Of a stretch of DNA of 64,000 nt, positions 1-64,000 are shown piece by piece. The stretch spans positions 410,038-474,037 of the forward strand of contig NZ_LMFJ01000002.1 of NCBI RefSeq assembly GCF_001426755.1, written 5' to 3'. Position 1 is the first letter of the stretch. Every line of letters starts with the position of its first letter. Source of the DNA: Aeromicrobium sp. Root495. GTDB lineage: Bacteria > Actinomycetota > Actinomycetes > Propionibacteriales > Nocardioidaceae. The translations under genes were made by a program, and so were the position numbers. Under the pieces are notes generated by a model, which saw nothing but the letters and a program-made list of their open reading frames with translations, did not search any database and was not told the origin of the DNA.

Positions 1-525
1 GTCGCCGACCTCGTCGGACGTGGCCGTTATCCGCACCAGGGTTTCTTCCGCCGCTGGAGCCCCGAGGACGACGCTGCGGTCGAGGCCGCGATGGAGGCCA
101 CGGGGACGGCCGACCTGGCCGAGCGTCCCATCTCGGCCCTCTCGGGCGGCCAGCGCCAGCGCGTCTGGGTGGCCATGGCGCTCGCGCAGGACACCGACCT
201 CGTGCTGCTCGACGAGCCCACGACCTACCTCGACATCACGCACCAGGTGGAGCTGCTCGACCTGCTCACCGACCTCAACCGTGCGCACGGCAAGACGATC
301 GTCATCGTGCTCCACGACCTCAACCTCGCGTGCCGCTACGCCGACCACCTCATCGCCATGAAGTCGGGCGCGATCGTCCGCGAGGGCGCGCCGCAGGACA
401 TCATCGACGCCGACCTCGTGTCCGACGTCTTCGGGCTCTCGTCCGACATCGTCCCCGACCCCGTGAGCGGCACTCCGATGGTCGTCCCCCGCGGCCGCCA
501 CCACGTCGCCACCCCCGCCCTCTGA
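1..525 (+). CDS. Iron-siderophore-type ABC transporter ATP-binding protein, 5'-truncated
   Basis: The reading frame is open from base 1, so the start and the Walker A loop lie outside the window. What remains is the C-terminal half of a FecE/FepC-type ATPase: VADLVGRGRYPHQ at the left edge (typical of siderophore importers), the ABC signature LSGGQRQRV about residue 47, Walker B VLLDEPTTYLD about residue 68, and the H-loop VLHDLNLACRYADH. It would hydrolyse ATP on the cytoplasmic face of a permease importing a ferric-siderophore or cobalamin-like ligand. The permease and binding-protein genes are presumably to the left. The siderophore substrate is inferred from family resemblance only. A palindromic repeat starts 8 bases after the stop codon. 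Confidence 0.9.
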   Translation, partial: VADLVGRGRYPHQGFFRRWSPEDDAAVEAAMEATGTADLAERPISALSGGQRQRVWVAMALAQDTDLVLLDEPTTYLDITHQVELLDLLTDLNRAHGKTIVIVLHDLNLACRYADHLIAMKSGAIVREGAPQDIIDADLVSDVFGLSSDIVPDPVSGTPMVVPRGRHHVATPAL

Positions 526-533
526 CCCCCGGT

Positions 534-642
534 CGGTTTACCACGGGGGGTTGGTAGACCGACCCATACCTCCGGAAGCTTCCGTAGGGATGGGTCAGGT
601 TGCCGAGGGGAGGACGGTTTGCATAGTTACCGTGGTAAACCG
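534..642 (+). repeat. Dispersed palindromic repeat, copy 1 (109 bp)
   Basis: The ends are a perfect 12-base inverted repeat, CGGTTTACCACG (534-545) and CGTGGTAAACCG (631-642). In the middle, 561-596, is a 36-bp near-palindrome centred on GGAAGCTTCC with GACCCAT/ATGGGTC at its ends; 17 of 19 positions match on folding. The left arm itself can fold (GGTTTACCA against TGGTAGACC, one mismatch). A second copy lies at 30605-30694 in inverted orientation: 26 of 27 left-arm bases match, but this copy has 19 extra bases in the right arm. It sits between the ABC ATPase stop and the methyltransferase. No ORF worth calling is inside. A MITE- or REP-like element is likely; it could also act as a transcription terminator. 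Confidence 0.85.
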
Positions 643-695
643 TCGGTCGGGCGGGGGCCACGCGGTGTTCATCTCACGTCCCTAGCGTCGGGAGC

Positions 696-1391
696 ATGAG
701 TGAGTCCCTCGGCCTGCGGGCGCGACGACGTCTGGCGCGGGCCATCTACACACCGCCCCCGCCGCCCGCCCCTCCGCGCGACCCCGAGCTCGTGGCGCTC
801 GACCGGCTCGAGCGGGAGTGGAAGGGCGGCCCCGTCCGCGACGAGCGCATCAACGAGCACCTCTCGCTCATGCTCGACAAGGCCGGCGTCACCGGCGGCC
901 AGGTGCTCGAGATCGGCGGCCGCGGCTACCCCCGCGGCCAGGTCTTCGGCGACGCCTTCACGTACCGCAACCTCGACCTCGTCGACACCGGCGAGGGCAC
1001 CATCGTCGGCGACATCACCGGCTGCCCCGAGATCGCCGACGAGACCTTCGACGTCGTCCTCAGCGTCGACGTCTTCGAGCACATCGACCGACCCTGGCTG
1101 GCCGGCGAGGAGATGGTGCGCATCCTGAAGCCGGGCGGGCTGGTCTACACCTCGACGCTCTTCAGCTGGCGCTACCACCCGTGCCCCATCGACTTCTGGC
1201 GCTACACCCCCGAGGCCCTGGCCTTCCTGATGACCGGCACGGACACGATCGACCAGGGCTTCGACCTCACCGAGCGTCGCCGCGACGTCCGCAAGAAGGC
1301 GGCCGAGGACCCCATGCGCATCGACGAGCTCGGTGGCTGGCGCGAGAACGTCCGGGTCTTCCACGCCGGCGTGAAGCCGGACCGCCCGTGA
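696..1391 (+). CDS. Class I SAM-dependent methyltransferase
   Basis: 231 residues. The Rossmann SAM-binding motif I is VLEIGGRG at 70-77, and the motif II/post-II region FDVVLSVDVFEHI at 118-130 is typical of the Methyltransf_11 group, followed by ILKPGGLVYTSTLF. The N-terminus is basic with a short proline run (residues 20-27). A cytoplasmic enzyme; the acceptor cannot be told. FSWRYHPCPIDFWRYTPEA resembles methyltransferases that act on surface glycans or lipids in cell-envelope clusters, but no such cluster is visible here. Start ATG at 696 follows a repeat element at 534-642, so it probably has its own promoter in 643-695. Confidence 0.85.
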   Translation: MSESLGLRARRRLARAIYTPPPPPAPPRDPELVALDRLEREWKGGPVRDERINEHLSLMLDKAGVTGGQVLEIGGRGYPRGQVFGDAFTYRNLDLVDTGEGTIVGDITGCPEIADETFDVVLSVDVFEHIDRPWLAGEEMVRILKPGGLVYTSTLFSWRYHPCPIDFWRYTPEALAFLMTGTDTIDQGFDLTERRRDVRKKAAEDPMRIDELGGWRENVRVFHAGVKPDRP

Positions 1392-1417
1392 CGTTCGGCC
1401 TGCCTACCATGGTGGGC

Positions 1418-2299
1418 ATGGCTGACGAAGTTGTCCTGCGCGACGGAACCATCCGCCTCGCCGTGTCGTCCCACGGTGCCGAGCCCCAGTCGTTGCGGGC
1501 TCCCGACGGGACGGAGCTGCTCTGGGGCGGCGGAGCCCCGTGGAAGCGGCACGCCCCGGTCCTCTTCCCCATCATCTGCCGGGTGCCCGAGGACAGCGTG
1601 GTGGTGGCGGGCGACCGCTACCCGATGCCGCAGCACGGGCTGGCGCGCGACCACGACTTCCAGGTCATCGAGGTGGGCGGCGACCGCGCCACGTACGTCC
1701 TGCGCACGGACAGCACGACCCTCGACCACTACCCGTACGACTTCACCCTGGCGGTCGCCTACACCGTGGCCGACGGCACCGTGACCATCACGTACGACGT
1801 GGAGAACAACGGCCCCTCCGAGATGCCCTACTCGCTCGGCTGGCACCCGGCCTTCCGCTGGCCGCTCGGCGAGGAGGGTGAGCACGTCATCACCTTCGAC
1901 GAGCGGGAGCCGGCACCGTTCCGCCGCGTCGCCGACAACCTCCTCGCACCGCAGGAGCACGAGAGCGTCGTGATCGACCGCAGGCTCGTCGTGCGCCGGG
2001 AGCTCTTCGACGACGGCGCCGTGATCATGACCGATGTGAGGAGCAGGGGCCTGGAGTACCGGAGCCCCGACGGTCACGGGCTGCGGATGGAGTGGGAGGG
2101 CTTCGGCGGGATCACGGTGTGGACCACCGGCCCGGACAAGCCGGGCGACCTCCTCTGCATCGAGCCCTGGGCGGGCTCGCCCGCTCCAGCCGACTTCAGC
2201 GGCGAGCTCGTCGATCACCCCGGCACCGCGGTGCTGGCTCCGGGGGCGCGCGCACGGCACGTCGTGCGGGTCACGCCCTTCCGCGTCGAGACCGACTGA
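1418..2299 (+). CDS. Aldose 1-epimerase (galactose mutarotase) family protein
   Basis: About 293 residues when read from ATG 1418; ATG 1409 adds MVG and is an equally possible start. The catalytic set of the mutarotase fold is present: HG in PQHGLARDHDF (His about 73), WHPAF (His about 143) and a glutamate in CIEPWAG (about 249). These proteins interconvert alpha and beta anomers of free sugars or sugar phosphates in the cytoplasm; the short, YeaD/LacX-like length fits a hexose or hexose-6-phosphate epimerase. It starts 17-26 bases after the methyltransferase stop and may be cotranscribed. Substrate not determinable. Confidence 0.85.
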   Translation: MADEVVLRDGTIRLAVSSHGAEPQSLRAPDGTELLWGGGAPWKRHAPVLFPIICRVPEDSVVVAGDRYPMPQHGLARDHDFQVIEVGGDRATYVLRTDSTTLDHYPYDFTLAVAYTVADGTVTITYDVENNGPSEMPYSLGWHPAFRWPLGEEGEHVITFDEREPAPFRRVADNLLAPQEHESVVIDRRLVVRRELFDDGAVIMTDVRSRGLEYRSPDGHGLRMEWEGFGGITVWTTGPDKPGDLLCIEPWAGSPAPADFSGELVDHPGTAVLAPGARARHVVRVTPFRVETD

Positions 2300-2304
2300 C
2301 CGGC

Positions 2305-3795
2305 TCAGCCGGTGGATCGGCCGGAGGACTCCTCGAGGGCCAGCTGCTCGGCCGCCTTGGCGATGTTGCGCTGCATGCCGCCGAAGATGATGCCGTGGAA
2401 CGGCAGGATGCCCCACCAGTAGAGCTGCCCGAAGAGACCGTGCGGGTGGAACAGCGCCCGGTGGTGGAACGTCGTGCTTCCGCCGTCGTCGGAGCCCACC
2501 TCCAGCTCGAGCCAGGCCAGCCCAGGGACCCGCATCTCCGCGCGGAGCCGGAGGAACGTCTTGTCGTCGGTGGCCTCGACGCGCCAGAAGTCGAGGGCGT
2601 CGCCCACCACGAGGTCCTTGGCGTTGCGCCGACCACGGCGCAGGCCGGGCCCACCGACGAACCGGTCCATCCAGCCGCGCACGGCCCAGGCGAGGGGCCA
2701 GGAGTACCAGCCGTTGTCGCCGCCGATGCCCTCGATGACGCTCCACAGCTGGGAGGGGGAGGCCTCGACCTCCCGCGTCCGCTCGTCCTTGTAGAGCGAT
2801 CCGCCGGCCCAGTCGGGATCGGAGGGGAGCGGCTCCGAGGGAGCGCCCGCGTACGACGCCGACGACCAGCTCGTGGGGACGTCGAGGTCCTGGATCTTGG
2901 TCAGGGCCAGCCCGACGGCCTTGTCGTAGCCCGTGAGGCCGCCCTCCGGGTCGGGCACGTACTGCTGGATGTCGTGCTCCGACGCCACCACGGTGTTGCG
3001 CAGCGACTCCACGAGGGGGCGGGCGAGCGACGCCGGGACGGGGGTGATGACGCCCACCCAGTGGCTCGAGAGCGTGGGCGACAGCACCGGGACCTTGAGG
3101 ATCCGGCGCCGGGGCAGACCGGCCACGGCGGCGTAGCGCTGCATCATGTCGAGGTAGGTCAGGACGTCGGGTCCGCCGACGTCGAACCGTCGGCTCACGT
3201 CGGACGGCATCTCCGCCGAGCCCACGAGGTAGTGCAGGACGTCACGGACGGCGATGGGCTGGATGCGGGTGGTCACCCAGCGCGGCACGACCATGACGGG
3301 CAGGCGCTCCGTGAGGTAGCGCAGCATCTCGAAGGAGGCCGAGCCCGAGCCGATGACGACGCCGGCCTGGAGGACCGCGGTGGGGACGCCGGAGTCGAGC
3401 AGGATCTGTCCCACCTGCTCGCGGGACCGCAGGTGCTCCGAGAGCTCCTCGCCCTGCGGCACCATGCCGCTGAGGTAGACGATGCGCTGCACGCCGGCGT
3501 CGTGGGCGGCGTCGGCGAAGCCCTGCGCCATGTCGCGCTCGGTCTTCTCGAAGTCGTCGCCGGTGCCGATGGAGTGCAGCAGGTAGTAGAGGACGTCGAC
3601 GTCCTCGAGCGCGGCCCGCACGGCGTCTGCGTCCGTCGCGTCGCCGACGCTCACCTCGACGTCGTCGGACCACGCGTGCGCGCGGGTCTTGGCCTCGTCG
3701 CGGACCAGCACGCGGACGGTGTGGCCGGACTCGAGAAGACGGGGGACCAGGCGCCCACCGATGTATCCGGTGGCGCCGGTGACGAGAGAACGCAT
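2305..3795 (-). CDS. NAD(P)-binding SDR with C-terminal DUF2867 domain
   Basis: 496 residues. Residues 1 to about 290 are an atypical extended SDR: TGATGYIGG at 6-14, then LVRDE and a DVDVLYYLLHS stretch, like NmrA-type sensors and complex I NDUFA9-like proteins. The C-terminal part (about 330-480), including WSVIEGIGGDNGWYSWP, is the DUF2867/SRPBCC-like domain with a final FHGIIFGGMQRNIAK helix. The fusion is common in Actinobacteria and has no settled reaction. Convergent with the epimerase gene; the stop codons are 5 bases apart. NAD(P) binding is seen in the motif, catalysis is not. Confidence 0.85.
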   Translation of the reverse strand: MRSLVTGATGYIGGRLVPRLLESGHTVRVLVRDEAKTRAHAWSDDVEVSVGDATDADAVRAALEDVDVLYYLLHSIGTGDDFEKTERDMAQGFADAAHDAGVQRIVYLSGMVPQGEELSEHLRSREQVGQILLDSGVPTAVLQAGVVIGSGSASFEMLRYLTERLPVMVVPRWVTTRIQPIAVRDVLHYLVGSAEMPSDVSRRFDVGGPDVLTYLDMMQRYAAVAGLPRRRILKVPVLSPTLSSHWVGVITPVPASLARPLVESLRNTVVASEHDIQQYVPDPEGGLTGYDKAVGLALTKIQDLDVPTSWSSASYAGAPSEPLPSDPDWAGGSLYKDERTREVEASPSQLWSVIEGIGGDNGWYSWPLAWAVRGWMDRFVGGPGLRRGRRNAKDLVVGDALDFWRVEATDDKTFLRLRAEMRVPGLAWLELEVGSDDGGSTTFHHRALFHPHGLFGQLYWWGILPFHGIIFGGMQRNIAKAAEQLALEESSGRSTG

Positions 3796-3871
3796 GGACC
3801 CAGTCTGGTGTGCGTGGGCCGACCCGCCACTCGGCCGGGCCGAGGCGCTTCAGCGAGGGGCGGTCGGACGG

Positions 3872-4204
3872 TCAGCCGGCGTGGGCGCGACGGATGCTCA
3901 GGCCCACGTCGCGGTAGGCGAAACGGTGGTGGAAGTGCAGCGGCGCGGGGGGTGTGCCGGTGGGGGAGACGAGGCCGGGGTCGGCCGTCTCCTCGTCGCA
4001 GTGGCGCGACCAGCAGTCGTTCCGCACCACGAGCCGGTCGAGGACGATCGAGGCCAGGTAGTTGCCGTCGAGGTCGACGACCTCCGTGTCGCCCCACGGG
4101 CACCAGCCGATGCAGTGCCCGTCCAGGTCGAAGACGTGCGCGTCGTCCCAGCTGCGACGGAAAGCGATGGCATGCCCCGCCATGTCATACAGATAAGTGC
4201 TCAT
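3872..4204 (-). CDS. Small protein of the 4-fold beta-flower type
   Basis: 110 residues with short repeated units of the type aromatic-D-x-x-G-x-x-I-A/G: YLYDMAGHAIAF, VFDLDGHCIGW, VVDLDGNYLASI. This YD/DLDG repeat pattern is what I know as the '4-fold beta flower' fold, related to YD/RHS-like beta repeats. No signal peptide or membrane segment. The role is unknown; several Cys and Trp residues may matter for folding. ATG 4204 has a good ribosome-binding site, GAAGGA, 7 bases upstream. It is a separate transcription unit upstream of the SDR-DUF2867 gene, 76 bases away. Confidence 0.65.
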   Translation of the reverse strand: MSTYLYDMAGHAIAFRRSWDDAHVFDLDGHCIGWCPWGDTEVVDLDGNYLASIVLDRLVVRNDCWSRHCDEETADPGLVSPTGTPPAPLHFHHRFAYRDVGLSIRRAHAG

Positions 4205-4346
4205 CCCGAGTTCCTTCTTCCTGATTCGACGGTACGCCGAGTTCTGTCGGGGTTCAGGTCGAAATCGCCGGTCCGGGCAGAAATGACTCGATGGGACTAG
4301 TCCGCGACCGGGTGCGGGTGGTCACCCTGGGCGACGGACGGGCACG

Positions 4347-4769
4347 ATGGGTGTCATGACGGACGACACGCGACGCTCGGTGGCCCTCGACCGGATCGAG
4401 CGGGCGCGCTACCGCGTCACGAACGCTCGGGGCGGCTCCATCACGATCGGGGAGGGCGACGACGCCGACTTCACGCCGGTCGAGCTGCTTCTCGCCGCCA
4501 TCGCCGGCTGCACGGCGATCGACGTCGACTACCTCACGACGAAGCGGTCGGAGCCGGTGCGGTTCGCGGTGGAGGCACTGGGCGAGAAGCTGCCGGAGCA
4601 CGTCATGAGCGACCTGCGGGTGCTGCTCGACGTGGAGTTCCCCGACGACGAGGCCGGTCGGGCCGCGCAGGCGCGCGTGCCCGGTGCCGTGGCCACCTCG
4701 CACGACCGGCTCTGCACCGTCAGCCGGACCGTCGAGCACGGCGTCCCGGTCCGGTCCGAGGCGGTCTGA
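4347..4769 (+). CDS. OsmC/Ohr family protein
   Basis: 140 residues from ATG 4347 (ATG 4356, MTDDTRR, is an alternative). Family marks: DFTPVELLLAAIAGCTAIDVDYL contains the first reactive cysteine, and RLCTVSRTVEHGV contains the second. OsmC-type proteins are homodimeric thiol peroxidases that reduce organic hydroperoxides; this one is of the OsmC branch by its AGCTAID motif rather than clearly Ohr. A cytoplasmic protein. It is convergent with the SDR that follows, whose stop lies 10 bases downstream. Confidence 0.8.
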   Translation: MGVMTDDTRRSVALDRIERARYRVTNARGGSITIGEGDDADFTPVELLLAAIAGCTAIDVDYLTTKRSEPVRFAVEALGEKLPEHVMSDLRVLLDVEFPDDEAGRAAQARVPGAVATSHDRLCTVSRTVEHGVPVRSEAV

Positions 4770-4778
4770 CCCGTCAGG

Positions 4779-5633
4779 CTAGAGGCGCAGCGAGGGGTCG
4801 TGGGGGCCCTTGGGGTCCACCCAGAAGTCGAGCGCAAGCCCTTCCTCGGTCCCCCCGTTGAGGTAGACCGAGAAGTCCGTGACCCCGGCCGCCTCGAGCA
4901 CGTCGTCGTCGATGAGGAACTGGCCGGTCTGCTCGCTCGGCGGCCGGACGAGGATCTCGTAGGCGGCGTCGGCCATGATCTGCGGCGTGCGTGAGTGTGC
5001 CTCCAGCCCGGCGCCCACGACGTTGCGCACGGCGGCCGTGTCGATGGCCGTGCGCGGCCAGAGGGAGTTGGCGGCGATGCCGTCGGCCCGCAGCTCCTCC
5101 GACAGTCCGAGGGTCACGAGGCTCATGGCGTACTTGGCCATGGCGTAGGCCGTGAAGGTCCCGAACCAGCGTGGATCGGTGCTGATGGGCGGCGACAGGG
5201 TGAGGACGTGGCCGTGGTCGGACTGCTTGAGCCACGGAAGCGACAGCTTGGAGAGCAGGAACGAGCCGCGCGCGTTGATGTCGAGCATGAGGTCGTACTT
5301 CTTCATGGAGATGTCGGCCGTGCTCGAGAGGTCGATCGCGCTGGCGTTGTTGACGACGATGTCGATGCCGCCGAACTTCTCGGCCGTCCGGGCCACGGCG
5401 TCCTCCACGAACGCGTCGTCGCGGACGTCGCCCACGAGCGGGAGCGCCTGGCCGCCGGCGTCGATCACGGCCTGCGCCGCCGTGTAGATGGTGCCCGGGA
5501 GCACGGGGTGCGGCTCGGCCGTCTTGGCCAGGAGCGCCACGTTGGCCCCGTCGCGGGCCGCTCGGACGGCGATGGCCTCGCCGATCCCCCGGCTGCCGCC
5601 GGACATGATGATGGTCTTGCCGGCGAGCGACAT
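4779..5633 (-). CDS. SDR family oxidoreductase, HSDL2-like
   Basis: 284 residues from ATG 5633, chosen because AGGAG sits 6 bases upstream; the frame continues upstream but without a ribosome-binding site. MSLAGKTIIMSGGSRGIGEA carries the TGxxxGIG cofactor loop; NNASAID follows, and TAYAMAKYAMS supplies YxxxK. The DGxxxANSLWPRTAI and EILVRPPSEQTGQFLIDDDVL segments match the hydroxysteroid dehydrogenase-like 2 group, here without the SCP2 sterol-carrier domain. Expected NAD(P)-dependent oxidation of an acyl- or steroid-type alcohol. Divergent from the hydrolase-nitroreductase pair with a palindromic operator between them. Confidence 0.88.
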   Translation of the reverse strand: MSLAGKTIIMSGGSRGIGEAIAVRAARDGANVALLAKTAEPHPVLPGTIYTAAQAVIDAGGQALPLVGDVRDDAFVEDAVARTAEKFGGIDIVVNNASAIDLSSTADISMKKYDLMLDINARGSFLLSKLSLPWLKQSDHGHVLTLSPPISTDPRWFGTFTAYAMAKYAMSLVTLGLSEELRADGIAANSLWPRTAIDTAAVRNVVGAGLEAHSRTPQIMADAAYEILVRPPSEQTGQFLIDDDVLEAAGVTDFSVYLNGGTEEGLALDFWVDPKGPHDPSLRL

Positions 5634-5687
5634 GGAATCTCCTGAGGACGCGAGTGGGGCTGGGGCCGATGTTGCCCGCCTCACCAC

Positions 5688-5709
5688 TTACCGTCAATAC
5701 TGACCGTAA
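5688..5709. promoter_or_regulatory. Palindromic operator in a divergent promoter
   Basis: TTACCGTCA, four bases, then TGACCGTAA: an inverted repeat with 8 of 9 positions matching. It ends one base before the ATG of the hydrolase at 5710 and lies 55 bases upstream of the SDR start at 5633. This size and symmetry fit a TetR-type dimer. The cognate regulator is not adjacent. The position implies that the hydrolase mRNA is leaderless or nearly so, unless a downstream start is used. Confidence 0.55.
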
Positions 5710-6591
5710 ATGTCCGAGCCCGTCGATCCCCCTGCATCCGTTCCGGCCTGGTTCGCCGACGCCCTCGCCCAGGAGCCGGAGCACCACGCCCTCGAGGTCG
5801 ACCGGGTCCGCGTGGCCTACCGCGCCTGGGGCCGGGCGGGCCTGCCCGTCGTGGTGCTCGTGCACGGTGGCGCGGCGCACGCGGGCTGGTGGGACCACGT
5901 GGCGCCGTTCCTGACGACCGGGCACCGCGTCGTCGCGATCGACCTGTCCGGGCACGGCGACAGCGGCCATCGGCCCCGCTACGACTTCGTCACCTGGGCG
6001 GCCGAGGTGATGGCGGTCGCGGCCGCCGAGGGATCCACCCGCCCGGCCGTCCTGGGTCACAGCATGGGCGGCTTCGTGACCCTCACCGCGGCCATCGACC
6101 CGAGGTACGAGCTGCTGGGAGCCGTGGCCATCGACTCGCCCGTGCGCCGGATGTCGTCCGAGGCGAGGGCGTGGCTCGACAAGAACCCGACCCTCCCGCC
6201 GCACAAGGTCCACCCCACCCGCGAGGCCGTCGAGGCCCGGTTCAAGACGCTCCCGTCCGACGACGCCACGCTCGACTACGTCCGGGCCCACATCGCCACC
6301 GGGTCGGTGAAGGAGGTGGAGGGCGGCTGGACCTGGAAGTTCGACCCGCGCATTTTCTTCAGCGCGCGCATGGAGCCCGAGGCGCTCGTGGCCGCCCCGG
6401 GTCCCATCGCCCTGGTCCGCGGGGAGCGCGGCATGGCCACGGCCGACATCACCGAGTCCGTCGCGACGATGCTCGGCGGCGACGTCCCCGTCACGCTCGT
6501 CCCGGACTCGGGGCACCACATCATGCTCGACCAGCCGCTGGCGCTCATCGCGGTGCTGCAGGCCTACCTCGGAGAATGGAGTCGCCCATGA
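5710..6591 (+). CDS. Alpha/beta hydrolase
   Basis: 293 residues. VVVLVHGGAAHAGWWDH holds the oxyanion HG motif, GHSMGG the nucleophile (Ser about 118), and DSGHHIMLDQP the catalytic His (about 269). The cap domain lies around residues 140-210. A cytoplasmic esterase, lactonase or C-C hydrolase; the substrate is not evident. It overlaps the nitroreductase start by 4 bases (ATGA), so the two genes form an operon. Regulation probably passes through the palindrome immediately before the start codon. Confidence 0.85.
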   Translation: MSEPVDPPASVPAWFADALAQEPEHHALEVDRVRVAYRAWGRAGLPVVVLVHGGAAHAGWWDHVAPFLTTGHRVVAIDLSGHGDSGHRPRYDFVTWAAEVMAVAAAEGSTRPAVLGHSMGGFVTLTAAIDPRYELLGAVAIDSPVRRMSSEARAWLDKNPTLPPHKVHPTREAVEARFKTLPSDDATLDYVRAHIATGSVKEVEGGWTWKFDPRIFFSARMEPEALVAAPGPIALVRGERGMATADITESVATMLGGDVPVTLVPDSGHHIMLDQPLALIAVLQAYLGEWSRP

Positions 6592-7247
6592 CCGACCTCG
6601 ACGTGCTCGAGACCTTGCTGGAGGAGCGGTGGAGCTGCCGCGGCTTCACGGACGAGCCGGTGGACCGGCCCACGATCGACCGGCTGCTGACGATCGCCGG
6701 CCGGACGCCCTCGTGGTGCAACACCCAGCCGTGGAACGTGGTCGTGACGTCCCCGCCGGAGACCGCCGCGCTGCGCGACGCCATGGGCGCCGACGAGCGC
6801 CTCGGCTCCGACATCGAGTTCCCCGCGAAGTACGAGGGCGTGCACGCCGAGCGTCGGCGGGAGTCGGGCTGGCAGCTGTACGAGGCCACCGGGGTGGCGA
6901 AGGGCGACCGCGAGGCCTCGGCCGCGCAGATGATGCGGAACTTCGAGTTCTTCGGTGCCCCCCACCTGCTGGTCCTCACAACCTCGAGGTCGCTCGGTCC
7001 CTACGGTGCGGTGGACTGCGGACTCTTCGTCGACACCTTCCTGCTCGCGGTCCAGGCGGCCGGTCTCGGTGCCTGCGCCCAGGCCGCCGTGGCGATGCGT
7101 TCGGACTTCCTGCACGAGTACCTCGGGCTCGACGAGGACCGGCAGGTGGTGTGTGGCATCTCCTTCGGCCATCCCGACCAGGACCACGCGACCAACGGCT
7201 ACCGCACCACGCGCGTCCCGCTCGAGGACTTCGCGACCTTCCGCTGA
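6588..7247 (+). CDS. Nitroreductase family protein
   Basis: 219 residues from ATG 6588, overlapping the hydrolase stop. N-terminal RWSCRGFTDEPVDRPTI and GRTPSWCNTQPWNVVV are the flavin-binding start of the nitroreductase fold, with GLGACAQAAVA and GISFGHPDQDHATNGYRT at the C-terminal half. These enzymes bind FMN and use NAD(P)H to reduce nitro groups, quinones or enones. Convergent with the next gene, stops separated by a single base. Coupled translation with the hydrolase suggests joint detoxification or catabolism. Confidence 0.9.
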   Translation: MTDLDVLETLLEERWSCRGFTDEPVDRPTIDRLLTIAGRTPSWCNTQPWNVVVTSPPETAALRDAMGADERLGSDIEFPAKYEGVHAERRRESGWQLYEATGVAKGDREASAAQMMRNFEFFGAPHLLVLTTSRSLGPYGAVDCGLFVDTFLLAVQAAGLGACAQAAVAMRSDFLHEYLGLDEDRQVVCGISFGHPDQDHATNGYRTTRVPLEDFATFR

Positions 7248-7248
7248 G

Positions 7249-8688
7249 CTAGGGGAGCAGCGAGCCCAAACCCAGCACGGCGGCGAGCCCGAGCGCGCTG
7301 CGCGGGTGGTAGGCCGCGGTCCACAGGCCGCCGTGGGCCGCCCCGCGGGCCTCGTCCTGCCACGGCTCGTCGGCCGGCGGTTGTCCGGTGCGCAGGTCGT
7401 GCACGAGCAGGACGGCCATGAGCGAGTTGGACGTGGCCGGCTCGAAGACCTCCACGCCGAACCGGTGGGCCCCGGCGTAGGCCGCGGCCAGCGCCTTGTT
7501 CTTCACCACCGAGCGCGTGCGCGTGGCCGGCGCGACGTTGAGCGAGACGACCGTGCCGTGGGCCCGTGCATCGGTGGCGCGCCAGCGCTGCAGGCGCTTC
7601 GCCAGGGCGTAGTTGGGTCCCTGCTGCGGGACCAGCGCGTCGCACACGCCGGGATCCGCGCCCGGCGGGTAGTTGCGCTGGAGCAGCCGGCCCCCGGTGA
7701 CGGCGCGGACCGACGTCCGGGCGGCCCGCCCCACCCGGCCACGGGTGTAGGCCTCCTCGGCAGCGCCGACCTCCTCCGCGGGCACCACGAAGACGTCGGT
7801 GGGCGTGGCCAGGAACGACAGTGCCGTGTCGGGCCGGCGGGTGAGCAGGTGCGTGGCGAGCGCGTCCGCAGCCATGGAGACGCGCACGTGGTCGGACCCG
7901 TCGGCGTAGCAGTAGTTGCCGAGGACGAGCCGGTCGCCGGTCTGGTCCGCCAGCCGGTCGAGCCAGTCGGCCACGGCGGGGAGCTCGCGCACGAGGTCGG
8001 CTCCTTCGTCCGCGCCGGCGTCGGTGACGATGCGCGACGGCACGAGCACGCGTCCGGCCCCGGCGGTGGCGACCTCGCGCACCCGCTGCTGCACGTCGGC
8101 ACGTGGAAGGTCGAGCGCGGCCACCGTGGCACCCCAGCGCTGCAGCGCCCGGTAGGGACCCATCTCGGCGCCGGCCCCCAGCACCACGACGGTGTCGCCC
8201 TCGAGCCGGAGCCACTCGGGGTGGGTCATGACCGTCTGGACGGCGTCGGAGCACGACTGCGTGATGACGCCGCGCGCCACCCACTCGTCGAGCTGGCGGA
8301 CGAGGCCGGCACCCCGCAGCCGCTCGCCCCGGTACGGGATGCTCACCTCCGCGTCCGGCGAGCCACCTCCCTGCAGGGTGGTGGTGTGGAGGGCCTGCTC
8401 CAGCGGGACGGTCTCGATGGCGGAGGCGAGCGGGACCTCGTCGTACCGCATCTGCTCGGTGGCGCTCCGCAGGCCCTCGGCCGCGACGGAACGCGCCGCG
8501 GCAGCGTCGCCGATGCCGGCCTCGACCGCTCGTCGGAAGTGCTCCAGGTAGTTCCGGCGCCAGCTGGTCTCGTGCTCGACGGCCCGGGCCCCCACGGGAT
8601 CGGCCTTGCGCAACGCGTCGGCCAGGACCGCCCGCCCCGTGGCCGAGGTGCTGTCGCGGGCGAACGAGACTCCCTCTCGTGTGCTCAT
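7249..8688 (-). CDS. Conserved protein with Rossmann-like core, function unknown
   Basis: 479 residues, not recognised as a named family. A glycine-rich strand-loop, VVVLGAGAEMGPYRALQRWG, near residue 168 followed by VAALDLPRADVQ looks like a nucleotide-binding Rossmann unit. Upstream are helical segments and THPEWLRLEGD; downstream are YCYADGSDHVRVSMAADAL and NYALAKRLQRWRA. The C-terminus ends in a short hydrophobic stretch (LGLAAVLGLGSLLP). No signal peptide. It is alone on the minus strand, convergent with the nitroreductase, and upstream lies a long GC hairpin at 8864-8893. I propose no reaction. Confidence 0.75.
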   Translation of the reverse strand: MSTREGVSFARDSTSATGRAVLADALRKADPVGARAVEHETSWRRNYLEHFRRAVEAGIGDAAAARSVAAEGLRSATEQMRYDEVPLASAIETVPLEQALHTTTLQGGGSPDAEVSIPYRGERLRGAGLVRQLDEWVARGVITQSCSDAVQTVMTHPEWLRLEGDTVVVLGAGAEMGPYRALQRWGATVAALDLPRADVQQRVREVATAGAGRVLVPSRIVTDAGADEGADLVRELPAVADWLDRLADQTGDRLVLGNYCYADGSDHVRVSMAADALATHLLTRRPDTALSFLATPTDVFVVPAEEVGAAEEAYTRGRVGRAARTSVRAVTGGRLLQRNYPPGADPGVCDALVPQQGPNYALAKRLQRWRATDARAHGTVVSLNVAPATRTRSVVKNKALAAAYAGAHRFGVEVFEPATSNSLMAVLLVHDLRTGQPPADEPWQDEARGAAHGGLWTAAYHPRSALGLAAVLGLGSLLP

Positions 8689-8863
8689 TCCTCCACCGTA
8701 CGAGCGGATTTCGGCTACTCACGAGTCTCCCGACGAGTAACCGCCTGCGAGACCCATCTCGGCGTCCCGTGGGTCCGAACGACTGGTGAACGGCGAGACC
8801 CGGGTTCTCCTGCGGGTGCTCCCACCTCGGGTGCGGAGCGCCCACCGCCGTGGGGAGCAAGAT

Positions 8864-8893
8864 GCGGCCCGCCCCTCTCGGGGGGCGGGCCGC
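8864..8893. other. Strong GC hairpin in a divergent intergenic region
   Basis: GCGGCCCGCCCC (8864-8875) pairs perfectly with GGGGCGGGCCGC (8882-8893) across a 6-base loop. There is no T-tract on either side. The neighbours diverge (minus-strand gene starts at 8688, plus-strand gene at 8928), so it cannot end either gene's own message. It may be a leader structure of the phosphatase, whose start is 35 bases on, or a promoter-insulating element. Confidence 0.6.
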
Positions 8894-8927
8894 TCGCGCG
8901 TCGTCACGATGGCCCTAGGCTCGACGC

Positions 8928-9563
8928 GTGGGAGCCATTCATCTGATCCGGCACGGACAGGCGTCGTGGGAGAGCGACGACTACGACCAGCTCTCGACGC
9001 TGGGGCTGCGCCAGTCCGCCTGGCTGGGCCAGGCCTGGGAGGCCTCGGGCTGGAAGCCCGACTGGTCGGTGGCCGGTTCCCTCAAGCGTCACGCCCAGAC
9101 CGCCGTCGCCGCCATCGATGCCGTCGACGGCGACCTCTACGACATCGACGCCGGGTGGGACGAGTACGACCACCTCGGCCTCACGGGCCACGCGAGCGCC
9201 GCCGACCGTCCCACGGACCCACGCGAGTTCCAGCAGCTCCTCGACGCCGCGCTCGAGCGCTGGGTCTCCGGCGGGGAGGCTCCCGAGACCTTCGAGGCCT
9301 TCACCCGGCGCGTCCTCGGCTCGCTCGACGCAGCCGTCGCGCAGGCCGGGTCGGGTCGGGGCGTTGCGGTGTTCACCTCGGGCGGCCCCATCGCGCTCGT
9401 GACGTCCTACCTCCTGGCCGGCGACGCCTCGTTGTTCATCACGTTGAACCGGGTGGCCGTGAACGCGGCCGTCACGACGCTCATCGTGGGTCGGGGTGGG
9501 ACCCGTCTCCTCACGTTCAACGAGCACACCCACGTCCCCCGCGACAGCGTCACCTTCCGCTGA
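8928..9563 (+). CDS. Histidine phosphatase family protein
   Basis: 211 residues from GTG 8928. IHLIRHGQASWESDDYDQLS carries the RHG active-site motif (His 9), LKRHAQTAVAA the second Arg region, and VAVFTSGGPIALVTSYLL the C-terminal catalytic region, where the usual GH.. is replaced by SGG. Related to phosphoglycerate mutase-like broad phosphatases working through a phosphohistidine. The substrate is unknown. A separate transcription unit downstream of a strong hairpin; the next gene begins 57 bases later with its own operator. Confidence 0.85.
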   Translation: MGAIHLIRHGQASWESDDYDQLSTLGLRQSAWLGQAWEASGWKPDWSVAGSLKRHAQTAVAAIDAVDGDLYDIDAGWDEYDHLGLTGHASAADRPTDPREFQQLLDAALERWVSGGEAPETFEAFTRRVLGSLDAAVAQAGSGRGVAVFTSGGPIALVTSYLLAGDASLFITLNRVAVNAAVTTLIVGRGGTRLLTFNEHTHVPRDSVTFR

Positions 9564-9598
9564 CGCAGGTCACACGGGTTCGCCCTTCCACCCAACTC

Positions 9599-9615
9599 AG
9601 ATACCGGTAGTATCT
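9599..9615. promoter_or_regulatory. Palindromic operator before the tandem SDR genes
   Basis: AGATACCGGTAGTATCT: a perfect 6-base inverted repeat (AGATAC/GTATCT) with a 5-base centre, ending 5 bases before the ATG at 9621. It shares GATACCG-n3-GTAT with the palindrome before the monooxygenase at 25477-25489. Its placement on the start site suggests repression of a leaderless transcript. The regulator gene is not in the neighbourhood. Confidence 0.6.
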
Positions 9616-9620
9616 GAAAC

Positions 9621-10430
9621 ATGACGACCTTCACCTCCGGCACCCGCGCGCTCGTCACGGGCGCCTCCTCCGGCCTCGGGCTCGCGCTCGCCCAGCAGCT
9701 CGCCCGGGCCGGCAGCCGTGTGCTCGCCACCGACATCCACGCCGAGGCCCCGGCCGAGCTCCTCGCCGCCGGAGACGTCACCTACCTGACGCTCGACGTC
9801 ACCAACGACGCCCACTGGGACCGCGCCTACACGTGGGTGGTGGAGAACTTCGACGGCCTCGACCTGCTGTTCAACAACGCCGGTGTCGCGGCGGGCGGTC
9901 GCATCGAGCTCTCCGAGATCGACCAGTGGCAGTGGATCATCGACATCAACCTCCTCGGCGTGGTGCGCGGCTGCAAGCAGTTCGTGCCGATGCTCAAGGA
10001 GCAGGGCTCGGGCCACATCGTCAACACCGCCTCCGCGGCCGGCCTCGTGCACGCGCCCACCATGAGCGAGTACAACGCGGTGAAGGCGGCCGTCGTCGCG
10101 CTGAGCGAGACGCTGCGCCACGAGCTGAACCCGTGGGACGTCAAGGTCAGCGTCATCTGCCCCACGTTCTTCAAGACCAACCTGAGCGACTCCATGCGCG
10201 GCAAGGACGAAGCCGCCCAGCGCACCGCCGCCAAGCTCATCAACAACTCGGACCGCACCGCCGACGGCGTGGCTGCCGAGGTGCTCAAGCAGGTGCGCCG
10301 CAACACGTACCTGATCCTTCCCGACCGCGACGCCGTGGTGGCCTACAACGCGAAGCGGCTCGCCCGCCCCGTCTACGACCGCATGATGTTCCGTGCGGCC
10401 GCCCGGATGAAGTCCAAGGCGAAGGGCTGA
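9621..10430 (+). CDS. SDR family NAD(P)-dependent oxidoreductase
   Basis: 269 residues, classical SDR. TGASSGLG at 13-20 binds the cofactor, NNAGVA follows near residue 84, and the catalytic Ser (NTASAAG, about 134) and YNAVK (Tyr about 151) are intact. The C-terminal 40 residues are basic (LARPVYDRMMFRAAARMKSKAKG), typical of SDRs near hydrophobic-substrate pathways. Two bases separate its stop from the next SDR start, so the two are an operon. A palindromic operator abuts the start. Substrate unknown; ketone/alcohol chemistry on lipid- or steroid-like molecules is a guess. Confidence 0.9.
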   Translation: MTTFTSGTRALVTGASSGLGLALAQQLARAGSRVLATDIHAEAPAELLAAGDVTYLTLDVTNDAHWDRAYTWVVENFDGLDLLFNNAGVAAGGRIELSEIDQWQWIIDINLLGVVRGCKQFVPMLKEQGSGHIVNTASAAGLVHAPTMSEYNAVKAAVVALSETLRHELNPWDVKVSVICPTFFKTNLSDSMRGKDEAAQRTAAKLINNSDRTADGVAAEVLKQVRRNTYLILPDRDAVVAYNAKRLARPVYDRMMFRAAARMKSKAKG

Positions 10431-10432
10431 CC

Positions 10433-11191
10433 ATGCGCAAGAACGTCCTCATCACGGGTGCCAGCTCGGGCCTCGGGGCGGAGATGGCCCGCCAGCTCGC
10501 CGCGCAGGGACATCACCTCGCCCTCACGGCCCGTCGGGTCGATCGGCTCGAGGAGCTCAAGAACGAGATCGGGGCGGCTCATCCCGGCGTCGAGGTCGTG
10601 GTGCACGCTCTCGACGTCAACGACCACGACCAGGTCTTCGCCGTCGTGCGTCAGGCCGCCGCCGACCTCGGTGGGCTCGACCGCGTCATCGTGAACGCGG
10701 GGCTCGGCAAGGGCGGGCGCATCGGCACGGGCAAGTTCGCCGCCAACAAGGAGACCGCGGAGACCAACTTCATCGCGGCGCTCGCGCAGTGCGAAGCCGC
10801 CATGGAGCACTTCTACGAGCGCAAGGCCGGCCACCTCGTCGTCATCTCCTCGATCTCCGCGCTGCGCGGCATGCCGTCGAGCATGACCACCTACGCGGCC
10901 ACCAAGGCCGGGATCGCCCATCTCGCCGAGGGCATCCGCATGGACCTCCTGGGTCGCAAGGGGCTCGACATCGCGGTCACCACCATCTTCCCCGGCTACA
11001 TCGCCTCGGAGATGAACGAGAAGGTCGAGCAGGAGCAGAAGCTCATGGTCGACACCGCGACGGGCGTCCGTTCCATGCTCAAGGCCATCGAGAAGGAAGT
11101 GGCCGAGGCGTCCGCGCCCCAGTGGCCGTGGGCCCCGCTCGGACAGGTCATGAAGCACGCGCCCCTGGGTGTCGTGCGCAAGCTGGTCTAG
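10433..11191 (+). CDS. SDR family oxidoreductase (second of a tandem pair)
   Basis: 252 residues from ATG 10433. VLITGASSGLGAEMARQLA is the cofactor loop, VNAGLGKGG the central motif, ISSISALRGMPSSMTTYAATK the catalytic Ser and YxxxK (Tyr about 153). FPGYIASEMNEK follows, as in DltE/YqjQ-like short-chain dehydrogenases. The C-terminus carries a PLGQVMKHAPLGVVRKL tail that may associate with membrane. Sequence identity to its neighbour is limited to the fold, so it is a divergent pair rather than a recent duplication. Its stop overlaps the end of a minus-strand hypothetical gene. Confidence 0.9.
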   Translation: MRKNVLITGASSGLGAEMARQLAAQGHHLALTARRVDRLEELKNEIGAAHPGVEVVVHALDVNDHDQVFAVVRQAAADLGGLDRVIVNAGLGKGGRIGTGKFAANKETAETNFIAALAQCEAAMEHFYERKAGHLVVISSISALRGMPSSMTTYAATKAGIAHLAEGIRMDLLGRKGLDIAVTTIFPGYIASEMNEKVEQEQKLMVDTATGVRSMLKAIEKEVAEASAPQWPWAPLGQVMKHAPLGVVRKLV

Positions 11192-11457
11192 CCCGCGAGG
11201 AGTCCGGCCACCGTGGGCCGCGAGACCACCTGGGCCACGGCTGCCGCGTCGAACGAGCGGACCGTGTCGTGGACGGACGCCACGAGGGCCGGCTCGTCGA
11301 GCGTCTCGATCGTGAGCCAGCCGGCGTCCGTGTCGCCGTCCGAGCACGTGGCGCCGGGCACGCGGGCCATGACGGCCGCGGTCAGCGCGACGACGTCGAC
11401 GTCGGCACCGAGGTGGAAGACCTGGACGCACCAGCCGTCGAGAGGGATCTCCATCAC
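11188..11457 (-). CDS. Small hypothetical protein
   Basis: 89 residues from GTG 11457, preferred because GGAG lies 7 bases upstream; ATG 11454 is the alternative. The sequence starts EIPLDGWCVQVFHLGADVDVVALTAAVMARVPG and shows alternating strands and helices without known motifs, signal peptide or membrane segment. It lies between the convergent SDR gene (4-base overlap of stops) and metX. I do not recognise it. Confidence 0.55.
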   Translation of the reverse strand: MMEIPLDGWCVQVFHLGADVDVVALTAAVMARVPGATCSDGDTDAGWLTIETLDEPALVASVHDTVRSFDAAAVAQVVSRPTVAGLLAG

Positions 11458-11553
11458 GGGACTGCTCCTGTCCTCCGTCGTGGTGTCCCCCCGGACCGGT
11501 TCAGCGTATGCCCCCCGGGCGACGTCTCGCGTGACCTTGGGGCAGTTTCTCGG

Positions 11554-12684
11554 TCAGGTGCTGCGGGGGCCCCGGCCGAGCAGCGCGGAGGCCAGCGCAC
11601 CGACCTGCTCGTGCTCCACGAGGAACCCGTCGTGGCCGTGCAGGGAGTTCACGACGTCGAGGCGCTTGGCGCCCGGGATCAGCTCGGCGAGTGTCTGCTG
11701 CTGCGACAGGGGATAGAGCCGGTCGGAGTCGATGCCCGCCACGACGGTGCGCGCCGTGATGCGGCGCAGGGCCGACTCGACGCCGCCGCGACCGCGTCCG
11801 ACGTCGTGGGAGTCCATGGCGCGCGTGAGCACGAGGTACGAGCCGGCGTCGAACCGCTGGGCCAGCTTGACGCCGTGGTGCTCGAGGTAGGACGCGACCG
11901 AGAACGTGACGCCGTCGGGCTCCCGCTCCCGACCGAACCGCTCGGCCAGCTCGTGCTCGCTGCGGTAGCTGATGTGGGCGATGCGGCGGGCCACCTCGAG
12001 CCCGCCGACGGGGCCGACGGCGTTCTCGTAGTAGTCGCCGTCCGCGTAGGCGGCGTCGTGGGTGATGGCGGCCTGCTGGGTGGTGGAGAGGGCGACCTGC
12101 TCGGCCGAGGCCCAGGCCGAGGTGGCCAGGAGGAAGAGGCGCTCCACGCGTCCGGGGTGCTCGACAGCCCACTCCAGGGCGCGCATCCCACCGGCGGACC
12201 CGCCGATGACGGCGTGCCAGCGCTCGATGCCGAGCCGGTCGGCGAGGGCCACCTCCGCCGCGACCTGGTCCCGCACCGTGAGGTCGGGGAAGCGGCTGCC
12301 GTACGCGGCTCCGTCGGGCGCGGGTGAGGCCGGACCGGTGCTGCCCTGGCAGCCACCCAGGATGTTGGCCGCCACCACGAAGAAGCGGTCGGTGTCGATG
12401 TCGCCGCCGGGACCCACGACGTCGCCCCACCAGCCGGGCGAGACGTGCCCGGGTCCGGCCTCGCCGACGACGTGGCTGTCGCCGGTGAGGGCGTGCAGCA
12501 CGAGCACGGCGTTGGAGCCGGTGAACGTCCCCCACGTCTCGTACGCGAGGACGACGTCGTCGAGCTTGTCGCCGGACTCCAGCCCGAGTGGTCCGAGCCG
12601 GGCGAAGCGTCGTGAACCGACAGGATCTCCCTCCCGCCACGCACCGCTGACGGGAGGGAGATCCGGGTGGATCGGGCGGGTCAC
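11554..12684 (-). CDS. metX: Homoserine O-acetyltransferase
   Basis: 376 residues from GTG 12684, which overlaps the metY stop (GTGA), so translation is coupled. It transfers acetyl from acetyl-CoA to L-homoserine, the committed step of methionine synthesis. An alpha/beta-hydrolase fold: NAVLVLHALTGDSHV, the family stretch NILGGCQGSTGPAS (107-120), nucleophile elbow GGSAGGMRALEW (Ser 163) and catalytic His in HGHDGFLVEHE. Most homologues read GGSMGG at the elbow; Ala here is a mild variation. Length is normal for the family. It is the second gene of metY-metX. Confidence 0.95.
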   Translation of the reverse strand: MTRPIHPDLPPVSGAWREGDPVGSRRFARLGPLGLESGDKLDDVVLAYETWGTFTGSNAVLVLHALTGDSHVVGEAGPGHVSPGWWGDVVGPGGDIDTDRFFVVAANILGGCQGSTGPASPAPDGAAYGSRFPDLTVRDQVAAEVALADRLGIERWHAVIGGSAGGMRALEWAVEHPGRVERLFLLATSAWASAEQVALSTTQQAAITHDAAYADGDYYENAVGPVGGLEVARRIAHISYRSEHELAERFGREREPDGVTFSVASYLEHHGVKLAQRFDAGSYLVLTRAMDSHDVGRGRGGVESALRRITARTVVAGIDSDRLYPLSQQQTLAELIPGAKRLDVVNSLHGHDGFLVEHEQVGALASALLGRGPRST

Positions 12685-13970
12685 TTGGCCGCGCGCAGTC
12701 CTGCGTCGATGTCGGCCAGGATGTCGTCGATGTGCTCGAGGCCGACGGCGAGGCGCACGAGGCCCGGCGTGACGCCGGTGGCCGCCTGCTCCTGCTCGCT
12801 CAGCTGCGAGTGCGTGGTCGACGCCGGGTGGATGGCGAGCGAGCGGACGTCGCCGATGTTGGCCACGTGGCTGAACAGCTCGAGCGAGTCGATGAACGCA
12901 CGGCCCGCGTCGCGGCCGCCGGGCAGCTCGAACGTGAGCACGGCGCCGGCGCCCTTGGGCGTGTACTTGTCGGCGAGCGCCTTGTAGGGGCTGGAGTCGA
13001 GCGAGGCCCAGCGGACCTCGTTGACGTCCTCGCGGGCCTCGAGCCACTCAGCGACCTTGCGGGTGTTCTCGAAGTGGCGCTCGACGCGCAGGCTCAGCGT
13101 CTCCAGGCCCTGGGCGATGAGGAACGCGCTGAAGGGGCTGATGGCCGCACCGATGTTGCGCAGGTACTGGACGCGCAGCTTGGCGATGTAGGCGGCCTCG
13201 CCGAGCGCCTCGGAGAAGACGAGCCCGTGGTAGCTGTCGTCGGGCGTCGTGAAGCCGGGGAACTTGTCGCCGTGGGCGGCGTAGTCGAACGTGCCGGAGT
13301 CGATGACGACGCCGGCGATGGTCGTGCCGTGACCGCCGATGTACTTGGTGGCCGAGTGGACGACGGTGTTGACCCCGAACTGGAACGGGTTGAGGCCCCA
13401 CGGGGTGGCGATGGTGTTGTCGACGATGAACGGCACGCCGACCTCGCGAGCGACGGCGGAGATGGCCTCGAGGTCGAGGACGTCGCCCTGCGGGTTGCCG
13501 ATCGTCTCGCCGAAGAACGCCTTGGTGTTCTCCTGCGTGGCGGCGCGCCACTGCTCGGGATCGTTGGGGTCTGCGACGAAGCTGACGTTGATGCCCAGCT
13601 TGGGGAACGTGTGGCGCAGCAGGCTGTCCGTGCCGCCGTAGAGGCTGGACGAGGCCACGATGTGGTCGCCGGCCTCGGCCACGTTGGTGAGCGCGCCGGT
13701 GGTGGCGGCCTGGCCCGAGGCGAAGAGGAGTGCGCCGATGCCGCCCTCGAGCGCGGCGAGGCGCTGCTCCACGACGTCCTGCGTCGGGTTGATGATGCGC
13801 GTGTAGATGTTGCCCGGCTCGGCGAGGCTGAAGAGCGCCTCGGCGTGGTCGGTGTCGCGGAACTGGAACGACGTCGTCTGGTAGATCGGCAGCGCGCGGG
13901 CGCCGGTGGTGGGGTCAGGAACCTGACCTGCGTGGATCTGCTTGGTCTCGAACGACCACTGGTCACTCAT
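12681..13970 (-). CDS. metY: O-acetylhomoserine sulfhydrylase (aminocarboxypropyltransferase)
   Basis: 429 residues from ATG 13970, with AGGAG 5 bases upstream. A PLP enzyme of the Cys/Met metabolism family that makes homocysteine from O-acetylhomoserine and sulfide. Marks: YTRIINPTQDVVEQRLAALEG, SSSLYGGT, VDNTIATPWGLNPFQFG and the PLP lysine in HSATKYIGGHGTTIAGV. First gene of the metY-metX operon. The 170 bases upstream hold the divergent promoter region; I looked for a SAM riboswitch there and saw none that I can support. Confidence 0.95.
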   Translation of the reverse strand: MSDQWSFETKQIHAGQVPDPTTGARALPIYQTTSFQFRDTDHAEALFSLAEPGNIYTRIINPTQDVVEQRLAALEGGIGALLFASGQAATTGALTNVAEAGDHIVASSSLYGGTDSLLRHTFPKLGINVSFVADPNDPEQWRAATQENTKAFFGETIGNPQGDVLDLEAISAVAREVGVPFIVDNTIATPWGLNPFQFGVNTVVHSATKYIGGHGTTIAGVVIDSGTFDYAAHGDKFPGFTTPDDSYHGLVFSEALGEAAYIAKLRVQYLRNIGAAISPFSAFLIAQGLETLSLRVERHFENTRKVAEWLEAREDVNEVRWASLDSSPYKALADKYTPKGAGAVLTFELPGGRDAGRAFIDSLELFSHVANIGDVRSLAIHPASTTHSQLSEQEQAATGVTPGLVRLAVGLEHIDDILADIDAGLRAAK

Positions 13971-14143
13971 GGATGCTCCTGCGGGGCTGGGGAGGGAGAC
14001 GTACCCCCTCACGGTCGCACCATTACCAGCCCACGGACAAGGATCTCACCATGCGGGACGGCGGACGGCTCTCCCCGTCCGCGTCGCACGCCCCTGGGGC
14101 CACCTCATCCTGCTCTCAGGCGAGACCTGCGAGAATGGCGGCC

Positions 14144-14929
14144 ATGCGTGTCGCCGTGGTCCAGCTCGCCTCGAGCACCGACTCCGACGCCAACCGCCGG
14201 CTGGTCGCTGACCGGCTCGGCGCGATCGCGTCGGACGTCGACCTCGTCGTGCTGCCCGAGGCCGCCATGCACGACTTCGGGTCTCCCGACCACGACCTGG
14301 CCGCGGCGGCCGAGCCGCTCGACGGCCCCTTCGTGCAGCTGCTGGCGGAGCACGCCCGCAGGCTGGGCGCCACCGTCGTGGCCGGCATGTTCGAGGAGAG
14401 CGCGGGCGACCTCCCGTTCAACACGCTCGTGGCCCTCGGCCCCGACGGATCCCTCCTCGGCTCCTATCGCAAGATCCACCTCTACGACTCCTTCGGCTAC
14501 AAGGAGTCCGACCGTCTCGTCGCCGGTGAGCCGGCGCCGCTCGTGCTCGACGTCGCCGGCACCCGGGTCGGGCTCATGACCTGCTACGACCTGCGCTTCC
14601 CGGAGATGGCGCGGCTTCTCGTCGACTCCGGTGCGGAGGTCGTGGTCGTGCCGGCCGCCTGGGTCGCCGGCGACCTCAAGCTGCACCACTGGCGCACCCT
14701 CCTGACCGCACGCGCCATCGAGGACCTCGTCCACGTGGTGGCCGCGGCCCAGGGCGGGGAGCGCTACACGGGCCACTCGCTCGTGCTCGACCCCCAGGGC
14801 CAGGTACTGGCCGAGGCGGGTCCCGACGAGGTGGATGGGCTCAGGGTCGACCTGGACCCGAGCGCCGTCGCGCAAGCGCGCCACACCAATCCCTCGCTGG
14901 CCAACCGACGGCTGGAGGTGCGCGTCTGA
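14144..14929 (+). CDS. Carbon-nitrogen hydrolase (nitrilase superfamily)
   Basis: 261 residues from ATG 14144 (ATG 14135, adding MAA, is possible). The Glu-Lys-Cys triad is complete: VVLPEAAM (Glu 39), SYRKIHLYD, and TCYDLRFPE (Cys 147). The Nit1/Nit2-like sequence suggests an amidase acting on small omega-amides or deaminated glutathione-type repair substrates; true nitrile hydrolysis is unlikely. Cytoplasmic. The stop and next start share bases (TGATG), so the membrane protein downstream is translationally coupled. Confidence 0.9.
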   Translation: MRVAVVQLASSTDSDANRRLVADRLGAIASDVDLVVLPEAAMHDFGSPDHDLAAAAEPLDGPFVQLLAEHARRLGATVVAGMFEESAGDLPFNTLVALGPDGSLLGSYRKIHLYDSFGYKESDRLVAGEPAPLVLDVAGTRVGLMTCYDLRFPEMARLLVDSGAEVVVVPAAWVAGDLKLHHWRTLLTARAIEDLVHVVAAAQGGERYTGHSLVLDPQGQVLAEAGPDEVDGLRVDLDPSAVAQARHTNPSLANRRLEVRV

Positions 14930-15978
14930 TGGCCGCTCCCGCCGGGCGTCGCCGTCTCGACACCACCATCCCGGTCGACTACGACATCCCCACCCGTCGT
15001 CCCCGACTCACCGACGACCGCACCGCTCAGCTCGTCATCTCCGTCGTCATCGGAGCGTGGGTGGTGGGGACCCTGCTCGCGGCCACGGCCGTCGTGAAGA
15101 CGCCCGTCCCGTCGTGGGTGGAGCGACCGGCGGCCGGCCTGCTGCTGGTGGTGTTCGGCATCGGTCTCACGCACCGCGCCGGCGGGCACATGCGGATCTG
15201 GGGGACCATCACCGGCGTCCTCGCCGTCGCGGCCGTGGGCACCCAGGCCACCGGTCTGCTCTCCGCGGCGGCGGCCACGACCGCGGTGCTGGCGGCCGTG
15301 TGGGCGGTCATGATCACCCGCCCTGCCTACCGGCCGCTCACCGCCATGCGGGAGTACGTCATCTCCCTGTCGGTGGCGCTCAGCGGCACGGTCGCGGTCG
15401 CAGCCTGGAACGCTCCCGTGAACTACCAGCGCTTCAACCTCGCCGTCCTCGCCGTGGCCCTGGGCCTGGCCATCGTCATGGTGTGGAGCCTCGGCGCAGG
15501 TCTGCACGGCCTCGGCCGTCAGAACCTCACCCTGCTCGTGGGGGTGGCCGTGGTGCTCGTGGTGCTGCTCGTCTACTCGAGCCTCGTGCGGTCCCACGGC
15601 TCGCAGGCGCTCGTGGAGAACCTCGACGAGCTCGTCATCTGGATGCGCACCACCTTCCAGGGCGTGCCTCGGCCCGTCGAGGTCTTCATCGGCTTCCCGG
15701 CGCTCGTCGTGGGTGTCTCGCTGCGGTCGCAACGTCGTGAGGGCTGGTGGATCCTCGTGTTCGCCGTCCTCGGCACCGGTGTCCTCACCACGTCGCTCGT
15801 CTCGCCCGGCGCCTTCCCCACCTACATCGCCATGTCGACGCTCTACTCGGCGGTGCTCGGACTGGCCCTCGGCGTCGTGGTCACCTGGTTCGTCGTGAGG
15901 CCGCCGTCGGCCAAGCGCGCCCGTGCCGTCGTGCCGGAGCGTCGCGTGGAGCCGGCCCGCCTCGCCCCGCTCAAGTAG
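14929..15978 (+). CDS. Polytopic membrane protein, function unknown
   Basis: 349 residues. After a hydrophilic N-terminal 30 residues there are about nine hydrophobic segments, among them LVISVVIGAWVVGTLLAATAV, AAGLLLVVFGIGL, ITGVLAVAAVG, AVLAAVWAVMI, LAVLAVALGLAIVMV, LLVGVAVVLVVLLVY and a final AVLGLALGVVVTWFVV. The C-terminus is basic and cytoplasmic. No transporter signature recognised. Coupled to the nitrilase-like gene by overlapping stop/start; tRNA-Ser follows about 80 bases on. Confidence 0.75.
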   Translation: MAAPAGRRRLDTTIPVDYDIPTRRPRLTDDRTAQLVISVVIGAWVVGTLLAATAVVKTPVPSWVERPAAGLLLVVFGIGLTHRAGGHMRIWGTITGVLAVAAVGTQATGLLSAAAATTAVLAAVWAVMITRPAYRPLTAMREYVISLSVALSGTVAVAAWNAPVNYQRFNLAVLAVALGLAIVMVWSLGAGLHGLGRQNLTLLVGVAVVLVVLLVYSSLVRSHGSQALVENLDELVIWMRTTFQGVPRPVEVFIGFPALVVGVSLRSQRREGWWILVFAVLGTGVLTTSLVSPGAFPTYIAMSTLYSAVLGLALGVVVTWFVVRPPSAKRARAVVPERRVEPARLAPLK

Positions 15979-16060
15979 CCCCCTCGCGTGCCGACACTGC
16001 GCCGGGTGCGAGAATCGGCGGACGCCGGAGCGCACCGTCACGACGAGGTCGGACCGGCGT

Positions 16061-16149
16061 GGAGGGGTGCCGGAGTGGCCGATCGGAACCGCCTTGAAAG
16101 CGGTCGCTGGCAGAAATGTCAGCCGCGGGTTCGAATCCCGCCCCCTCTG
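16061..16149 (+). tRNA. tRNA-Ser (anticodon TGA)
   Basis: Class II tRNA of 89 nt. Acceptor GGAGGGG pairs with CCCCTCT (one G-T pair at the end), anticodon stem ACCGC/GCGGT carries loop CTTGAAA with TGA at 16095-16097, there is a long variable arm, and the T arm is GCGGG-TTCGAAT-CCCGC. CCA is not encoded. It decodes UCA/UCG-type codons. The next protein gene begins 3 bases after its end. Confidence 0.95.
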
Positions 16150-16151
16150 CG

Positions 16152-16568
16152 ATGAGCATCTATCGCGTCGACCGTGGCGCCGCCCTTCTGATGGTCGGCG
16201 TCGGATTCGTCGTGTCCGCGGTCGGGGTCGTGGTGGCCTTCCTGCTGGCACCGCGGGGCGGGCCCCTGGGCGTCGTCGGCTGGGTCTTCGCCGCGATCGC
16301 GGTCGTGGCCCTTCTGGTCGCCGCGCGCTTCGGCCTGCGGCCGCCGGTGGTGGCGCGGCTCGACGACGTCGGGCTGCGGGCCCGCGGGACCAGGGTCGAG
16401 TGGATCGACGTCGAGGGCGTGGACCTGTCCACCGCCGCGCTGCGCCTCACGACCACCGACGGCGAGAAGGTCGTGGACCTGACGACGCTCGGACCGCGTC
16501 GCGCGGAGCTGGCCCGTGAGGTCTACGACCGCCTCAACGCCGCGCACGGCTACACACGCTTCGCCTGA
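16152..16568 (+). CDS. Small two-TM membrane protein with cytoplasmic domain
   Basis: 138 residues from ATG 16152. Two hydrophobic helices (about 10-32 and 40-60) are followed by RFGLRPPVVARLDDVGLRARG and a beta-rich C-terminal part resembling PH-like membrane-associated domains. Function unknown. The start codon is 3 bases downstream of the tRNA-Ser 3' end, so there is no room for a ribosome-binding site outside the tRNA: either tRNA 3' processing produces a leaderless mRNA or the CCCCTCTGCG tail serves as leader. Confidence 0.7.
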   Translation: MSIYRVDRGAALLMVGVGFVVSAVGVVVAFLLAPRGGPLGVVGWVFAAIAVVALLVAARFGLRPPVVARLDDVGLRARGTRVEWIDVEGVDLSTAALRLTTTDGEKVVDLTTLGPRRAELAREVYDRLNAAHGYTRFA

Positions 16569-16589
16569 GGCCCTCGCGCGGCGGCAGGA

Positions 16590-18203
16590 TCAGCCGGCGA
16601 CGCCCGTGGGGAGCGCCGGCACCCGGACGAGGAGCACGCCGGGGTGCACCTCGGCCGTGATCTCCAGACCCTCGCCGACGGGGTCGCCGTCGAGCTGCAT
16701 GGGGGTGGGCGAGGTGGCGGACACCCGCACGACCCGTCCGGTGAAGCGGTCGAGCCGGTCGTTGGTCCGCTTCTGCCGTGTGAGGACGCGCGCCACGATG
16801 GCGAGCCAGCCGAAGAAGCGACGGGGTGCCAGCACCACGACGTCGAGTCGCCCGTCGTCGATCCGCGCCTCGGGGAGGAGAGGGATGCCGGCCTGCAGGA
16901 AGCCGACGTTGCCGATGACGACGGTCCGTGCCCGGAAGGTCCGCGGCTCCTCGTCGTCGACGGTGATGGTGACCTTCATGCCCGGGAAGCGCAGCGCTTT
17001 GACCCCGGACACGAAGTAGGCCGCCCAGCCCACCTTCTGCTTCAGGTTGTCGTCGACCCCGGTCATGATCATGGCGTCCATGCCGAGACCGGCCATGACG
17101 AGGAACGTGGTGTCCACGTCGGAGTCGGTGCGGAATGTGGCCAGGTCGATGGCCTTGTCCTGGCCGCCGAACGCCACCTCCAGCGCGTCACGTGAGTTCA
17201 GTGGCACGCCCAGGTTGCGGGCCAGCAGGTTGCCCGTGCCGTGCGGGATGACGCCGATGGCCACGCCCGTGCGGGCTGCCTCCTCGCAGACCGCGCGGAC
17301 CGTGCCGTCGCCACCTGCGGCGATGATGAGGTCGACGCCGAGCTCCAGGGCCTGCTGCGCCTGACCGTAGCCGGGGTCCTCCACCGAGGTCTCGAACCAG
17401 TGCGGCTCGGACCAGCCGTGCTGGAGGGCCACCTGCAGCACCCGGGCCTTGAAGTCCTCGACGTCGCCGACCTTGGCCGGGTTGAGCACGACCGCCACGC
17501 GGCGGGCGCCGGTGCCGGTCAGCACCGCCAGCTCGGAGGGAAGACGCGGACGGGACGCCACCACGACCACCCAGGCGAGGACGGTCACGAAGATGCCGAG
17601 CACGAGGCCGGCCACCACGTCGGTGAAGTAGTGGACGCCGAGGAACACCCGGCTCGCGGCGGTGGCGAGGCCGAGCAGGACCCAGACGGTGATGAGGAGG
17701 CGCCGACGCCACCCGCGGCCGGTCAGCACGATGGTGAGGAGCACCAGGACCGTGCAGAGCATGCCCGCGCCGGAGGAGTGCCCGCTCGGGAAGGACCAGC
17801 CGCCGATCTCGTGCAGCGGCTCGTCCCACGGCGGGCGGGGCCGCTCGAAGACCGCCTTGATCGCGGGGTTGCCGAGCAGGACCAGGAGGCCGCTCGCCGC
17901 GGACCACACGGCGATGCGGGGCTCCCGACGCCACAGGGAGACCACGACGATGACGAGCAGCACGGCCGCGACCGGGAGCGTGGAGAACGCCGCGGCGAAT
18001 CCCTCGAACACATGGTGCAGCCAGGGCTGGTCGGCGGTGAGGTCGTGCGCCCACGGCGCGATCTTGTCGTCGAGGCGCTGCGTGGCGGGGGTGTCGGTGC
18101 CGATCGCGGTGGCGAGGAAGGCGAAGACGACTGCCGTGGTGACGAGGATGCCGCCGTAGACCCCTCCCACGGAGGGTTGGGCGCGACGCAGGTCGAGCGG
18201 CAC
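16590..18203 (-). CDS. PAP2 phosphatase-diacylglycerol kinase fusion protein
   Basis: 537 residues from GTG 18203, with AAGGA 7 bases upstream. Residues 1 to about 225 are a six-helix PAP2 lipid phosphatase with its three motifs KAVFERPRP, SFPSGHS (about 137-143) and SRVFLGVHYFTD. Residues about 235-537 are a DAGK catalytic domain: VAVVLNPAKVG, GGDGT near 298, HGTGNLLARNLG and RIDDGRLDVVVL. The two activities oppose each other (lipid phosphate removal versus phosphorylation), suggesting polyprenyl- or diacylglycerol-phosphate turnover at the membrane. Fusions of this type recur in Actinobacteria; the physiological lipid is unknown. Confidence 0.9.
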   Translation of the reverse strand: MPLDLRRAQPSVGGVYGGILVTTAVVFAFLATAIGTDTPATQRLDDKIAPWAHDLTADQPWLHHVFEGFAAAFSTLPVAAVLLVIVVVSLWRREPRIAVWSAASGLLVLLGNPAIKAVFERPRPPWDEPLHEIGGWSFPSGHSSGAGMLCTVLVLLTIVLTGRGWRRRLLITVWVLLGLATAASRVFLGVHYFTDVVAGLVLGIFVTVLAWVVVVASRPRLPSELAVLTGTGARRVAVVLNPAKVGDVEDFKARVLQVALQHGWSEPHWFETSVEDPGYGQAQQALELGVDLIIAAGGDGTVRAVCEEAARTGVAIGVIPHGTGNLLARNLGVPLNSRDALEVAFGGQDKAIDLATFRTDSDVDTTFLVMAGLGMDAMIMTGVDDNLKQKVGWAAYFVSGVKALRFPGMKVTITVDDEEPRTFRARTVVIGNVGFLQAGIPLLPEARIDDGRLDVVVLAPRRFFGWLAIVARVLTRQKRTNDRLDRFTGRVVRVSATSPTPMQLDGDPVGEGLEITAEVHPGVLLVRVPALPTGVAG

Positions 18204-18329
18204 GGCAGGTCCTTCCGGAGCGGGCGCGTCGGTGCGGCCCTGGGCGAGTCGGTCGATACAGCGTAGTCAACGCCGGTCCTGCCCTGCAGGGGCCGGGGCG
18301 CTCTGGCAGCACGTCGATAGGCTGGGCGC

Positions 18330-19613
18330 GTGATCGACGCCCGACTCCTTCGAGACGACCCCGAATCCCTGCGCGAGGCTCAGCGCCGACGCGGCGAGGC
18401 CCCCGAGCTCATCGACGAGCTCGTGGCCGCCGACGCGGCACGGCGATCGTCCATCGTGACCTTCGAGGCCGTCCGGTCGGAGCAGAAGAACCTCGGTGCC
18501 CTCATCCCGAAGGCGCAGGGTGAGGAGAAGCAGGCTCTCCTGGCCCGGACCAAGGAGCTCAGCGCCAAGGTCAAGGAGGCGGAGGCGGCACAGTCCGTCG
18601 CCGCCGAGGCGTTCATGACGCTGCTCAGGGCCCTGCCCAACCCGGCCTCGCCCGAGGCGCCCCAGGGCGGCGAGGACGACTTCGTGGTCCTGGAGGAGGT
18701 CGGGTCCCCGCGCGACTTCGCGGCCGAGGGCTTCGAGCCCCGCGACCACCTCGAGCTCGGCAAGATGCTCGGCGCGTTCGACGTCGAGCGTGGCGCCAAG
18801 GTCAGCGGCGCCCGTTTCTACTTCCTCACCGGGGTCGGCGCGCAGCTCGAGATCGCGCTGCTCCAGCTCGCCATGAGCAAGGCCGCCACCTGGGGCTTCA
18901 CCCCCATGATCACCCCGGCCCTCGTGAAGCCCAGCGCCATGGACGGCACGGGCTACCTCGGCCAGGGCTCGGGCGACGACGTCTACCACCTGCCCAAGGA
19001 CGACCTCTACCTCGTGGGAACGTCGGAGGTGCCGCTCGCGGCCTACCACTCCGACGAGATCCTCGAGGGCTCGGTGCCCAAGCGCTACGCCGCCTTCAGC
19101 CCCTGCTACCGCCGCGAGGCCGGCTCCTACGGCAAGGACACCCGCGGCATCTTCCGCGTGCACTGGTTCGACAAGGTCGAGATGTTCGTCTACACCTCGC
19201 TCGAGGAGTCGTACGCCGAGCACGAGCGGCTGCTGGGCTGGGAGCGGGAGTGGCTCGAGTCGCTCGAGCTGCCCTACCGCGTCATCGACGTCGCCTCGGG
19301 CGACCTCGGCCTCTCGGCCATCCGCAAGTTCGACTGTGAGGCGTGGATCCCCTCGCAGGGCAAGTACCGCGAGGTCTCGTCCACGTCCAACTGCACCGAG
19401 TTCCAGGCGCGCCGCCTCAACACCCGGCTGCGCACGACGGCCGAGGACGGCTCCACCGGCACCGCTCCCGCGGCCACGCTCAACGGGACGCTGTGCGCCA
19501 TGACGCGCACGATCATCGCGCTGCTCGAGAACGGGCAGCAGCCCGACGGCTCGGTGCGGCTCCCCGCCGTCCTGCACCCGTTCCTCGGCGAGGTCCTGGA
19601 GCCCATCGCGTGA
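18330..19613 (+). CDS. serS: Seryl-tRNA synthetase
   Basis: 427 residues from GTG 18330 ([13 protein letters not shown]). The N-terminal coiled-coil arm (about 25-105) that grips the long variable arm of tRNA-Ser is evident. Class II motif 2 is [20 protein letters not shown] with downstream [12 protein letters not shown]; motif 3 is [19 protein letters not shown], a variant of the usual NGSGLAxGRT form. It charges tRNA-Ser with serine in the cytoplasm. It lies 2.2 kb from the tRNA-Ser gene and overlaps the following HAD gene by GTGA. Confidence 0.97.
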
Positions 19614-20407
19614 GCTGGTCGCCTCGGCTCGTCGCGCTCGACATCGACGGCACGGTCGTCGACGAGAACAACGTGATCAGCCCGGCGGTCCAGGCCGCCG
19701 TCGACGCCGTGCGAGCCGCCGGCATCCTCGTGGTGCTGTCCACCGGGCGCGCCGTCCCCGGCGTCGTCGAGGTGGCCGAGCGACTCGGGCTCCACCTCCC
19801 CGAGTCCGAGGGCGGGCTCGGCGTGGCGAGCAACGGTGCCGTCGTCTTCGGCTACGACCCCTTCGAGATCGTCCACAGCGTCACGTTCGACGCGTCCGAG
19901 GCAGTGATGCGCGTTCTGGCCCAGGTGCCCGACGCGATCGTCGCCGTGGAGGACATCGGCGTGGGCTACCGCGTCAACAAGCACTTCCCCGCCGGCGAGG
20001 TGAGCGGTGCCATCACGGTGCAGGACGTCGAGCAGCTCATCGCCGAGCCTGTGGCGCGCGTGGTGATCCGGGCTCCCGAGCACGACGCCGACGACTTCGC
20101 CAAGGTCGTGGCCGGGCTCGGCCTGCACGACACGAACTACTACATCGGCTACACGGCGTGGCTCGACATCGCGCCCGACGGCGTCTCCAAGGCCTCGGGG
20201 CTCGACGTCCTGTGCGGCCGGTTCGGCATCGACCCGGCCGACGTGCTGGCCGTGGGCGACGGGAACAACGACCTGGAGATGCTGCGCTGGGCCGGCCGCG
20301 GCGTGGCCATGGGCCAGGCCCCGCCCGACCTGCTCGACGTGGCCGACGACGTCACCGGCAGCGTCCACGAGGACGGCCTGGCCGCCGAGCTCCGGCGCTG
20401 GGTCTAG
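19610..20407 (+). CDS. HAD-superfamily (Cof-type) phosphatase
   Basis: 265 residues from GTG 19610, overlapping the serS stop. Motif I is [12 protein letters not shown] (nucleophile Asp 11), motif II LSTGR, motif III around Lys in [11 protein letters not shown], motif [13 protein letters not shown]. The C2B cap lies about residues 85-190. Cof-like enzymes dephosphorylate sugar phosphates, flavin or pyridoxal phosphate intermediates; no specificity can be read here. Coupled with serS, a pairing I have seen in other actinobacteria, which suggests a housekeeping role. Confidence 0.9.
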
Positions 20408-20475
20408 CCCGTCCGGCTCCGTCGCCCGACGGGGTCGTTCGAGCTCGACGCGTCAGCTGGTCCTGATCACGACCT

Positions 20476-20516
20476 GCGTGAGCCGTTCGGGCGCGGTGCG
20501 CCGTGCAGGCTCACGC
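20476..20516 (-). terminator. Stem-loop at the end of the WhiB-like gene
   Basis: GCGTGAGCC (20476-20484) and GGCTCACGC (20508-20516) form a 9-bp perfect stem that includes the stop codon of the minus-strand WhiB-like gene, with a 23-base GC-rich loop. No T-tract follows. A plausible transcript end or stabiliser between the convergent HAD and WhiB-like genes. Confidence 0.45.
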
Positions 20517-21017
20517 GTACTGGCTGGTCTCCAGGGTGTCGAAGGCGTCGAGGACGTCGTCGACCGTGGGGACGCGTCGCTGCTCCGGCACGGAGGTGGC
20601 GGGCGTCTCGGCGGACTGACGGGCCCGGCGCAGGTGTCGCTTCACCGTGGAGGTGGAGCAACCGAGCCGCTCCGCGAGCTGCTGGCACGTGTCGTGCGGG
20701 TACGAACCCCGCGCAGCCAGCACCGACTCGTGGCTCACCGGGCTCCCGGCGGCACGGGCGAGCCCGTACTGGGCCTGAGCAGCCTGGTCGACGACCTGGA
20801 TGCCGAGCGATCGTCGGATGGCGGCTCGGTCGGACTCCGTCGTGCACGCCACGAAGCCGGAGACGTCGACCTCGACCACGGCCCGGTACAGGCAGTCGAC
20901 GAGCATCGGACATCCGGCGCACGCGCGGTGCGCGACGGACGCCGAGCCGGCGCCGTCGTTGAAGTTTTCCGGCGTGCTGGCGCACGGCGGCAGAATCGTG
21001 TCAAACACGATGGTCAT
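20511..21017 (-). CDS. WhiB-family Fe-S regulator with C-terminal helix-turn-helix
   Basis: 168 residues. Four WhiB cysteines are in place: Cys12, then CAGCPMLVDC with Cys33, Cys36 and Cys42, to hold a [4Fe-4S] cluster. The usual G[V/I]WGG turn after the cluster is missing and reads SGFVACTTESDRAAIRR, with an extra Cys58. The C-terminal part contains YPHDTCQQLAERLGCSTSTVKRHLRRARQ, a recognisable HTH (sigma-region-4-like), so DNA binding probably uses this domain instead of the short WhiB basic tail. ATG 21017 follows GGGAG. It starts 33 bases after the Bpa gene's end and is likely in one operon with it. Confidence 0.8.
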   Translation of the reverse strand: MTIVFDTILPPCASTPENFNDGAGSASVAHRACAGCPMLVDCLYRAVVEVDVSGFVACTTESDRAAIRRSLGIQVVDQAAQAQYGLARAAGSPVSHESVLAARGSYPHDTCQQLAERLGCSTSTVKRHLRRARQSAETPATSVPEQRRVPTVDDVLDAFDTLETSQYA

Positions 21018-21049
21018 GGGCTCCCTCTTCCCGTCACATCGTGGCCAGT

Positions 21050-21571
21050 TTAGAGGTACATGCCCCCCGTGGCGACATTTTCGGCCGAAGAAGCCGAATC
21101 GTCACCTTTGCCGTCGTTTGACGACGGCAACGCCAGGCGCATGTTCTGCAGCTGCGCCTGGGCCTGGACCTGCTGCGCGTAGAGGGCGGCCTGGATGCCG
21201 TGGAAGAGGCCCTCGAGCCATCCGACCAGCTGTGCCTGCGCGATGCGGAGCTCGGCGTCGGTGGGCGCCTCGGACTCGAACGGCAGGCTCAGTCGCTCCA
21301 GCTCCTCGATGAGCTCGGGGGCCAGGCCGTCCTTGAGCTCCTTGATGGACTGGCTGTGGATGTCGCGCAGGCGCGCTCGGCTCGCGTCGTCGAGCGGTGC
21401 CGCCTTCACCTCGTCGAGGAGCTGGCGGATCATGCCACCGATGCGCATCACCTTGGCCGGCTGCTCCACCAGGTCGGTGAGGGGCGTGGGCGACTTCTCG
21501 CCGTCGGACGGGGCGGCCTCGTCGTCGACCACGTGGCCGACGAGGGGCGCGTTGGGCTGAGGCTCGGTCAT
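21050..21571 (-). CDS. bpa: Bacterial proteasome activator
   Basis: 173 residues. The helical core, PAKVMRIGGMIRQLLDEVKAAPLDDASRARLRDIHSQSIKELKDGLAPELIEEL, and the extreme C-terminus GGMYL match Bpa/PafE: its GxYL tail docks into the alpha-ring of the 20S proteasome and opens the gate independently of ATP. The Mycobacterium protein ends GQYL; here Met replaces Gln. Disordered N- and C-proximal segments flank the four-helix bundle. It implies that the organism carries a 20S proteasome elsewhere. Upstream of and probably cotranscribed with the WhiB-like gene. Confidence 0.9.
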   Translation of the reverse strand: MTEPQPNAPLVGHVVDDEAAPSDGEKSPTPLTDLVEQPAKVMRIGGMIRQLLDEVKAAPLDDASRARLRDIHSQSIKELKDGLAPELIEELERLSLPFESEAPTDAELRIAQAQLVGWLEGLFHGIQAALYAQQVQAQAQLQNMRLALPSSNDGKGDDSASSAENVATGGMYL

Positions 21572-21607
21572 GGCATCCAGCCTAGTAGCGGAGCCGTGAG
21601 CACGCTC

Positions 21608-22582
21608 CTAGGCGAGCGTCAGCAGGACCTTGCCCGTGTGGCTCGACTCCTCCAGCGTGCTGTGGGCCTGCCGCACCTCCTCGAGCGGGAACGTGGCGTG
21701 CACGACCGGACGCAGCGCGCCCTGCTCGACGAGCGGCCACACCTCGCTCACGAGCTGCTGCACGATCTCTGCCTTCTCCTCCACCGGCCGGAAGCGCAGC
21801 GACGTGGCCGTGACCGAGGCGTTCTTGGACAGCAGCGTGCCCAGGTCGAGCTCACCCTTCACCCCGCCCTGCATCCCGATGGTGACCACACGACCGCCGC
21901 GACCGAGGACCTTGACGTTCCGCTCGAGGTACTTGGCGCCCATGATGTCGAGCACGACGTCGATGCGGATCCTCTGCTCCCGCAGCACCTCCGCGAAGTC
22001 CTGCTCGCGGTAGTCGATCGTGAGGTCGGCGCCCAGCCGGCGGCAGAAGTCGGCCTTCTCGGGACTGCCCACCGTGACGGCCACGCGGGCGCCGCGGGCC
22101 TTGGCCAGCTGGATGGCCGTGGTGCCGATGCCGCTGGCACCTCCGTGGACCAGCAGCCACTCGCCCTCCGCGAGGCGGGCCGTCATGAAGACGTTGGACC
22201 AGACGGTGGCGGCGGTCTCCATGAGGCCGGCGGCGTCGACGAGCGGGAGCCCGGCCGGCACCGGGGCCACCTGTCCACGCGGCACGACGACGAGCTCGGC
22301 GTACCCGCCGCCGGACAGCAGGGCGCACACCTCGGCACCGATCTCGAGGTCCTCCACGCCGGCGCCCAGCGCCTCGACCGTGCCCGAGCACTCGAGCCCC
22401 ATCACGGTGGTGACGCCGGCCGGCGGGTCGTAGAAGCCGCGGCGCTGCAGCAGGTCGGCGCGGTTGACGCCGGCTGCGGCCACGCGGACCAGGACCTCGC
22501 CCTCACCCGCGACCGGGTCGTCCACCTCCCCGATGGTCAGAGCATCCACGTCACCCGGACCGGTCACCACGACAGCACGCAT
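21608..22582 (-). CDS. NAD(P)H-quinone oxidoreductase (zinc-independent MDR)
   Basis: 324 residues. N-terminal GroES-like fold with GVNRADLLQRRGFYDPPAG, VMGLECSGTVEALG, then the Rossmann loop LLVHGGASGIGTTAIQLAK and the C-terminal FPLEEVRQAHSTLEESSHTGKVLL. These mark the PIG3/QorA-type quinone reductases of the MDR superfamily, which lack structural zinc. NADPH-dependent reduction of quinones, a stress-protective reaction. Starts about 53 bases from the phosphofructokinase end on the same strand, so cotranscription is possible. Confidence 0.92.
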   Translation of the reverse strand: MRAVVVTGPGDVDALTIGEVDDPVAGEGEVLVRVAAAGVNRADLLQRRGFYDPPAGVTTVMGLECSGTVEALGAGVEDLEIGAEVCALLSGGGYAELVVVPRGQVAPVPAGLPLVDAAGLMETAATVWSNVFMTARLAEGEWLLVHGGASGIGTTAIQLAKARGARVAVTVGSPEKADFCRRLGADLTIDYREQDFAEVLREQRIRIDVVLDIMGAKYLERNVKVLGRGGRVVTIGMQGGVKGELDLGTLLSKNASVTATSLRFRPVEEKAEIVQQLVSEVWPLVEQGALRPVVHATFPLEEVRQAHSTLEESSHTGKVLLTLA

Positions 22583-22635
22583 GGGGCCACGCTAGCCGCA
22601 CCGCGGGGCTGGGCCTGCGCGCCGTGGTGGCCGGG

Positions 22636-23955
22636 TCAGCGCATGTCGAAGGGCTGGGCCGTGGACTCGAGGACGCTGAGCCACAGGTCGCCGTCGGGGG
22701 AGACGTGGTGGGTGCGCTGGGTGACCAGCTCGATGGGGACGTGCACGAACCGGTGGCGGCGTCGCCCCACCACGAGGTCGGTCCGGCCTGCCATGGCCGC
22801 GTGGACCGCCGTCTGGGCGAGCCGCGCGCAGTAGACCGCGTCGGCCGGGTCGGCCGGGACGGAACGGATGAAGTAGCCGGGGTCGAAGTAGCGGAACATG
22901 GCCTCCTCGCCCCGCGTGGCGAAGTCGTCGCCGATGCGTTCGCGGAGGAGTCGGCCGATGTCCGCGAGCCGCTGGTTGCCCGACGCGTCGGTGGTCTCGT
23001 CGGTGGGCAGGTGCTCCTGGCCGGCGCCCTCGGCCACGACGATCACGGCGTGTCCCTGCTGCTCCACGCGTCGCCGCACGTGGGCGAGGAGCCCGTTGTC
23101 GCCGTCGAGCGAGAAGGGCACCTCAGGGATGAGCACGAAGTCGGCGTCGTGGTTGGCGACGGCCGAGTAGCACGCGATGAACCCGGCGTGGCGACCCATC
23201 ACCTTCACGACGCCGATGCCGTTGAGACTCGCCTCGGCCTCGATCTTGGCCGCCTTGATGGACTGCGAGGCCCGGGCGTAGGCGGTCTGGAACCCGAAGC
23301 TCTGGCCGATGTGCGGGATGTCGTTGTCGATGGTCTTGGGCACGCCCACGACCGCGATGTCGACCTCGCGCGAGAGCGCCTCCTGCGCGATCCGGTGGGC
23401 ACCGCGCATGGACCCGTCGCCCCCGATGACGAACAGCACGTTGATGCCGCGGGCCTGGAGGGTGTCGACGACCACCGCCGGGTCCTGCGCGCCCCGCGAC
23501 GAGCCCAGCACCGTTCCGCCCCGCTCGTGGATGTTGGCCACGAAGGAGGGCGTGAGGTCGATGGGCTCGAGACCGAGCTCCGGGACGAGACCGGCGTAGC
23601 CGTTGCGGAACCCGGTGATCTCGGTGACGCCGTAGTGCTCGTGCAGCTCCATCACGAGGGCGCGGATGACGTCGTTGAGGCCGGGGCAGAGCCCGCCGCA
23701 CGTGACGATGCCGACCTTCACGTCGCTCGGCTCGAAGTACAGCTCGGCCCGCGGGCCACCGGACTCGAACGTCGGGAGGGACTCGAGGGGCAGGCCTCGG
23801 GCGAGCAACAGCTCGACGGTGTCGTCGTAGAGGATCCGGTCGGTCTCGCCGACGTAGTACTCGTTGGTCTCGCGACCGCCGACGTAGCGCGCGAGCGGGG
23901 ACCGGACGGTGCACGGACCGAGGGTGCTGACCTGCAAGTCGTCGAGGGTGACCAC
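22636..23955 (-). CDS. 6-phosphofructokinase (group with GGDGS plus PKTIDND)
   Basis: 439 residues, about 100 longer than the E. coli type, with an N-terminal extension of some 75 residues. GIVTCGGLCPGLNDVIRAL (about 82-100) and GRHAGFIA are phosphofructokinase motifs. GGDGS at 178-182 has the small Gly typical of ATP users, while PKTIDND at 206-212 has the Lys seen in pyrophosphate enzymes and in plant-type ATP enzymes. ATP-dependent phosphorylation of fructose 6-phosphate is most likely, as in the plant/plastid-like clade. Phosphoryl donor should be treated as unsettled. Confidence 0.9.
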   Translation of the reverse strand: MVTLDDLQVSTLGPCTVRSPLARYVGGRETNEYYVGETDRILYDDTVELLLARGLPLESLPTFESGGPRAELYFEPSDVKVGIVTCGGLCPGLNDVIRALVMELHEHYGVTEITGFRNGYAGLVPELGLEPIDLTPSFVANIHERGGTVLGSSRGAQDPAVVVDTLQARGINVLFVIGGDGSMRGAHRIAQEALSREVDIAVVGVPKTIDNDIPHIGQSFGFQTAYARASQSIKAAKIEAEASLNGIGVVKVMGRHAGFIACYSAVANHDADFVLIPEVPFSLDGDNGLLAHVRRRVEQQGHAVIVVAEGAGQEHLPTDETTDASGNQRLADIGRLLRERIGDDFATRGEEAMFRYFDPGYFIRSVPADPADAVYCARLAQTAVHAAMAGRTDLVVGRRRHRFVHVPIELVTQRTHHVSPDGDLWLSVLESTAQPFDMR

Positions 23956-23981
23956 CCCACGATCCTAGGGGCGACGGGCGG

Positions 23982-25457
23982 TCAGGTGAGGGCGTAGTCC
24001 TCGAGGGGGAAGCGCCCGGCCTCGCGGAAGGCGTTGAGGGTGGACGTGGGGCGCAGCAGCGTGGCCTCGCCGTGCTGGTTGAAGTAGTAGCTGCGGCTCG
24101 TGGAGCACGAGCCGAGCGCGAAGACGGAGTCGCCGAGCCGCTCGGTCATGCGGTCGAGGAACGCGTCGTTGGCCTCCTCGGTGACCTCGAACTCGGTGGC
24201 GCCGCGCTCGGCCATCGCCGTCAGGAGCCGGGTCATGTGCTTCATCTGGCTCTCGATCGTGGTGAAGTACGAGAGGCCCGAGTAGGAGTACGGGCTGTTG
24301 AGCGTGAAGAAGTTGGGCATCTTGGGCACCGCGATGCCCTCGTAGGCCTGGAAGCGGTTCTCGCGCCACCACGCGCCGAGGTCACGACCCTCGCGGCCGA
24401 CGATGCGGAAGGCCGGGAAGTTGGTGCCCCACAGGTCGAACCCGGTGGCCAGGACGAGCGTGTCGACCTCGTGCCGGGTGCCGTCGGTGGTGACGATCGC
24501 GTCGGGCTCGACGCGATCGATCGGCGTGGTCTCGAGGTGGACGTGGGGCTCGTTGAAGGTGGGGTAGTAGGTGTTGGAGAACGTGGGTCGCTTGCAGCCG
24601 AAGGAGTAGTCGGGCGTGAGCTTGCGGCGCGTCTCGGGGTCCTTGACCTGGCGTTCGAGGTGCCTCGTGGCGAGGCGGGCGGCGAGCGAGTTGAGGACGT
24701 GCAGCTGGCGGTACTTCAGGACGCCGGCCACCATGACGGCCTCGAGGACGGCGGAGCCGGCGTCGCGTGCGATCCGTTGCGTGAGGGGCACCCGGGCGTA
24801 GAGACGTTGCAGGCGCCTCGGCACGGCGGCGTCCGACTTGGGCGTCACCCAGATGGCGGTGCGCTGGAAGACCGTGAGCTCGGCCAGCCGCGGAGCGATC
24901 TCCGGGATCAGCTGGACGGCGGTGGCGCCGGTCCCGATGACGGCGGCCCGACGGCCCTCTAGCTCGACGTCGTCGTCCCACTGCGTCGTGTGCAGAACGG
25001 TGCCGGCGAAGGAGTCGATGCCCTCGATGTCGGGGAGCTTGGGCTGGGAGAGGAACCCGGTGGCGGTGAGCAGGAAGCGTCCTCGGACGGGCTCCCCGCC
25101 CTCGACGTGGACGGTCCAGGCCTTGGCGTCCTCGTCCCACTCGGCGCCTGTGGCGTTGACGCCGAACCGCATGTGCCGGCGCAGGTCGTAGGTCGTGGCG
25201 ACGTGGTCGCAGTAGGCCTTGAGCTCCCGCCCGGGGGCGTAGAGCCGTGACCAGTACGGGTTGGGCTCGAAGGAGTACGAGTAGGTGGCCGAGGGGATGT
25301 CGACCGCGAGCCCGGGATAACGGTTGACGTTCCACGTGCCGCCGAGGTCGTCCTCCCGCTCGAGCATCACGAGGTCGTCGTGTCCGAGACGGCGCAGGGC
25401 GATGGCGGCCCCCATGCCGCCGAACCCGGTGCCGACGATGACGGCGTCGTGGATCAT
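23982..25457 (-). CDS. Baeyer-Villiger-type flavin monooxygenase
   Basis: 491 residues from ATG 25457, preceded by GGAG. FAD loop IVGTGFGGMGAA (8-19), then LERED..GGTW, and NADPH loop VIGTGATAVQLIPEIA. The Baeyer-Villiger fingerprint FxGxxxHTxxW is present as FAGTVLHTTQWDDD (150-162). It inserts oxygen next to a ketone to give esters or lactones. Such enzymes often accompany short-chain dehydrogenases in alcohol/ketone catabolism. The promoter contains a 13-base palindrome related to the one before the SDR pair at 9.6 kb, so a shared regulator is plausible. Confidence 0.9.
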   Translation of the reverse strand: MIHDAVIVGTGFGGMGAAIALRRLGHDDLVMLEREDDLGGTWNVNRYPGLAVDIPSATYSYSFEPNPYWSRLYAPGRELKAYCDHVATTYDLRRHMRFGVNATGAEWDEDAKAWTVHVEGGEPVRGRFLLTATGFLSQPKLPDIEGIDSFAGTVLHTTQWDDDVELEGRRAAVIGTGATAVQLIPEIAPRLAELTVFQRTAIWVTPKSDAAVPRRLQRLYARVPLTQRIARDAGSAVLEAVMVAGVLKYRQLHVLNSLAARLATRHLERQVKDPETRRKLTPDYSFGCKRPTFSNTYYPTFNEPHVHLETTPIDRVEPDAIVTTDGTRHEVDTLVLATGFDLWGTNFPAFRIVGREGRDLGAWWRENRFQAYEGIAVPKMPNFFTLNSPYSYSGLSYFTTIESQMKHMTRLLTAMAERGATEFEVTEEANDAFLDRMTERLGDSVFALGSCSTSRSYYFNQHGEATLLRPTSTLNAFREAGRFPLEDYALT

Positions 25458-25476
25458 GGCTCACTCCCATTTTCGG

Positions 25477-25489
25477 ATACCGACGGTAT
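25477..25489. promoter_or_regulatory. Palindromic operator upstream of the monooxygenase
   Basis: ATACCGACGGTAT is a perfect palindrome around a central base, 20 bases upstream of the ATG at 25457. With flanks, 12 of 16 positions match the operator at 9599-9615 (shared GATACCG-n3-GTAT). It lies in the divergent region shared with the SIMPL gene at 25576. A TetR/AcrR-type site is the likeliest reading. Confidence 0.55.
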
Positions 25490-25575
25490 GTGAGTCGTGA
25501 GTCTGCAGGACGGACCGGTCGATGGCAACCCCCGACACCACGACCGGTGGCGCTCCGGTCAGGCAGGATGGTGCG

Positions 25576-26241
25576 ATGAGCCTCCTGATCACCGTGCGCG
25601 GCAGCGCCGAGAGAAGCTGTCCGGCCGAGCGCGGGATCGTGTCCCTGGGAGCCCACGTGGAGGGGTCCGAGAAGGACGAGGTCGTGGCCCGGGCCAAGCG
25701 GGCCCTCGACCCGCTCGTCTCCCAGCTCGGCGAGCTGCAGCAGCGCGGCGCGCTGGCCACGTGGTCGAGCGACCAGGTCAGGGTGATCTCTCAGCACCCG
25801 TGGGCGGGGGACCGACGCTCCGACGAGGTCGTCCACACGGCGAGCTTCGGGGTGCGGGCCGAGTTCGTCGACTTCGAGAAGCTGGCCGGCTTCGTGGACC
25901 ACTGGGCCGGTCGCGACCACGTGGAGGTGCACGGCCTGGCGTGGGACGTGCTGGCCTCCCACCGTCGCGCCTACGTGGCCGAGGTCCGCAAGGCCGCGGT
26001 CGACGATGCCGTCGCCACGGCGCAGGCCTACGCCGACGCCGTGCGGCGCGGCCGGGTGACCCCGGTGGAGATCGCCGACCCCGGCATGCTCGGTGACGGC
26101 TCCGGTGGCGGCGGAGCAGCGCCCATCATGGCCAAGGCGGCCTTCGCCGACCTCTCGTCCGACGGTGGTCCTGGCCTGCGACTGGAGCCCGAGGACATCC
26201 TGATCGAGGTCTCGGTCGATGCGCGATTCACCACCGACTAG
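25576..26241 (+). CDS. SIMPL (DUF541) domain protein
   Basis: 221 residues from ATG 25576, with AGGATGG 6 bases upstream; an upstream ATG at 25522 has no such site. SLLITVRGSAERSCPAERGIVSLGAHVEGSEKDEVV is the start of the DUF541 fold, and the C-terminal LEPEDILIEVSVDARF completes it. Most SIMPL proteins are secreted, but this one lacks a signal peptide. The biochemical role of the family is unclear; oligomeric ring assemblies are reported for some members. Divergent from the monooxygenase gene. Confidence 0.8.
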   Translation: MSLLITVRGSAERSCPAERGIVSLGAHVEGSEKDEVVARAKRALDPLVSQLGELQQRGALATWSSDQVRVISQHPWAGDRRSDEVVHTASFGVRAEFVDFEKLAGFVDHWAGRDHVEVHGLAWDVLASHRRAYVAEVRKAAVDDAVATAQAYADAVRRGRVTPVEIADPGMLGDGSGGGGAAPIMAKAAFADLSSDGGPGLRLEPEDILIEVSVDARFTTD

Positions 26242-26309
26242 GCCTCTGACCTGCGTAAACGTGACGTGAGTCGTTTGCCAGAGGTGCATACCCGCAGTAC
26301 GGTCGAAGC

Positions 26310-27530
26310 ATGTGGTGGACCTCCTGGCTGGACCGAGTCCGTGGTCGTCGTACCCCCGACGTCGTCGGGACGCGACGCCTCCGCGGCCGCGTCCCGGCCG
26401 TGCCGCTGGGCCGCCGAGCCCCCATGCGAGTCGTCTACACCGACGCCGTGGTGCACGAGACCTACACGCTCAAGGCGCGCGTCCTGCAACGCGCGGCGCG
26501 GCTCGTCTTCAAGCCGCTGCTCCAGCTGACGCCCATCAACGACCGCAGCCTCGCCACCCTCCGCTCGCTCGACCGGCTGTCGGCGCGCGGGCCGCGCTCC
26601 CGGTACGTCGAGCCGGTGCGGCACGAGCTGGGCGGGGTGCCGGTCGAGTCCATGACGCACCGCTTCGGCCCCACCAGTGAGATGAGCGTCCTCTACCTGC
26701 ACGGCGGCGGGTTCTTCTCGTGCGGCATCGAGACGCACCGGCGGATCTGCGAGCGCCTCGCCTACTACACGGGTGCCACGGTCACGTCGGTCGAGTACCG
26801 CCAGCTGCCGGAGGGCACCGTCGCGGACTCCGTGCAGGACGCCATCAACGCCTACGCCGCGCTCGTCGAGTCGGCGGTCGACCCGCACAAGATCGTCGTC
26901 GCGGGTGACTCTGCGGGGGGCTACCTCACCATGAAGATCGCCGAGCTCGCCACGCGCCGGGGGTTGCCGGTCCCGGCCGCGCTCCTCACGTTCTCCCCCC
27001 TGCTCAGCCTCGACCCCGAGCGCACCGACAAGGGCATCGACCGGGTCACGCGCATCCGCGACGCCTACCTGCCGATGCGTCGCATCCCCAAGATCCGTGA
27101 GCGCTGGATGCCCGAGGGTGCGCTGATCGAGGGCTACGCCTCACCGCTCCACGCGAGCGCCTACATCACCTCGCCCGCGTTCTTCGTGGCCGTCGAGGAC
27201 GAGATGCTCCGTCCCGAGATCGAGGCCATGGCCCTGCGTCTGGCGGAGCGGGGCGTGACGGTGGAGACCCACCTGTGGCGCGGTCAGGTGCACGCTTTCC
27301 CCGTGCTGGCCGACGCGCTGCCCGAGAGCCGTCAGGCCATCCAGCTCGCGGCTGCGTTCGCGCGCCGGGCCGTGGGCGAGCTGCCCGAGGAGACCGGCAG
27401 GCCGGACCAGGAGCCCGTGGAGGGTGAGCTGGTCGAGGAGGTGGCCGACGCCGACGAGGAGATCATCGACGTCGACCTGGAGGGCCCGGAGCCCGACACC
27501 CGCCGACGCTGGTTCTTCCAGGCCAGCTGA
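26310..27530 (+). CDS. Alpha/beta hydrolase, hormone-sensitive-lipase family
   Basis: 406 residues from ATG 26310. LYLHGGGFFSCGIETH gives the HGGG oxyanion motif, VVAGDSAGGYL the nucleophile elbow GDSAG, and GQVHAFPVLADALPESR the catalytic His. VAVEDEMLRPE supplies the acid. The N-terminal 100 residues form the cap. The last about 45 residues are strongly acidic (EEVADADEEIIDVDLEGPEPD) and end in a basic RRRWFFQAS, unusual for this family. An esterase or lipase of the type found in fatty-ester metabolism; substrate unknown. ATG 26424 is a possible shorter start. Confidence 0.88.
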   Translation: MWWTSWLDRVRGRRTPDVVGTRRLRGRVPAVPLGRRAPMRVVYTDAVVHETYTLKARVLQRAARLVFKPLLQLTPINDRSLATLRSLDRLSARGPRSRYVEPVRHELGGVPVESMTHRFGPTSEMSVLYLHGGGFFSCGIETHRRICERLAYYTGATVTSVEYRQLPEGTVADSVQDAINAYAALVESAVDPHKIVVAGDSAGGYLTMKIAELATRRGLPVPAALLTFSPLLSLDPERTDKGIDRVTRIRDAYLPMRRIPKIRERWMPEGALIEGYASPLHASAYITSPAFFVAVEDEMLRPEIEAMALRLAERGVTVETHLWRGQVHAFPVLADALPESRQAIQLAAAFARRAVGELPEETGRPDQEPVEGELVEEVADADEEIIDVDLEGPEPDTRRRWFFQAS

Positions 27531-27554
27531 GCCTCGGGACCCGGCCCCAGGCCC

Positions 27555-29054
27555 TCAGTCCTCGAACACGACCTTGAACGAGAACCGCTGGTCGTCGTCC
27601 TCGAGCCACGACGAGATGCCGACGGCGGTCAGCGGGCCGAGGTCGTCGAGCACCTCCTCGACGTCGGGCGGCGGCGAGGCGGCCTTGAGAGCCTTCACGA
27701 TCGCGCTGACGTCGACGAACAGTCCGCCGAGCGAGTCCGACGGGCGCTCGACCGCGGCCTTGAACGACGGCTTGGACCCGAGGTCGCCCTTCGTCGAGAA
27801 CTTGGCCGCCGCCTCGGCGTTGCTGGCGAGCGCGGCGCCCGTGTCGGTCTCGGAGACCTGGAGCGGCAGCCCCAGGTTGGTGGACGCGAGGCGCGAGAGC
27901 CGGGTGAGCAGGTCGCTCGTGGCCGTCTTGTCGCCGGTGACCGCGAGGCCGATGTCGAGCGACTCGACGTCGCTCGGCGACGACAGGGTGGGCAGCGTCT
28001 CCAGGTTCTCGGAGCCGACGGCCAGCCTGAGACCGCCACTGGTGAGGGTCCGCAGGTCCTCGGGGTACTTCAGGCCGAAGGACTGCTCCACGAAGTCCGA
28101 GAAGTCCTCGGTGGTGAAGTCCGGGTCGGCCTCCTGCTCGACGCCCTTCTCGAACGCCTCGGCGTACTGCTCGCCTCCCGCGAAGCCGAGGGCCAGGACG
28201 GTGTCGTCGGGCAGGGTCCCGAGATCGAGCGGCTTGCCGTCGGGCTTGGTCTTGGTGCGGGTGAACCCGGCGACCTCGAGCGTGGAGCTCCCGGCGCGCA
28301 GGGACGCGGTGACCGTCTCCAGCTCCTCGAGTCCCGTGGCGCCGGTGCCGGCCAGGCTCTGCAGCTCGGGGACGTCGGCGAGGGCCTTGCCGTCGAACCA
28401 GACCGAGGCGACGCCGCGCTCACCGAGCTTGTCCTCGTCGGCGGAGAAGCGCTCGGAGTCCGAGAGCGGCTTCTTCTCGGCCTGCTTGACCACGGAGTCG
28501 ACCGTGCGCTGGTTGGGGCCGACCACCACGTAGCCCTGGCTCACGGCGACGCCGCTGTCGCCCTCGCCCGCGCACCCGGCGATCTTCTTGGCCGCGGTGA
28601 CGGACTTCTTCTCGTCCTTCGTCTGCAGGACGACGACGGGCTGGTTGATGCTGCCGCCCACGAGGCCGACACCGGCGCGGTCGCCGAGCCACGGCTCGAC
28701 GTCGTCGTCGTAGTCGAGCCCGTCGCACTCCTCCACCAGGTCCTCGAACACGAGGCGGCGCAGGTCGTCCTTGTCGCTCTTGATGCCTGCCTCCTCGGCC
28801 AGGCTGGGCACCTTGCGGATGAGGCGGAGGGCCGCGACCTTCTGGGAGGCCGACGGGTCGAGGTCGACGCGGGCGTAGGCGACGGTGGAGGCCGGCAGCA
28901 CGTCGGCCGGCTGCAGCCCGCCGCCCGACAACCGGGTGTACGCGTAGGCGCCGCCGCCGGCCAGGGCCAGGACGAGGACGCCGGCCACGACGAGTGGGAC
29001 GGTCCTGCGCTTCCTGGGCTCGTCGGCCGGCAGGGTGATGGTGGGCTCGGTCAT
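27555..29054 (-). CDS. DUF3352 membrane-anchored protein
   Basis: 499 residues from ATG 29054, with GGGGAG 5 bases upstream. A short basic cytoplasmic N-terminus precedes a single helix (VPLVVAGVLVLALAGGGAYAY, about 18-38); the remainder is extracytoplasmic and begins LQPADVLPASTVAYARVDLDPSASQK, the DUF3352 signature. It has only two cysteines in the outer part (EECDGL and AGCAGEG), which may form a disulfide. Role unknown; DUF3352 proteins are common in high-GC Gram-positives. Divergent from the TetR gene. Confidence 0.85.
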   Translation of the reverse strand: MTEPTITLPADEPRKRRTVPLVVAGVLVLALAGGGAYAYTRLSGGGLQPADVLPASTVAYARVDLDPSASQKVAALRLIRKVPSLAEEAGIKSDKDDLRRLVFEDLVEECDGLDYDDDVEPWLGDRAGVGLVGGSINQPVVVLQTKDEKKSVTAAKKIAGCAGEGDSGVAVSQGYVVVGPNQRTVDSVVKQAEKKPLSDSERFSADEDKLGERGVASVWFDGKALADVPELQSLAGTGATGLEELETVTASLRAGSSTLEVAGFTRTKTKPDGKPLDLGTLPDDTVLALGFAGGEQYAEAFEKGVEQEADPDFTTEDFSDFVEQSFGLKYPEDLRTLTSGGLRLAVGSENLETLPTLSSPSDVESLDIGLAVTGDKTATSDLLTRLSRLASTNLGLPLQVSETDTGAALASNAEAAAKFSTKGDLGSKPSFKAAVERPSDSLGGLFVDVSAIVKALKAASPPPDVEEVLDDLGPLTAVGISSWLEDDDQRFSFKVVFED

Positions 29055-29130
29055 GGAGGCTCCCCGGATCGTTCGTTGGTGCGCAGAGGCTATCGGAATC
29101 CTGTGAAGTCGGCCCGCACTCATCTCGCCA

Positions 29131-29152
29131 GAAACAGTCAGACTTGACGGTT
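29131..29152 (+). promoter_or_regulatory. Promoter/operator module before the TetR gene
   Basis: A 22-base block reading GAAACA-nn-CAG-n-CTTGAC-n-GTT. It matches the block at 30705-30726 in 18 of 22 positions, and both lie exactly 28 bases before a GTG start. TTGAC is a good -35 element; 17 bases on comes a weak -10 (TCATCC at 29167). Transcription would begin about at the GTG, giving a leaderless message. The palindrome GTCA-GACT-TGAC inside it could be the TetR site, implying autoregulation. Confidence 0.6.
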
Positions 29153-29179
29153 AATGGGACGGCGGGTCATCCTGGGCGC

Positions 29180-29785
29180 GTGACGAGTCAGCCCGTGCAA
29201 CGCACGCCGCAGGCCGAGCGCACGGCCGCGATGCGGCTGCGGCTCATGGAGGCGACCGTCGACTGCCTCGTCGAGCTGGGGTGGGCCGGCACCTCCACGA
29301 CCGTGGTCAGCCGTCGCGCCGGCGTGAGCCGCGGCGCGCAGCTGCACCACTTCCCCAGCAAGCAGGCGCTCGTGGTGGCGGCCGTCGAGTTCCTCACCGA
29401 GCGGCGGCGCGACGAGCTGGCCGCGGCCGCGGAGGAGCTGCCGGAGCAGGGCCGCACCCGCGCCGTGCTCGACGTCCTTGCGGCGCAGTTCGTCTCGCCG
29501 GTCTTCTTCGCCGCCCTGGAGCTGTGGGTCGCCGCCCGCAGCGACGCCGAGCTGCTCGAGGCCGTGGGGCCGCTGGAGCGTCGCCTCGGCCGCGAGACCC
29601 ACGTCCACGCGCTGGGCCTCTTCGAGGTCGAGGAGGCCAAGGGCGACAACCGGGCGCTCGTGCAGGCCACGCTCGACCTCCTGCGCGGCCTGGGCCTGGC
29701 GGCCTCGCTGAGCGACGACACCCGACGCCGTGGCGCGATCCTCGACGCCTGGGCCACCACCCTCGACCTCCGACTGGAGCGCTGA
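29180..29785 (+). CDS. TetR/AcrR family transcriptional regulator
   Basis: 201 residues from GTG 29180; the frame can be read from TTG 29144, but the promoter element covers that part. The N-terminal HTH reads RLRLMEATVDCLVELGWAGTSTTVVSRRAGVSRGAQLHHFPSKQALV, with helix 3 GVSRGAQLHHFPSK. The ligand domain (about 60-200) is mostly helical. Its promoter block is nearly identical to the one before atuA, and the stop abuts the next gene (TGAATG). The likely ligand is an acyl-CoA or terpenoid intermediate, by analogy with regulators of such clusters; that is inference. Confidence 0.92.
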   Translation: MTSQPVQRTPQAERTAAMRLRLMEATVDCLVELGWAGTSTTVVSRRAGVSRGAQLHHFPSKQALVVAAVEFLTERRRDELAAAAEELPEQGRTRAVLDVLAAQFVSPVFFAALELWVAARSDAELLEAVGPLERRLGRETHVHALGLFEVEEAKGDNRALVQATLDLLRGLGLAASLSDDTRRRGAILDAWATTLDLRLER

Positions 29786-30604
29786 ATGTCCGAGCCCCTG
29801 AACCCCGGGACCCCCTCCGCCAAGGACCAGGTCCTCGCCGATCTCGCGGCCGAGAGCGAGCAGCTCGACGGCTGGGTCTCGGGCCTCTCCGACGACGACT
29901 GGACCACCGTCACCACGCCCGAGGGCTGGACGGTGACCCACCAGGTCGGCCACCTCATGTGGACCGACCGCACGTCGCTCGCGGCCGTGGCCGGCGGCGA
30001 CGAGTGGGACATGCTGGTGCACCTGGCCGTCCAGGACCCCGAGGGATTCGTCGACACCGAGACGGCGCGCATGGCCGAGCTTCCGCCGGAGTCGATGCTG
30101 CACCACTGGCGGGACTCGCGGCAGCGTCTGGCCGAGGCGCTGGCGGCGGTGCCCGACGGGCAGAAGATCCCGTGGTTCGGGCCGCCCATGAGCGCGACGT
30201 CGATGGGGACCGCCCGACTCATGGAGACGTGGGCGCACAGCCGCGACGTCGCCGAGGCCGTCGGGATCGAAGCCCCCCGGGACGACCGCTGCAAGCACGT
30301 GTGCCACCTGGGCGTGCGCACACGCGGCTTCGCCTACCTGACCCGGGGGCTCGAGGTCCCCGACGCCGAGGTGCGCGTCGAGCTCGTCGGTCCGTCCGGC
30401 GCCGTCTGGACGTGGGGTCCGGAGGATGCCACCGAGCGCGTCACGGGCTCGGGCTACGACTTCGCGCTGCTGGCCACGCGTCGGCGCCACCTCGCCGACG
30501 TCGACGTGCACGCCCAGGGTGAGCACGCGCAGGAGTGGCTCGGCATCGTCCAGGCCTTCGCCGGCAACCCCGGCACCGACCCCCGCCCCCTCGCCGACCG
30601 CTGA
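29786..30604 (+). CDS. TIGR03084 family metal-binding (DinB/MDMPI-like) protein
   Basis: 272 residues. The N-terminal four-helix DinB-like fold carries TPEGWTVTHQVGHLMWTDR with paired histidines and a third in METWAHSRDVAEAVG, which together bind a divalent metal. The C-terminal part (about 180-272) resembles the MDMPI tail. Members of TIGR03084 are found beside AtuA-type genes in Actinobacteria; the reaction is not established, and mycothiol-dependent chemistry is one idea. ATG 29786 directly follows the TetR stop, so the two form one message. A palindromic repeat begins right after its stop. Confidence 0.85.
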   Translation: MSEPLNPGTPSAKDQVLADLAAESEQLDGWVSGLSDDDWTTVTTPEGWTVTHQVGHLMWTDRTSLAAVAGGDEWDMLVHLAVQDPEGFVDTETARMAELPPESMLHHWRDSRQRLAEALAAVPDGQKIPWFGPPMSATSMGTARLMETWAHSRDVAEAVGIEAPRDDRCKHVCHLGVRTRGFAYLTRGLEVPDAEVRVELVGPSGAVWTWGPEDATERVTGSGYDFALLATRRRHLADVDVHAQGEHAQEWLGIVQAFAGNPGTDPRPLADR

Positions 30605-30694
30605 CGGTTTACCACGTTAAGCGTGCAACCTGACCCATACCTCCGGAAGCTTCCGTAGGGATGGGTCGGTTTACCAACCCCCCGTGGTAAACCG
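30605..30694 (-). repeat. Dispersed palindromic repeat, copy 2 (90 bp)
   Basis: Ends are the same perfect 12-base inverted repeat as at 534-642 (CGGTTTACCACG at 30605-30616, CGTGGTAAACCG at 30683-30694). The outer arms align with copy 1 only in inverted orientation (26 of 27 identical for 30668-30694), while the 36-bp central near-palindrome (30632-30667) is identical to copy 1 in direct orientation. The arm 30669-30693 folds perfectly (GGTTTACCA against TGGTAAACC). It starts at the first base after the TIGR03084 stop and ends 10 bases before the atuA promoter block, where it could terminate or insulate transcription. Confidence 0.85.
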
Positions 30695-30704
30695 CGGTGG
30701 GGGA

Positions 30705-30726
30705 GAAACAAGCAGGCTTGACTGTT
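30705..30726 (+). promoter_or_regulatory. Promoter/operator module before atuA
   Basis: Matches the block before the TetR gene in 18 of 22 positions and at the same 28-base distance from the GTG start. TTGACT (30718-30723) serves as -35 and GCATGC (30741-30746) as a weak -10 after 17 bases. AACAAGCAG and CTGTTTGTT (30707-30715 and 30722-30730) form an imperfect inverted repeat, and CAAGC-AG-GCTTG a perfect inner one. The likely target of the TetR protein encoded 1 kb upstream; message probably leaderless. Confidence 0.6.
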
Positions 30727-30753
30727 TGTTCTGTTTCAGGGCATGCTCGAGAC

Positions 30754-32481
30754 GTGACGATTCGTGTCGGCAACTGCTCGGGGTATTACGGCGACCGTCT
30801 CTCGGCGATGCGCGAGATGCTCGAGGACGGTGAGCTCGACTACCTGACGGGCGACTACCTCGCCGAGCTCACGATGCTGATCCTGGGCCGCGACCTCATG
30901 AAGGACCCGAGTCTCGGGTACGCCAAGACCTTCGTCCGCCAGGTCTCGGACTCCCTCGCCCTGATCAAGGAGAAGGGCGTCCGCGTGGTCGCCAACGCCG
31001 GCGGCCTCAACCCCGCGGCGCTGGCCGACAAGCTCCGCGAGCTCGCCGCCGAGCAGGGCGTCGAGATCGCGATCGCCCACGTCGAGGGCGACGACCTCCG
31101 GCCGCGCTCGGAGGAGCTGGGCTTCGGGGGCGTGCTCACCGCCAACGCCTACCTCGGCGCCTTCGGCATCGCCGCCGCGCTCGAGGCCGGCGCCGACGTC
31201 GTCGTCACGGGTCGTGTCACCGATGCCTCCGTCGTGGTGGGGCCCGCCATCCACGCCTTCGGGTGGGGTCGCGACGACCTCGACCAGCTGGCCGGCGCCG
31301 TCGTGGCCGGGCACGTCATCGAGTGCGGCACGCAGGCCACCGGGGGCAACTTCAGCGGCTTCGCGAGCCTCGACGTCACGCGCCCGTTGGGCTTCCCCCT
31401 CGCAGAGATCGACGCCGACGGATCGAGCGTCATCACCAAGCACGAGGGCACCGGAGGCGCCGTCACGGTCGACACCGTCACGGCCCAGCTCGTCTACGAG
31501 GTGAGCGGCCCGGCCTACGCCAACCCCGACGTCGTCGCGATGCTCGACACCGTCCACCTCGCGCAGGAGGCCGACGACCGCGTGCGGATCAGCGGCGTCA
31601 AGGGTGCGCCGCCGCCGCCCACCACCAAGGTCTGTCTCAACGCACTCGGCGGGTTCCGCAACAGCGTCGAGCTGGTCCTGACAGGCCTCGACATCCCGGC
31701 CAAGGCAGCGTGGGTCCGCGCCCAGGTCGACGCCGCACTCCAGGCGACCCCTCCCGACGAGGTCGTGTGGCACCTCGACCGCACCGACGTCTTCGACCCC
31801 GCCACGCAGGCCCAGGCCACGTCGTACCTGCACTGCCACGTGAAGAGCGCGAGCCCCGAGCCGGTCGGCCGGACGTTCAGCGACGCCTTCGTCCAGGTGG
31901 CGCTGGCCTCCTACCCCGGCTTCACGCTCACCGCGCCGCCGTCCAAGGGCACGCCGTTCGGCGTCTACCGCGCCGCGTACGTGCCGCAGACCGACGTCCC
32001 GCACGTCGTCGTCCACCCCGACGGCCGTCGCGAGGACGTCGCACCCCCCATCACCACCGCCCCCCTTCCAGATCTGCGCCGTGATCGACCGAGCAGCGAC
32101 ACCGAGACGGTCGATCACGGCGCAGATCGGGCGGTACGGGCGGTCCCGCTGGGGGAGCTGGCGTACGCGCGGTCGGGCGACAAGGGCGGCGACGCCAACG
32201 TCGGAGTCTGGATCCCCGCCCACCATCCGCGCCGTGCCGACGCGTTCGCCTGGCTCGCGAGCGAGCTCACTCCCGAGCGCGTGCAGGAGCTCCTCTCGGA
32301 GTCCGCCGACCTCGACGTCGAGGTGCACGCGTTCCCCGAGCTGGCCGGCGTCAACATCGTGATCCACGGTCTGCTGGGCGAGGGTGTCGCGTCGTCGACC
32401 CGCCTCGACCCGCAGGCCAAGGCCGTCGGCGAGTGGCTCCGTGCCCGCGTCGTGACCATCCCTGAGGAGCTCATCGCATGA
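30754..32481 (+). CDS. atuA: Acyclic terpene utilization AtuA family protein
   Basis: 575 residues from GTG 30754. Residues 1 to about 440 form the DUF1446 domain (IRVGNCSGYYGDRLSAMREM, VVANAGGLNPAAL, VVVTGRVTDASVVVGPA, HVIECGTQATGGNFSGF). A C-terminal AtuA-like ferredoxin-fold domain follows (about 468-575: AYARSGDKGGDANVGV to VVTIPEEL). Atu proteins belong to citronellol/geraniol catabolism in Pseudomonas, where AtuA is required but its reaction is unproven. The linker between the domains is encoded by a 21-bp perfect inverted repeat. First gene of a six-gene catabolic run; its stop overlaps a 27-codon mini-ORF. Confidence 0.88.
   Translation: MTIRVGNCSGYYGDRLSAMREMLEDGELDYLTGDYLAELTMLILGRDLMKDPSLGYAKTFVRQVSDSLALIKEKGVRVVANAGGLNPAALADKLRELAAEQGVEIAIAHVEGDDLRPRSEELGFGGVLTANAYLGAFGIAAALEAGADVVVTGRVTDASVVVGPAIHAFGWGRDDLDQLAGAVVAGHVIECGTQATGGNFSGFASLDVTRPLGFPLAEIDADGSSVITKHEGTGGAVTVDTVTAQLVYEVSGPAYANPDVVAMLDTVHLAQEADDRVRISGVKGAPPPPTTKVCLNALGGFRNSVELVLTGLDIPAKAAWVRAQVDAALQATPPDEVVWHLDRTDVFDPATQAQATSYLHCHVKSASPEPVGRTFSDAFVQVALASYPGFTLTAPPSKGTPFGVYRAAYVPQTDVPHVVVHPDGRREDVAPPITTAPLPDLRRDRPSSDTETVDHGADRAVRAVPLGELAYARSGDKGGDANVGVWIPAHHPRRADAFAWLASELTPERVQELLSESADLDVEVHAFPELAGVNIVIHGLLGEGVASSTRLDPQAKAVGEWLRARVVTIPEELIA
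32071..32128. repeat. Palindromic element inserted in frame in the atuA linker
   Basis: GATCTGCGCCGTGATCGACC (32071-32090) plus one further G is a perfect inverted repeat of 32108-32128, 21 bp per arm with a 16-base loop. It encodes the unstructured stretch LRRDRPSSDTETVDHGAD between the two AtuA domains without breaking the frame. A codon-driven origin is implausible for a perfect 21-bp arm, so a REP-like mobile palindrome that landed in a tolerant linker is the best reading. Confidence 0.75.
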
Positions 32482-32561
32482 GCGAGCGCCAGCGAGTGAA
32501 CGATCAGACTGTCATGACGGTGCCTCCGTACCGTTCCTTTTCTACGGAGGTAGCGGCATGA
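32478..32561 (+). CDS. 27-codon mini-ORF linking atuA to the dehydrogenase
   Basis: ATG at 32478 overlaps the atuA stop (ATGA) and TGA at 32559 overlaps the dehydrogenase ATG at 32558 (ATGA again). The peptide would be 27 residues, beginning MSERQRVNDQTVMTV. Ribosomes finishing atuA could re-initiate, read through the hairpin at 32523-32550 and free the Shine-Dalgarno of the next gene. The starting sequence resembles a low-complexity leader often seen before actinobacterial genes, so it may be only a spacer. No domain is recognisable. Confidence 0.35.
   Translation: MSERQRVNDQTVMTVPPYRSFSTEVAA
32523..32550 (+). promoter_or_regulatory. Hairpin hiding the dehydrogenase ribosome-binding site
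   Basis: CCTCCGTA (32523-32530) pairs perfectly with TACGGAGG (32543-32550) across a 12-base loop. The 3' arm is the GGAGG Shine-Dalgarno of the ATG at 32558, 7 bases on. An alternative stem ACGGT/ACCGT (32517-32521 with 32530-32534) would compete with it. Translation of the upstream mini-ORF would melt the hairpin, giving coupled expression. Confidence 0.55.
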
Positions 32562-33712
32562 CCACAGCCTGGAACACCCCCGAGCGCAAGGCACTCCGGT
32601 CCGCCGTGGAGGACTTCACGCGCGCCGAGATCGTGCCGCACCTCGCGCAGTGGGAGGACGACGGCCAGCTCCCGCGCGAGCTGCACGCCACGACGGCGAA
32701 GGCCGGCTTCCTCTCCGTCGGCTACGACGAGGCGGTCGGTGGCGACGGCGGCGACATCCTCGACGCGTGCGTCGTCACCGAGGCGATGCTCGCGGCCGGC
32801 GGCTCGACCGGGCTGCAGGCGAGCCTCTACACGCACAGCATCGCGCTGCCCCACATCATCGACAGCGGCAACGCCGACCTCATCGACCGCTACGTCCGGC
32901 CCACCCTCGCCGGCGAGAAGATCGGCTCCCTCGGCGTGACGGAGCCGGGCGGCGGGTCCGACGTGGCGGCCCTCAAGACCCGCGCCGTCCGCGACGGCGA
33001 CCACTACGTCGTGAACGGCGCCAAGACCTTCATCACGTCGGGTGTCCGCTCGGACTTCGTGACCACCGCGGTCCGCACGGGCGGCGACGGTCACGCCGGC
33101 ATCTCCCTGCTCGTCATCGACAAGGACTCGCCCGGCTTCACCGTGAGCAAGAGCCTGCGCAAGATGGGCTGGCACTGCTCCGACACCGCCGAGCTCTCCT
33201 TCGACGACGTCCGTGTGCCGGTCGAGAACCTCGTCGGCGAGGAGAACGGCGGCTTCTACCTCGTCATGCAGCAGTTCGTGGGTGAGCGGATCGGCCTCGC
33301 CGTCCAGGCCTACGGCACGGCCCAGCGCGCCCTCGACCTCTCCGTGGCCTACGCCCGCGAGCGCGAGACCTTCGGCAAGCCGCTCATCGCCCGGCAGGTC
33401 ATCCGGCACAAGCTGGTCGAGATGCACACGCGCATCGCCGCGGCGCGCGAGCTGACCCGACGCGCCGTCGAGCGCGCGCTCGAGACCGATCGCTCCGACA
33501 TGTCGCTCATCCTCGACGCCGTGGTGGCCAAGAACCAGGCCGTCGAGTGCGTCGAGTGGGTCGTGAACGAGGCCGTCCAGATCCATGGCGGCATGGGCTA
33601 CATGCGCGAGTCCGAGATCGACCGGCACTACCGCGACGCCCGCATCCTCGGCATCGGCGGCGGCGCCACCGAGGTCATGAAGGACCTCGCGTCCAAGCTC
33701 CTGGGCTACTGA
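32558..33712 (+). CDS. Acyl-CoA dehydrogenase (citronellyl/isovaleryl-CoA type)
   Basis: 384 residues, full length. LGVTEPGGGSDVAALKTRA binds FAD/substrate, GAKTFITSGVRSDF follows, and FGKPLIARQVIRHKLVEM and AVQIHGGMGYMRESEIDRHYRDARI close the fold. The usual C-terminal catalytic Glu is replaced (ILGIGGGATEV), but a Glu at 243 in VGERIGLA is where isovaleryl- and long-chain enzymes carry theirs. This suggests a branched substrate. It would oxidise citronellyl-CoA to geranyl-CoA, or an equivalent branched acyl-CoA. Its ribosome-binding site is in a hairpin. Confidence 0.92.
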   Translation: MTTAWNTPERKALRSAVEDFTRAEIVPHLAQWEDDGQLPRELHATTAKAGFLSVGYDEAVGGDGGDILDACVVTEAMLAAGGSTGLQASLYTHSIALPHIIDSGNADLIDRYVRPTLAGEKIGSLGVTEPGGGSDVAALKTRAVRDGDHYVVNGAKTFITSGVRSDFVTTAVRTGGDGHAGISLLVIDKDSPGFTVSKSLRKMGWHCSDTAELSFDDVRVPVENLVGEENGGFYLVMQQFVGERIGLAVQAYGTAQRALDLSVAYARERETFGKPLIARQVIRHKLVEMHTRIAAARELTRRAVERALETDRSDMSLILDAVVAKNQAVECVEWVVNEAVQIHGGMGYMRESEIDRHYRDARILGIGGGATEVMKDLASKLLGY

Positions 33713-33721
33713 GAGGCAGCC

Positions 33722-35311
33722 GTGAAGACAGTCATCGATCCCACCTCGGCGGCGTACGCCGAGAACCGCGCGGCCATGCTGGAGCGCGTCGACGACCTCG
33801 CCGAGCAGCACGCCAAGGCGCTCGCCGGCGGCGGTGAGAAGTACGTCGACCGCCACCACCAGCGCGGCAAGCTCACGGCCCGCGAGCGCATCGAGCTGCT
33901 CGTCGACCCCGACTCCCCGTTCCTCGAGCTCGGTGCGCTCGCCGGCTGGGGCACCGACTTCACGGTGGGCGGCTCGATCATCACGGGCATCGGCGTCGTG
34001 GAGGGCGTCGAGGTCATGATCGTGGCCAACGACCCCACCGTGAAGGGTGGCTCGTCCAACCCGGTCACGGTGAAGAAGGGCTTCCGAGCGGCGCAGATCG
34101 CCGAGGAGAACGGCCTGCCGACGATCAACCTCGTCGAGTCCGGCGGCGCAGACCTCCCCACCCAGAAGGACATCTTCATCCCCGGCGGAGCGAGCTTCCG
34201 CAACATCACCCGCGCGAGCGAGGACCGTCGGCCCACGGTGGCCCTCGTCTTCGGCAACTCCACCGCGGGCGGTGCCTACATCCCGGGCATGAGCGACTAC
34301 GTCGTCATGGTCAAGGAGGGCGCCAAGGTGTTCCTCGGCGGCCCGCCGCTCGTCAAGATGGCCACGGGTGAGGAGTCCGACGACGAGTCGCTCGGCGGAG
34401 CAGAGATGCACGCGCGCACGTCGGGCCTCGCCGACTACCTCGCCGTCGACGAGCACGACGCGATCCGTCTGGGCCGCCAGGTGGTGCGCCGGCTCAACTG
34501 GACCAAGAAGGGCAAGGCGCCGGTCACCGAGTACGGCGAGCCGCTCCTCGACCAGGAGGACCTGCTGGGCATCGTCCCCACCGACCTCAAGGTGCCGTTC
34601 GACCCGCGCGAGGTCATCGCCCGGCTCGTCGACGACAGCGCCTTCGACGAGTTCAAGCCGCTCTACGGCTCGAGCCTCGTCACCGGCTTCGCGCAGCTGC
34701 ACGGCTACCCGATCGGCATCCTCGCCAACGCGCAGGGTGTGCTGTTCAGCCAGGAGGCGCAGAAGGCCGCGCAGTTCATCCAGCTGGCCAACCAGACCGA
34801 CACCCCGCTGCTGTTCCTGCACAACACCACCGGCTACATGGTGGGCGCGGAGTACGAGCAGGGCGGCATCATCAAGCACGGCGCCCAGATGATCAACGCG
34901 GTCTCCAACTCCAAGGTCCCGCACCTCTCGGTCGTCATGGGCTCGTCCTACGGCGCCGGCCACTACGGCATGAGCGGCCGCGCGTACGACCCGCGCTTCA
35001 TGTTCAGCTGGGTGGGCGCCAAGTCGGCCGTCATGGGTCCGGCCCAGCTGGCCGGCGTCATGGAGATCGTGGCGCGCGGCTCGGCGGAGTCCAAGGGCCA
35101 GCCGTTCGACGCCGAGGGGTTCGCCGGCATCAAGGCGTACGTCGAGCAGCAGATCGAGGAGCAGTCCATCGCGTACTTCACGTCGGGCCTCGGCTACGAC
35201 GACGGCGTCATCGACCCGCGCGACACCCGCGCGATCCTCGGCATCTGCCTCTCCACCATCCACACCGCGCCGGTCGCCGGCGCCCGAGGCTACGGAGTGT
35301 TCCGCCTGTGA
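33722..35311 (+). CDS. Acyl-CoA carboxylase beta subunit (carboxyltransferase)
   Basis: 529 residues from GTG 33722, 9 bases after the dehydrogenase. Both crotonase-like halves are present: N-terminal HHQRGKLTARERIELLVDPDSPFLELG and NLVESGGADLPTQKDIFIPGGASF, central GNSTAGGAYIPGMSDYVVMV, and C-terminal YGAGHYGMSGRAYDPRFMFSW. This is the methylcrotonyl/geranyl-CoA carboxylase beta group rather than the propionyl-CoA group. It moves CO2 from carboxybiotin to the gamma carbon of an enoyl-CoA. Its partner alpha subunit follows after a 115-base gap. Confidence 0.92.
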   Translation: MKTVIDPTSAAYAENRAAMLERVDDLAEQHAKALAGGGEKYVDRHHQRGKLTARERIELLVDPDSPFLELGALAGWGTDFTVGGSIITGIGVVEGVEVMIVANDPTVKGGSSNPVTVKKGFRAAQIAEENGLPTINLVESGGADLPTQKDIFIPGGASFRNITRASEDRRPTVALVFGNSTAGGAYIPGMSDYVVMVKEGAKVFLGGPPLVKMATGEESDDESLGGAEMHARTSGLADYLAVDEHDAIRLGRQVVRRLNWTKKGKAPVTEYGEPLLDQEDLLGIVPTDLKVPFDPREVIARLVDDSAFDEFKPLYGSSLVTGFAQLHGYPIGILANAQGVLFSQEAQKAAQFIQLANQTDTPLLFLHNTTGYMVGAEYEQGGIIKHGAQMINAVSNSKVPHLSVVMGSSYGAGHYGMSGRAYDPRFMFSWVGAKSAVMGPAQLAGVMEIVARGSAESKGQPFDAEGFAGIKAYVEQQIEEQSIAYFTSGLGYDDGVIDPRDTRAILGICLSTIHTAPVAGARGYGVFRL

Positions 35312-35405
35312 GGCGCGCGGCTCCTTCGTCGCCGCACCCGCGGCTCGTCCCTCACCGCGGCCACGCTTCGCGCGGGCGCCAGCCTCGCTGCGCTCGGCCT
35401 GTGCG

Positions 35406-35419
35406 CACTTCCGGAAGTG
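35406..35419. promoter_or_regulatory. Perfect palindrome before the carboxylase alpha gene
   Basis: CACTTCCGGAAGTG is a 14-base perfect palindrome. It contains GGAAG, the best ribosome-binding site candidate for GTG 35427, 9 bases further on. The rest of the gap 35312-35405 is GC-rich and shows no gene. It may be an operator or a translation-control element within the operon. Confidence 0.4.
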
Positions 35420-35426
35420 AGTTCTC

Positions 35427-37357
<1,931 letters not shown>

Positions 37358-37361
<4 letters not shown>

Positions 37362-38524
37362 GCAACAACTTCACCGAGACCCAGGAGCGCGGCGAGCTGC
37401 GCAAGGCGGTCGCCGCCCTCGGCGCGAAGTACGGCGAGGCCTACTTCTACGGCGCAGCCAAGGAGGGTCGCAAGACCACCGAGCTGTGGGGCGAGGCCGG
37501 GAAGCTCGGCTACCTCGGCGTCTCCATCCCCGAGGAGTTCGGCGGCGGAGGCGGCGACATCGGCGACCTCGCCGCGGTGTGCGAGGAGCTGGCCACGGCC
37601 GGCTGCCCGCTCCTGCTCATGGTCGTGAGCCCGGCCATCGTCGGCACCACGATCGCGCAGTACGGCACGCAGGAGCAGAAGGAGCGCTGGCTTCCGGGTC
37701 TCGCCGACGGCACCGCCACCTATGCCTTCAGCATCACCGAGCCCGACGCCGGCTCCAACTCGCACAACATCGTCACCAACGCCGCCAAGGCAGAGGACGG
37801 CGGCTGGGTGCTCAACGGCGGCAAGACCTACATCTCCGGCGTCGACGAGGCGAGCCACCTGCTCGTGGTCGCGCGCCGGTCCGACGCCAAGACGGGCAAG
37901 CTCAAGCCGGCCCTCTTCATGGTGCCCACCGACGCCGAGGGCTTCACGGCCCAGGAGATCGACATGGGGATCATCAGCCCGGAGAAGCAGTTCACGCTCT
38001 TCTTCGACGACGTCCGCCTCCCGGCCGACGCCCTCATCGGCAGTGAGGACGCCGGGCTCGAGCAGCTCTTCGCGGGCCTCAACCCCGAGCGCATCATGGC
38101 CGCCTCCATGGCCACCGGCACCGCGCGCTGGGCCATCCGCAAGGCCGTCGCCTACGCCAAGGACCGCGAAGTGTGGGGCAAGCCGATCGGCGCGCACCAG
38201 GCCATCTCGCACCCGCTGGCGCGGCTGCACATCGACGTCGAGATGTCGCGCCTCCTCACCCAGAAGGCCGCCGCGCTCTACGCCGCAGGCGACCTGCTGG
38301 GTGCCGGCGAGGCGGCCAACATGGCCAAGGTGGCGGCGGGTGAGGCGGCGGCCAAGGCCGTCGACCAGGCCATCCAGACGCACGGCGGCAACGGCCTGGC
38401 CAACGAGTACGGTCTGGTCCAGGCCGTGGCGTCGTCGCGCCTGTCCAACATCGCGCCGGTGAGCAAGGAGATGGCACTCAACTTCGTGGCCCAGTTCTCC
38501 CTGGGCCTCCCCAAGTCCTACTAG
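37358..38524 (+). CDS. Acyl-CoA dehydrogenase, second in the operon
   Basis: 388 residues from ATG 37358 (ATGA overlap). TYAFSITEPDAGSNSHNIVTNA and GGKTYISGVDEASHLLVVAR bind flavin and substrate; DREVWGKPIGAHQAISHPLARLH and AIQTHGGNGLANEYGL complete the fold. The common C-terminal catalytic Glu is absent (SNIAPVSKEMALNFV); Glu 244 in LNPERIM occupies the isovaleryl-CoA dehydrogenase position. It differs clearly from the first dehydrogenase, so they probably act on different intermediates of the same pathway. Confidence 0.92.
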
Positions 38525-38545
38525 CCGGCCGCGTTCGTTCCGCCC

Positions 38546-38638
38546 CCACTCGCGGAGCTCGCGGGTGGTACCCCCACCGCTCGATCTCGGTGCTCGCAAG
38601 GGCTCGCACCGAGCCGGCTGGCCGGGCTCCGCCCGGCC
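38546..38638. repeat. Three tandem hairpins between dehydrogenase and hydratase genes
   Basis: In the 145-base gap: CCACTCGCG/CGCGGGTGG (38546-38568, one G-T pair), CTCGGTGC/GCACCGAG (38586-38613, perfect) and GGCCGGGC/GCCCGGCC (38620-38638, perfect, 3-base loop). No T-tract. Such serial palindromes look like a REP cluster and could weaken expression of, or stabilise, the flanking messages. Confidence 0.6.
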
Positions 38639-38669
38639 TATGGTCACTTCAACTCTCCCGGAGGTCCGG

Positions 38670-39422
38670 ATGCCCACTGAGCTCGTGCACCTCGACGTCG
38701 CCGACGGCGTCGCCACCATCACGCTGGACAGCGAGCACAACCGCAACGCCCTGAGTCGCCAGCTCGTCACCGAGCTGGCCGACCGGCTCACGGCGGCGGG
38801 GGAGCACCCCGACGCCAAGGTCGTCGTGCTGCGCTCGGCCCACCGGGTCTTCTGCTCCGGCGCCGACCTCTCGGAGGCCGCGTCGGGCGGCATGGTCGAG
38901 GGCGCGCAGGCGCTCGTGGCGATGCAGCGCCAGATCGCCACGCTCCCCCAGCCCGTGGTCGTCGTCCTGGCCGGCCCGGTCCGGGCCGGAGGCCTCGGCC
39001 TCGTGGGCGCGGCCGACATCGTGCTCGCCGCGGAGTCGGTCTCGTTCGCCCTCACCGAGGTGCGTCTCGCGCTCGCGCCGGCCGTCATCTCGCTCTCGCT
39101 CCTCCCGCGACTCACCGACCGAGCCGCCGCCGACCTCTTCCTGACGGGTCGCACCTTCGACGCGGCCGAGGCGGCGCGGCTGGGCCTCGTGACCCGCGCC
39201 GTCCCCGACGACTCCCTGGCCGGCGAGCTCGCGGCCGTGCTGACGGATCTCTCGGCCGGCTACCCGCAGGGCTTCCGCGAGACCAAGAAGCTCCTCAACC
39301 ACGACCTCGTCGCCCGGATCGACGCGCTCGGTGGTGGTGTGGCCGAGCAGTCCGCGGCACTGTTCGGCAGCGACGAGGCCCGCGCCGCGATGCTCGCCTT
39401 CCTGGAGCGGAAGCGGGGCTAG
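38670..39422 (+). CDS. Enoyl-CoA hydratase/isomerase family protein
   Basis: 250 residues from ATG 38670, GGAGG 5 bases upstream. Crotonase fold: ATITLDSEHNRNALSRQL, FCSGADLSEA (oxyanion loop) and FALTEVRLALAPAVISLSL, with the Glu equivalent to Glu164. The other crotonase Glu (144) is not there: the segment reads RAGGLGLVGAADIVLA. Hydration of methylglutaconyl- or isohexenylglutaconyl-CoA is likely given the operon (AtuE/LiuC role). It would give the 3-hydroxy acid that a lyase, not seen here, would cleave. Confidence 0.88.
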   Translation: MPTELVHLDVADGVATITLDSEHNRNALSRQLVTELADRLTAAGEHPDAKVVVLRSAHRVFCSGADLSEAASGGMVEGAQALVAMQRQIATLPQPVVVVLAGPVRAGGLGLVGAADIVLAAESVSFALTEVRLALAPAVISLSLLPRLTDRAAADLFLTGRTFDAAEAARLGLVTRAVPDDSLAGELAAVLTDLSAGYPQGFRETKKLLNHDLVARIDALGGGVAEQSAALFGSDEARAAMLAFLERKRG

Positions 39423-39474
39423 GACCGGGCGACGGCGGTCCGGCGGTGCGCCCGGGTCCGTCGGTGCGACGGGC

Positions 39475-40797
39475 TCACGGGACGGTGACGGAGCCCAGCA
39501 CGCGGGACGTCCCGGCCTCGGCGGTGCCCAGGAAGGCGACCTTCCACGACCGCTTGCCCTTCGGGATGCCGGTGATGGTGACCGTGCCTCGGCCGACGCT
39601 GTCGAGGTCGACGGTGCGCCGCTCGCCGTCGAGCACCACCACCACCACGCCCTGCACGGGGGACCGGTCGGCCACCTTGCGGACCGCGACGGTGAAGCCA
39701 GCCCCGCCGGTGACGGGCTTGACCGTCGCGTAGGTGCGGGAGGCCTGGCGCACGTAGATGTTCACGCCGGTGGCCTTCGCGCCGGCCCCCACCTCGACGG
39801 GCTCGGCGTCGGCAGCCGTGCCGTCGCCGCCGTAGTAGGAGTCCTCGTACCGCGAGTCGAGGAAGGTGGAGATCTTCCAGCTGCCCGGTCGGAGCCCGCG
39901 GAAGCGGAAGACGCCCGAGGAGTTGGAGGAGGCATAGACGCCTCGTCCCTGGGAGTCGACGGCGCGCACCGCGTTGCCGTCGCTGAGGTCGACGGCCGTC
40001 CCGTCGACCGTGCGGACGCGGCCCGAGATCGTGGCGGAGCGGACGTTCAGCACCTGCGTGGTGGTGGACTTCTTCTGGCCGTAGGCGATGGAGATGGGTG
40101 TGATGGTGCAGGCCTCGTACCCGCCGGCCTCGGGATCGGCCGCGGGCACGGAGCCGTCGTGGCACTCGGGCTGGTACTCCAGCGTGGGGTCGGTGAGGGT
40201 GAGACGGTAGTCGCCCGGCGGAAGTCCCCAGACGCGGAAGAAGCCGGAGGGGCGCGTGCCCACCGTGGAGGGGTAGACCAGGCGCGGGTTGTCCTCGTTG
40301 CCGCGATTGGCCTGTCCGTCGGTGGGGCCCTCGACCTGCACGCGCAGGCGTGAGAAGTCGGTACCCGTGGGGAGCTTGACGTAGCCGGTGACCTGACCGG
40401 CGGAGTGCACCGCGGCGCTCCTCACCACGGTCTGCCCGTACCGGGGCGTGAAGTCGCGTCGTGCCGCGATGACGGTATGGGTCGGGTCGTCGATCTCGAT
40501 CCAGTACCGGTTGGACGCGATCTCGTTCTTCGTCGTCCTGAACGGCGCGGAGAACGAGCCGTCGGCCCGGGTGGCGACGCGAGCGAACTGCTCGCGGCTC
40601 TCGTCCTCGGCGGCATAGACCGTGACGGTGACCCCGGGCACGGGCTTGCCTCCGAGCGTCACGGCGCCGCGGACGGTGCTGGTGGCCGTGGCGGCGTCGG
40701 CACGCGGCGGTGACACCAGCGCGGCGACGACCAGCAGGAGTGCGACGGCCGAGACGGTGGCGGAGCGGATGGACATCGAAGACATACGGATTGACAT
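39475..40797 (-). CDS. Secreted protein with carboxypeptidase-regulatory-like repeats
   Basis: 440 residues. A signal peptide is clear: basic MSIRMSSMSIRS, hydrophobic VSAVALLLVVAALV, then PPRADAA with probable cleavage after ADA. The mature part consists of Ig-like carboxypeptidase-regulatory/Cna-B style units (TVRGAVTLGGKPVPGVTVTVYA, GFFRVWGLPPGDYRLTLTDP, GVFRFRGLRPGSWKISTFLD). These are adhesion or scaffold modules with no enzyme domain. No LPxTG or C-terminal anchor is present, so it is probably released or loosely wall-bound. A stem at 40804-40834 covers its ribosome-binding site. Confidence 0.82.
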   Translation of the reverse strand: MSIRMSSMSIRSATVSAVALLLVVAALVSPPRADAATATSTVRGAVTLGGKPVPGVTVTVYAAEDESREQFARVATRADGSFSAPFRTTKNEIASNRYWIEIDDPTHTVIAARRDFTPRYGQTVVRSAAVHSAGQVTGYVKLPTGTDFSRLRVQVEGPTDGQANRGNEDNPRLVYPSTVGTRPSGFFRVWGLPPGDYRLTLTDPTLEYQPECHDGSVPAADPEAGGYEACTITPISIAYGQKKSTTTQVLNVRSATISGRVRTVDGTAVDLSDGNAVRAVDSQGRGVYASSNSSGVFRFRGLRPGSWKISTFLDSRYEDSYYGGDGTAADAEPVEVGAGAKATGVNIYVRQASRTYATVKPVTGGAGFTVAVRKVADRSPVQGVVVVVLDGERRTVDLDSVGRGTVTITGIPKGKRSWKVAFLGTAEAGTSRVLGSVTVP

Positions 40798-40803
40798 GAA
40801 GAA

Positions 40804-40834
40804 CCCCCTGGCGCGAGATTCTCACACCAGGGGG
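40804..40834 (-). promoter_or_regulatory. Leader hairpin covering the start of the secreted protein gene
   Basis: CCCCCTGG (40804-40811) and CCAGGGGG (40827-40834) pair perfectly with a 15-base loop. Read on the minus strand, the second arm ends CCAGGGGG and is followed by TTCTTC then the ATG at 40797. The GGGGG of the arm is the Shine-Dalgarno, so the hairpin can sequester it. No T-tract follows, so termination is less likely. The rest of the gap to 41090 holds the divergent promoter for the HelD-like gene. Confidence 0.5.
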
Positions 40835-41090
40835 CCCTTGGCCAGAGGTTCCGGGAGGCCCGTGCCGAGGGTCAGTGTGCCGAGCGCGACGTCAGGTGGA
40901 TCACACCGGCACAGCGTGGCCGTCTCGGAAGCTGATGAGAATTCGTCCACCGGGTCGGTGCCGGAACACCATCCGTTGCAACGCCGGGGTGAGCGGGCGT
41001 CGTCGACGTGACGGGCGCGACCCCGCCCGTCGGTCCGCAGGGGCTCGCGACGGCGTAGACTCAGGTGCCCGTAAAAGAGCAAGGAGTGGC

Positions 41091-43202
41091 GTGACGTCAC
41101 AAGAAGTCGCCGAGGCCGAGATCGAGGCCGAGCAGGCCTACGTCGACCACGTGCACGAACGCCTCGAGCAGTCCGCGGAGGTGGCCCGGTCCCTCGTCAA
41201 GGAGGGCTACGAGCGCGGGCACATGGGGCACGAGGGCGGTCTCGTCGAGCGCGACGCGATGGTCTTCCAGGCTTCCAAGCGGCTCGCCGCGCTCAACGCC
41301 GCCCACGACGGCCTGGTGTTCGGCCGGCTCGACCTCGTGGAGGACGCGCCGCGCTACATCGGACGCATCGGTGTCCGCGACGCCGAGCGCGAGATCATCC
41401 TCATCGACTGGCGGGCCCCGGCGGCCGCGCTCTTCTACCAGGCCACCGCCCAGGACCCGCTCGGCGTGATCCGGCGCCGCGTCCTGCGCAACGTCGGCTC
41501 CACCGTGATCGGCGTCGAGGACGACCTGCTCGACGCCGAGAACGCGCCCGAGGACATGGTCGTCGTCGGCGAGGGTGCGCTGCTCGCGAGCCTGAGCCGC
41601 GCCCGCGACTCCTCCATGCACTCCGTGGTCGCCACCATCCAGAAGGAGCAGGACGAGGCCATCCGCGCGCCGGCCCGGGGCGCCACGATCATCGGTGGCG
41701 GCCCCGGTACCGGCAAGACCGTCGTGGCCCTGCACCGTGCGGCCTACCTGCTCTACAACGACCGGCGGCGCTTCGAGGCCGGTGGCGTCATGGTCGTGGG
41801 TCCGTCGTCGGTCTTCATGAGCTACATCGAGCGGGTGCTGCCGAGCCTCGGTGAGACGAGCGTGAGCCTTCGCTCGCTCGGTGAGGTCGTCGACGGCGTC
41901 CGCGCCCACGACCACTCCCCGCCGGTGGCTGCCGCCGCCAAGGGGTCGTCGCGCATGCTCCCCGTCCTGCGCCGGCTCGCCACGTCGCCCCAGCGGGGCG
42001 AGCCCACGAGGTTCAGGTACTTCTACAAGGACGACGTCCTGGTGCTCGACGCCAAGATCCTCTCGGGCGTCCGTCGCCGTCTGCTCTCGGGTCAGCCCCG
42101 CAACCGGGCGTACGCCAAGGTGCCGGAGGCTCTCGTCCGTGAGCTCTGGCGCCAGGTGGCCGGTGAGCGCGCCCTCGAGAAGGGCGAGGAGGGCTTCGCC
42201 GACACCATCGGCGGCGACGACTCCTTCGTCGACTTCGTCGAGGCGTGGTGGCCCGTCGTCGAGGCCGTCGACCTCTGGCGCACCCTGCCCGACCGCATCG
42301 CCGAGCTGGCCAACGGCGCCTTCACGGGCGAGGAGCTGGCTGCTCTGCGCTCGTCGTGGCGCGACGGTGCCATGACCATCGAGGACGTCCCGCTCATCGA
42401 CGAGCTGCGCTACCTCGTGGGCGAGGTGCCCGAGACCGACGACGAGGGGGAGGGCGGCCCCAAGCAGCTCATGAGCTTCGAGCGCCGCGAGCACGAGGAG
42501 CGCGACGAGCGGATGCGCTCCACCCGCAGCATCGAGGACGACGGCTACGCGCACGTGCTGGTCGACGAGGCCCAGGACCTCTCGCCGATGCAGTGGCGGA
42601 TGCTCGGCCGACGCGGCCGCGGCGCCAGCTGGACCATCGTCGGCGACCACGCACAGTCGTCGTGGCCCTTCCCGGAGGAGGCCCAGACGGCACGCGACGA
42701 GGCTCTCGCCAACAAGCCCGAGCACCGGTTCCGACTCTCCACCAACTACCGCAACTCCGCCGAGGTCTATGACCTCGCGGCCAAGGTGGTGGCGTACGCC
42801 GTGCCCGACGCCGACCTCGCCGAGGCCGTGCGGCGCACGGGCTTCGAGCCCGAGCACGCGGTGGTGCCCGGCGCCCAGCTGGAGCCCACGCTCGTCGAGG
42901 CGGTCGCCCGGATGCTGCAGGACGTCGAGGGCAGCGTGGCCGTGGTGGCCGCCCACGACGACCTGGAGTGGCTCGCCGTGCCGCTCGGCCCGCTCCTGAA
43001 GGAGCACGAGGGCCGGCTGCGCCTGCTCGACGGGCTCGACACCAAGGGCCTGGAGTTCGACGGCGTCGTCGTGGTCGAGCCCGACGCCATCGTGGCCGAG
43101 TCGGCTGCCGGCTGGCGCACGCTCTACGTCGTCCTGACCCGCGCCACCCAGCGCTTGAGCACCGTGGCAACCTCGGACACGTGGCGCTCCCGACTGTCCT
43201 GA
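41091..43202 (+). CDS. HelD-family RNA polymerase-associated ATPase/helicase
   Basis: 703 residues from GTG 41091, with AAGGAG 5 bases upstream. SF1/UvrD-like architecture: an N-terminal coiled-coil arm (about 1-80) for the RNA polymerase secondary channel, the Walker A loop GGGPGTGKT (about 202-210), Walker B VLVDEAQD (about 490), motif IV-like LSTNYRNSAEVYDL, and the C-terminal DTKGLEFDGVVVVEPD and YVVLTRATQRL. HelD uses ATP to free stalled polymerase from DNA. Actinobacterial relatives (HelR) protect against rifamycin, which I cannot test here. Overlaps the next gene by 22 bases. Confidence 0.9.
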   Translation: MTSQEVAEAEIEAEQAYVDHVHERLEQSAEVARSLVKEGYERGHMGHEGGLVERDAMVFQASKRLAALNAAHDGLVFGRLDLVEDAPRYIGRIGVRDAEREIILIDWRAPAAALFYQATAQDPLGVIRRRVLRNVGSTVIGVEDDLLDAENAPEDMVVVGEGALLASLSRARDSSMHSVVATIQKEQDEAIRAPARGATIIGGGPGTGKTVVALHRAAYLLYNDRRRFEAGGVMVVGPSSVFMSYIERVLPSLGETSVSLRSLGEVVDGVRAHDHSPPVAAAAKGSSRMLPVLRRLATSPQRGEPTRFRYFYKDDVLVLDAKILSGVRRRLLSGQPRNRAYAKVPEALVRELWRQVAGERALEKGEEGFADTIGGDDSFVDFVEAWWPVVEAVDLWRTLPDRIAELANGAFTGEELAALRSSWRDGAMTIEDVPLIDELRYLVGEVPETDDEGEGGPKQLMSFERREHEERDERMRSTRSIEDDGYAHVLVDEAQDLSPMQWRMLGRRGRGASWTIVGDHAQSSWPFPEEAQTARDEALANKPEHRFRLSTNYRNSAEVYDLAAKVVAYAVPDADLAEAVRRTGFEPEHAVVPGAQLEPTLVEAVARMLQDVEGSVAVVAAHDDLEWLAVPLGPLLKEHEGRLRLLDGLDTKGLEFDGVVVVEPDAIVAESAAGWRTLYVVLTRATQRLSTVATSDTWRSRLS

Positions 43203-44749
43203 GGCGACTCCCCGCCGTCCTGCTGCTGCTGGCTCTCGCCGCGGCGGCAGGGGTGGGCGTCGCCCGCGCGCACTTCGAGTCGCAGGAGCGCGCGGTCGCC
43301 ATCGGGGCCCATGAGGCGACGTTGCGCCCCACCTTCTCGGGCAACGTCGTCATCAACGCCGGACCACTCCTCCCGCAGCTCCGCATCCCGTCGGACGCGC
43401 CGCTGGGGATCGGGGTGCGGCTCGACCTGGGCGACAGCGACTCCGGCAACCTCGACCAGGTCCTGTCGCGCGACGCGGTCATCGCGTCCCAGCCCGACGG
43501 CGAGATCGCCCGCATCCGCGACACCGTGCAGACCGTGTGGTGGCAGTCCGTCGCCCGTGGCGCGGGTGTCGCGCTGCTCGTGGTCCTGGTCGGTGTGGTG
43601 GGCTGGATCGCGGTGGGACCCGCCCGCCGCTCCGAGATCGTCCGGACGGTGCGTCGTCCGGGCCGCCGCGTCCTCGTGGGCCTGACGGCCGGCACGGTGG
43701 TGGCGGCGGCGGGCCTGGTCCTGGTCGCGGCGCCGCAGCCCGGCGGAGGCGCCACGCCTCCGGGGTGGGCGCCCATCCGCTCGGTCTTCCCCGAGCTCCC
43801 GTCCGACCCCGTCCTGGAGCGCCTCGAGGTCTCCACCGGCTCGGCCACGACGAGCGGGAAGTCGCTCGTCGAGGGTGCGGTGCGGACCTACCAGGAGTCG
43901 CAGAAGTTCTACGACACCCTGGCCACCACCGCGCGGTCCGTCACCGGGATCCGCGAGCCGGAGGAGGATCAGACGACGGCGGTGGTCGTCACCGACCGGC
44001 ACGACAACATTGCCATGGACCCGGTGGTGCGCGTCCTGGCCGACACGGCCCAGGCGAAGATCCTGCTCGACCTCGGCGACGACACGTCCAACGGCGCCTC
44101 GTGGGAGGAGTTCAGCATCAACTCCCTGGCGCGCATCTTCCGCGGGTTCGAGGTCGTCTCGGTGGCCGGGAACCACGACACCGGCACCATGGTGAAGAAG
44201 GCCATGCGGCGCAACGGCTTCACGCTCCTGTCCGGCGAGCCGGTCGACGTGGCCGGCATCCGCTTCATCGGCGACTCCGACCCCCGCAGCTCCGGCCTCA
44301 CGGCGGGGTACAGCGGCGACGAGTCCGACAACATCTCGGCCGTGCGCGAGCAGGACTCCACCCTCACCGAGGCCGCGTGCAAGGACGGTCGTTCGGCCGT
44401 GGCCATCACCCACAGCGCAGCCTCGTCCAAGAAGCTGGCGCGCTCGGGCTGCGTCGACCTCGTCCTCTCCGGTCACCTCCACCGCCAGGTGGGCCCGACG
44501 ACGGTCACCGGCGAGAACGGTCGCAGCACCACAGCGCTGACGACGGGCACCACGGGAGGCGCCGTGTACGCCTTCGCGCTCGGGACAGGCCTGCGGCGCG
44601 AGGCCCAGACCACGATCGTGACGTTCGAGGACGGCCGACCGGTGGGTCTGCAGGTCGTCCGGATCGAGCCCGGAGGCTCGATCGAGCCGGAGGACTACGT
44701 CCCGCTCACCCCGAGCCCGCGCGGCGACGACTCCAGCACCACGCCGTGA
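43181..44749 (+). CDS. Membrane metallophosphoesterase
   Basis: 522 residues from GTG 43181, inside the end of the HelD gene. Two or three transmembrane helices in the first 190 residues (VLLLLALAAAAGVGV, GVALLVVLVGVVGWI, VLVGLTAGTVVAAAGLVLVA). Calcineurin-like domain: VTDRHDN, LLDLGDDTSNG, VAGNHD (about 328), AITHSAAS and SGHLHRQVGP, the set that binds two metals. The catalytic domain is placed outside the membrane by helix count, which I infer. Substrate unknown (lipid phosphate, nucleotide or phosphoester are possible). Coupled to HelD. Confidence 0.85.
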   Translation: MALPTVLRRLPAVLLLLALAAAAGVGVARAHFESQERAVAIGAHEATLRPTFSGNVVINAGPLLPQLRIPSDAPLGIGVRLDLGDSDSGNLDQVLSRDAVIASQPDGEIARIRDTVQTVWWQSVARGAGVALLVVLVGVVGWIAVGPARRSEIVRTVRRPGRRVLVGLTAGTVVAAAGLVLVAAPQPGGGATPPGWAPIRSVFPELPSDPVLERLEVSTGSATTSGKSLVEGAVRTYQESQKFYDTLATTARSVTGIREPEEDQTTAVVVTDRHDNIAMDPVVRVLADTAQAKILLDLGDDTSNGASWEEFSINSLARIFRGFEVVSVAGNHDTGTMVKKAMRRNGFTLLSGEPVDVAGIRFIGDSDPRSSGLTAGYSGDESDNISAVREQDSTLTEAACKDGRSAVAITHSAASSKKLARSGCVDLVLSGHLHRQVGPTTVTGENGRSTTALTTGTTGGAVYAFALGTGLRREAQTTIVTFEDGRPVGLQVVRIEPGGSIEPEDYVPLTPSPRGDDSSTTP

Positions 44750-44768
44750 CCGTGCGGCCGGCCCGGGC

Positions 44769-45974
44769 CTAGCGGCAGCGCTGCAGGAGCAGGTGCGCGT
44801 ACGCCTCGGCGCACCGCACCACCTCGTCGATCGCCACCTGCTCGTCCACGGCGTGGGCGTCCTCGATGTGCCCCGGTCCGTACTGGACCGTGGGCACGCC
44901 GTGAGCCGCGTACTGGCGCAGGTCGGAGCCGTAGGGGGCTCCCACGAACGGCGGCGAGTCCGCGCCGGTGGCCTCGACGGCACGGGTGACGTCGGCGCCG
45001 AAGGCGTGACCGTCCGGGAGCGAGCCGGCGGCGAACCGCCCGCCGGGCCACGTGACCTGGACGGGGTGGTCGCGCAGCCAGGGGTCGTCGACCGAGGCGA
45101 CGGCCTGCTCGAACACCGCCGTGGCCTCGGCGAAGGACTCGCCCGGCATGATGCCGAAGCGTCCCTCGGCCACGAGCTGGTCGGGCACGGTGCTGGCCCA
45201 GTCGCCGGCCGACACGATGCCGACGCTGATGGGCCAGGGCCGCTCGCCGAACGGCGGGACCGTGAGACGGGCACGCTCGGCGTCGAGGCGGCGAAGAGCG
45301 GCGTGGACGTGCTCGAAGAGGTCGAGCGCGCTCACACCCTCGCCTGCGCGCGAGCCGTGCGTGGAGCGACCGCGCACCTCGAGGCGGAAGGTGAGGGCGC
45401 CGGCGTTGGCGGAGACCACGGTGCCTGCCGTGGGCTCGGCGATGAGGCACGCCGTGCCGGTGTGGCCGCGACGCAGCGTGGCGAACGTCCCGAGACCGCC
45501 GTCCTCCTCGCCGATGACGGTGTGCACCGCGAAGGGGCGGGTCAGCTGGTCGCCCACGGCGCGGACGGCGGCCAGGATGGCCACGACACCACCCTTCATG
45601 TCGCACACCCCGCGTCCGTACCACCGGCCGTCGGACTCGTGCAGGCCCCAGGGGTCGTGACCGGTCCACCAGTCGGGGTCGCCCGAGGGCACCACGTCGA
45701 CATGGCCGTTGAGGACGAGCTCGGGCGTGCCCTCGCCACCGCCGGTGCCGACGCAGCCCCACGCCTCGTGACGCTCGACCTCCTCGCCGGGGTAGTCGGG
45801 GTCGGCACGCAGCGCGTCGAGGTCGAGGGACCACAGGTCGACCTCCAGCCCGAGGCCCTGCATCGTGGCGGCGCACCAGCGCTGCGCCCCCACCTCGGCC
45901 TCGCTGCCACCCGTGCTGGCATAGCTGACGAGCTGCGCGAGGTCGCGCCGGATCAGGTCGACGTCGATGTCCAC
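44769..45974 (-). CDS. M20-family metallopeptidase/deacylase
   Basis: 401 residues from GTG 45974 (DIDVDLIRRDLAQLV). The metal and catalytic motifs of M20A (ArgE/DapE/ACY1) are in order: LNGHVDVVPSG (His, Asp), YGRGVCDMKGG (bridging Asp), IGEEDGG (Glu-Glu), AEPTAG and GHIEDAHAVDE (last His). A dimerisation domain with RLEVRGRSTHGS follows. It hydrolyses N-acyl amino acids or small peptides; the natural substrate is not evident. Convergent with the phosphoesterase gene; 20 bases apart. Confidence 0.9.
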   Translation of the reverse strand: MDIDVDLIRRDLAQLVSYASTGGSEAEVGAQRWCAATMQGLGLEVDLWSLDLDALRADPDYPGEEVERHEAWGCVGTGGGEGTPELVLNGHVDVVPSGDPDWWTGHDPWGLHESDGRWYGRGVCDMKGGVVAILAAVRAVGDQLTRPFAVHTVIGEEDGGLGTFATLRRGHTGTACLIAEPTAGTVVSANAGALTFRLEVRGRSTHGSRAGEGVSALDLFEHVHAALRRLDAERARLTVPPFGERPWPISVGIVSAGDWASTVPDQLVAEGRFGIMPGESFAEATAVFEQAVASVDDPWLRDHPVQVTWPGGRFAAGSLPDGHAFGADVTRAVEATGADSPPFVGAPYGSDLRQYAAHGVPTVQYGPGHIEDAHAVDEQVAIDEVVRCAEAYAHLLLQRCR

Positions 45975-46090
45975 GAGGCCAGTCTGGCAGCGCGCACCCC
46001 TCGGTCCGTGCACCGCTCCGGTCCGGCGGAGGACCAGGACGGTCCGGGTGGTCGCTCGTGCCGTCGGCCCGAGCCGCTAGGCTCTCTCCC

Positions 46091-46132
46091 ATGACAGCCC
46101 TTTCGACCATCACCTGGTGGCGCCTCCGCTAG
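46091..46132 (+). CDS. trpL: trp operon leader peptide
   Basis: ATG 46091 to TAG 46130, 13 residues: MTALSTITWWRLR. Two adjacent Trp codons (46115-46120) sit just before the stop, so ribosome stalling reports tryptophanyl-tRNA supply. The stop lies in the loop of a hairpin (CCTCC 46123-46127 with GGAGG 46134-46138). A terminator follows at 46152-46186, then the anthranilate synthase gene. The layout is that of classical transcription attenuation. Confidence 0.9.
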   Translation: MTALSTITWWRLR

Positions 46133-46151
46133 AGGAGGACTGTCCGCTGCA

Positions 46152-46186
46152 CGCCCAGACCCCTCGCACCGGGGCTGGGCGTTTTT
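46152..46186 (+). terminator. trp attenuator terminator
   Basis: CGCCCAG (46152-46158) pairs with CTGGGCG (46175-46181) and CCCC (46160-46163) with GGGG (46171-46174), one bulged A, 7-base loop, followed by TTTTT (46182-46186). An intrinsic terminator with T-tract, rare in this window. The GAGG of the upstream hairpin can pair instead with CCTC at 46162-46165, giving an antiterminator when the ribosome stalls on the Trp codons. Confidence 0.9.
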
Positions 46187-46225
46187 CGTCCCGTCCGCGG
46201 GCGAGCCCACGAGGAAGACCCAGAC

Positions 46226-48124
46226 ATGACCCAGCTCGACACCCTGCTCCAGCAGCCCGCGTGGGCCGTCATCCGCGTGCGCGACTCCGACGTCGTCACG
46301 CTCGTCGGTGGACCGCGCGTCGACGTCGACTCCTTCGCCGACATCCCCATGGAGCGGGTCGACAACGGCATCGCCTGGGACTCGTTGTCCCTCGTGCCGT
46401 TCGCCCAGGTGCGTGAGCGTGGCTTCGAGGCGCAGCAGGACGGCACCCCGCTCAGCGTCATCCGCGCCGACCTCGGCGCCGAGGTGGCCCTCGCGGAGCT
46501 CCTCGACCAGCTGCCCGACACCCCCATCGAGTTCGTCGAGCGCGGCGGGTTCGAGACCTCCGACGACGACTACGCCCAGGTGGTCCGCCAGATCATCGAC
46601 GAGGAGATCGGCCAGGGCGAGGGCGCCAACCTCGTGATCGGTCGGCACTACCGCGCCCAGGTCTCCGACTGGGGCCACGACCGTGCCCTCACGGTCTTCC
46701 GCCGGCTGCTCGAGCGCGAGCGCGGCGCCTTCTGGACGTTCTGCATCTTCACGGGCGACCGCTACCTCATCGGCGCCTCCCCCGAGCGCCACGTGAGCGT
46801 CGAGGCGGGCCAGGTCCGCATGAACCCCATCAGCGGCACGTTCCGCATGCGCGGCCTCGAGACGCAGGCCGACCGCAAGCGCGAGCTGCTCCGCTTCCTC
46901 GCCGACGAGAAGGAGATCTACGAGCTCTTCATGGTCGTCGACGAGGAGCTCAAGATGATGTGCGACATCTGCCACGAGGGCGGGCTCGTGCTGGGTCCGT
47001 ACCTCAAGCCGATGAGCCACCTCGTCCACACCGAGTACCTCCTGGCGGGACGGACCGACCGCGACGTCCGGGCCGTGCTGCGCGACTCCATGTTCGCCGC
47101 CACCGTCACGGGCAGCCCGGTGGAGAACGCGTGCCGCCTCATCGCCCGCTACGAGCCGCAGGGCCGCGGGTACTACGCCTCCATCGGCGCGCTCATCGGC
47201 CACGACGCCGACGGCCTGCCCATGGCCGACGCTCCCATCTTCATCCGCACCGCCGACGTCGACCTCGAGGGACACCTCAAGGTCACCGCCGGCGCCACGC
47301 TCGTCCGCGACTCCGACCCCGCCTACGAGACGCAGGAGACGTGGGCCAAGGCATCGGGCATCCTGTCGGCCTTCGGGCTCGTCGAGGCTGCCCCGGTCCC
47401 TGCCACGGCACCGGGCACGCTCGACCCCGACGCCTACACGCGCGACGACGAGGTGCTCATCGCGCTCGGCTCCCGCAACCAGCGGCTCAGCCAGTTCTGG
47501 CTCACCGACCAGTCCGGTGCGGCCCCCGAGGCCACGCTCCGGGGCAAGCGCGTCCTCGTGGTGGACGGCGAGGACGACTTCGTGAACATGCTCGGCCACG
47601 TCTTCGGCGTGCTCGGCCTCACGACCGACGTCGTGCGGCACGACCACTATGCGCAGTGGGCCGACGACGGTCACGCGCTCGACCACTACGACCTCGTCGT
47701 GGTGGGCCCCGGTCCGGGCGACCCCCGCGACACCGACGACGCCAAGATCGCCGTCATCGGCGGCGTGGTCCAGGACCTGCTCGCGCGCGAGCAGCCCTTC
47801 CTCGCGGTCTGCCTCGGCCACCAGGTGCTGAGCCGCACCATCGGTCTCGACCTGGTGTTCAAGGACATCGTCTTCCAGGGCACGCAGAGCCGGCTGCCGG
47901 TGCTGGGTCGTCAGGAGACCGTGGGGTTCTACAACACCTTCGTGGCCCGTGTGCCGGACGCGGGACTGCCCGACGGCGTGACCGTGGAGCGCGACGAGGC
48001 CACGGGCGACATCCACCTCGTGGCAGGCCCGCACTACCGCGGCGTGCAGTTCCACGCCGAGTCGGTCCTCACCCAGAACGGGTTCGGGATCCTGCGCGAC
48101 CTCGTGCTCGACCTCATCGGCTGA
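46226..48124 (+). CDS. trpE: Anthranilate synthase, fused TrpE-TrpG
   Basis: 632 residues. Chorismate-binding half (1 to about 395): VIGRHYRAQVSDWG, GASPERHVSVEAGQVRMNPISGTFRMRG, MVVDEELKMMCDICHEGG. Glutaminase half from about residue 440: GKRVLVVDGEDDFVNML, AVCLGHQ (Cys 529), VQFHAES (His 610, Glu 612). It makes anthranilate from chorismate and glutamine. The size and layout also match PhzE-like proteins, but the trp attenuator upstream and absence of phenazine genes favour tryptophan synthesis. The other trp genes are not in the window, so this is a single-gene unit. Confidence 0.9.
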   Translation: MTQLDTLLQQPAWAVIRVRDSDVVTLVGGPRVDVDSFADIPMERVDNGIAWDSLSLVPFAQVRERGFEAQQDGTPLSVIRADLGAEVALAELLDQLPDTPIEFVERGGFETSDDDYAQVVRQIIDEEIGQGEGANLVIGRHYRAQVSDWGHDRALTVFRRLLERERGAFWTFCIFTGDRYLIGASPERHVSVEAGQVRMNPISGTFRMRGLETQADRKRELLRFLADEKEIYELFMVVDEELKMMCDICHEGGLVLGPYLKPMSHLVHTEYLLAGRTDRDVRAVLRDSMFAATVTGSPVENACRLIARYEPQGRGYYASIGALIGHDADGLPMADAPIFIRTADVDLEGHLKVTAGATLVRDSDPAYETQETWAKASGILSAFGLVEAAPVPATAPGTLDPDAYTRDDEVLIALGSRNQRLSQFWLTDQSGAAPEATLRGKRVLVVDGEDDFVNMLGHVFGVLGLTTDVVRHDHYAQWADDGHALDHYDLVVVGPGPGDPRDTDDAKIAVIGGVVQDLLAREQPFLAVCLGHQVLSRTIGLDLVFKDIVFQGTQSRLPVLGRQETVGFYNTFVARVPDAGLPDGVTVERDEATGDIHLVAGPHYRGVQFHAESVLTQNGFGILRDLVLDLIG

Positions 48125-48125
48125 G

Positions 48126-48326
48126 TCAGGAGCGGGCGCGCAGCGCGTCAGGCTTGTGCGCGGCCCGGGCGCCGGTCTTCTCGCTCTCGACCACGAACAT
48201 GGGCTCGTCCTCGGACGCCCGCCACTGCTGCTTGGCGAGCTGGAAGTCCTTGGTCTTGCGCTCGACGATCTTCCCGTGCGTGGTGCCCTGGGACGTGTCC
48301 CAGCTGACCTTGTCTCCGACCTTCAT
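48126..48326 (-). CDS. Small TUDOR-like protein (HVA1/DUF2945)
   Basis: 66 residues from ATG 48326, overlapping the EamA stop (ATGA). KVGDKVSWDTSQGTTHGKIVERKT and EPMFVVESEKTGARAAHKPDALR match the 'hypervirulence-associated' TUDOR domain family. Small basic cytoplasmic proteins of unknown role, presumed to bind nucleic acid or peptides. Translationally coupled to the transporter and convergent with the anthranilate synthase gene, 1 base apart. Cell-type significance cannot be inferred from the family name. Confidence 0.85.
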   Translation of the reverse strand: MKVGDKVSWDTSQGTTHGKIVERKTKDFQLAKQQWRASEDEPMFVVESEKTGARAAHKPDALRARS

Positions 48327-49243
48327 GCCTCCACGGTGCGACGGTCCTCGTCCTCGCGCATCTCGGGGCGGCGAGGCCTGTAGCGCGTGACGGCGACACC
48401 GGCGAGACACAACGCACCGCCGACGAACGCGAGCGGAGCCGGCACCTCGCTGAGCACGACCCAGGAGATGAGGGTGGCGACCGCCGGCACGAGGTACGTG
48501 GTGGACGCCACCTGGCCGGCCGAGAGGCGCTTGAGCGCGTACGACCACGTGCTGAAGCCGACGGCCGTGGGGAAGATGCCGAGGTACACGAGCCAGGCGA
48601 TGTCGGAGCCCGAGGCGTCGCCCAGCTGGCGCACGAGCGCCGGGGCGAACGGCAGGCACACCACGGCGCCGATGCAGCACGCCATCCAGACGGACATGGC
48701 CGGCGTGACCGTGACGAGGGTGGGCTTCTGCGCCAGGACCCCGACGGCGTAGAACACCGCAGCCGCGAGGCACAGGACCACACCGGTGGAGCTGGCCGAT
48801 CCGACGGACGAGCTGTGCTGGGTGCTGACGGCGATGACGGCCACGCCCGCGAAGGCGACGGCGATCCCGACGAGCAGCGGCTTGGGGAAGCCCTCCTTGA
48901 GGATCCACCCGGCCAGCAGCGCGATCAGGATGGGGCCGATGTTGACCACGAGGGCCGACGTGCCTGCGTCGAGGTAGGTCTCGCCCGCGTTGAGAGCCAC
49001 GTTGTACGCGCCGAACCAGACGACGCCGTAGAGCACGACGAGGCCGAGCGTGCCGCCGCGAGGGAAGGTCTGCTTCCATGGCTTGGCCACGAGGGTGAGG
49101 GCGAGGGCACCGATGAGCAGCCGCCCGAGCGACAGGGGACCGGGCTCGAAGGCGTCGCCCGCGGCCCGGATGCCCACGAAGGCCGACGCCCAGAGCACGA
49201 CGGTGACGACCAGTGCGGGGACGGACAGGTCGCGGGAGCTCAC
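48323..49243 (-). CDS. EamA-type (DMT) transporter
   Basis: 306 residues with ten predicted helices in two EamA halves: VVTVVLWASAFVGIRAAG and PLSLGRLLIGALALTLV in the first, CLAAAVFYAVGVLAQKP and TTYLVPAVATLISWVVLSEVPAP in the second. These drug/metabolite transporters export small metabolites, often amino acids, from the cytoplasm. The last 18 residues are charged and cytoplasmic. Substrate not known. Coupled to the small TUDOR-like gene. Confidence 0.9.
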   Translation of the reverse strand: MSSRDLSVPALVVTVVLWASAFVGIRAAGDAFEPGPLSLGRLLIGALALTLVAKPWKQTFPRGGTLGLVVLYGVVWFGAYNVALNAGETYLDAGTSALVVNIGPILIALLAGWILKEGFPKPLLVGIAVAFAGVAVIAVSTQHSSSVGSASSTGVVLCLAAAVFYAVGVLAQKPTLVTVTPAMSVWMACCIGAVVCLPFAPALVRQLGDASGSDIAWLVYLGIFPTAVGFSTWSYALKRLSAGQVASTTYLVPAVATLISWVVLSEVPAPLAFVGGALCLAGVAVTRYRPRRPEMREDEDRRTVEA

Positions 49244-49347
49244 GTCGACAACCTAGGGGTCGCCCCGGACAGGGGCGAGCAGGGTTCCGGTCAGGTCACC
49301 GCAAGATCCCGTCACCCCGGCGCACCGTCCCGACCCCTCACGACGAC

Positions 49348-49376
49348 GGACCCAGGGAGCAGTGCTCCCTGGGTCC
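49348..49376. terminator. Perfect 13-bp stem after the pepD-like gene
   Basis: GGACCCAGGGAGC (49348-49360) and GCTCCCTGGGTCC (49364-49376) pair fully, loop AGT. It lies 21 bases downstream of the minus-strand protease stop and separates it from the EamA gene. There is no T-tract, as is common for actinobacterial terminators. Confidence 0.7.
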
Positions 49377-49396
49377 GACGTCGGGGTGATGCGCGA

Positions 49397-50989
49397 TCAG
49401 CCCTCGGTGTCTCCGCCGTCGGACTCGAGGGTCACCTTGGTGGTGGCCGTCTTGCCGTCACGCTGGTACGTCACCGTGACCTCCTCGCCGGGCTGGTAGC
49501 CGCGGATCGAGGCCACGAGCGCGTTGGAGCTGCCCACGGGGATGTCGTTCACGGCCGTGATGATGTCGCCCTTCTTGAGGCCGGCCTTCGCGCCGGCGCT
49601 GCCGTCGGTGACCTTCTCGACCTCGGCGCCGATGCCCGTGATGTCGTCGGTGGAGACCGCCGGCGACACGGTGACACCGATGCGGGCGTGCTCGACCTTC
49701 TCGCCCTTGGCCAGTCGCTGGGCGACGTTCTTCGCCAGGTCGACGGGGATCGCGAAGCCCAGGCCGATGGAGCCGGAGTCGGCGCTCGTGGAGCCGTTGG
49801 AACGGATCGCGGAGTTGATGGCGATGACGCGTCCCTTCAGGTCGACGAGCGGGCCGCCGGAGTTGCCCGGGTTGATGGCCGCGTCGGTCTGCACCGCGGG
49901 GAAGACCGTGGTGTCGCCGCCGGTGCCGTCGCTCGAGGCGACCGGTCGGTTGAGCGCAGAGATGATGCCGCTCGTCACGGTGCTCTCGAGACCGAACGGC
50001 GAGCCGATGGCCACGACGTCCTGGCCGACCTTCAGGTCGGCCGAGCTGCCCAGCGTGGCGGGCGTGAGCCCGGTCTTGCCGTCGACCTTGATGACGGCGA
50101 GGTCGGTCTTGGGGTCGCGACCCAGGATCTTGGCCTTGGCGTTGGTCCCGTCGCTGAACGCGACCGTGACGGTGCCGCCCTCGGCGGCGACCTCGACGAC
50201 GTGGTTGTTGGTCATGATCTCGCCGTCGGAGGTGAGGATGATGCCCGTGCCGGAGCCGGCCTCGCCGGACCCGGAGACGTTGATCTGGACCGTGGACGGC
50301 AGGACGGCGGTGGCCACCTTCTCGACCTGGCCGGCCGGGGTGTCGTCGCCCGTGCTGGAGGTGTCGGCCTCGAGGGCCGAGACGGTGGAGGTTCCGCCGT
50401 CGTCGCCGCGGAGCTCGTCATAGCCCCATGCGCCGCCGACGCCTGCGGCACCGGCGAGCACCACGAGGGCGAGCGCGCCCGCGAGCCGACGTCCGCCCTT
50501 GCGCGGCTTGTCGGGGCCGGACGAGGAGGGCGCCGGCGCTGCGGCCACGCCGAACGGGTGGCCGGACCCCTCGGCGTGGGACGGCTGCTCGGCGGTGGGG
50601 TGCGACGAGGCCTGGGGCGCGGCGTAGGGGTCAGACCCGTAGGTGTTGCCACCCGAGAGCTGGGTGTCGGCCGGCTGCTGCGGCGTGGGCTGCGTGACGG
50701 CCGTGGGGAAGCTGACCGTGGGCTCGTCGCCGGCGGGCGGCTGCTGCGGCCGGCTCGAGGCATCGGGCGACTCGAACCGGTGCGTGTAGGGGTCGGACGC
50801 GGGCGCGGGCTGCTCCGGCTCACGCTCCGGGGGGACCGAGGACGACGGCGCAGCGGGGGCAGAGCCGGTCGGTGCCTCGCCCTGCGGGGCGGGGTCGTGC
50901 GGGGCGGGCGTCTGCTCGGACGCGTCGTCGCCTCGCTGCGTCGGCGGGACGTAAGGGCGCGCGGCGAAGGGATCGTTCGGGTCGGTCAT
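49397..50989 (-). CDS. HtrA/PepD-like membrane serine protease
   Basis: 530 residues from ATG 50989. A long Pro/Ala/Ser-rich cytoplasmic tail (1 to about 165) is followed by one transmembrane helix (LAGALALVVLAGAAGVGGAWGY). The S1C protease domain carries His (TNNHVVEV), Asp (KTDLAVIKVD) and Ser (NPGNSGGPLVDL). A single PDZ domain closes it (about 430-515, GAKAGLKKGDIITAVNDIPVGS). It degrades misfolded envelope proteins outside the membrane. In Mycobacterium, pepD follows mprAB, and the same order is seen here. Confidence 0.93.
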   Translation of the reverse strand: MTDPNDPFAARPYVPPTQRGDDASEQTPAPHDPAPQGEAPTGSAPAAPSSSVPPEREPEQPAPASDPYTHRFESPDASSRPQQPPAGDEPTVSFPTAVTQPTPQQPADTQLSGGNTYGSDPYAAPQASSHPTAEQPSHAEGSGHPFGVAAAPAPSSSGPDKPRKGGRRLAGALALVVLAGAAGVGGAWGYDELRGDDGGTSTVSALEADTSSTGDDTPAGQVEKVATAVLPSTVQINVSGSGEAGSGTGIILTSDGEIMTNNHVVEVAAEGGTVTVAFSDGTNAKAKILGRDPKTDLAVIKVDGKTGLTPATLGSSADLKVGQDVVAIGSPFGLESTVTSGIISALNRPVASSDGTGGDTTVFPAVQTDAAINPGNSGGPLVDLKGRVIAINSAIRSNGSTSADSGSIGLGFAIPVDLAKNVAQRLAKGEKVEHARIGVTVSPAVSTDDITGIGAEVEKVTDGSAGAKAGLKKGDIITAVNDIPVGSSNALVASIRGYQPGEEVTVTYQRDGKTATTKVTLESDGGDTEG

Positions 50990-51071
50990 GGGACAAGATT
51001 CTTCCGTATCTCTGAGAACCCGCTGAGCCACGCGTGTGAGTCCGAGAAGATCTTGGCCCTGACCTGGGCGT

Positions 51072-52520
51072 TTAGCCCTCCGATGCCAGGGGAAGCGTCA
51101 TCGTGAAGACACTTCCCTCGCCGGGCGCGGACGCAGCGCTCACGGTGCCGCCGTGGCGCTCGGCGGCCCTGCGGACGATCGAGAGGCCGAGGCCGGAGCC
51201 GGGCAGGGTGCGGGCCTCGCTCGAGCGGTAGAACCGGTCGAACACGTGCGGGAGGTCCTCGGCGGAGATGCCGGGGCCCTCGTCGGACACGACGACCTGA
51301 CCGCCCGTGAGGCGGACCGTCACCGTGCCGTCGGGAGGGCTCCACTTCACGGCGTTGTCGAGCAGGTTGGTGACGGCGCGCTCGAGCAGAGGCGGCTCGC
51401 CGAGGACCTGCCACGTCTCCAGCTCGACGTCGAGCGTGACGCCCGCGGCGCGTGGCCTGACGCGGTCGACGGCGGCCTGGACGACGTCGGCGAGGTCGAG
51501 CTCCTCGGGGTCGCGGCCGACCGGGTCCTCGCGCGCGAGCTCCACGAGGTCGCCCACGAGCGTCGTGAGCTCGTGCAGCTGCGCGCGGACGTCGTCCATG
51601 ATCTCGCGGCGCTGGCCCTCGGAGAGGCTGCGTTCCTGGTCCTCCGCGGCCTGGCCGAGCAGCTCGATGTTGGTGCGCAGGCTCGTGAGCGGCGTGCGCA
51701 GCTCGTGCCCGGCGTCGGCTACGAGCTGACGCTGACGCTCCTGCGACGCGTCGAGGGCGAGGAGCATCTGGTTGAAGGCGATCGTGAGGCGGGCCAGCTC
51801 GTCGGTGCCGGTGACCTCGATGGGCGTGAGCTCCGCCGTGCGGGCCACGTTCTCGATGGCGCCCGTGAGCCTGCGGACGGGGCGCAGGCCGTTGGTGGCC
51901 ACCGCCCAGCCGGCGACCGTCGCGACGAACACGCCGCCGAGCGTGCTGATGATGAGGATGAGGCGGAGTCGCTCGAGCGCGTCCTGCTGACCCTCCATGG
52001 ACTGCGCCAGCACGAGTGCGGTGCCGTTTCCGGCCTGGATCGCCACGACCCGGTAGGGCCGCCCGCTGATCTTGACCGACCGGGCCGACTCCGCTGTCTC
52101 GCCGATGGAGACCTCGAGCTCCTGGTAGCCGATGTACGGCCGGGCCGCCGTGCCGAGGTCGGAGAACAGTCGTCCGCCGCGGACCACGGCGACCTTGACG
52201 TCGGCGAGGGCGAGCGAGGCCGTGGGCGTGCCCTGGATGGTCTGCTCGGCGAACCCCGCCTCCACGGCCGTGTGGGCCCGGCGGAGGAGCGACTCGTCGA
52301 GGGACGTGTTGAACTGCGCGCGCACCGTGACGTAGAGACCGATGCTGACGACGGCGAGGATCCCGACGACGGCTGCAGCGGTCAGGGCGACCACGCGAGT
52401 GGCGAGCGAGGCGCGACTCGTGAGCGGCTGGATGCGTTCGTGGACGGCCTCGATGGTCCGGTCCACGGCTTCACGCGGCCGCCCCAGGGCGGTGCCCCGA
52501 GGGGACCCGGGCTGGCTCAC
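51072..52520 (-). CDS. mprB: Sensor histidine kinase, MprB-like
   Basis: 482 residues from GTG 52520, overlapping the regulator stop. Two transmembrane helices (about 40-62 and 182-205) bracket a sensor region of about 120 residues outside the cell. HAMP region follows, then the H-box [16 protein letters not shown]-box [12 protein letters not shown]1 DEGPGIS, F-box DRFYRS and G2 GSGLGLSIV. It autophosphorylates on His and passes phosphate to the MprA-like regulator. Synteny with pepD suggests an envelope-stress sensor. The 82-base gap to pepD allows a separate promoter. Confidence 0.88.
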
Positions 52521-53209
52521 GGAGGCGTCTCGCGCAGGACGTAGCCCACGCCCCGCACGGTGTGCAGCAGCCGGTCCTCACCCTCCGCCTCGAGCTTGCG
52601 CCGGACGTAGCCGACGTAGACCTCGAGCGAGTTGGCCGTGGTGGGGAAGTCGAAGCCCCAGACCTCCTCGAGGATGAACGAGCGCTCCAGCACGCGCTTG
52701 GGGCGCTGCATGAACAGCTCGAGCAGGGCGAACTCGGTGCGCGTCAGCGAGATGGCGCGCTGGCCGCGGCTGACGTCGCGGGTGACGGGGTCGAGCGTGA
52801 GGTCGGAGAAGACGAGCGGCTCCTCGTCGTCCTCGCCGTCCATGCGACGAGCGGTGCGGCGCAGCAGCGCGCGTACGCGGGCCAGGAGCTCGTCGAGCGC
52901 GAACGGCTTGGTGAGGTAGTCGTCGGCCCCGGCGTCGAGGCCGTCGACGCGGTCGGTCACGGCGTCGCGCGCGGTGAGCACGAGGATGGGCACGTCGTTC
53001 CCCGCGCTCCGGAGCGCGCGGGTGGCCTCGAGGCCGTCGAGCCGCGGCATCATGACGTCCATGATGATGACGTCGGGCGACGTCGCCGGCACCCGCGCGA
53101 GGGCCTCGGCGCCGTCGGAGGCGAGCTCGACGGAGTAGCCGTTGAACTCCAGGGACCTGCGGAGCGAGTCGCGCACGGCGCGGTCATCGTCGACGACGAG
53201 GATCTTCAT
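52517..53209 (-). CDS. mprA: Response regulator, OmpR/MprA-like
   Basis: 230 residues from ATG 53209. Receiver domain [14 protein letters not shown], phosphoacceptor Asp 51 (IIMDVMMP), Lys 101 in LTKPF. The winged-helix OmpR domain (about 130-230) ends [31 protein letters not shown]. It activates or represses promoters after phosphorylation by the partner kinase. First gene of the mprA-mprB-pepD-like run. The upstream region 53275-53355 contains three inverted-repeat blocks that could be its own binding sites. Confidence 0.9.
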
Positions 53210-53274
53210 GGTGCCCAGTCTGCCCGCTCCGGCTGAGCAATGGCTGAGTCTCGGCCCGGCCGGACCCGTCCGGG

Positions 53275-53355
53275 GCGGTGAGCCTGTCACCTGACGCCCC
53301 CGCAGCGGTGAGCCTGTCACCGCTCCGACGTGCCGATGGGTGACACACTCACCGC
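53275..53355. repeat. Three GGTGA-n5-TCACC blocks upstream of the mprA-like gene
   Basis: GCGGTGAGCCTGTCACC occurs at 53275-53291 and 53305-53321, 30 bases apart. A third copy with 2 differences lies inverted at 53339-53355 (GCGGTGAGTGTGTCACC on the minus strand). Each is itself an inverted repeat with 5-base spacer. They fill the gap between the response regulator start and the fructosamine-kinase-like gene's end. Binding sites for a dimeric regulator or a short repeat array are both possible. Confidence 0.65.
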
Positions 53356-53385
53356 CCTGGGGACCCGGGCCGCGGAGGAGGCGGG

Positions 53386-54252
53386 TCAGGCGGAGAGGGC
53401 GGCCTGCGCGGCCGCTGCGGCACGGCTGCCGTACGAGCCGCCGAACAGCACGGCGTGCACGAGGAGCGGGTGCAGCTGGTGCAGCGGCACACGGTCCTGC
53501 CAGCCGTCGGCGAGGGGAGCGGCCTCGTCGTAGGCATCGATGACGCGCTGGAGGTGGGGCAGCCCGAAGAGCGACAGCATGGCGAGGTCGGTCTCGCGGT
53601 GACCACCGTGCGCAGCGGGGTCGATGACCCAGGCGGTGTGGTTGGTCCCCCACACGACGTTGCCCGACCAGAGGTCGCCGTGCAGGCGCGCCGGCGGCTC
53701 CGCCGGTCCGGCCAGCTCGTGGATGCGGCGCATGGCCTGCTCGATGACGGCTGCCTCGTCGGAGGTGAGTGCGCCTCGGTCGACTCCGGCGCGGACGTAC
53801 GGCATGACCCGGCGCGACGCGAAGAACTCGGGCCACGTGGGCAGGGGCCGGTTGGGCAGCGGCGCGAGGCCGATGAAGCCGTCGACGTCGAGCCCGAACG
53901 TGTCGGCGCCCGCCGCGTGGGTGGCGGCGAGAGCCCGTCCCAGACGCTCGGCAGAGTCGCCCGAGGGCTTCTCGGACTCCACCCAGGCCAGGATGATGCA
54001 GTCGTCCGCGACGGACAGCACCTCGGGCACGGGAGCGCCGCCGGCCTCGGCGAGCCAGCGCAGGCCCGCGGCCTCGCGCTGGAAGAAGCCCGTGGGCGGG
54101 TGCGGCCTGGTCTTGATGACGGCGTTGCGACCGTCGGTGAGGCGCAGACGGGTGGTGGTGCAGATGTCGCCGCCGGCGACGGGCGTCGTGGAGATGACGC
54201 CGTGGCCCAGCAGCGTCTCCGCGCGGTGCGCGGTTCCTGTCATGCGAGCCAT
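53386..54252 (-). CDS. Fructosamine kinase family protein
   Basis: 288 residues from ATG 54252 (ATG 54243 also possible). Phosphotransferase-like fold of the APH/FN3K family: [26 protein letters not shown], catalytic loop [12 protein letters not shown], and [17 protein letters not shown] supplying the metal-binding Asp. Bacterial members phosphorylate fructosamines or ribulosamines formed by glycation, starting deglycation repair. The low-molecular-weight phosphatase gene lies next to it on the same strand, an association that is frequent for these kinases; 10 bases separate them. Confidence 0.9.
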
Positions 54253-54262
54253 GGACTCGACG

Positions 54263-54766
54263 TTACCGCGCGTACCGGTCGCGCAGGTCCGGCAGCCGCT
54301 CGAGGAGGACGTCGACGGTCCGCTCGACCATCGCGAGCACGTGCTGGAAGCCCTCGTCGCCGCCGTACCAGGGGTCGGGGACCTCGTCGTCACCCTCGCC
54401 GGACTCCGGGTCGAAGGAGCGGAAGAGCACGGCCCGGCCGGCCGCCGCCACCGTGGGTGCCTGCTCGACCATGTCGGCGAGGTTGCTGTGGTCCATCGCG
54501 AGCATCAGGTCGGTCTCGGCGTAGGTGTCGACGGAGAACGTCCTGGCCCGGTGCCGGGTGGGGTCGTAGCCGGCGGCGCCCAGGGCCGCAGCGGCCCGGG
54601 GGTCCATGCTCTCGCCCTCGTGCCAGCCGCCGGTGCCCGACGACGTGACCACGACGTCGTCGATGCCGGCGTCCTGGAGGCGCGACTCGAGGACGACGTG
54701 GGCCATGGGCGAGCGACAGATGTTGCCCAGGCACACCAGCTCGACGCCCCAGGGAGAGCTCGTCAT
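54263..54766 (-). CDS. Low-molecular-weight protein-tyrosine phosphatase family
   Basis: 167 residues from ATG 54766, overlapping the preceding gene's stop. The P-loop is CLGNICRSP (Cys 12, Arg 18, Ser 19), close to the N-terminus as usual, and the general acid Asp is in DPWYGGDEGFQ. Possible substrates are phosphotyrosine proteins, phosphoarginine or ketosamine phosphates. Its position next to a fructosamine kinase gene agrees with the deglycation-related partnership reported for this pair in other bacteria; that role is inferred. Confidence 0.9.
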   Translation of the reverse strand: MTSSPWGVELVCLGNICRSPMAHVVLESRLQDAGIDDVVVTSSGTGGWHEGESMDPRAAAALGAAGYDPTRHRARTFSVDTYAETDLMLAMDHSNLADMVEQAPTVAAAGRAVLFRSFDPESGEGDDEVPDPWYGGDEGFQHVLAMVERTVDVLLERLPDLRDRYAR

Positions 54767-55149
54767 GCGGGGTTCTTGACGCCGCCACCCAGCAGGGCGT
54801 TGACGACCGAGATGACGACGGACGCGAGGACGGCCCAGCCGAAGCTCTCGATGTGGAACGCGACGTCGAGGGCGTCGGCGATCGTGGACGTGAGCAGCAG
54901 CAGGAGTGCGTTCACGACCAGGAGGAACAGGCCCAGCGTCAGCACGATGAAGGGGAGCGAGAGCAGCTTCACGACCGGTGCGATCCACAGGTTGATGGCG
55001 GCGAACACGGCCGAGATGACGGCGAGCGCGACGAGCTGCTCGGACATCGAGTCGGCGTCGCTGCCGATGGACATGTGCGTGCCGAGGAGCCAGGCGGCCA
55101 CGGACAGGGCCGCGGCGCTCAGGACCCACGAGGTCAGGAAGCGTGACAT
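54763..55149 (-). CDS. Phage-holin-family small membrane protein
   Basis: 128 residues, four hydrophobic segments (LSAAALSVAAWLLGTH, VALAVISAVFAAINLWI, LLSLPFIVLTLGLFLLVVNALLLLL, AVLASVVISVVNALLGGG). This is the 'phage holin family' / mycobacterial-type four-helix protein found widely in chromosomes, with no phage genes nearby. Role unknown. It overlaps the phosphatase start by 4 bases (ATGA), so the three genes 55149 to 53386 form one transcription unit. Confidence 0.85.
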   Translation of the reverse strand: MSRFLTSWVLSAAALSVAAWLLGTHMSIGSDADSMSEQLVALAVISAVFAAINLWIAPVVKLLSLPFIVLTLGLFLLVVNALLLLLTSTIADALDVAFHIESFGWAVLASVVISVVNALLGGGVKNPA

Positions 55150-55208
55150 GGGTCCAGTCTGCCGGATGCCCGGCAGTCGGGCGTGGTCCCGTGGAAGGCG
55201 TTCCAGCG

Positions 55209-56162
55209 CTACTGAGCGGGCGGGAGCGCCGGCTCCGGCGCCTCGACCCGGGCGGTCTGCGCCAGAACGATCCCGAGCAGGACGGCGGCCATGCCGGCGA
55301 GCTGGAGCGGGCTGAGGGCCTCCTCGAACCAGGCCCAGCCGACGGTGGCGGCCATGACGGGCTCGAACATCGCCACCACGCTCACGACGGTGGCGGGAAG
55401 GCCGCGCATCGCGAGCAGGAACAGGAAGAAGGGGACCACGGTGCCGAGCACGACGATCCAGAGCATCGGGATCCAGGCGGGGACGGAGTACTCGGAGAAC
55501 CGCCCGAGGAGGGAGGCGTCGGCGCCCAGCGCGTCGGCGGTCCACACGGGTCGGACGACGTTCATGACGACGGCGGCCACGGCGAACGACCACAGGATGT
55601 AGCGCAGGGGCTCGTCGGACACGGCATCGTCCTCGCCGAGCAGGAAGTAGGCGGCGAAGCACACCGCGGCGGCGAGGGCCATCACGACGCCGAAGCCGTC
55701 GAAGGCGAGGCCGTCCCAGACCTGGCTGACCACGGCGAGACCCACGAGCGTGAGCCCGAGCGCCGGCCAGACCCGGGAGTGCACGGCCTGGTGGCGGCCG
55801 AAGCGCACCCACAGCACCACCAGCACGGGACCCAGGTACTCGAGCAGGAGCGCGATCCCGAGCGGCAGGCGGTTGATCGCGATGTTGTACGTCCACTGCA
55901 GGCCGGCGATGCCGACCACGCCGAGCGCCAGGACCAGGACGAGCCGGCGACCCCGCGGGACCCGCAGGGCGGAGCGGTCCACGACGAGCGCCACGACCAC
56001 CAGGACGAGCAGTCCGGCCGTGATGCGCAGCGTCGTGAACGTGGCCGTGTCCGTGCCCGAGCGAAGGGGGACGCGGGACATCCCGGCGTTGAGCCCGAAG
56101 AGGGTCGCGGCGGTCAGCACGAGCACGTAGGCCAGCAACGGGCTCGTGGGTCTCAGGCGCAC
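55209..56162 (-). CDS. EamA-type (DMT) transporter, second copy
   Basis: 317 residues with ten helices in two EamA repeats (LAYVLVLTAATLFGLNAGMSR, ITAGLLVLVVVALVV, LEYLGPVLVVLWVRF, LAAAVCFAAYFLLGE, VSVVAMFEPVMAATVGWAWFEEALSP). Closest in pattern to RhtA-like amino-acid/drug exporters. Substrate unknown. It starts 32 bases from the divergent aminotransferase gene, so the two share a short promoter region. Confidence 0.9.
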   Translation of the reverse strand: MRLRPTSPLLAYVLVLTAATLFGLNAGMSRVPLRSGTDTATFTTLRITAGLLVLVVVALVVDRSALRVPRGRRLVLVLALGVVGIAGLQWTYNIAINRLPLGIALLLEYLGPVLVVLWVRFGRHQAVHSRVWPALGLTLVGLAVVSQVWDGLAFDGFGVVMALAAAVCFAAYFLLGEDDAVSDEPLRYILWSFAVAAVVMNVVRPVWTADALGADASLLGRFSEYSVPAWIPMLWIVVLGTVVPFFLFLLAMRGLPATVVSVVAMFEPVMAATVGWAWFEEALSPLQLAGMAAVLLGIVLAQTARVEAPEPALPPAQ

Positions 56163-56193
56163 CCGAGCATCCTCCCAGGGCTACCCTGCCGAC

Positions 56194-57255
56194 ATGGCCG
56201 CACCCGTCCCCCGCCCCGCGATCGATGCCGTCCCCGCCTACCGTCCCGGCCGCCCGGCATCCGACGACGCACTGAAGCTCTCGAGCAACGAGAACCCGTT
56301 CGGCCCGCTGCCGAGCGTCGCCGACGCGGCCGCCGCGGAGCTGCGCCGCATCAACCGCTACCCCGACGCCGGGATGACGCGGCTCTACGGCGCCCTCGAG
56401 CAGACGTCGGGCATCCCGGCCGACCGCTTCGCCGCAGGGACCGGGTCGGTGGCGGTCCTCTACGGGCTCCTGTCGGCCTACTGCTCGCCGGGCGACGAGG
56501 TGGTCTACGCCTGGCGCTCGTTCGAGGCCTACCCCATCGCCGTGGAGTTGAGCGGCGCCACCTCCGTCCGTGTCCCGCTGCGCGAGGACGGGACGCACGA
56601 CCTCGAGGCCATGGCGACCGCCGTCACGCCGCGGACCAAGGTCGTGCTGGTCTGCACCCCCAACAACCCGACCGGGCCGGTCGTGCGGCACGACGACCTG
56701 ATCGCCTTCCTGGACGGGGTGCCGGAGGACGTCGTCGTGGTGGTCGACGAGGCCTACGTGGAGTTCGTCCGCGACCCCGACGCGGCGCGCGGCCTCGACG
56801 TGGTGCTGGAGGAGCGACCCAACGTGGTGGTCCTGCGCACCTTCTCCAAGGCCTACGGCCTGGCCGGCCTGCGCGTGGGCTACCTGTGCGGTCCGGCCGC
56901 GATCGCCGAGGCGGTGCGCAAGACGACGCCGCCGTTCAGCGTCACCGACGTGGCGCAGGCCGCCGCCGTCGCGTCGCTCGCCGCCGTCGACGAGCTGGCC
57001 GAACGGGTCGACGCCGTGGTCTCGGAGCGGACGTCGATGCTGGCGGCGCTGCGGGCCCAGGGCTGGTCGGTGCCCGACAGCCAGGCCAACTTCGTGTGGC
57101 TGCCGCTGGGCGACGACGCGCTCGACTTCGCGGCCGCCGTCGACCCCATCTCGGTCCGGGCCTTCGCGGGTGAGGGCGTCCGGGTCACGGTCGGGGACCC
57201 GCAGGTCAACGCGCGCCTGGTCGAGGGCGCCGCACGCTGGATCACGGGGCGCTGA
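56194..57255 (+). CDS. HisC/Pat-type aminotransferase
   Basis: 353 residues from ATG 56194. Fold type I PLP enzyme: LKLSSNENPFGPLPSV, GTGSVAVLYGLLSAYC, VCTPNNPTGPVV, DEAYVEFV, PLP Lys 219 in TFSKAYGLAGLRVGY. HisC proteins convert imidazole acetol phosphate and glutamate to histidinol phosphate; the Pat branch prefers phenylalanine/tyrosine. No his genes are near, and mycobacterial hisC2-like genes are aromatic aminotransferases, so aromatic use is at least as likely. Confidence 0.9.
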   Translation: MAAPVPRPAIDAVPAYRPGRPASDDALKLSSNENPFGPLPSVADAAAAELRRINRYPDAGMTRLYGALEQTSGIPADRFAAGTGSVAVLYGLLSAYCSPGDEVVYAWRSFEAYPIAVELSGATSVRVPLREDGTHDLEAMATAVTPRTKVVLVCTPNNPTGPVVRHDDLIAFLDGVPEDVVVVVDEAYVEFVRDPDAARGLDVVLEERPNVVVLRTFSKAYGLAGLRVGYLCGPAAIAEAVRKTTPPFSVTDVAQAAAVASLAAVDELAERVDAVVSERTSMLAALRAQGWSVPDSQANFVWLPLGDDALDFAAAVDPISVRAFAGEGVRVTVGDPQVNARLVEGAARWITGR

Positions 57256-57387
57256 GCGGTTACCGTGGACCCAGGTGTGACACCCGTCACCCCCGTGTGA
57301 GTCGGCCGGACCCGCCACCCCTGGGTCCCACGGCTCGCAGCTTCGCCTCCGCCTCGGTGATCCCGGGCCGGCAGACCGAGGAGCTCC

Positions 57388-58521
57388 ATGAGCGATCCCG
57401 CAGTCCACGCACCCGTCCTCCAGCTGCTCACGCCTGAGGGGGAGCGCAGCGCGTCCGCCGGGCAGGACCCGGCCATCCGCTTCGACGGCGACGACGACAC
57501 CGTCCGCGCGCTCTACCGCGACCTCCTGCTCGTCCGCCGCATCGACACCGAGGCCCACGCGCTGCAGCGCCACGGTGAGCTCGGGCTCTGGGCCCCGTGC
57601 CTGGGTCAGGAGGCGGCACAGGTCGGCTCCGGACGGGCCCTCTCGCCCCAGGACTTCGCGTTCCCCACGTACCGCGAGCACGGCGTCGCCTGGTGCCGCG
57701 GCATCGACCCGGCCCGCCTGCTCGGACTCTTCCGCGGCGTCGAGCTCGGCGGCTGGGACCCGGCCGAGACGGGCTTCGGCCTCTACAGCATCGTCATTGG
57801 CGCGCAGACGTTGCACGCCGTGGGCTACGGCCTCGGACTCACCATGGACGGCGTCGTGGGTCACGACGCCGCCGCCGGCACCGAGGGCACGGACGCCGCC
57901 GTCATCGCCTACTTCGGTGACGGCGCCACGAGCCAGGGCGACGTCAACGAGGCGTTCGTCTGGGCGGCCTCGTTCCAAGCGCCGGTCGTCTTCTTCTGCC
58001 AGAACAACCAGTACGCCATCTCGGTGCCGCTCGAGCGTCAGACCCGCGTGCCGCTCGCGCAGCGCGCCCAGGGCTTCGGCTTCCCCGGGGTGAGGGTCGA
58101 CGGCAACGACGTCCTCGCCGTCCAGGCCGTCACCGAGTGGGCGCTCGACCGGGCCCGCTCCGGCCAGGGCCCCGTCCTCATCGAGGCGGTCACGTTCCGG
58201 ATGGGAGCCCACACCACGTCCGACGACCCCTCGCGCTACCGCGAGCAGGCCGAGACCGACGAGTGGAAGGCCAAGGACCCGCTCCTGCGGGTCGAGCGAT
58301 ACCTGCGGTCGGTCGGCACCGACGACGCGTTCTTCACCGACCTCGACGCCGATGCCGAGGCGCTCGGCGAGCACCTGCGCTCCGTGTGCCGCGCGATGCC
58401 CGATCCCGACCTCGCCGCGATGTTCGACGTCGTGCACGCCGAGATCACGCCCGAGCTGGCGGCCCAGAAGGCCGAGCTGCTCGCCTACCGGGCGGGCTTC
58501 GAGCCGGAGGTGGCCCGATGA
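57388..58521 (+). CDS. bkdA: 2-oxoacid dehydrogenase E1 alpha (branched-chain/pyruvate type)
   Basis: 377 residues. The thiamine diphosphate motif GDG..N is GDGATSQGDVNEAFVWAA..NNQ (about 176-206). LWAPCLGQEAAQVGSGRAL and FPTYREHGVAW are typical of E1 alpha of the heterotetrameric complex. EAVTFRMGAHTTSDDPSRYR carries the phosphorylation-loop region of eukaryotic homologues. It decarboxylates a 2-oxoacid and passes the acyl group to E2. Branched-chain specificity is likely by resemblance to mycobacterial bkdA; databases may label it pdhA. First of three genes. Confidence 0.88.
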   Translation: MSDPAVHAPVLQLLTPEGERSASAGQDPAIRFDGDDDTVRALYRDLLLVRRIDTEAHALQRHGELGLWAPCLGQEAAQVGSGRALSPQDFAFPTYREHGVAWCRGIDPARLLGLFRGVELGGWDPAETGFGLYSIVIGAQTLHAVGYGLGLTMDGVVGHDAAAGTEGTDAAVIAYFGDGATSQGDVNEAFVWAASFQAPVVFFCQNNQYAISVPLERQTRVPLAQRAQGFGFPGVRVDGNDVLAVQAVTEWALDRARSGQGPVLIEAVTFRMGAHTTSDDPSRYREQAETDEWKAKDPLLRVERYLRSVGTDDAFFTDLDADAEALGEHLRSVCRAMPDPDLAAMFDVVHAEITPELAAQKAELLAYRAGFEPEVAR

Positions 58522-59492
58522 GCACGCGCACCCTGAGCATCGCCAAGGCGGTCAACGCCGGCCTCCGCGCCGCGATGGAGCACGACGAGAAGGTCCTCGT
58601 GATGGGCGAGGACGTCGGCCGTCTCGGCGGCGTCTTCCGCGTCACCGACGGTCTCCAGAAAGACTTCGGCGAGCACCGGGTCATCGACACCCCGCTCGGC
58701 GAGTCCGGCATCGTCGGCGCCGCCGTGGGCCTCACGTTCCGGGGCTACCGCCCCGTCGTGGAGATCCAGTTCGACGGGTTCGTCTACCCCGCCTACGACC
58801 AGATCGTCAGCCAGGTGGCCCGTCTCCACGCCCGCAGTGGTGGCCTCGTCACCATGCCGGTCGTCATCCGCATCCCGTTCGGCGGTGGCATCGGCGCGGT
58901 GGAGCACCACTCCGAGAGCCCCGAGGCGCAGTTCGCGCTCACCGCCGGGCTCAAGGTGGTCTCACCGTCCAACGCCCACGACGCCTTCTGGATGATCCAG
59001 CAGGCGGTGGCCTCCGACGACCCGATCGTCTTCATGGAGCCCAAGCGGCGGTACTGGGAGAACGGCGAGGTGGGCGACGAGCCCCATCCGCTCCACGCCT
59101 CGCGCGTGCTCCGCCGCGGCTCGCACGCCACCCTCGTGACCTACGGACCCATGGTCCGCACGTGCCTCGACGCGGCCCAGGCTGCCGCCGCCGACGGCAT
59201 CCAGCTCGACGTCATCGACCTCCGCACTCTCTCCCCGCTCGACCTCGTGCCGGTGCTGGAGTCCGTGCGTCGCACCGGTCGCCTCGTCGTGGTGCACGAG
59301 GCCGCGCGCACGCTCGGCCTGGCCGCGGAGGTGGCCACCCGGGTGCAGGAGGAGTGCTTCCACTCCCTCGAGGCCCCGGTGCTGCGCGTCACGGGCTACG
59401 ACGTCCCCTATCCGCCGAGCCGCGTCGAGGAGGAGTACCTGCCGGACCTCGACCGGGTGCTCGACGCCGTCGACCGCTCGCTGGCGTTCTGA
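58518..59492 (+). CDS. bkdB: 2-oxoacid dehydrogenase E1 beta
   Basis: 324 residues from ATG 58518, sharing bases with the E1 alpha stop (ATGA). Transketolase-like central domain: VLVMGEDVGRLGGVFRVTDGL, DTPLGESGIVGAAVGL, FDGFVYPAYDQIVSQVA, GGGIGAVEHHSESPEA. C-terminal domain: VTYGPMVRTCLDAA and DLRTLSPLD. It builds the E1 alpha2-beta2 tetramer and binds the pyrimidine side of thiamine diphosphate. Intact, of normal length. Confidence 0.92.
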   Translation: MSTRTLSIAKAVNAGLRAAMEHDEKVLVMGEDVGRLGGVFRVTDGLQKDFGEHRVIDTPLGESGIVGAAVGLTFRGYRPVVEIQFDGFVYPAYDQIVSQVARLHARSGGLVTMPVVIRIPFGGGIGAVEHHSESPEAQFALTAGLKVVSPSNAHDAFWMIQQAVASDDPIVFMEPKRRYWENGEVGDEPHPLHASRVLRRGSHATLVTYGPMVRTCLDAAQAAAADGIQLDVIDLRTLSPLDLVPVLESVRRTGRLVVVHEAARTLGLAAEVATRVQEECFHSLEAPVLRVTGYDVPYPPSRVEEEYLPDLDRVLDAVDRSLAF

Positions 59493-59502
59493 GGAGGCGG
59501 AG

Positions 59503-60840
59503 ATGAACGCGAGCACCTTCAACCTCCCCGACGTCGGAGAAGGCCTCACCGAGGCAGAGGTCGTCACGTGGCGCGTGGCCGAGGGCGACGTCGTCAAGGT
59601 CAACGACGTCCTCGTCGACATCGAGACGGCCAAGTCCATCGTCGAGCTGCCGAGCCCCTTCGCGGGGACCGTCACCGGCCTCCTCGTGGGCGAGGGCGAG
59701 ACCGTGCCGGTGGGAACACCCATCATCACGATCGGCGCCGCGTCGCCGGCTGCCCCTCCACAGGACCAGGACCCGCCGTTCGAAGCTCCTGCAGAGACCC
59801 GCCAGCCCGTCCTCGTGGGCTACGGGCCCCGGTCCGGCGCCACCACGCGCCGACGCAAGAAGTCGGCCTCACCGGTCGAGCCCGTCGAGGCCCTTCGACA
59901 GTCGCCCCCAGACGCTTCGGTCCCGGGAGGAACCTCCCAGGGGGCGAGCGCGGCTCAGGGAGCGAACGGCGTGCGGGTGCTGGCGAAGCCGCCGGTCCGC
60001 AAGCTCGCGAAGGACCTCGGCGTCGACCTGGCGTCCGTCCCGGCCGCGGGGCCCATCGTCACGCGGGCCGAGGTGGAGGCCTTCGCCCGCGGCGCCCAGC
60101 CGCAGGCGGCACCCACGCCCACGTCTGCTCCTTCCGTCGAGGGAGACGTCCGCGTCCCCGTCAAGGGCGTCCGCAAGGCCACCGCCGAGGCCATGGTGGC
60201 CTCGGCCTTCACCGCGCCCCACGTCACGGAGTGGGTCACGGTCGACGTCTCCCGGACCGTGGAGCTCGTGGACCGGCTCAAGGCCGACCGTCGCTTCGCC
60301 GACGTCAAGGTCACGCCGACGCTCCTCGTGGCGCGGGCCGTGTGCCTCGCGCTGCGTCGCACGCCCCAGCTCAACGCGTCGTGGGACGAGGCGGCCCAGG
60401 AGATCGTGCTGCGAGCCGGGGTGAACCTCGGCGTCGCGGCGGCCACCGAGCGCGGCCTCGTGGTCCCGGTGGTGCCGGCAGCGGACCGCATGAGCCTGGC
60501 CGACCTCGGCACGGCGCTGGGCGAGCTCACCCGCACCGCGCGCGAGGGCCGCACGCAGCCGGCGCAGATGAGCGGCGGCACGTTCACCCTCACCAACGTC
60601 GGCGTCTTCGGCGTCGACGGCGGGACGCCCATCCTCAACCCGGGCCAGTCGGGGATCCTCGCGGTCGGGGCCATCGCCCGTCGGCCGTGGGTGGACGAGA
60701 ACGACGTCGTGGTCCCGCGCTGGGTCACCACGTTGTCGGTGAGCTTCGACCACCGCGTGGCCGACGGCGAGCAGGGCTCGCGGTTCCTCGCCGACGTCGC
60801 GGCGATGCTCCACGACCCGGCCCTGGCGCTCACCTTCTGA
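59503..60840 (+). CDS. bkdC: Dihydrolipoyl acyltransferase E2
   Basis: 445 residues, ATG 59503 after GGAGGCGGAG. One lipoyl domain: FNLPDVGEGLTEAEV to DIETAKSIVE (lipoate on Lys 44). An Ala/Pro-rich linker runs about 85-150. The E1/E3-binding domain is VLAKPPVRKLAKDLGVDLASV (about 158-195). The catalytic domain ends SFDHRVADGEQG (His about 417). It transfers acyl from E1 to CoA. The linker carries a nested palindrome at 59902-59947. No E3 gene follows, so lipoamide dehydrogenase must be elsewhere. Confidence 0.9.
   Translation: MNASTFNLPDVGEGLTEAEVVTWRVAEGDVVKVNDVLVDIETAKSIVELPSPFAGTVTGLLVGEGETVPVGTPIITIGAASPAAPPQDQDPPFEAPAETRQPVLVGYGPRSGATTRRRKKSASPVEPVEALRQSPPDASVPGGTSQGASAAQGANGVRVLAKPPVRKLAKDLGVDLASVPAAGPIVTRAEVEAFARGAQPQAAPTPTSAPSVEGDVRVPVKGVRKATAEAMVASAFTAPHVTEWVTVDVSRTVELVDRLKADRRFADVKVTPTLLVARAVCLALRRTPQLNASWDEAAQEIVLRAGVNLGVAAATERGLVVPVVPAADRMSLADLGTALGELTRTAREGRTQPAQMSGGTFTLTNVGVFGVDGGTPILNPGQSGILAVGAIARRPWVDENDVVVPRWVTTLSVSFDHRVADGEQGSRFLADVAAMLHDPALALTF
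59902..59947. repeat. Nested palindrome in the E2 linker coding sequence
   Basis: TCGCCCCC (59902-59909) pairs with GGGGGCGA (59940-59947), and inside it GGGAGG-AA-CCTCCC (59925-59938) folds again. It encodes the flexible linker stretch between the lipoyl and subunit-binding domains and keeps the frame. It resembles the atuA case, a palindromic element inside a tolerant linker; weaker evidence because the arms are short. Confidence 0.5.
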
Positions 60841-60862
60841 GCACCGGCACCGCGGGTGGGCG

Positions 60863-61462
60863 TCAGGACAGGCGCTCGCCCGCGGTGACCGACGACCCGA
60901 TCGTGTTGCCCGGAGCAGCGAGCGGGCAGCGCCAGCGGTCGTCGTACCGGCACGAGGGGTGGTACGCGAAGTTGAGGTCGAGGACGAGCTCGTCGTCAGT
61001 GCCCCCGAGCCACGAGCCCTTGGCCGTGTCGAGCACGTAGCGGCCCGCGCCGTAGCTCTCGCGTCCGCTCGTGCCGTCCTTGATCGGCACGAAGAGCCCA
61101 CCGGCGTACTGGTGCATGCGCCAGACGTCGAGACCCTCGCCCTCGGGCAGCGTCGCGCGCCCGACGCGCCGCATCACCAGCGATCCGTCGTCCCCTGTGT
61201 CCAGGACCCGTTCGTCGTCCTCGGCGGCAACGACGGGCACCACGAGCCGCCAGTCGGTGTCGTAGGGCCAGTACGGCAGGCCCGTCTCCCGCAGCGGGTC
61301 ACGCGCCGGGAGGGGCGACTGCGGGTGGGTGCGGAACAGCTCGTCGCGGCCTGATCGCCAGCGGGCATGGGCCCGGTCATGATCGGCGTCGGCGCGCACT
61401 GCGGCGTAGAGGTCCGCGACGCGGAGCCGCCAGTCGACGAGGGAGGCTTCCATGGCCGTCAC
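60863..61462 (-). CDS. DUF1684 domain protein
   Basis: 199 residues from GTG 61462; ATG 61453 (MEASLVDWRL) is the alternative, neither with a convincing ribosome-binding site. GRYVLDTAKGSW, VLDLNFAYHPSCRYDDRWRCPLAAPGNTI is the family signature. DUF1684 proteins are cytoplasmic and of unknown function. The N-terminal half (RSGRDELFRTHPQSPL) is the usual DUF1684 opening. Convergent with the E2 gene, so not part of that operon. Confidence 0.85.
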   Translation of the reverse strand: MTAMEASLVDWRLRVADLYAAVRADADHDRAHARWRSGRDELFRTHPQSPLPARDPLRETGLPYWPYDTDWRLVVPVVAAEDDERVLDTGDDGSLVMRRVGRATLPEGEGLDVWRMHQYAGGLFVPIKDGTSGRESYGAGRYVLDTAKGSWLGGTDDELVLDLNFAYHPSCRYDDRWRCPLAAPGNTIGSSVTAGERLS

Positions 61463-61514
61463 GCTGCCACATCCTGGGGCGGTCCGCCGGAGGCCCCGGT
61501 CCTAGACTGACGAG

Positions 61515-62792
61515 GTGACCACGGCAGGCTCGACCCCCGCGGCGCGGGCGGGAAGGTCGGCCGTCCCCATCTGGCTCGTGGGTCTGTCGGTGTACCTCCT
61601 CGCCGTGTTCCACCGGTCCTCGCTCGCCGTGGCCGGCCTTGCGGCCGGCGACCGGTTCGGGATCAGCGCGGCGCAGCTCTCGACGTTCGTCATGCTCCAG
61701 CTCGTGGTCTATGCGGGGATGCAGATCCCGGTGGGCCTGCTGCTGGACCGCTTCGGGCCGCGACGCCTGCTGATCCTCGGCACCGTCATCCTCACGCTGG
61801 CTCAGACCGGCTTCGCCTTCGCGGACTCGTATCTCGTGGCCCTCGTGGCCCGCGTGTTCGTGGGGCTCGGCGACGCCCTCACGTTCGTCTGCGTCCTGCG
61901 CCTCGTCAACACCTGGTTCGCACCTCGCCGCATCCCGGTCGTCACGCAGATCACCGGGGTGACGGGACAGCTCGGCGCGGTGCTCGCCGCGGCGCCGATG
62001 GCCTGGGCCCTGCGCGAGCAGGGGTGGACGCCCACCTACCTCACGGCGGCCGGCATCGGAGCGGTGCTGCTCCTGCTCGTGGTCCCCGTGGTGCACGACT
62101 CGCCCCAGGAGCGGTCGGCCTCGGGCCCGGCTCTCGCGTGGTCCACGATCCGCTCCAGCCTCGCCGCCTCCTGGGCCCACCCCGGCACCCGGCTCGGCTT
62201 CTGGACCCACTTCACCACCCAGTTCAGCGCCACCACCCTCGGACTGCTCTGGGGCTACCCCTTCTTCGTGCGTGGTGAGGGGAGGACGCCGGGCGAGGCC
62301 GGGTTCCTGCTGACGATGCTCGTGCTCTCCCTCATGGTGGCGGGCCCTCTCATCGGCTACCTCATCACGCGCGAGCCGTGGCACCGCTCGTCGCTCGTGC
62401 TGGGCATCGTGTGGTCGATCGTCGGGGCATGGACCGTCGTCCTGGTCTGGCCGGGCAACGCCCCGTGGTGGTTGCTGCTCGTGCTCGTGGTGGTCACCGG
62501 GATCGGCGGGCCGGCGTCGATGATCGGGTTCGACTTCGCCCGGTCCTTCAACCCGCCCGACCGGCTGGGTGCCGCGACGGGCATCGTCAACCAGGCCGGC
62601 TTCGTCGCCAGCCTCGTGCTCGTGCTGGCCATCGGCTTCGTTCTCGACTGGCGCACGCCGGGGAGCAGCACCGCGTACACGCCGGAGGCGTTCCGCTGGG
62701 CGATGTCGGTGCAGTACGTGCTCTGGGCTCTCGGTCTCGTGCAGATCTGGCGCTACCGGCGGCAGACCCGCGCCCAGGTCCCGCGCTCGTAG
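61515..62792 (+). CDS. MFS transporter
   Basis: 425 residues from GTG 61515. Twelve helices are predictable, with the N-terminal family loop GLLLDRFGPRRLLILG between helices 2 and 3. The N-terminal half begins VPIWLVGLSVYLLAVFHRSSLAVAGLAAGDRFGIS, and the C-terminal half includes GPASMIGFDFARSFNPPDRLGAATGIVN. Secondary carrier, substrate unknown. A convergent neighbour is the GNAT gene, with a strong stem-loop between them. Confidence 0.9.
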   Translation: MTTAGSTPAARAGRSAVPIWLVGLSVYLLAVFHRSSLAVAGLAAGDRFGISAAQLSTFVMLQLVVYAGMQIPVGLLLDRFGPRRLLILGTVILTLAQTGFAFADSYLVALVARVFVGLGDALTFVCVLRLVNTWFAPRRIPVVTQITGVTGQLGAVLAAAPMAWALREQGWTPTYLTAAGIGAVLLLLVVPVVHDSPQERSASGPALAWSTIRSSLAASWAHPGTRLGFWTHFTTQFSATTLGLLWGYPFFVRGEGRTPGEAGFLLTMLVLSLMVAGPLIGYLITREPWHRSSLVLGIVWSIVGAWTVVLVWPGNAPWWLLLVLVVVTGIGGPASMIGFDFARSFNPPDRLGAATGIVNQAGFVASLVLVLAIGFVLDWRTPGSSTAYTPEAFRWAMSVQYVLWALGLVQIWRYRRQTRAQVPRS

Positions 62793-62828
62793 GCTCCCGT
62801 GGGTCGGCTTCGTGGTGCAGGCGCAGGA

Positions 62829-62857
62829 CAGCCCCCGGAGCATCGCTCCGGGGGCTG
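62829..62857. terminator. Bidirectional stem-loop between MFS and GNAT genes
   Basis: CAGCCCCCGGAGC (62829-62841) pairs perfectly with GCTCCGGGGGCTG (62845-62857), 13 bp, loop ATC. It lies between two convergent genes and would end both messages. No T-tract. Confidence 0.75.
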
Positions 62858-62870
62858 CTCCGAGTGAAGG

Positions 62871-63365
62871 TCAGGCGGCGTCGGGCTGACGCACGAACAT
62901 GACGTTCGTGGTGCCGTTGTGCTCCAGCTCGCCGACGGGCTCGAAGCCGCGTCCGCGGTGGAAGGCCAGCGAGCCCTCGTTGTGGTCGTAGACCTCGAGG
63001 GCGACGGGCTTGTCGCCCTCGATCTCCTCGTAGAGACGCGAGGCCACGCCCTGGCGACGGTGGTCCTCGGAGACGACGATGCGGTCGAGGTATACGTAGT
63101 CGTCGAGACGCTTCTCGAACCAGTCGTAGCGGCTCGAGTCATAGGTGGCGCCCGTGGGGAGCGTGATGACGAACCCGGCGATGTCGCCGTCGTCGTCGAG
63201 CACGAGGGCCTGGTCGGCCTGCTTCACGAGCAGCGCGAGGTCCTCGCGGTCGAGCGGACCGACACCCTCCAGGGCTGTCTGGTTGATCTCCACCACGGTG
63301 TCGAGGTCGGACGGGCGGATGTCGCGCACCGTCATCTGGTCGGCCGGGGTCGTCGTCTCAGTCAT
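62871..63365 (-). CDS. GNAT family N-acetyltransferase
   Basis: 164 residues from ATG 63365; ATG 63377 (MSLDM) is an alternative. MTVRDIRPSDLDTVVEINQ opens the fold, IVVSEDHRRQGVASRLYEEIE is the acetyl-CoA-binding motif A (Q/RxxGxG/A form), and EVYDHNEGSLAFHRGRGF is motif B. It acetylates an amine using acetyl-CoA; the target cannot be predicted. Cytoplasmic. Separate transcription unit. Confidence 0.88.
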   Translation of the reverse strand: MTETTTPADQMTVRDIRPSDLDTVVEINQTALEGVGPLDREDLALLVKQADQALVLDDDGDIAGFVITLPTGATYDSSRYDWFEKRLDDYVYLDRIVVSEDHRRQGVASRLYEEIEGDKPVALEVYDHNEGSLAFHRGRGFEPVGELEHNGTTNVMFVRQPDAA

Positions 63366-63478
63366 GTCTAGGCTCATCGAATTCGACGTTACGTCAACCT
63401 GGCGCGCCTGGCCACCTGAGAGGGGTCCGCCATGAGGCATCTCACGAAATTCGTGTGATGCGGGTCACGTCTGGGCGG

Positions 63479-64000
63479 TCAGACCCGGAACGACAGCCCC
63501 GTGGCCTGCTCGGAGGCCGTCCAGAGGTTGGCCGCGAGGTCGGCGTCGCGGGCCCAGCGCGTCATGCCGGAGAGCTCGGGAGCTCCACGGGTGCCACCGA
63601 GACCGCGAGGTCCGTAGTACTCGCCGCTCTTCGCCGCGGGATCGGTGGCGGCGCGAAGCGTCGGCAGCGCTCCGGCGGCGGCCGACTGCGAGAACGGCTT
63701 GCTCACCTGGGCGAAGGCCGAGCCCAGGACGGGGTTGCCCATGGCCACTCCGGTCTTCTGCAGGTTGGTGGAGGCGACACCGGGGTGCGCGGCGATGCTG
63801 GCGATGCCCGAGCCCGCCGCCTCGAGCCTGCGGTGCAGCTCCTGCGCGAAGATCAGGTTGGCGAGCTTGGACTCGGCGTAGGTCTGCCAGCGGCGGTACT
63901 TGCGCGGCGACCCCTCGGGGGTGAGGGCGCGCAGGTCGAGCCCGGTGGCCTGCTTGTGGGCGATGGAGCTGACCGAGACCACGCGGGCGTCGGGCGCGAG
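63479..64000 (-). CDS. SDR family oxidoreductase, N-terminus beyond the window
   Basis: The frame is open to the right edge (ending LAPDARVVSVSSIAHKQ), so the cofactor-binding part is missing. The visible part holds the catalytic Ser (SVSSIAHK) and YAESKLANLIFAQELHRRLEAAGSGIASIAAHPGVASTNLQ. This matches the retinol dehydrogenase/protochlorophyllide-reductase-like SDRs. At least 173 residues are in the window. Reaction unknown; likely NAD(P)H-dependent. Confidence 0.88.
   Translation of the reverse strand, partial: LAPDARVVSVSSIAHKQATGLDLRALTPEGSPRKYRRWQTYAESKLANLIFAQELHRRLEAAGSGIASIAAHPGVASTNLQKTGVAMGNPVLGSAFAQVSKPFSQSAAAGALPTLRAATDPAAKSGEYYGPRGLGGTRGAPELSGMTRWARDADLAANLWTASEQATGLSFRV

Follow-up and report, generated by a model that had tools for sequence, protein, structure and literature searches.

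In a stretch of 64,000 nt from Aeromicrobium sp. Root495 (the window; contig NZ_LMFJ01000002.1, from a genome of 3,575,694 bases), a putative TetR-family regulator, encoded at 29180-29785, very probably represses its own gene and controls an adjacent Atu-like operon through operator copies in both promoters. This reading draws on the sequences of the two promoters, their conservation, their spacing to the start codon, their near-exclusive placement in genomes and their co-occurrence with the TetR protein. The nearest named relatives of the locus are from Aeromicrobium. We regard the proposed TetR regulon as new and its design as ordinary. A likely operator, regulator and regulon are thereby assigned to a cluster encoding AtuA and a carboxylase that resembles methylcrotonyl-CoA carboxylase (MCC) and has a geranyl-CoA-carboxylase-like pocket; its substrate is not settled. 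The operator allows targets to be found in each genome and allows reporter screening for the inducing acyl-CoA.

Two promoter blocks are copies of one probable operator

Block 1 (GAAACAGTCAGACTTGACGGTT, 29131-29152) precedes tetR, and block 2 (GAAACAAGCAGGCTTGACTGTT, 30705-30726) precedes atuA. According to a preliminary description of this DNA, the blocks match at 18 of 22 positions and lie at the same distance from the start codon. Direct comparison bears this out: both blocks end 28 nt before a GTG, at 29180 and 30754, respectively. Over a longer alignment (53 nt, from 29130 and 30704 through the GTG), 33 of 53 positions are identical, so the likeness beyond the blocks is mostly that of the -10 element and the start codon.

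The pattern of positions shared by both blocks (GAAACANNCAGNCTTGACNGTT) was searched with up to 3 mismatches. In the window, it retrieves exactly the two blocks, and it has no match in 100 dinucleotide shuffles. The genome-wide search that the preliminary description had proposed (3,575,694 bases) returned the two blocks at 0 mismatches and one further match at 3; there is no third place within 2 mismatches.

The 22 bases had been taken as the operator. An operator-like site is indeed present, but its true extent is a 26-bp near-palindrome. Its symmetric consensus is ACAAACAGTCAAG followed by CTTGACTGTTTGT, and both blocks are copies of it. Operator 1 (29130-29155, forward strand; AGAAACAGTCAGACTTGACGGTTAAT) lies before tetR and contains block 1. 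It scores 31.9 bits with a 28-bp model and 37.1 bits with a symmetric model. Operator 2 (30704-30729, forward strand; AGAAACAAGCAGGCTTGACTGTTTGT) lies before atuA, contains block 2 and scores 50.1 and 44.2 bits, respectively. The right half of the operator contains TTGAC, which is the -35 element. The left half (ACAAACARTCARG), located 5' of the -35 element, is a conserved mirror image of the right half.

The 28-bp matrix, which was trained on the same 80 named tetR promoters that it scored, detects a site upstream of tetR in every one of these 80 loci (16.9-54.4 bits). These include loci from Aeromicrobium, Nocardioides, Mumia, Marmoricola, Knoellia and Janibacter. With this matrix, no site above 8 bits turned up in mononucleotide shuffles of the window and the loci, and 20 such shuffles of the window contain none above 0 bits with the symmetric model. 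Dyad positions pair about as often as the make-up of the columns predicts, so the symmetry resides in the consensus and compensatory covariation is absent.

Just 5' of block 2 there are inverted repeats, which were considered as another operator. This was rejected, as they are part of a 90-bp palindromic interspersed repeat (30605-30694, forward strand), which begins right after the stop codon of the TIGR03084 gene and separates that gene from operator 2. The fold z-score for 30600-30700 is -5.9. The right end of the repeat occurs at 28 places in the genome within 3 mismatches, sometimes at two places per element. By BLAST, at least 18 distinct places were counted by eye (18 of 29 candidates scored), and matches were found in only 3 of 48 other genomes of the genus. 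The repeat may end the upstream transcript too.

The promoters and their start codons

In operator 1, the -35 element is TTGACG (29144-29149), and the -10 element of tetR, CATCCT (29168-29173), follows 18 nt after it. In operator 2, the -35 element is TTGACT (30718-30723), again followed 18 nt later by the -10 element of atuA, CATGCT (30742-30747). All four elements were read from the sequence and are on the forward strand; TTGAC is conserved in the named loci. Both promoters thus have the same layout (-35, 18 nt, -10, 6 nt, GTG), which places an A at -11 and a T at -7 of the GTG. The TTGAC reported in the preliminary description is present in both, but the spacing of the -10, which had been called weak, is an ordinary 18 nt.

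In the alignment of promoters, duplicates with identical site-plus-downstream sequence were collapsed, and sites scoring below 12 bits (atuA genes lacking an operator) were excluded. The first T of TTGAC is 35 or 36 nt from the start codon in all 21 distinct atuA sites and 35-37 nt from it in 99 of 100 distinct tetR sites. The tetR promoter of locus L035 has no start codon at the expected position. A(-11) and T(-7) are invariant in the 21 distinct atuA promoters and occur in 81% and 84%, respectively, of 99 distinct tetR promoters. Shine-Dalgarno-like words are found in 5 of these 99 and in none of the 21. Among the named loci, such words precede 2 of 76 tetR starts versus 32 of 59 acd1, 15 of 29 TIGR03084 and 14 of 27 acd2 starts. 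They are also scarce in the controls accD (5 of 27), accA (8 of 41) and atuA (17 of 71, mostly joined genes), control start codons having been picked mechanically. Because these controls are low too, a missing Shine-Dalgarno sequence alone is weak evidence for leaderless messages. The fixed distance from TTGAC and the -10 bases, compared across genomes, support the earlier proposal that the tetR and atuA messages are leaderless; they would start at the GTG.

The position of the -10 element agrees with mapped starts in Mycobacterium tuberculosis, which have TANNNT 7-12 bp upstream (PMC3898074, excerpt). The promoters described here resemble the leaderless actinobacterial promoters of that excerpt in A(-11), T(-7), a GTG or ATG start and few Shine-Dalgarno-like words. 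They differ from TANNNT in the first -10 base, usually C or G in place of T, and they also have a conserved -35 element. The latter is apparently conserved because it is part of the operator.

The putative regulator and the co-occurrence of its probable operator

The tetR gene (29180-29785, forward strand) codes for a putative regulator of 201 aa, with a GTG start that is probably leaderless. It matches the TetR_N helix-turn-helix domain, PF00440, with 39.8 bits (cut-off 24). An AlphaFold2 model (mean pLDDT 91) has nine helices and an all-helical, TetR-like fold. A fold search with this model gave 219 PDB matches at E ≤ 0.001, and the best 50 are mostly titled as TetR-type or transcriptional regulators. 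Naming a ligand from structure was abandoned, as these best 50 of 219 matches are generic, with 29% identity or less.

The TetR is present in 122 of 149 genomes of the family (E ≤ 1e-30). The exact core of the operator, CANNNTTGACTGTTTNT, occurs in 120 of these 122 genomes and in none of the 27 without the TetR. The two TetR-bearing genomes without the exact core (G008 and G145) have variant sites before tetR. There are 131 exact matches in the 120 genomes, about one per genome; 109 are within 150 nt upstream of tetR and 18 are before atuA. The others are at an SDR/hydrolase pair (two matches, in G130 and G014; see below), before accD (one, in G053) and at one place for which no gene was identified (G014:C210). 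At the accD site, the start codon is again 35 nt from TTGAC by count. Thus, 130 of the 131 exact matches in the 149 genomes fall at regulon genes, and the expectation that the operator can be searched for genome-wide is borne out.

These counts bear on a rival reading in which no regulator binds and the blocks simply represent the strong promoter consensus of a housekeeping or alternative sigma factor. TTGAC and the -10 element are among the most constant parts and their spacing to the start codon is fixed, as expected from such a consensus. A core that occurs about once per genome, almost always at regulon genes, and in none of the sampled family genomes without the TetR, is unlike a general promoter. 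In addition, the left half is conserved as a mirror although it is 5' of the -35, and sigma factors do not need such upstream sequence. We consider the sigma factor explanation improbable.

Just as improbable, in our view, is that the site is the operator of a regulator other than the adjacent TetR, e.g., of a paralogous TetR. Three genomes have paralogous TetR genes (34-38% identity) that adjoin similar palindromes (loci L254, L257 and L259), so that cross-binding by another TetR is possible. The exact core, however, follows the presence of this TetR in the family genomes (120 of 122 carriers, 0 of 27 others), the site precedes this very tetR in all 80 named loci, and the genome of the window has only three sites within 2 mismatches of a looser pattern (see below). 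The adjacent TetR is therefore the preferred candidate.

In more distant relatives, the association is not general. A TetR match was found in 113 of 394 genomes of the class, from which 20 loci of other families were picked. Only 3 of the 20 have a site above 5 bits. In two of these, tetR precedes atuA as in the window. In the third (G483; TetR homologue 51% identical), the site lies between divergent tetR and atuA genes. The other 17 loci yielded none above this score, and in 14 of them (counted by eye) the TetR gene is placed after acd2 and/or ech. The operator is therefore not a trait of the whole TetR group, and the link holds for one clade.

Genes of the operon and hints to the substrate

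All genes of this region are on the forward strand and were assigned by profile matches. Directly 3' of tetR is a gene for a TIGR03084 metal-binding protein (MDMPI_N; 29786-30604). The catabolic operon begins with atuA (30754-32481), the product of which (PF07287 and AtuA_ferredoxin) is the sole PF07287 match in the genome (E ≤ 0.001). It continues with an acyl-CoA dehydrogenase (Acd1; 32558-33712), a carboxyltransferase beta subunit (AccD; 33722-35311), a biotin carboxylase with a biotin carrier domain (AccA; 35427-37361), a second acyl-CoA dehydrogenase (Acd2; 37358-38524) and an enoyl-CoA hydratase/isomerase family protein (Ech; 38640-39422). The profile scan detected no acyl-CoA ligase among these six operon genes. 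The gene order tetR-TIGR03084-atuA was counted by eye in 71 of 80 named loci; in the others, atuA is absent from the stretch examined (8 loci) or the TIGR03084 gene is absent (1 locus).

The AccD sequence gives hints to the substrate. As a whole protein, it is not nearest to geranyl-CoA carboxylase, as it scores 539.9 bits with the MCC beta subunit (3u9r) and 472.7 bits with geranyl-CoA carboxylase (5ikl). However, its pocket segment is nearest to the latter: the best alignment of this segment is with 5ikl and is gap-free, pairing a Gly with a Gly in the 5ikl loop, and the three-residue insertion of MCC at the pocket (the region of MCC Phe191) is missing. The chain residues taken as Phe191 and Gly162 follow from the numbering. 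According to an excerpt of PMC4673880, the pocket region sets the substrate preference between MCC and geranyl-CoA carboxylase, with a Gly in the latter. The genome codes elsewhere for a second carboxyltransferase that is 50% identical to AccD. Given this second enzyme, a candidate for the MCC, and the missing MCC loop in AccD, a plain leucine (MCC) pathway is less likely.

By its gene order, the cluster may be the orthologue of mycobacterial fadE13-accD2-accA2-fadE12-echA7. Mycobacterial AccD2-AccA2 is described as another MCC-like carboxylase, distinct from AccD1 in its substrate segment; its metabolic role is called open, and no regulator is named for it there (PMC4347857, excerpt). It departs from MCC in the pocket segment, as does the AccD of the window. 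From this parallel and the pocket similarity to geranyl-CoA carboxylase, our guess is that the inducer might be a branched or isoprenoid acyl-CoA.

A third, weaker site

Beyond the two blocks that had been described, the window contains a weaker site that had been missed, candidate operator 3 (5686-5711; ACTTACCGTCAATACTGACCGTAAAT), with 14.4 bits in the 28-bp model and 20.2 bits in the symmetric model. It is located between the divergent genes for an HSDL2-type short-chain dehydrogenase (SDR; 4779-5633, reverse strand) and an alpha/beta hydrolase (5710-6591, forward strand). The SDR promoter, as read from the sequence, has its -35 element (TTGACG; 5692-5697, reverse strand) inside the site and its -10 element (CAACAT; 5669-5674, reverse strand) 17 nt after it. 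The SDR gene is leadered, with a Shine-Dalgarno-like AGGAG.

With the looser pattern, a limit of 2 mismatches returns operators 1, 2 and 3 and nothing else in the genome. Raising it to 3 adds at least 25 matches (two being the reverse strands of known sites), versus 8 in total in a backwards control. Of 37 SDR genes found, 30 were examined; a site of 20-36 bits is just upstream in 7 of the 30 and none was found in the other 23. The place of candidate operator 3 is occupied in several relatives, and additional genomes have the site upstream of the hydrolase gene or of a different gene nearby. It is likely, though not certain, that the third site puts the SDR and the divergent hydrolase under TetR control.

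Separate atuA sites and split operons in Aeromicrobium

Among 35 of the 36 TetR-bearing genomes of the genus (G145 was left out), atuA has its own site in 18, with the same spacing to the start codon. Together with the site before tetR in every named locus, this agrees with the link between the TetR regulator and the acyl-CoA operon that the preliminary description had suggested. In G145 and G150, the stretch from the TIGR03084 gene to atuA contains the same TTAC...GTAA form as the third site (confirmed for G145).

Where atuA has its own site, it is at least 67 nt from the TIGR03084 gene, up to kilobases, or elsewhere in the genome. Where atuA lacks a site of its own (17 genomes), the two genes are 3 to 161 nt apart, and this distance reaches 228 nt in the named loci, so the two ranges overlap. 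The atuA site outscores the tetR site in 18 of 18 genomes that have both. The mean score of the tetR site is 34.5 bits in these 18 genomes versus 49.0 bits in the other 17 (p = 5.6e-7, a value that ignores kinship and is inflated by it). On a tetR tree of 48 rows, from which three genomes with an atuA site (G037, G088 and G056) are absent, the distribution of the atuA site takes 5 changes, and well-supported branches force at least 2 of these. Gain or loss of the atuA site was therefore not one event.

It is tempting to speculate that operator, promoter and start codon form a cassette of about 50 bp, self-sufficient because the messages would be leaderless, that is re-created or copied at the new 5' end when the operon breaks (before atuA in several Aeromicrobium lineages and before accD in G053, whose tetR site is outside the scored set). 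Where the break is at atuA, the copy at tetR would then relax and the enzymes would get a tighter switch. We regard this scenario as tentative and rather doubtful. A strong site at the enzyme operon recurs together with a weaker one at the regulator, which offers a natural series on the retuning of autoregulation at operon splits.

Proposed mechanism

TetR proteins act as dimers, so a TetR dimer is expected on the 26-bp near-palindrome. As this covers the -35 element, we propose that RNA polymerase would be kept off. At promoter 1, repression would affect tetR and the TIGR03084 gene; at promoter 2, it would affect the operon atuA-acd1-accD-accA-acd2-ech, which is presumably co-transcribed. The 5' end of both messages would be the first base of the GTG, so that operator, -35, -10 and start codon would form one compact unit of about 50 bp. 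The weaker copy at 5686-5711 probably brings the HSDL2-type SDR and the divergent hydrolase under the TetR. An acyl-CoA of the pathway, plausibly branched or isoprenoid, would release the repressor. Binding, the sign of regulation, the start sites, the co-transcription and the ligand are parts of this proposal and were deduced from the DNA.

The TetR might instead bind and activate, or work mainly by a route other than blocking of the -35. The sign of regulation is unreadable from sequence, and FasR is a named activator in NCBIfam. However, the near-palindrome covers the -35 hexamer at tetR, atuA, the accD of G053 and the SDR, and an operator over the -35 is a position typical of repression. 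Activation therefore seems even less probable to us than a sigma factor consensus or a foreign regulator. Chance similarity of two AT-rich stretches has a negligible probability, being already refuted by conservation from Aeromicrobium, Nocardioides, Mumia and Marmoricola to Knoellia and Janibacter and by the absence of any match in the 100 dinucleotide shuffles.

Comparison with known systems

Among the matches listed in a search of the open-licence literature, neither this operator nor a TetR of an AtuA operon in Nocardioidaceae was found. Two known regulators are comparable.

BkaR (Rv2506/MSMEG_4718) of mycobacteria resembles the regulator proposed here: it is a TetR repressor that regulates its own gene, adjoins an accD-accA-fadE operon and has a palindromic motif in the promoters under its control (PMC3920632, excerpt). 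Its core, GTTA(N)T(N4)A(N)TAAC, differs from the operator described here (PMC3920632), the symmetric consensus of which does not fit it; assignment to the BkaR regulon was rejected. BkaR controls AccD1/AccA1, the carboxylase of the leucine pathway (PMC4347857, excerpt), whereas the AccD of the window is devoid of the methylcrotonyl-CoA carboxylase pocket loop.

The Atu gene classes (AtuA, SDR, acyl-CoA dehydrogenase, two carboxylase subunits and enoyl-CoA hydratase) are all found in the window, but the SDR would join them under one regulator only via the weaker third site, and the six operon genes include no detected acyl-CoA ligase; AtuB and AtuG are SDRs. AtuR of the atu cluster (acyclic terpene utilisation; Pseudomonas aeruginosa and Pseudomonas citronellolis) and RdmA of the dmg cluster (Pseudomonas nitroreducens) are TetR-family repressors adjoining atuA, with palindromic operators in the atuA promoter, which is the arrangement predicted here (PMC9973270, excerpt). 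The atu clusters share AtuA, an acyl-CoA dehydrogenase, two carboxylase subunits and an enoyl-CoA hydratase with the operon of the window, and the AtuR repeats AGCAAGCGCTTGG and CCAAGCGCTTGCT have CAAG/CTTG half-sites in common with its operator (PMC9973270). AtuR, however, has two 13-bp repeats about 40 bp apart, just 5' of the -10, in a divergent arrangement (PMC9973270). In the window, one 26-bp near-palindrome of other sequence per promoter lies over the -35, tetR and atuA are co-directional and the starts are probably leaderless; an operator of the AtuR type was therefore rejected. AtuR of Pseudomonas is the nearest working analogue of the TetR regulator described here.

Further occurrences of the probable operator and neighbouring elements

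At one locus of a compared genome (L293, from G053), acd1 and accD are separated, and the operator, the -10 element and a predicted leaderless GTG stand as one unit upstream of accD (around 3867-3892). Among the 131 exact matches to the operator core, only one is without an identified target gene. This match is found at about 1547 on the minus strand of L291 (G014:C210:500-4000), where the symmetric model yields nothing scoring above 8 bits.

The window codes on its minus strand for an open reading frame of 479 aa (7249-8688), which has no match in Pfam or NCBIfam. It adjoins the nitroreductase belonging to the gene group of the third, weaker candidate operator site. A stretch with 73% identity to it, likewise adjoining this gene group, is present in L296.

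In the window, a palindromic interspersed repeat of 90 bp (30605-30694; ends CGGTTTACCA...TGGTAAACCG) is immediately preceded by a stop codon. A further copy is located at about 534-641. Across the whole genome, the right end of the repeat occurs at 28 places with at most three mismatches (some elements being counted twice). BLAST detected the repeat in only 3 of 48 other genomes of the genus.

In three other genomes (L254, L257 and L259), a palindrome related to the operator, NTACAGTCAGCGGTGACTGTAAC, is found around 1501-1522. About 80-110 nt downstream of it begins the region that matches a TetR paralog (34-38% identity). This paralog may be a related regulator whose operator resembles the one described here.
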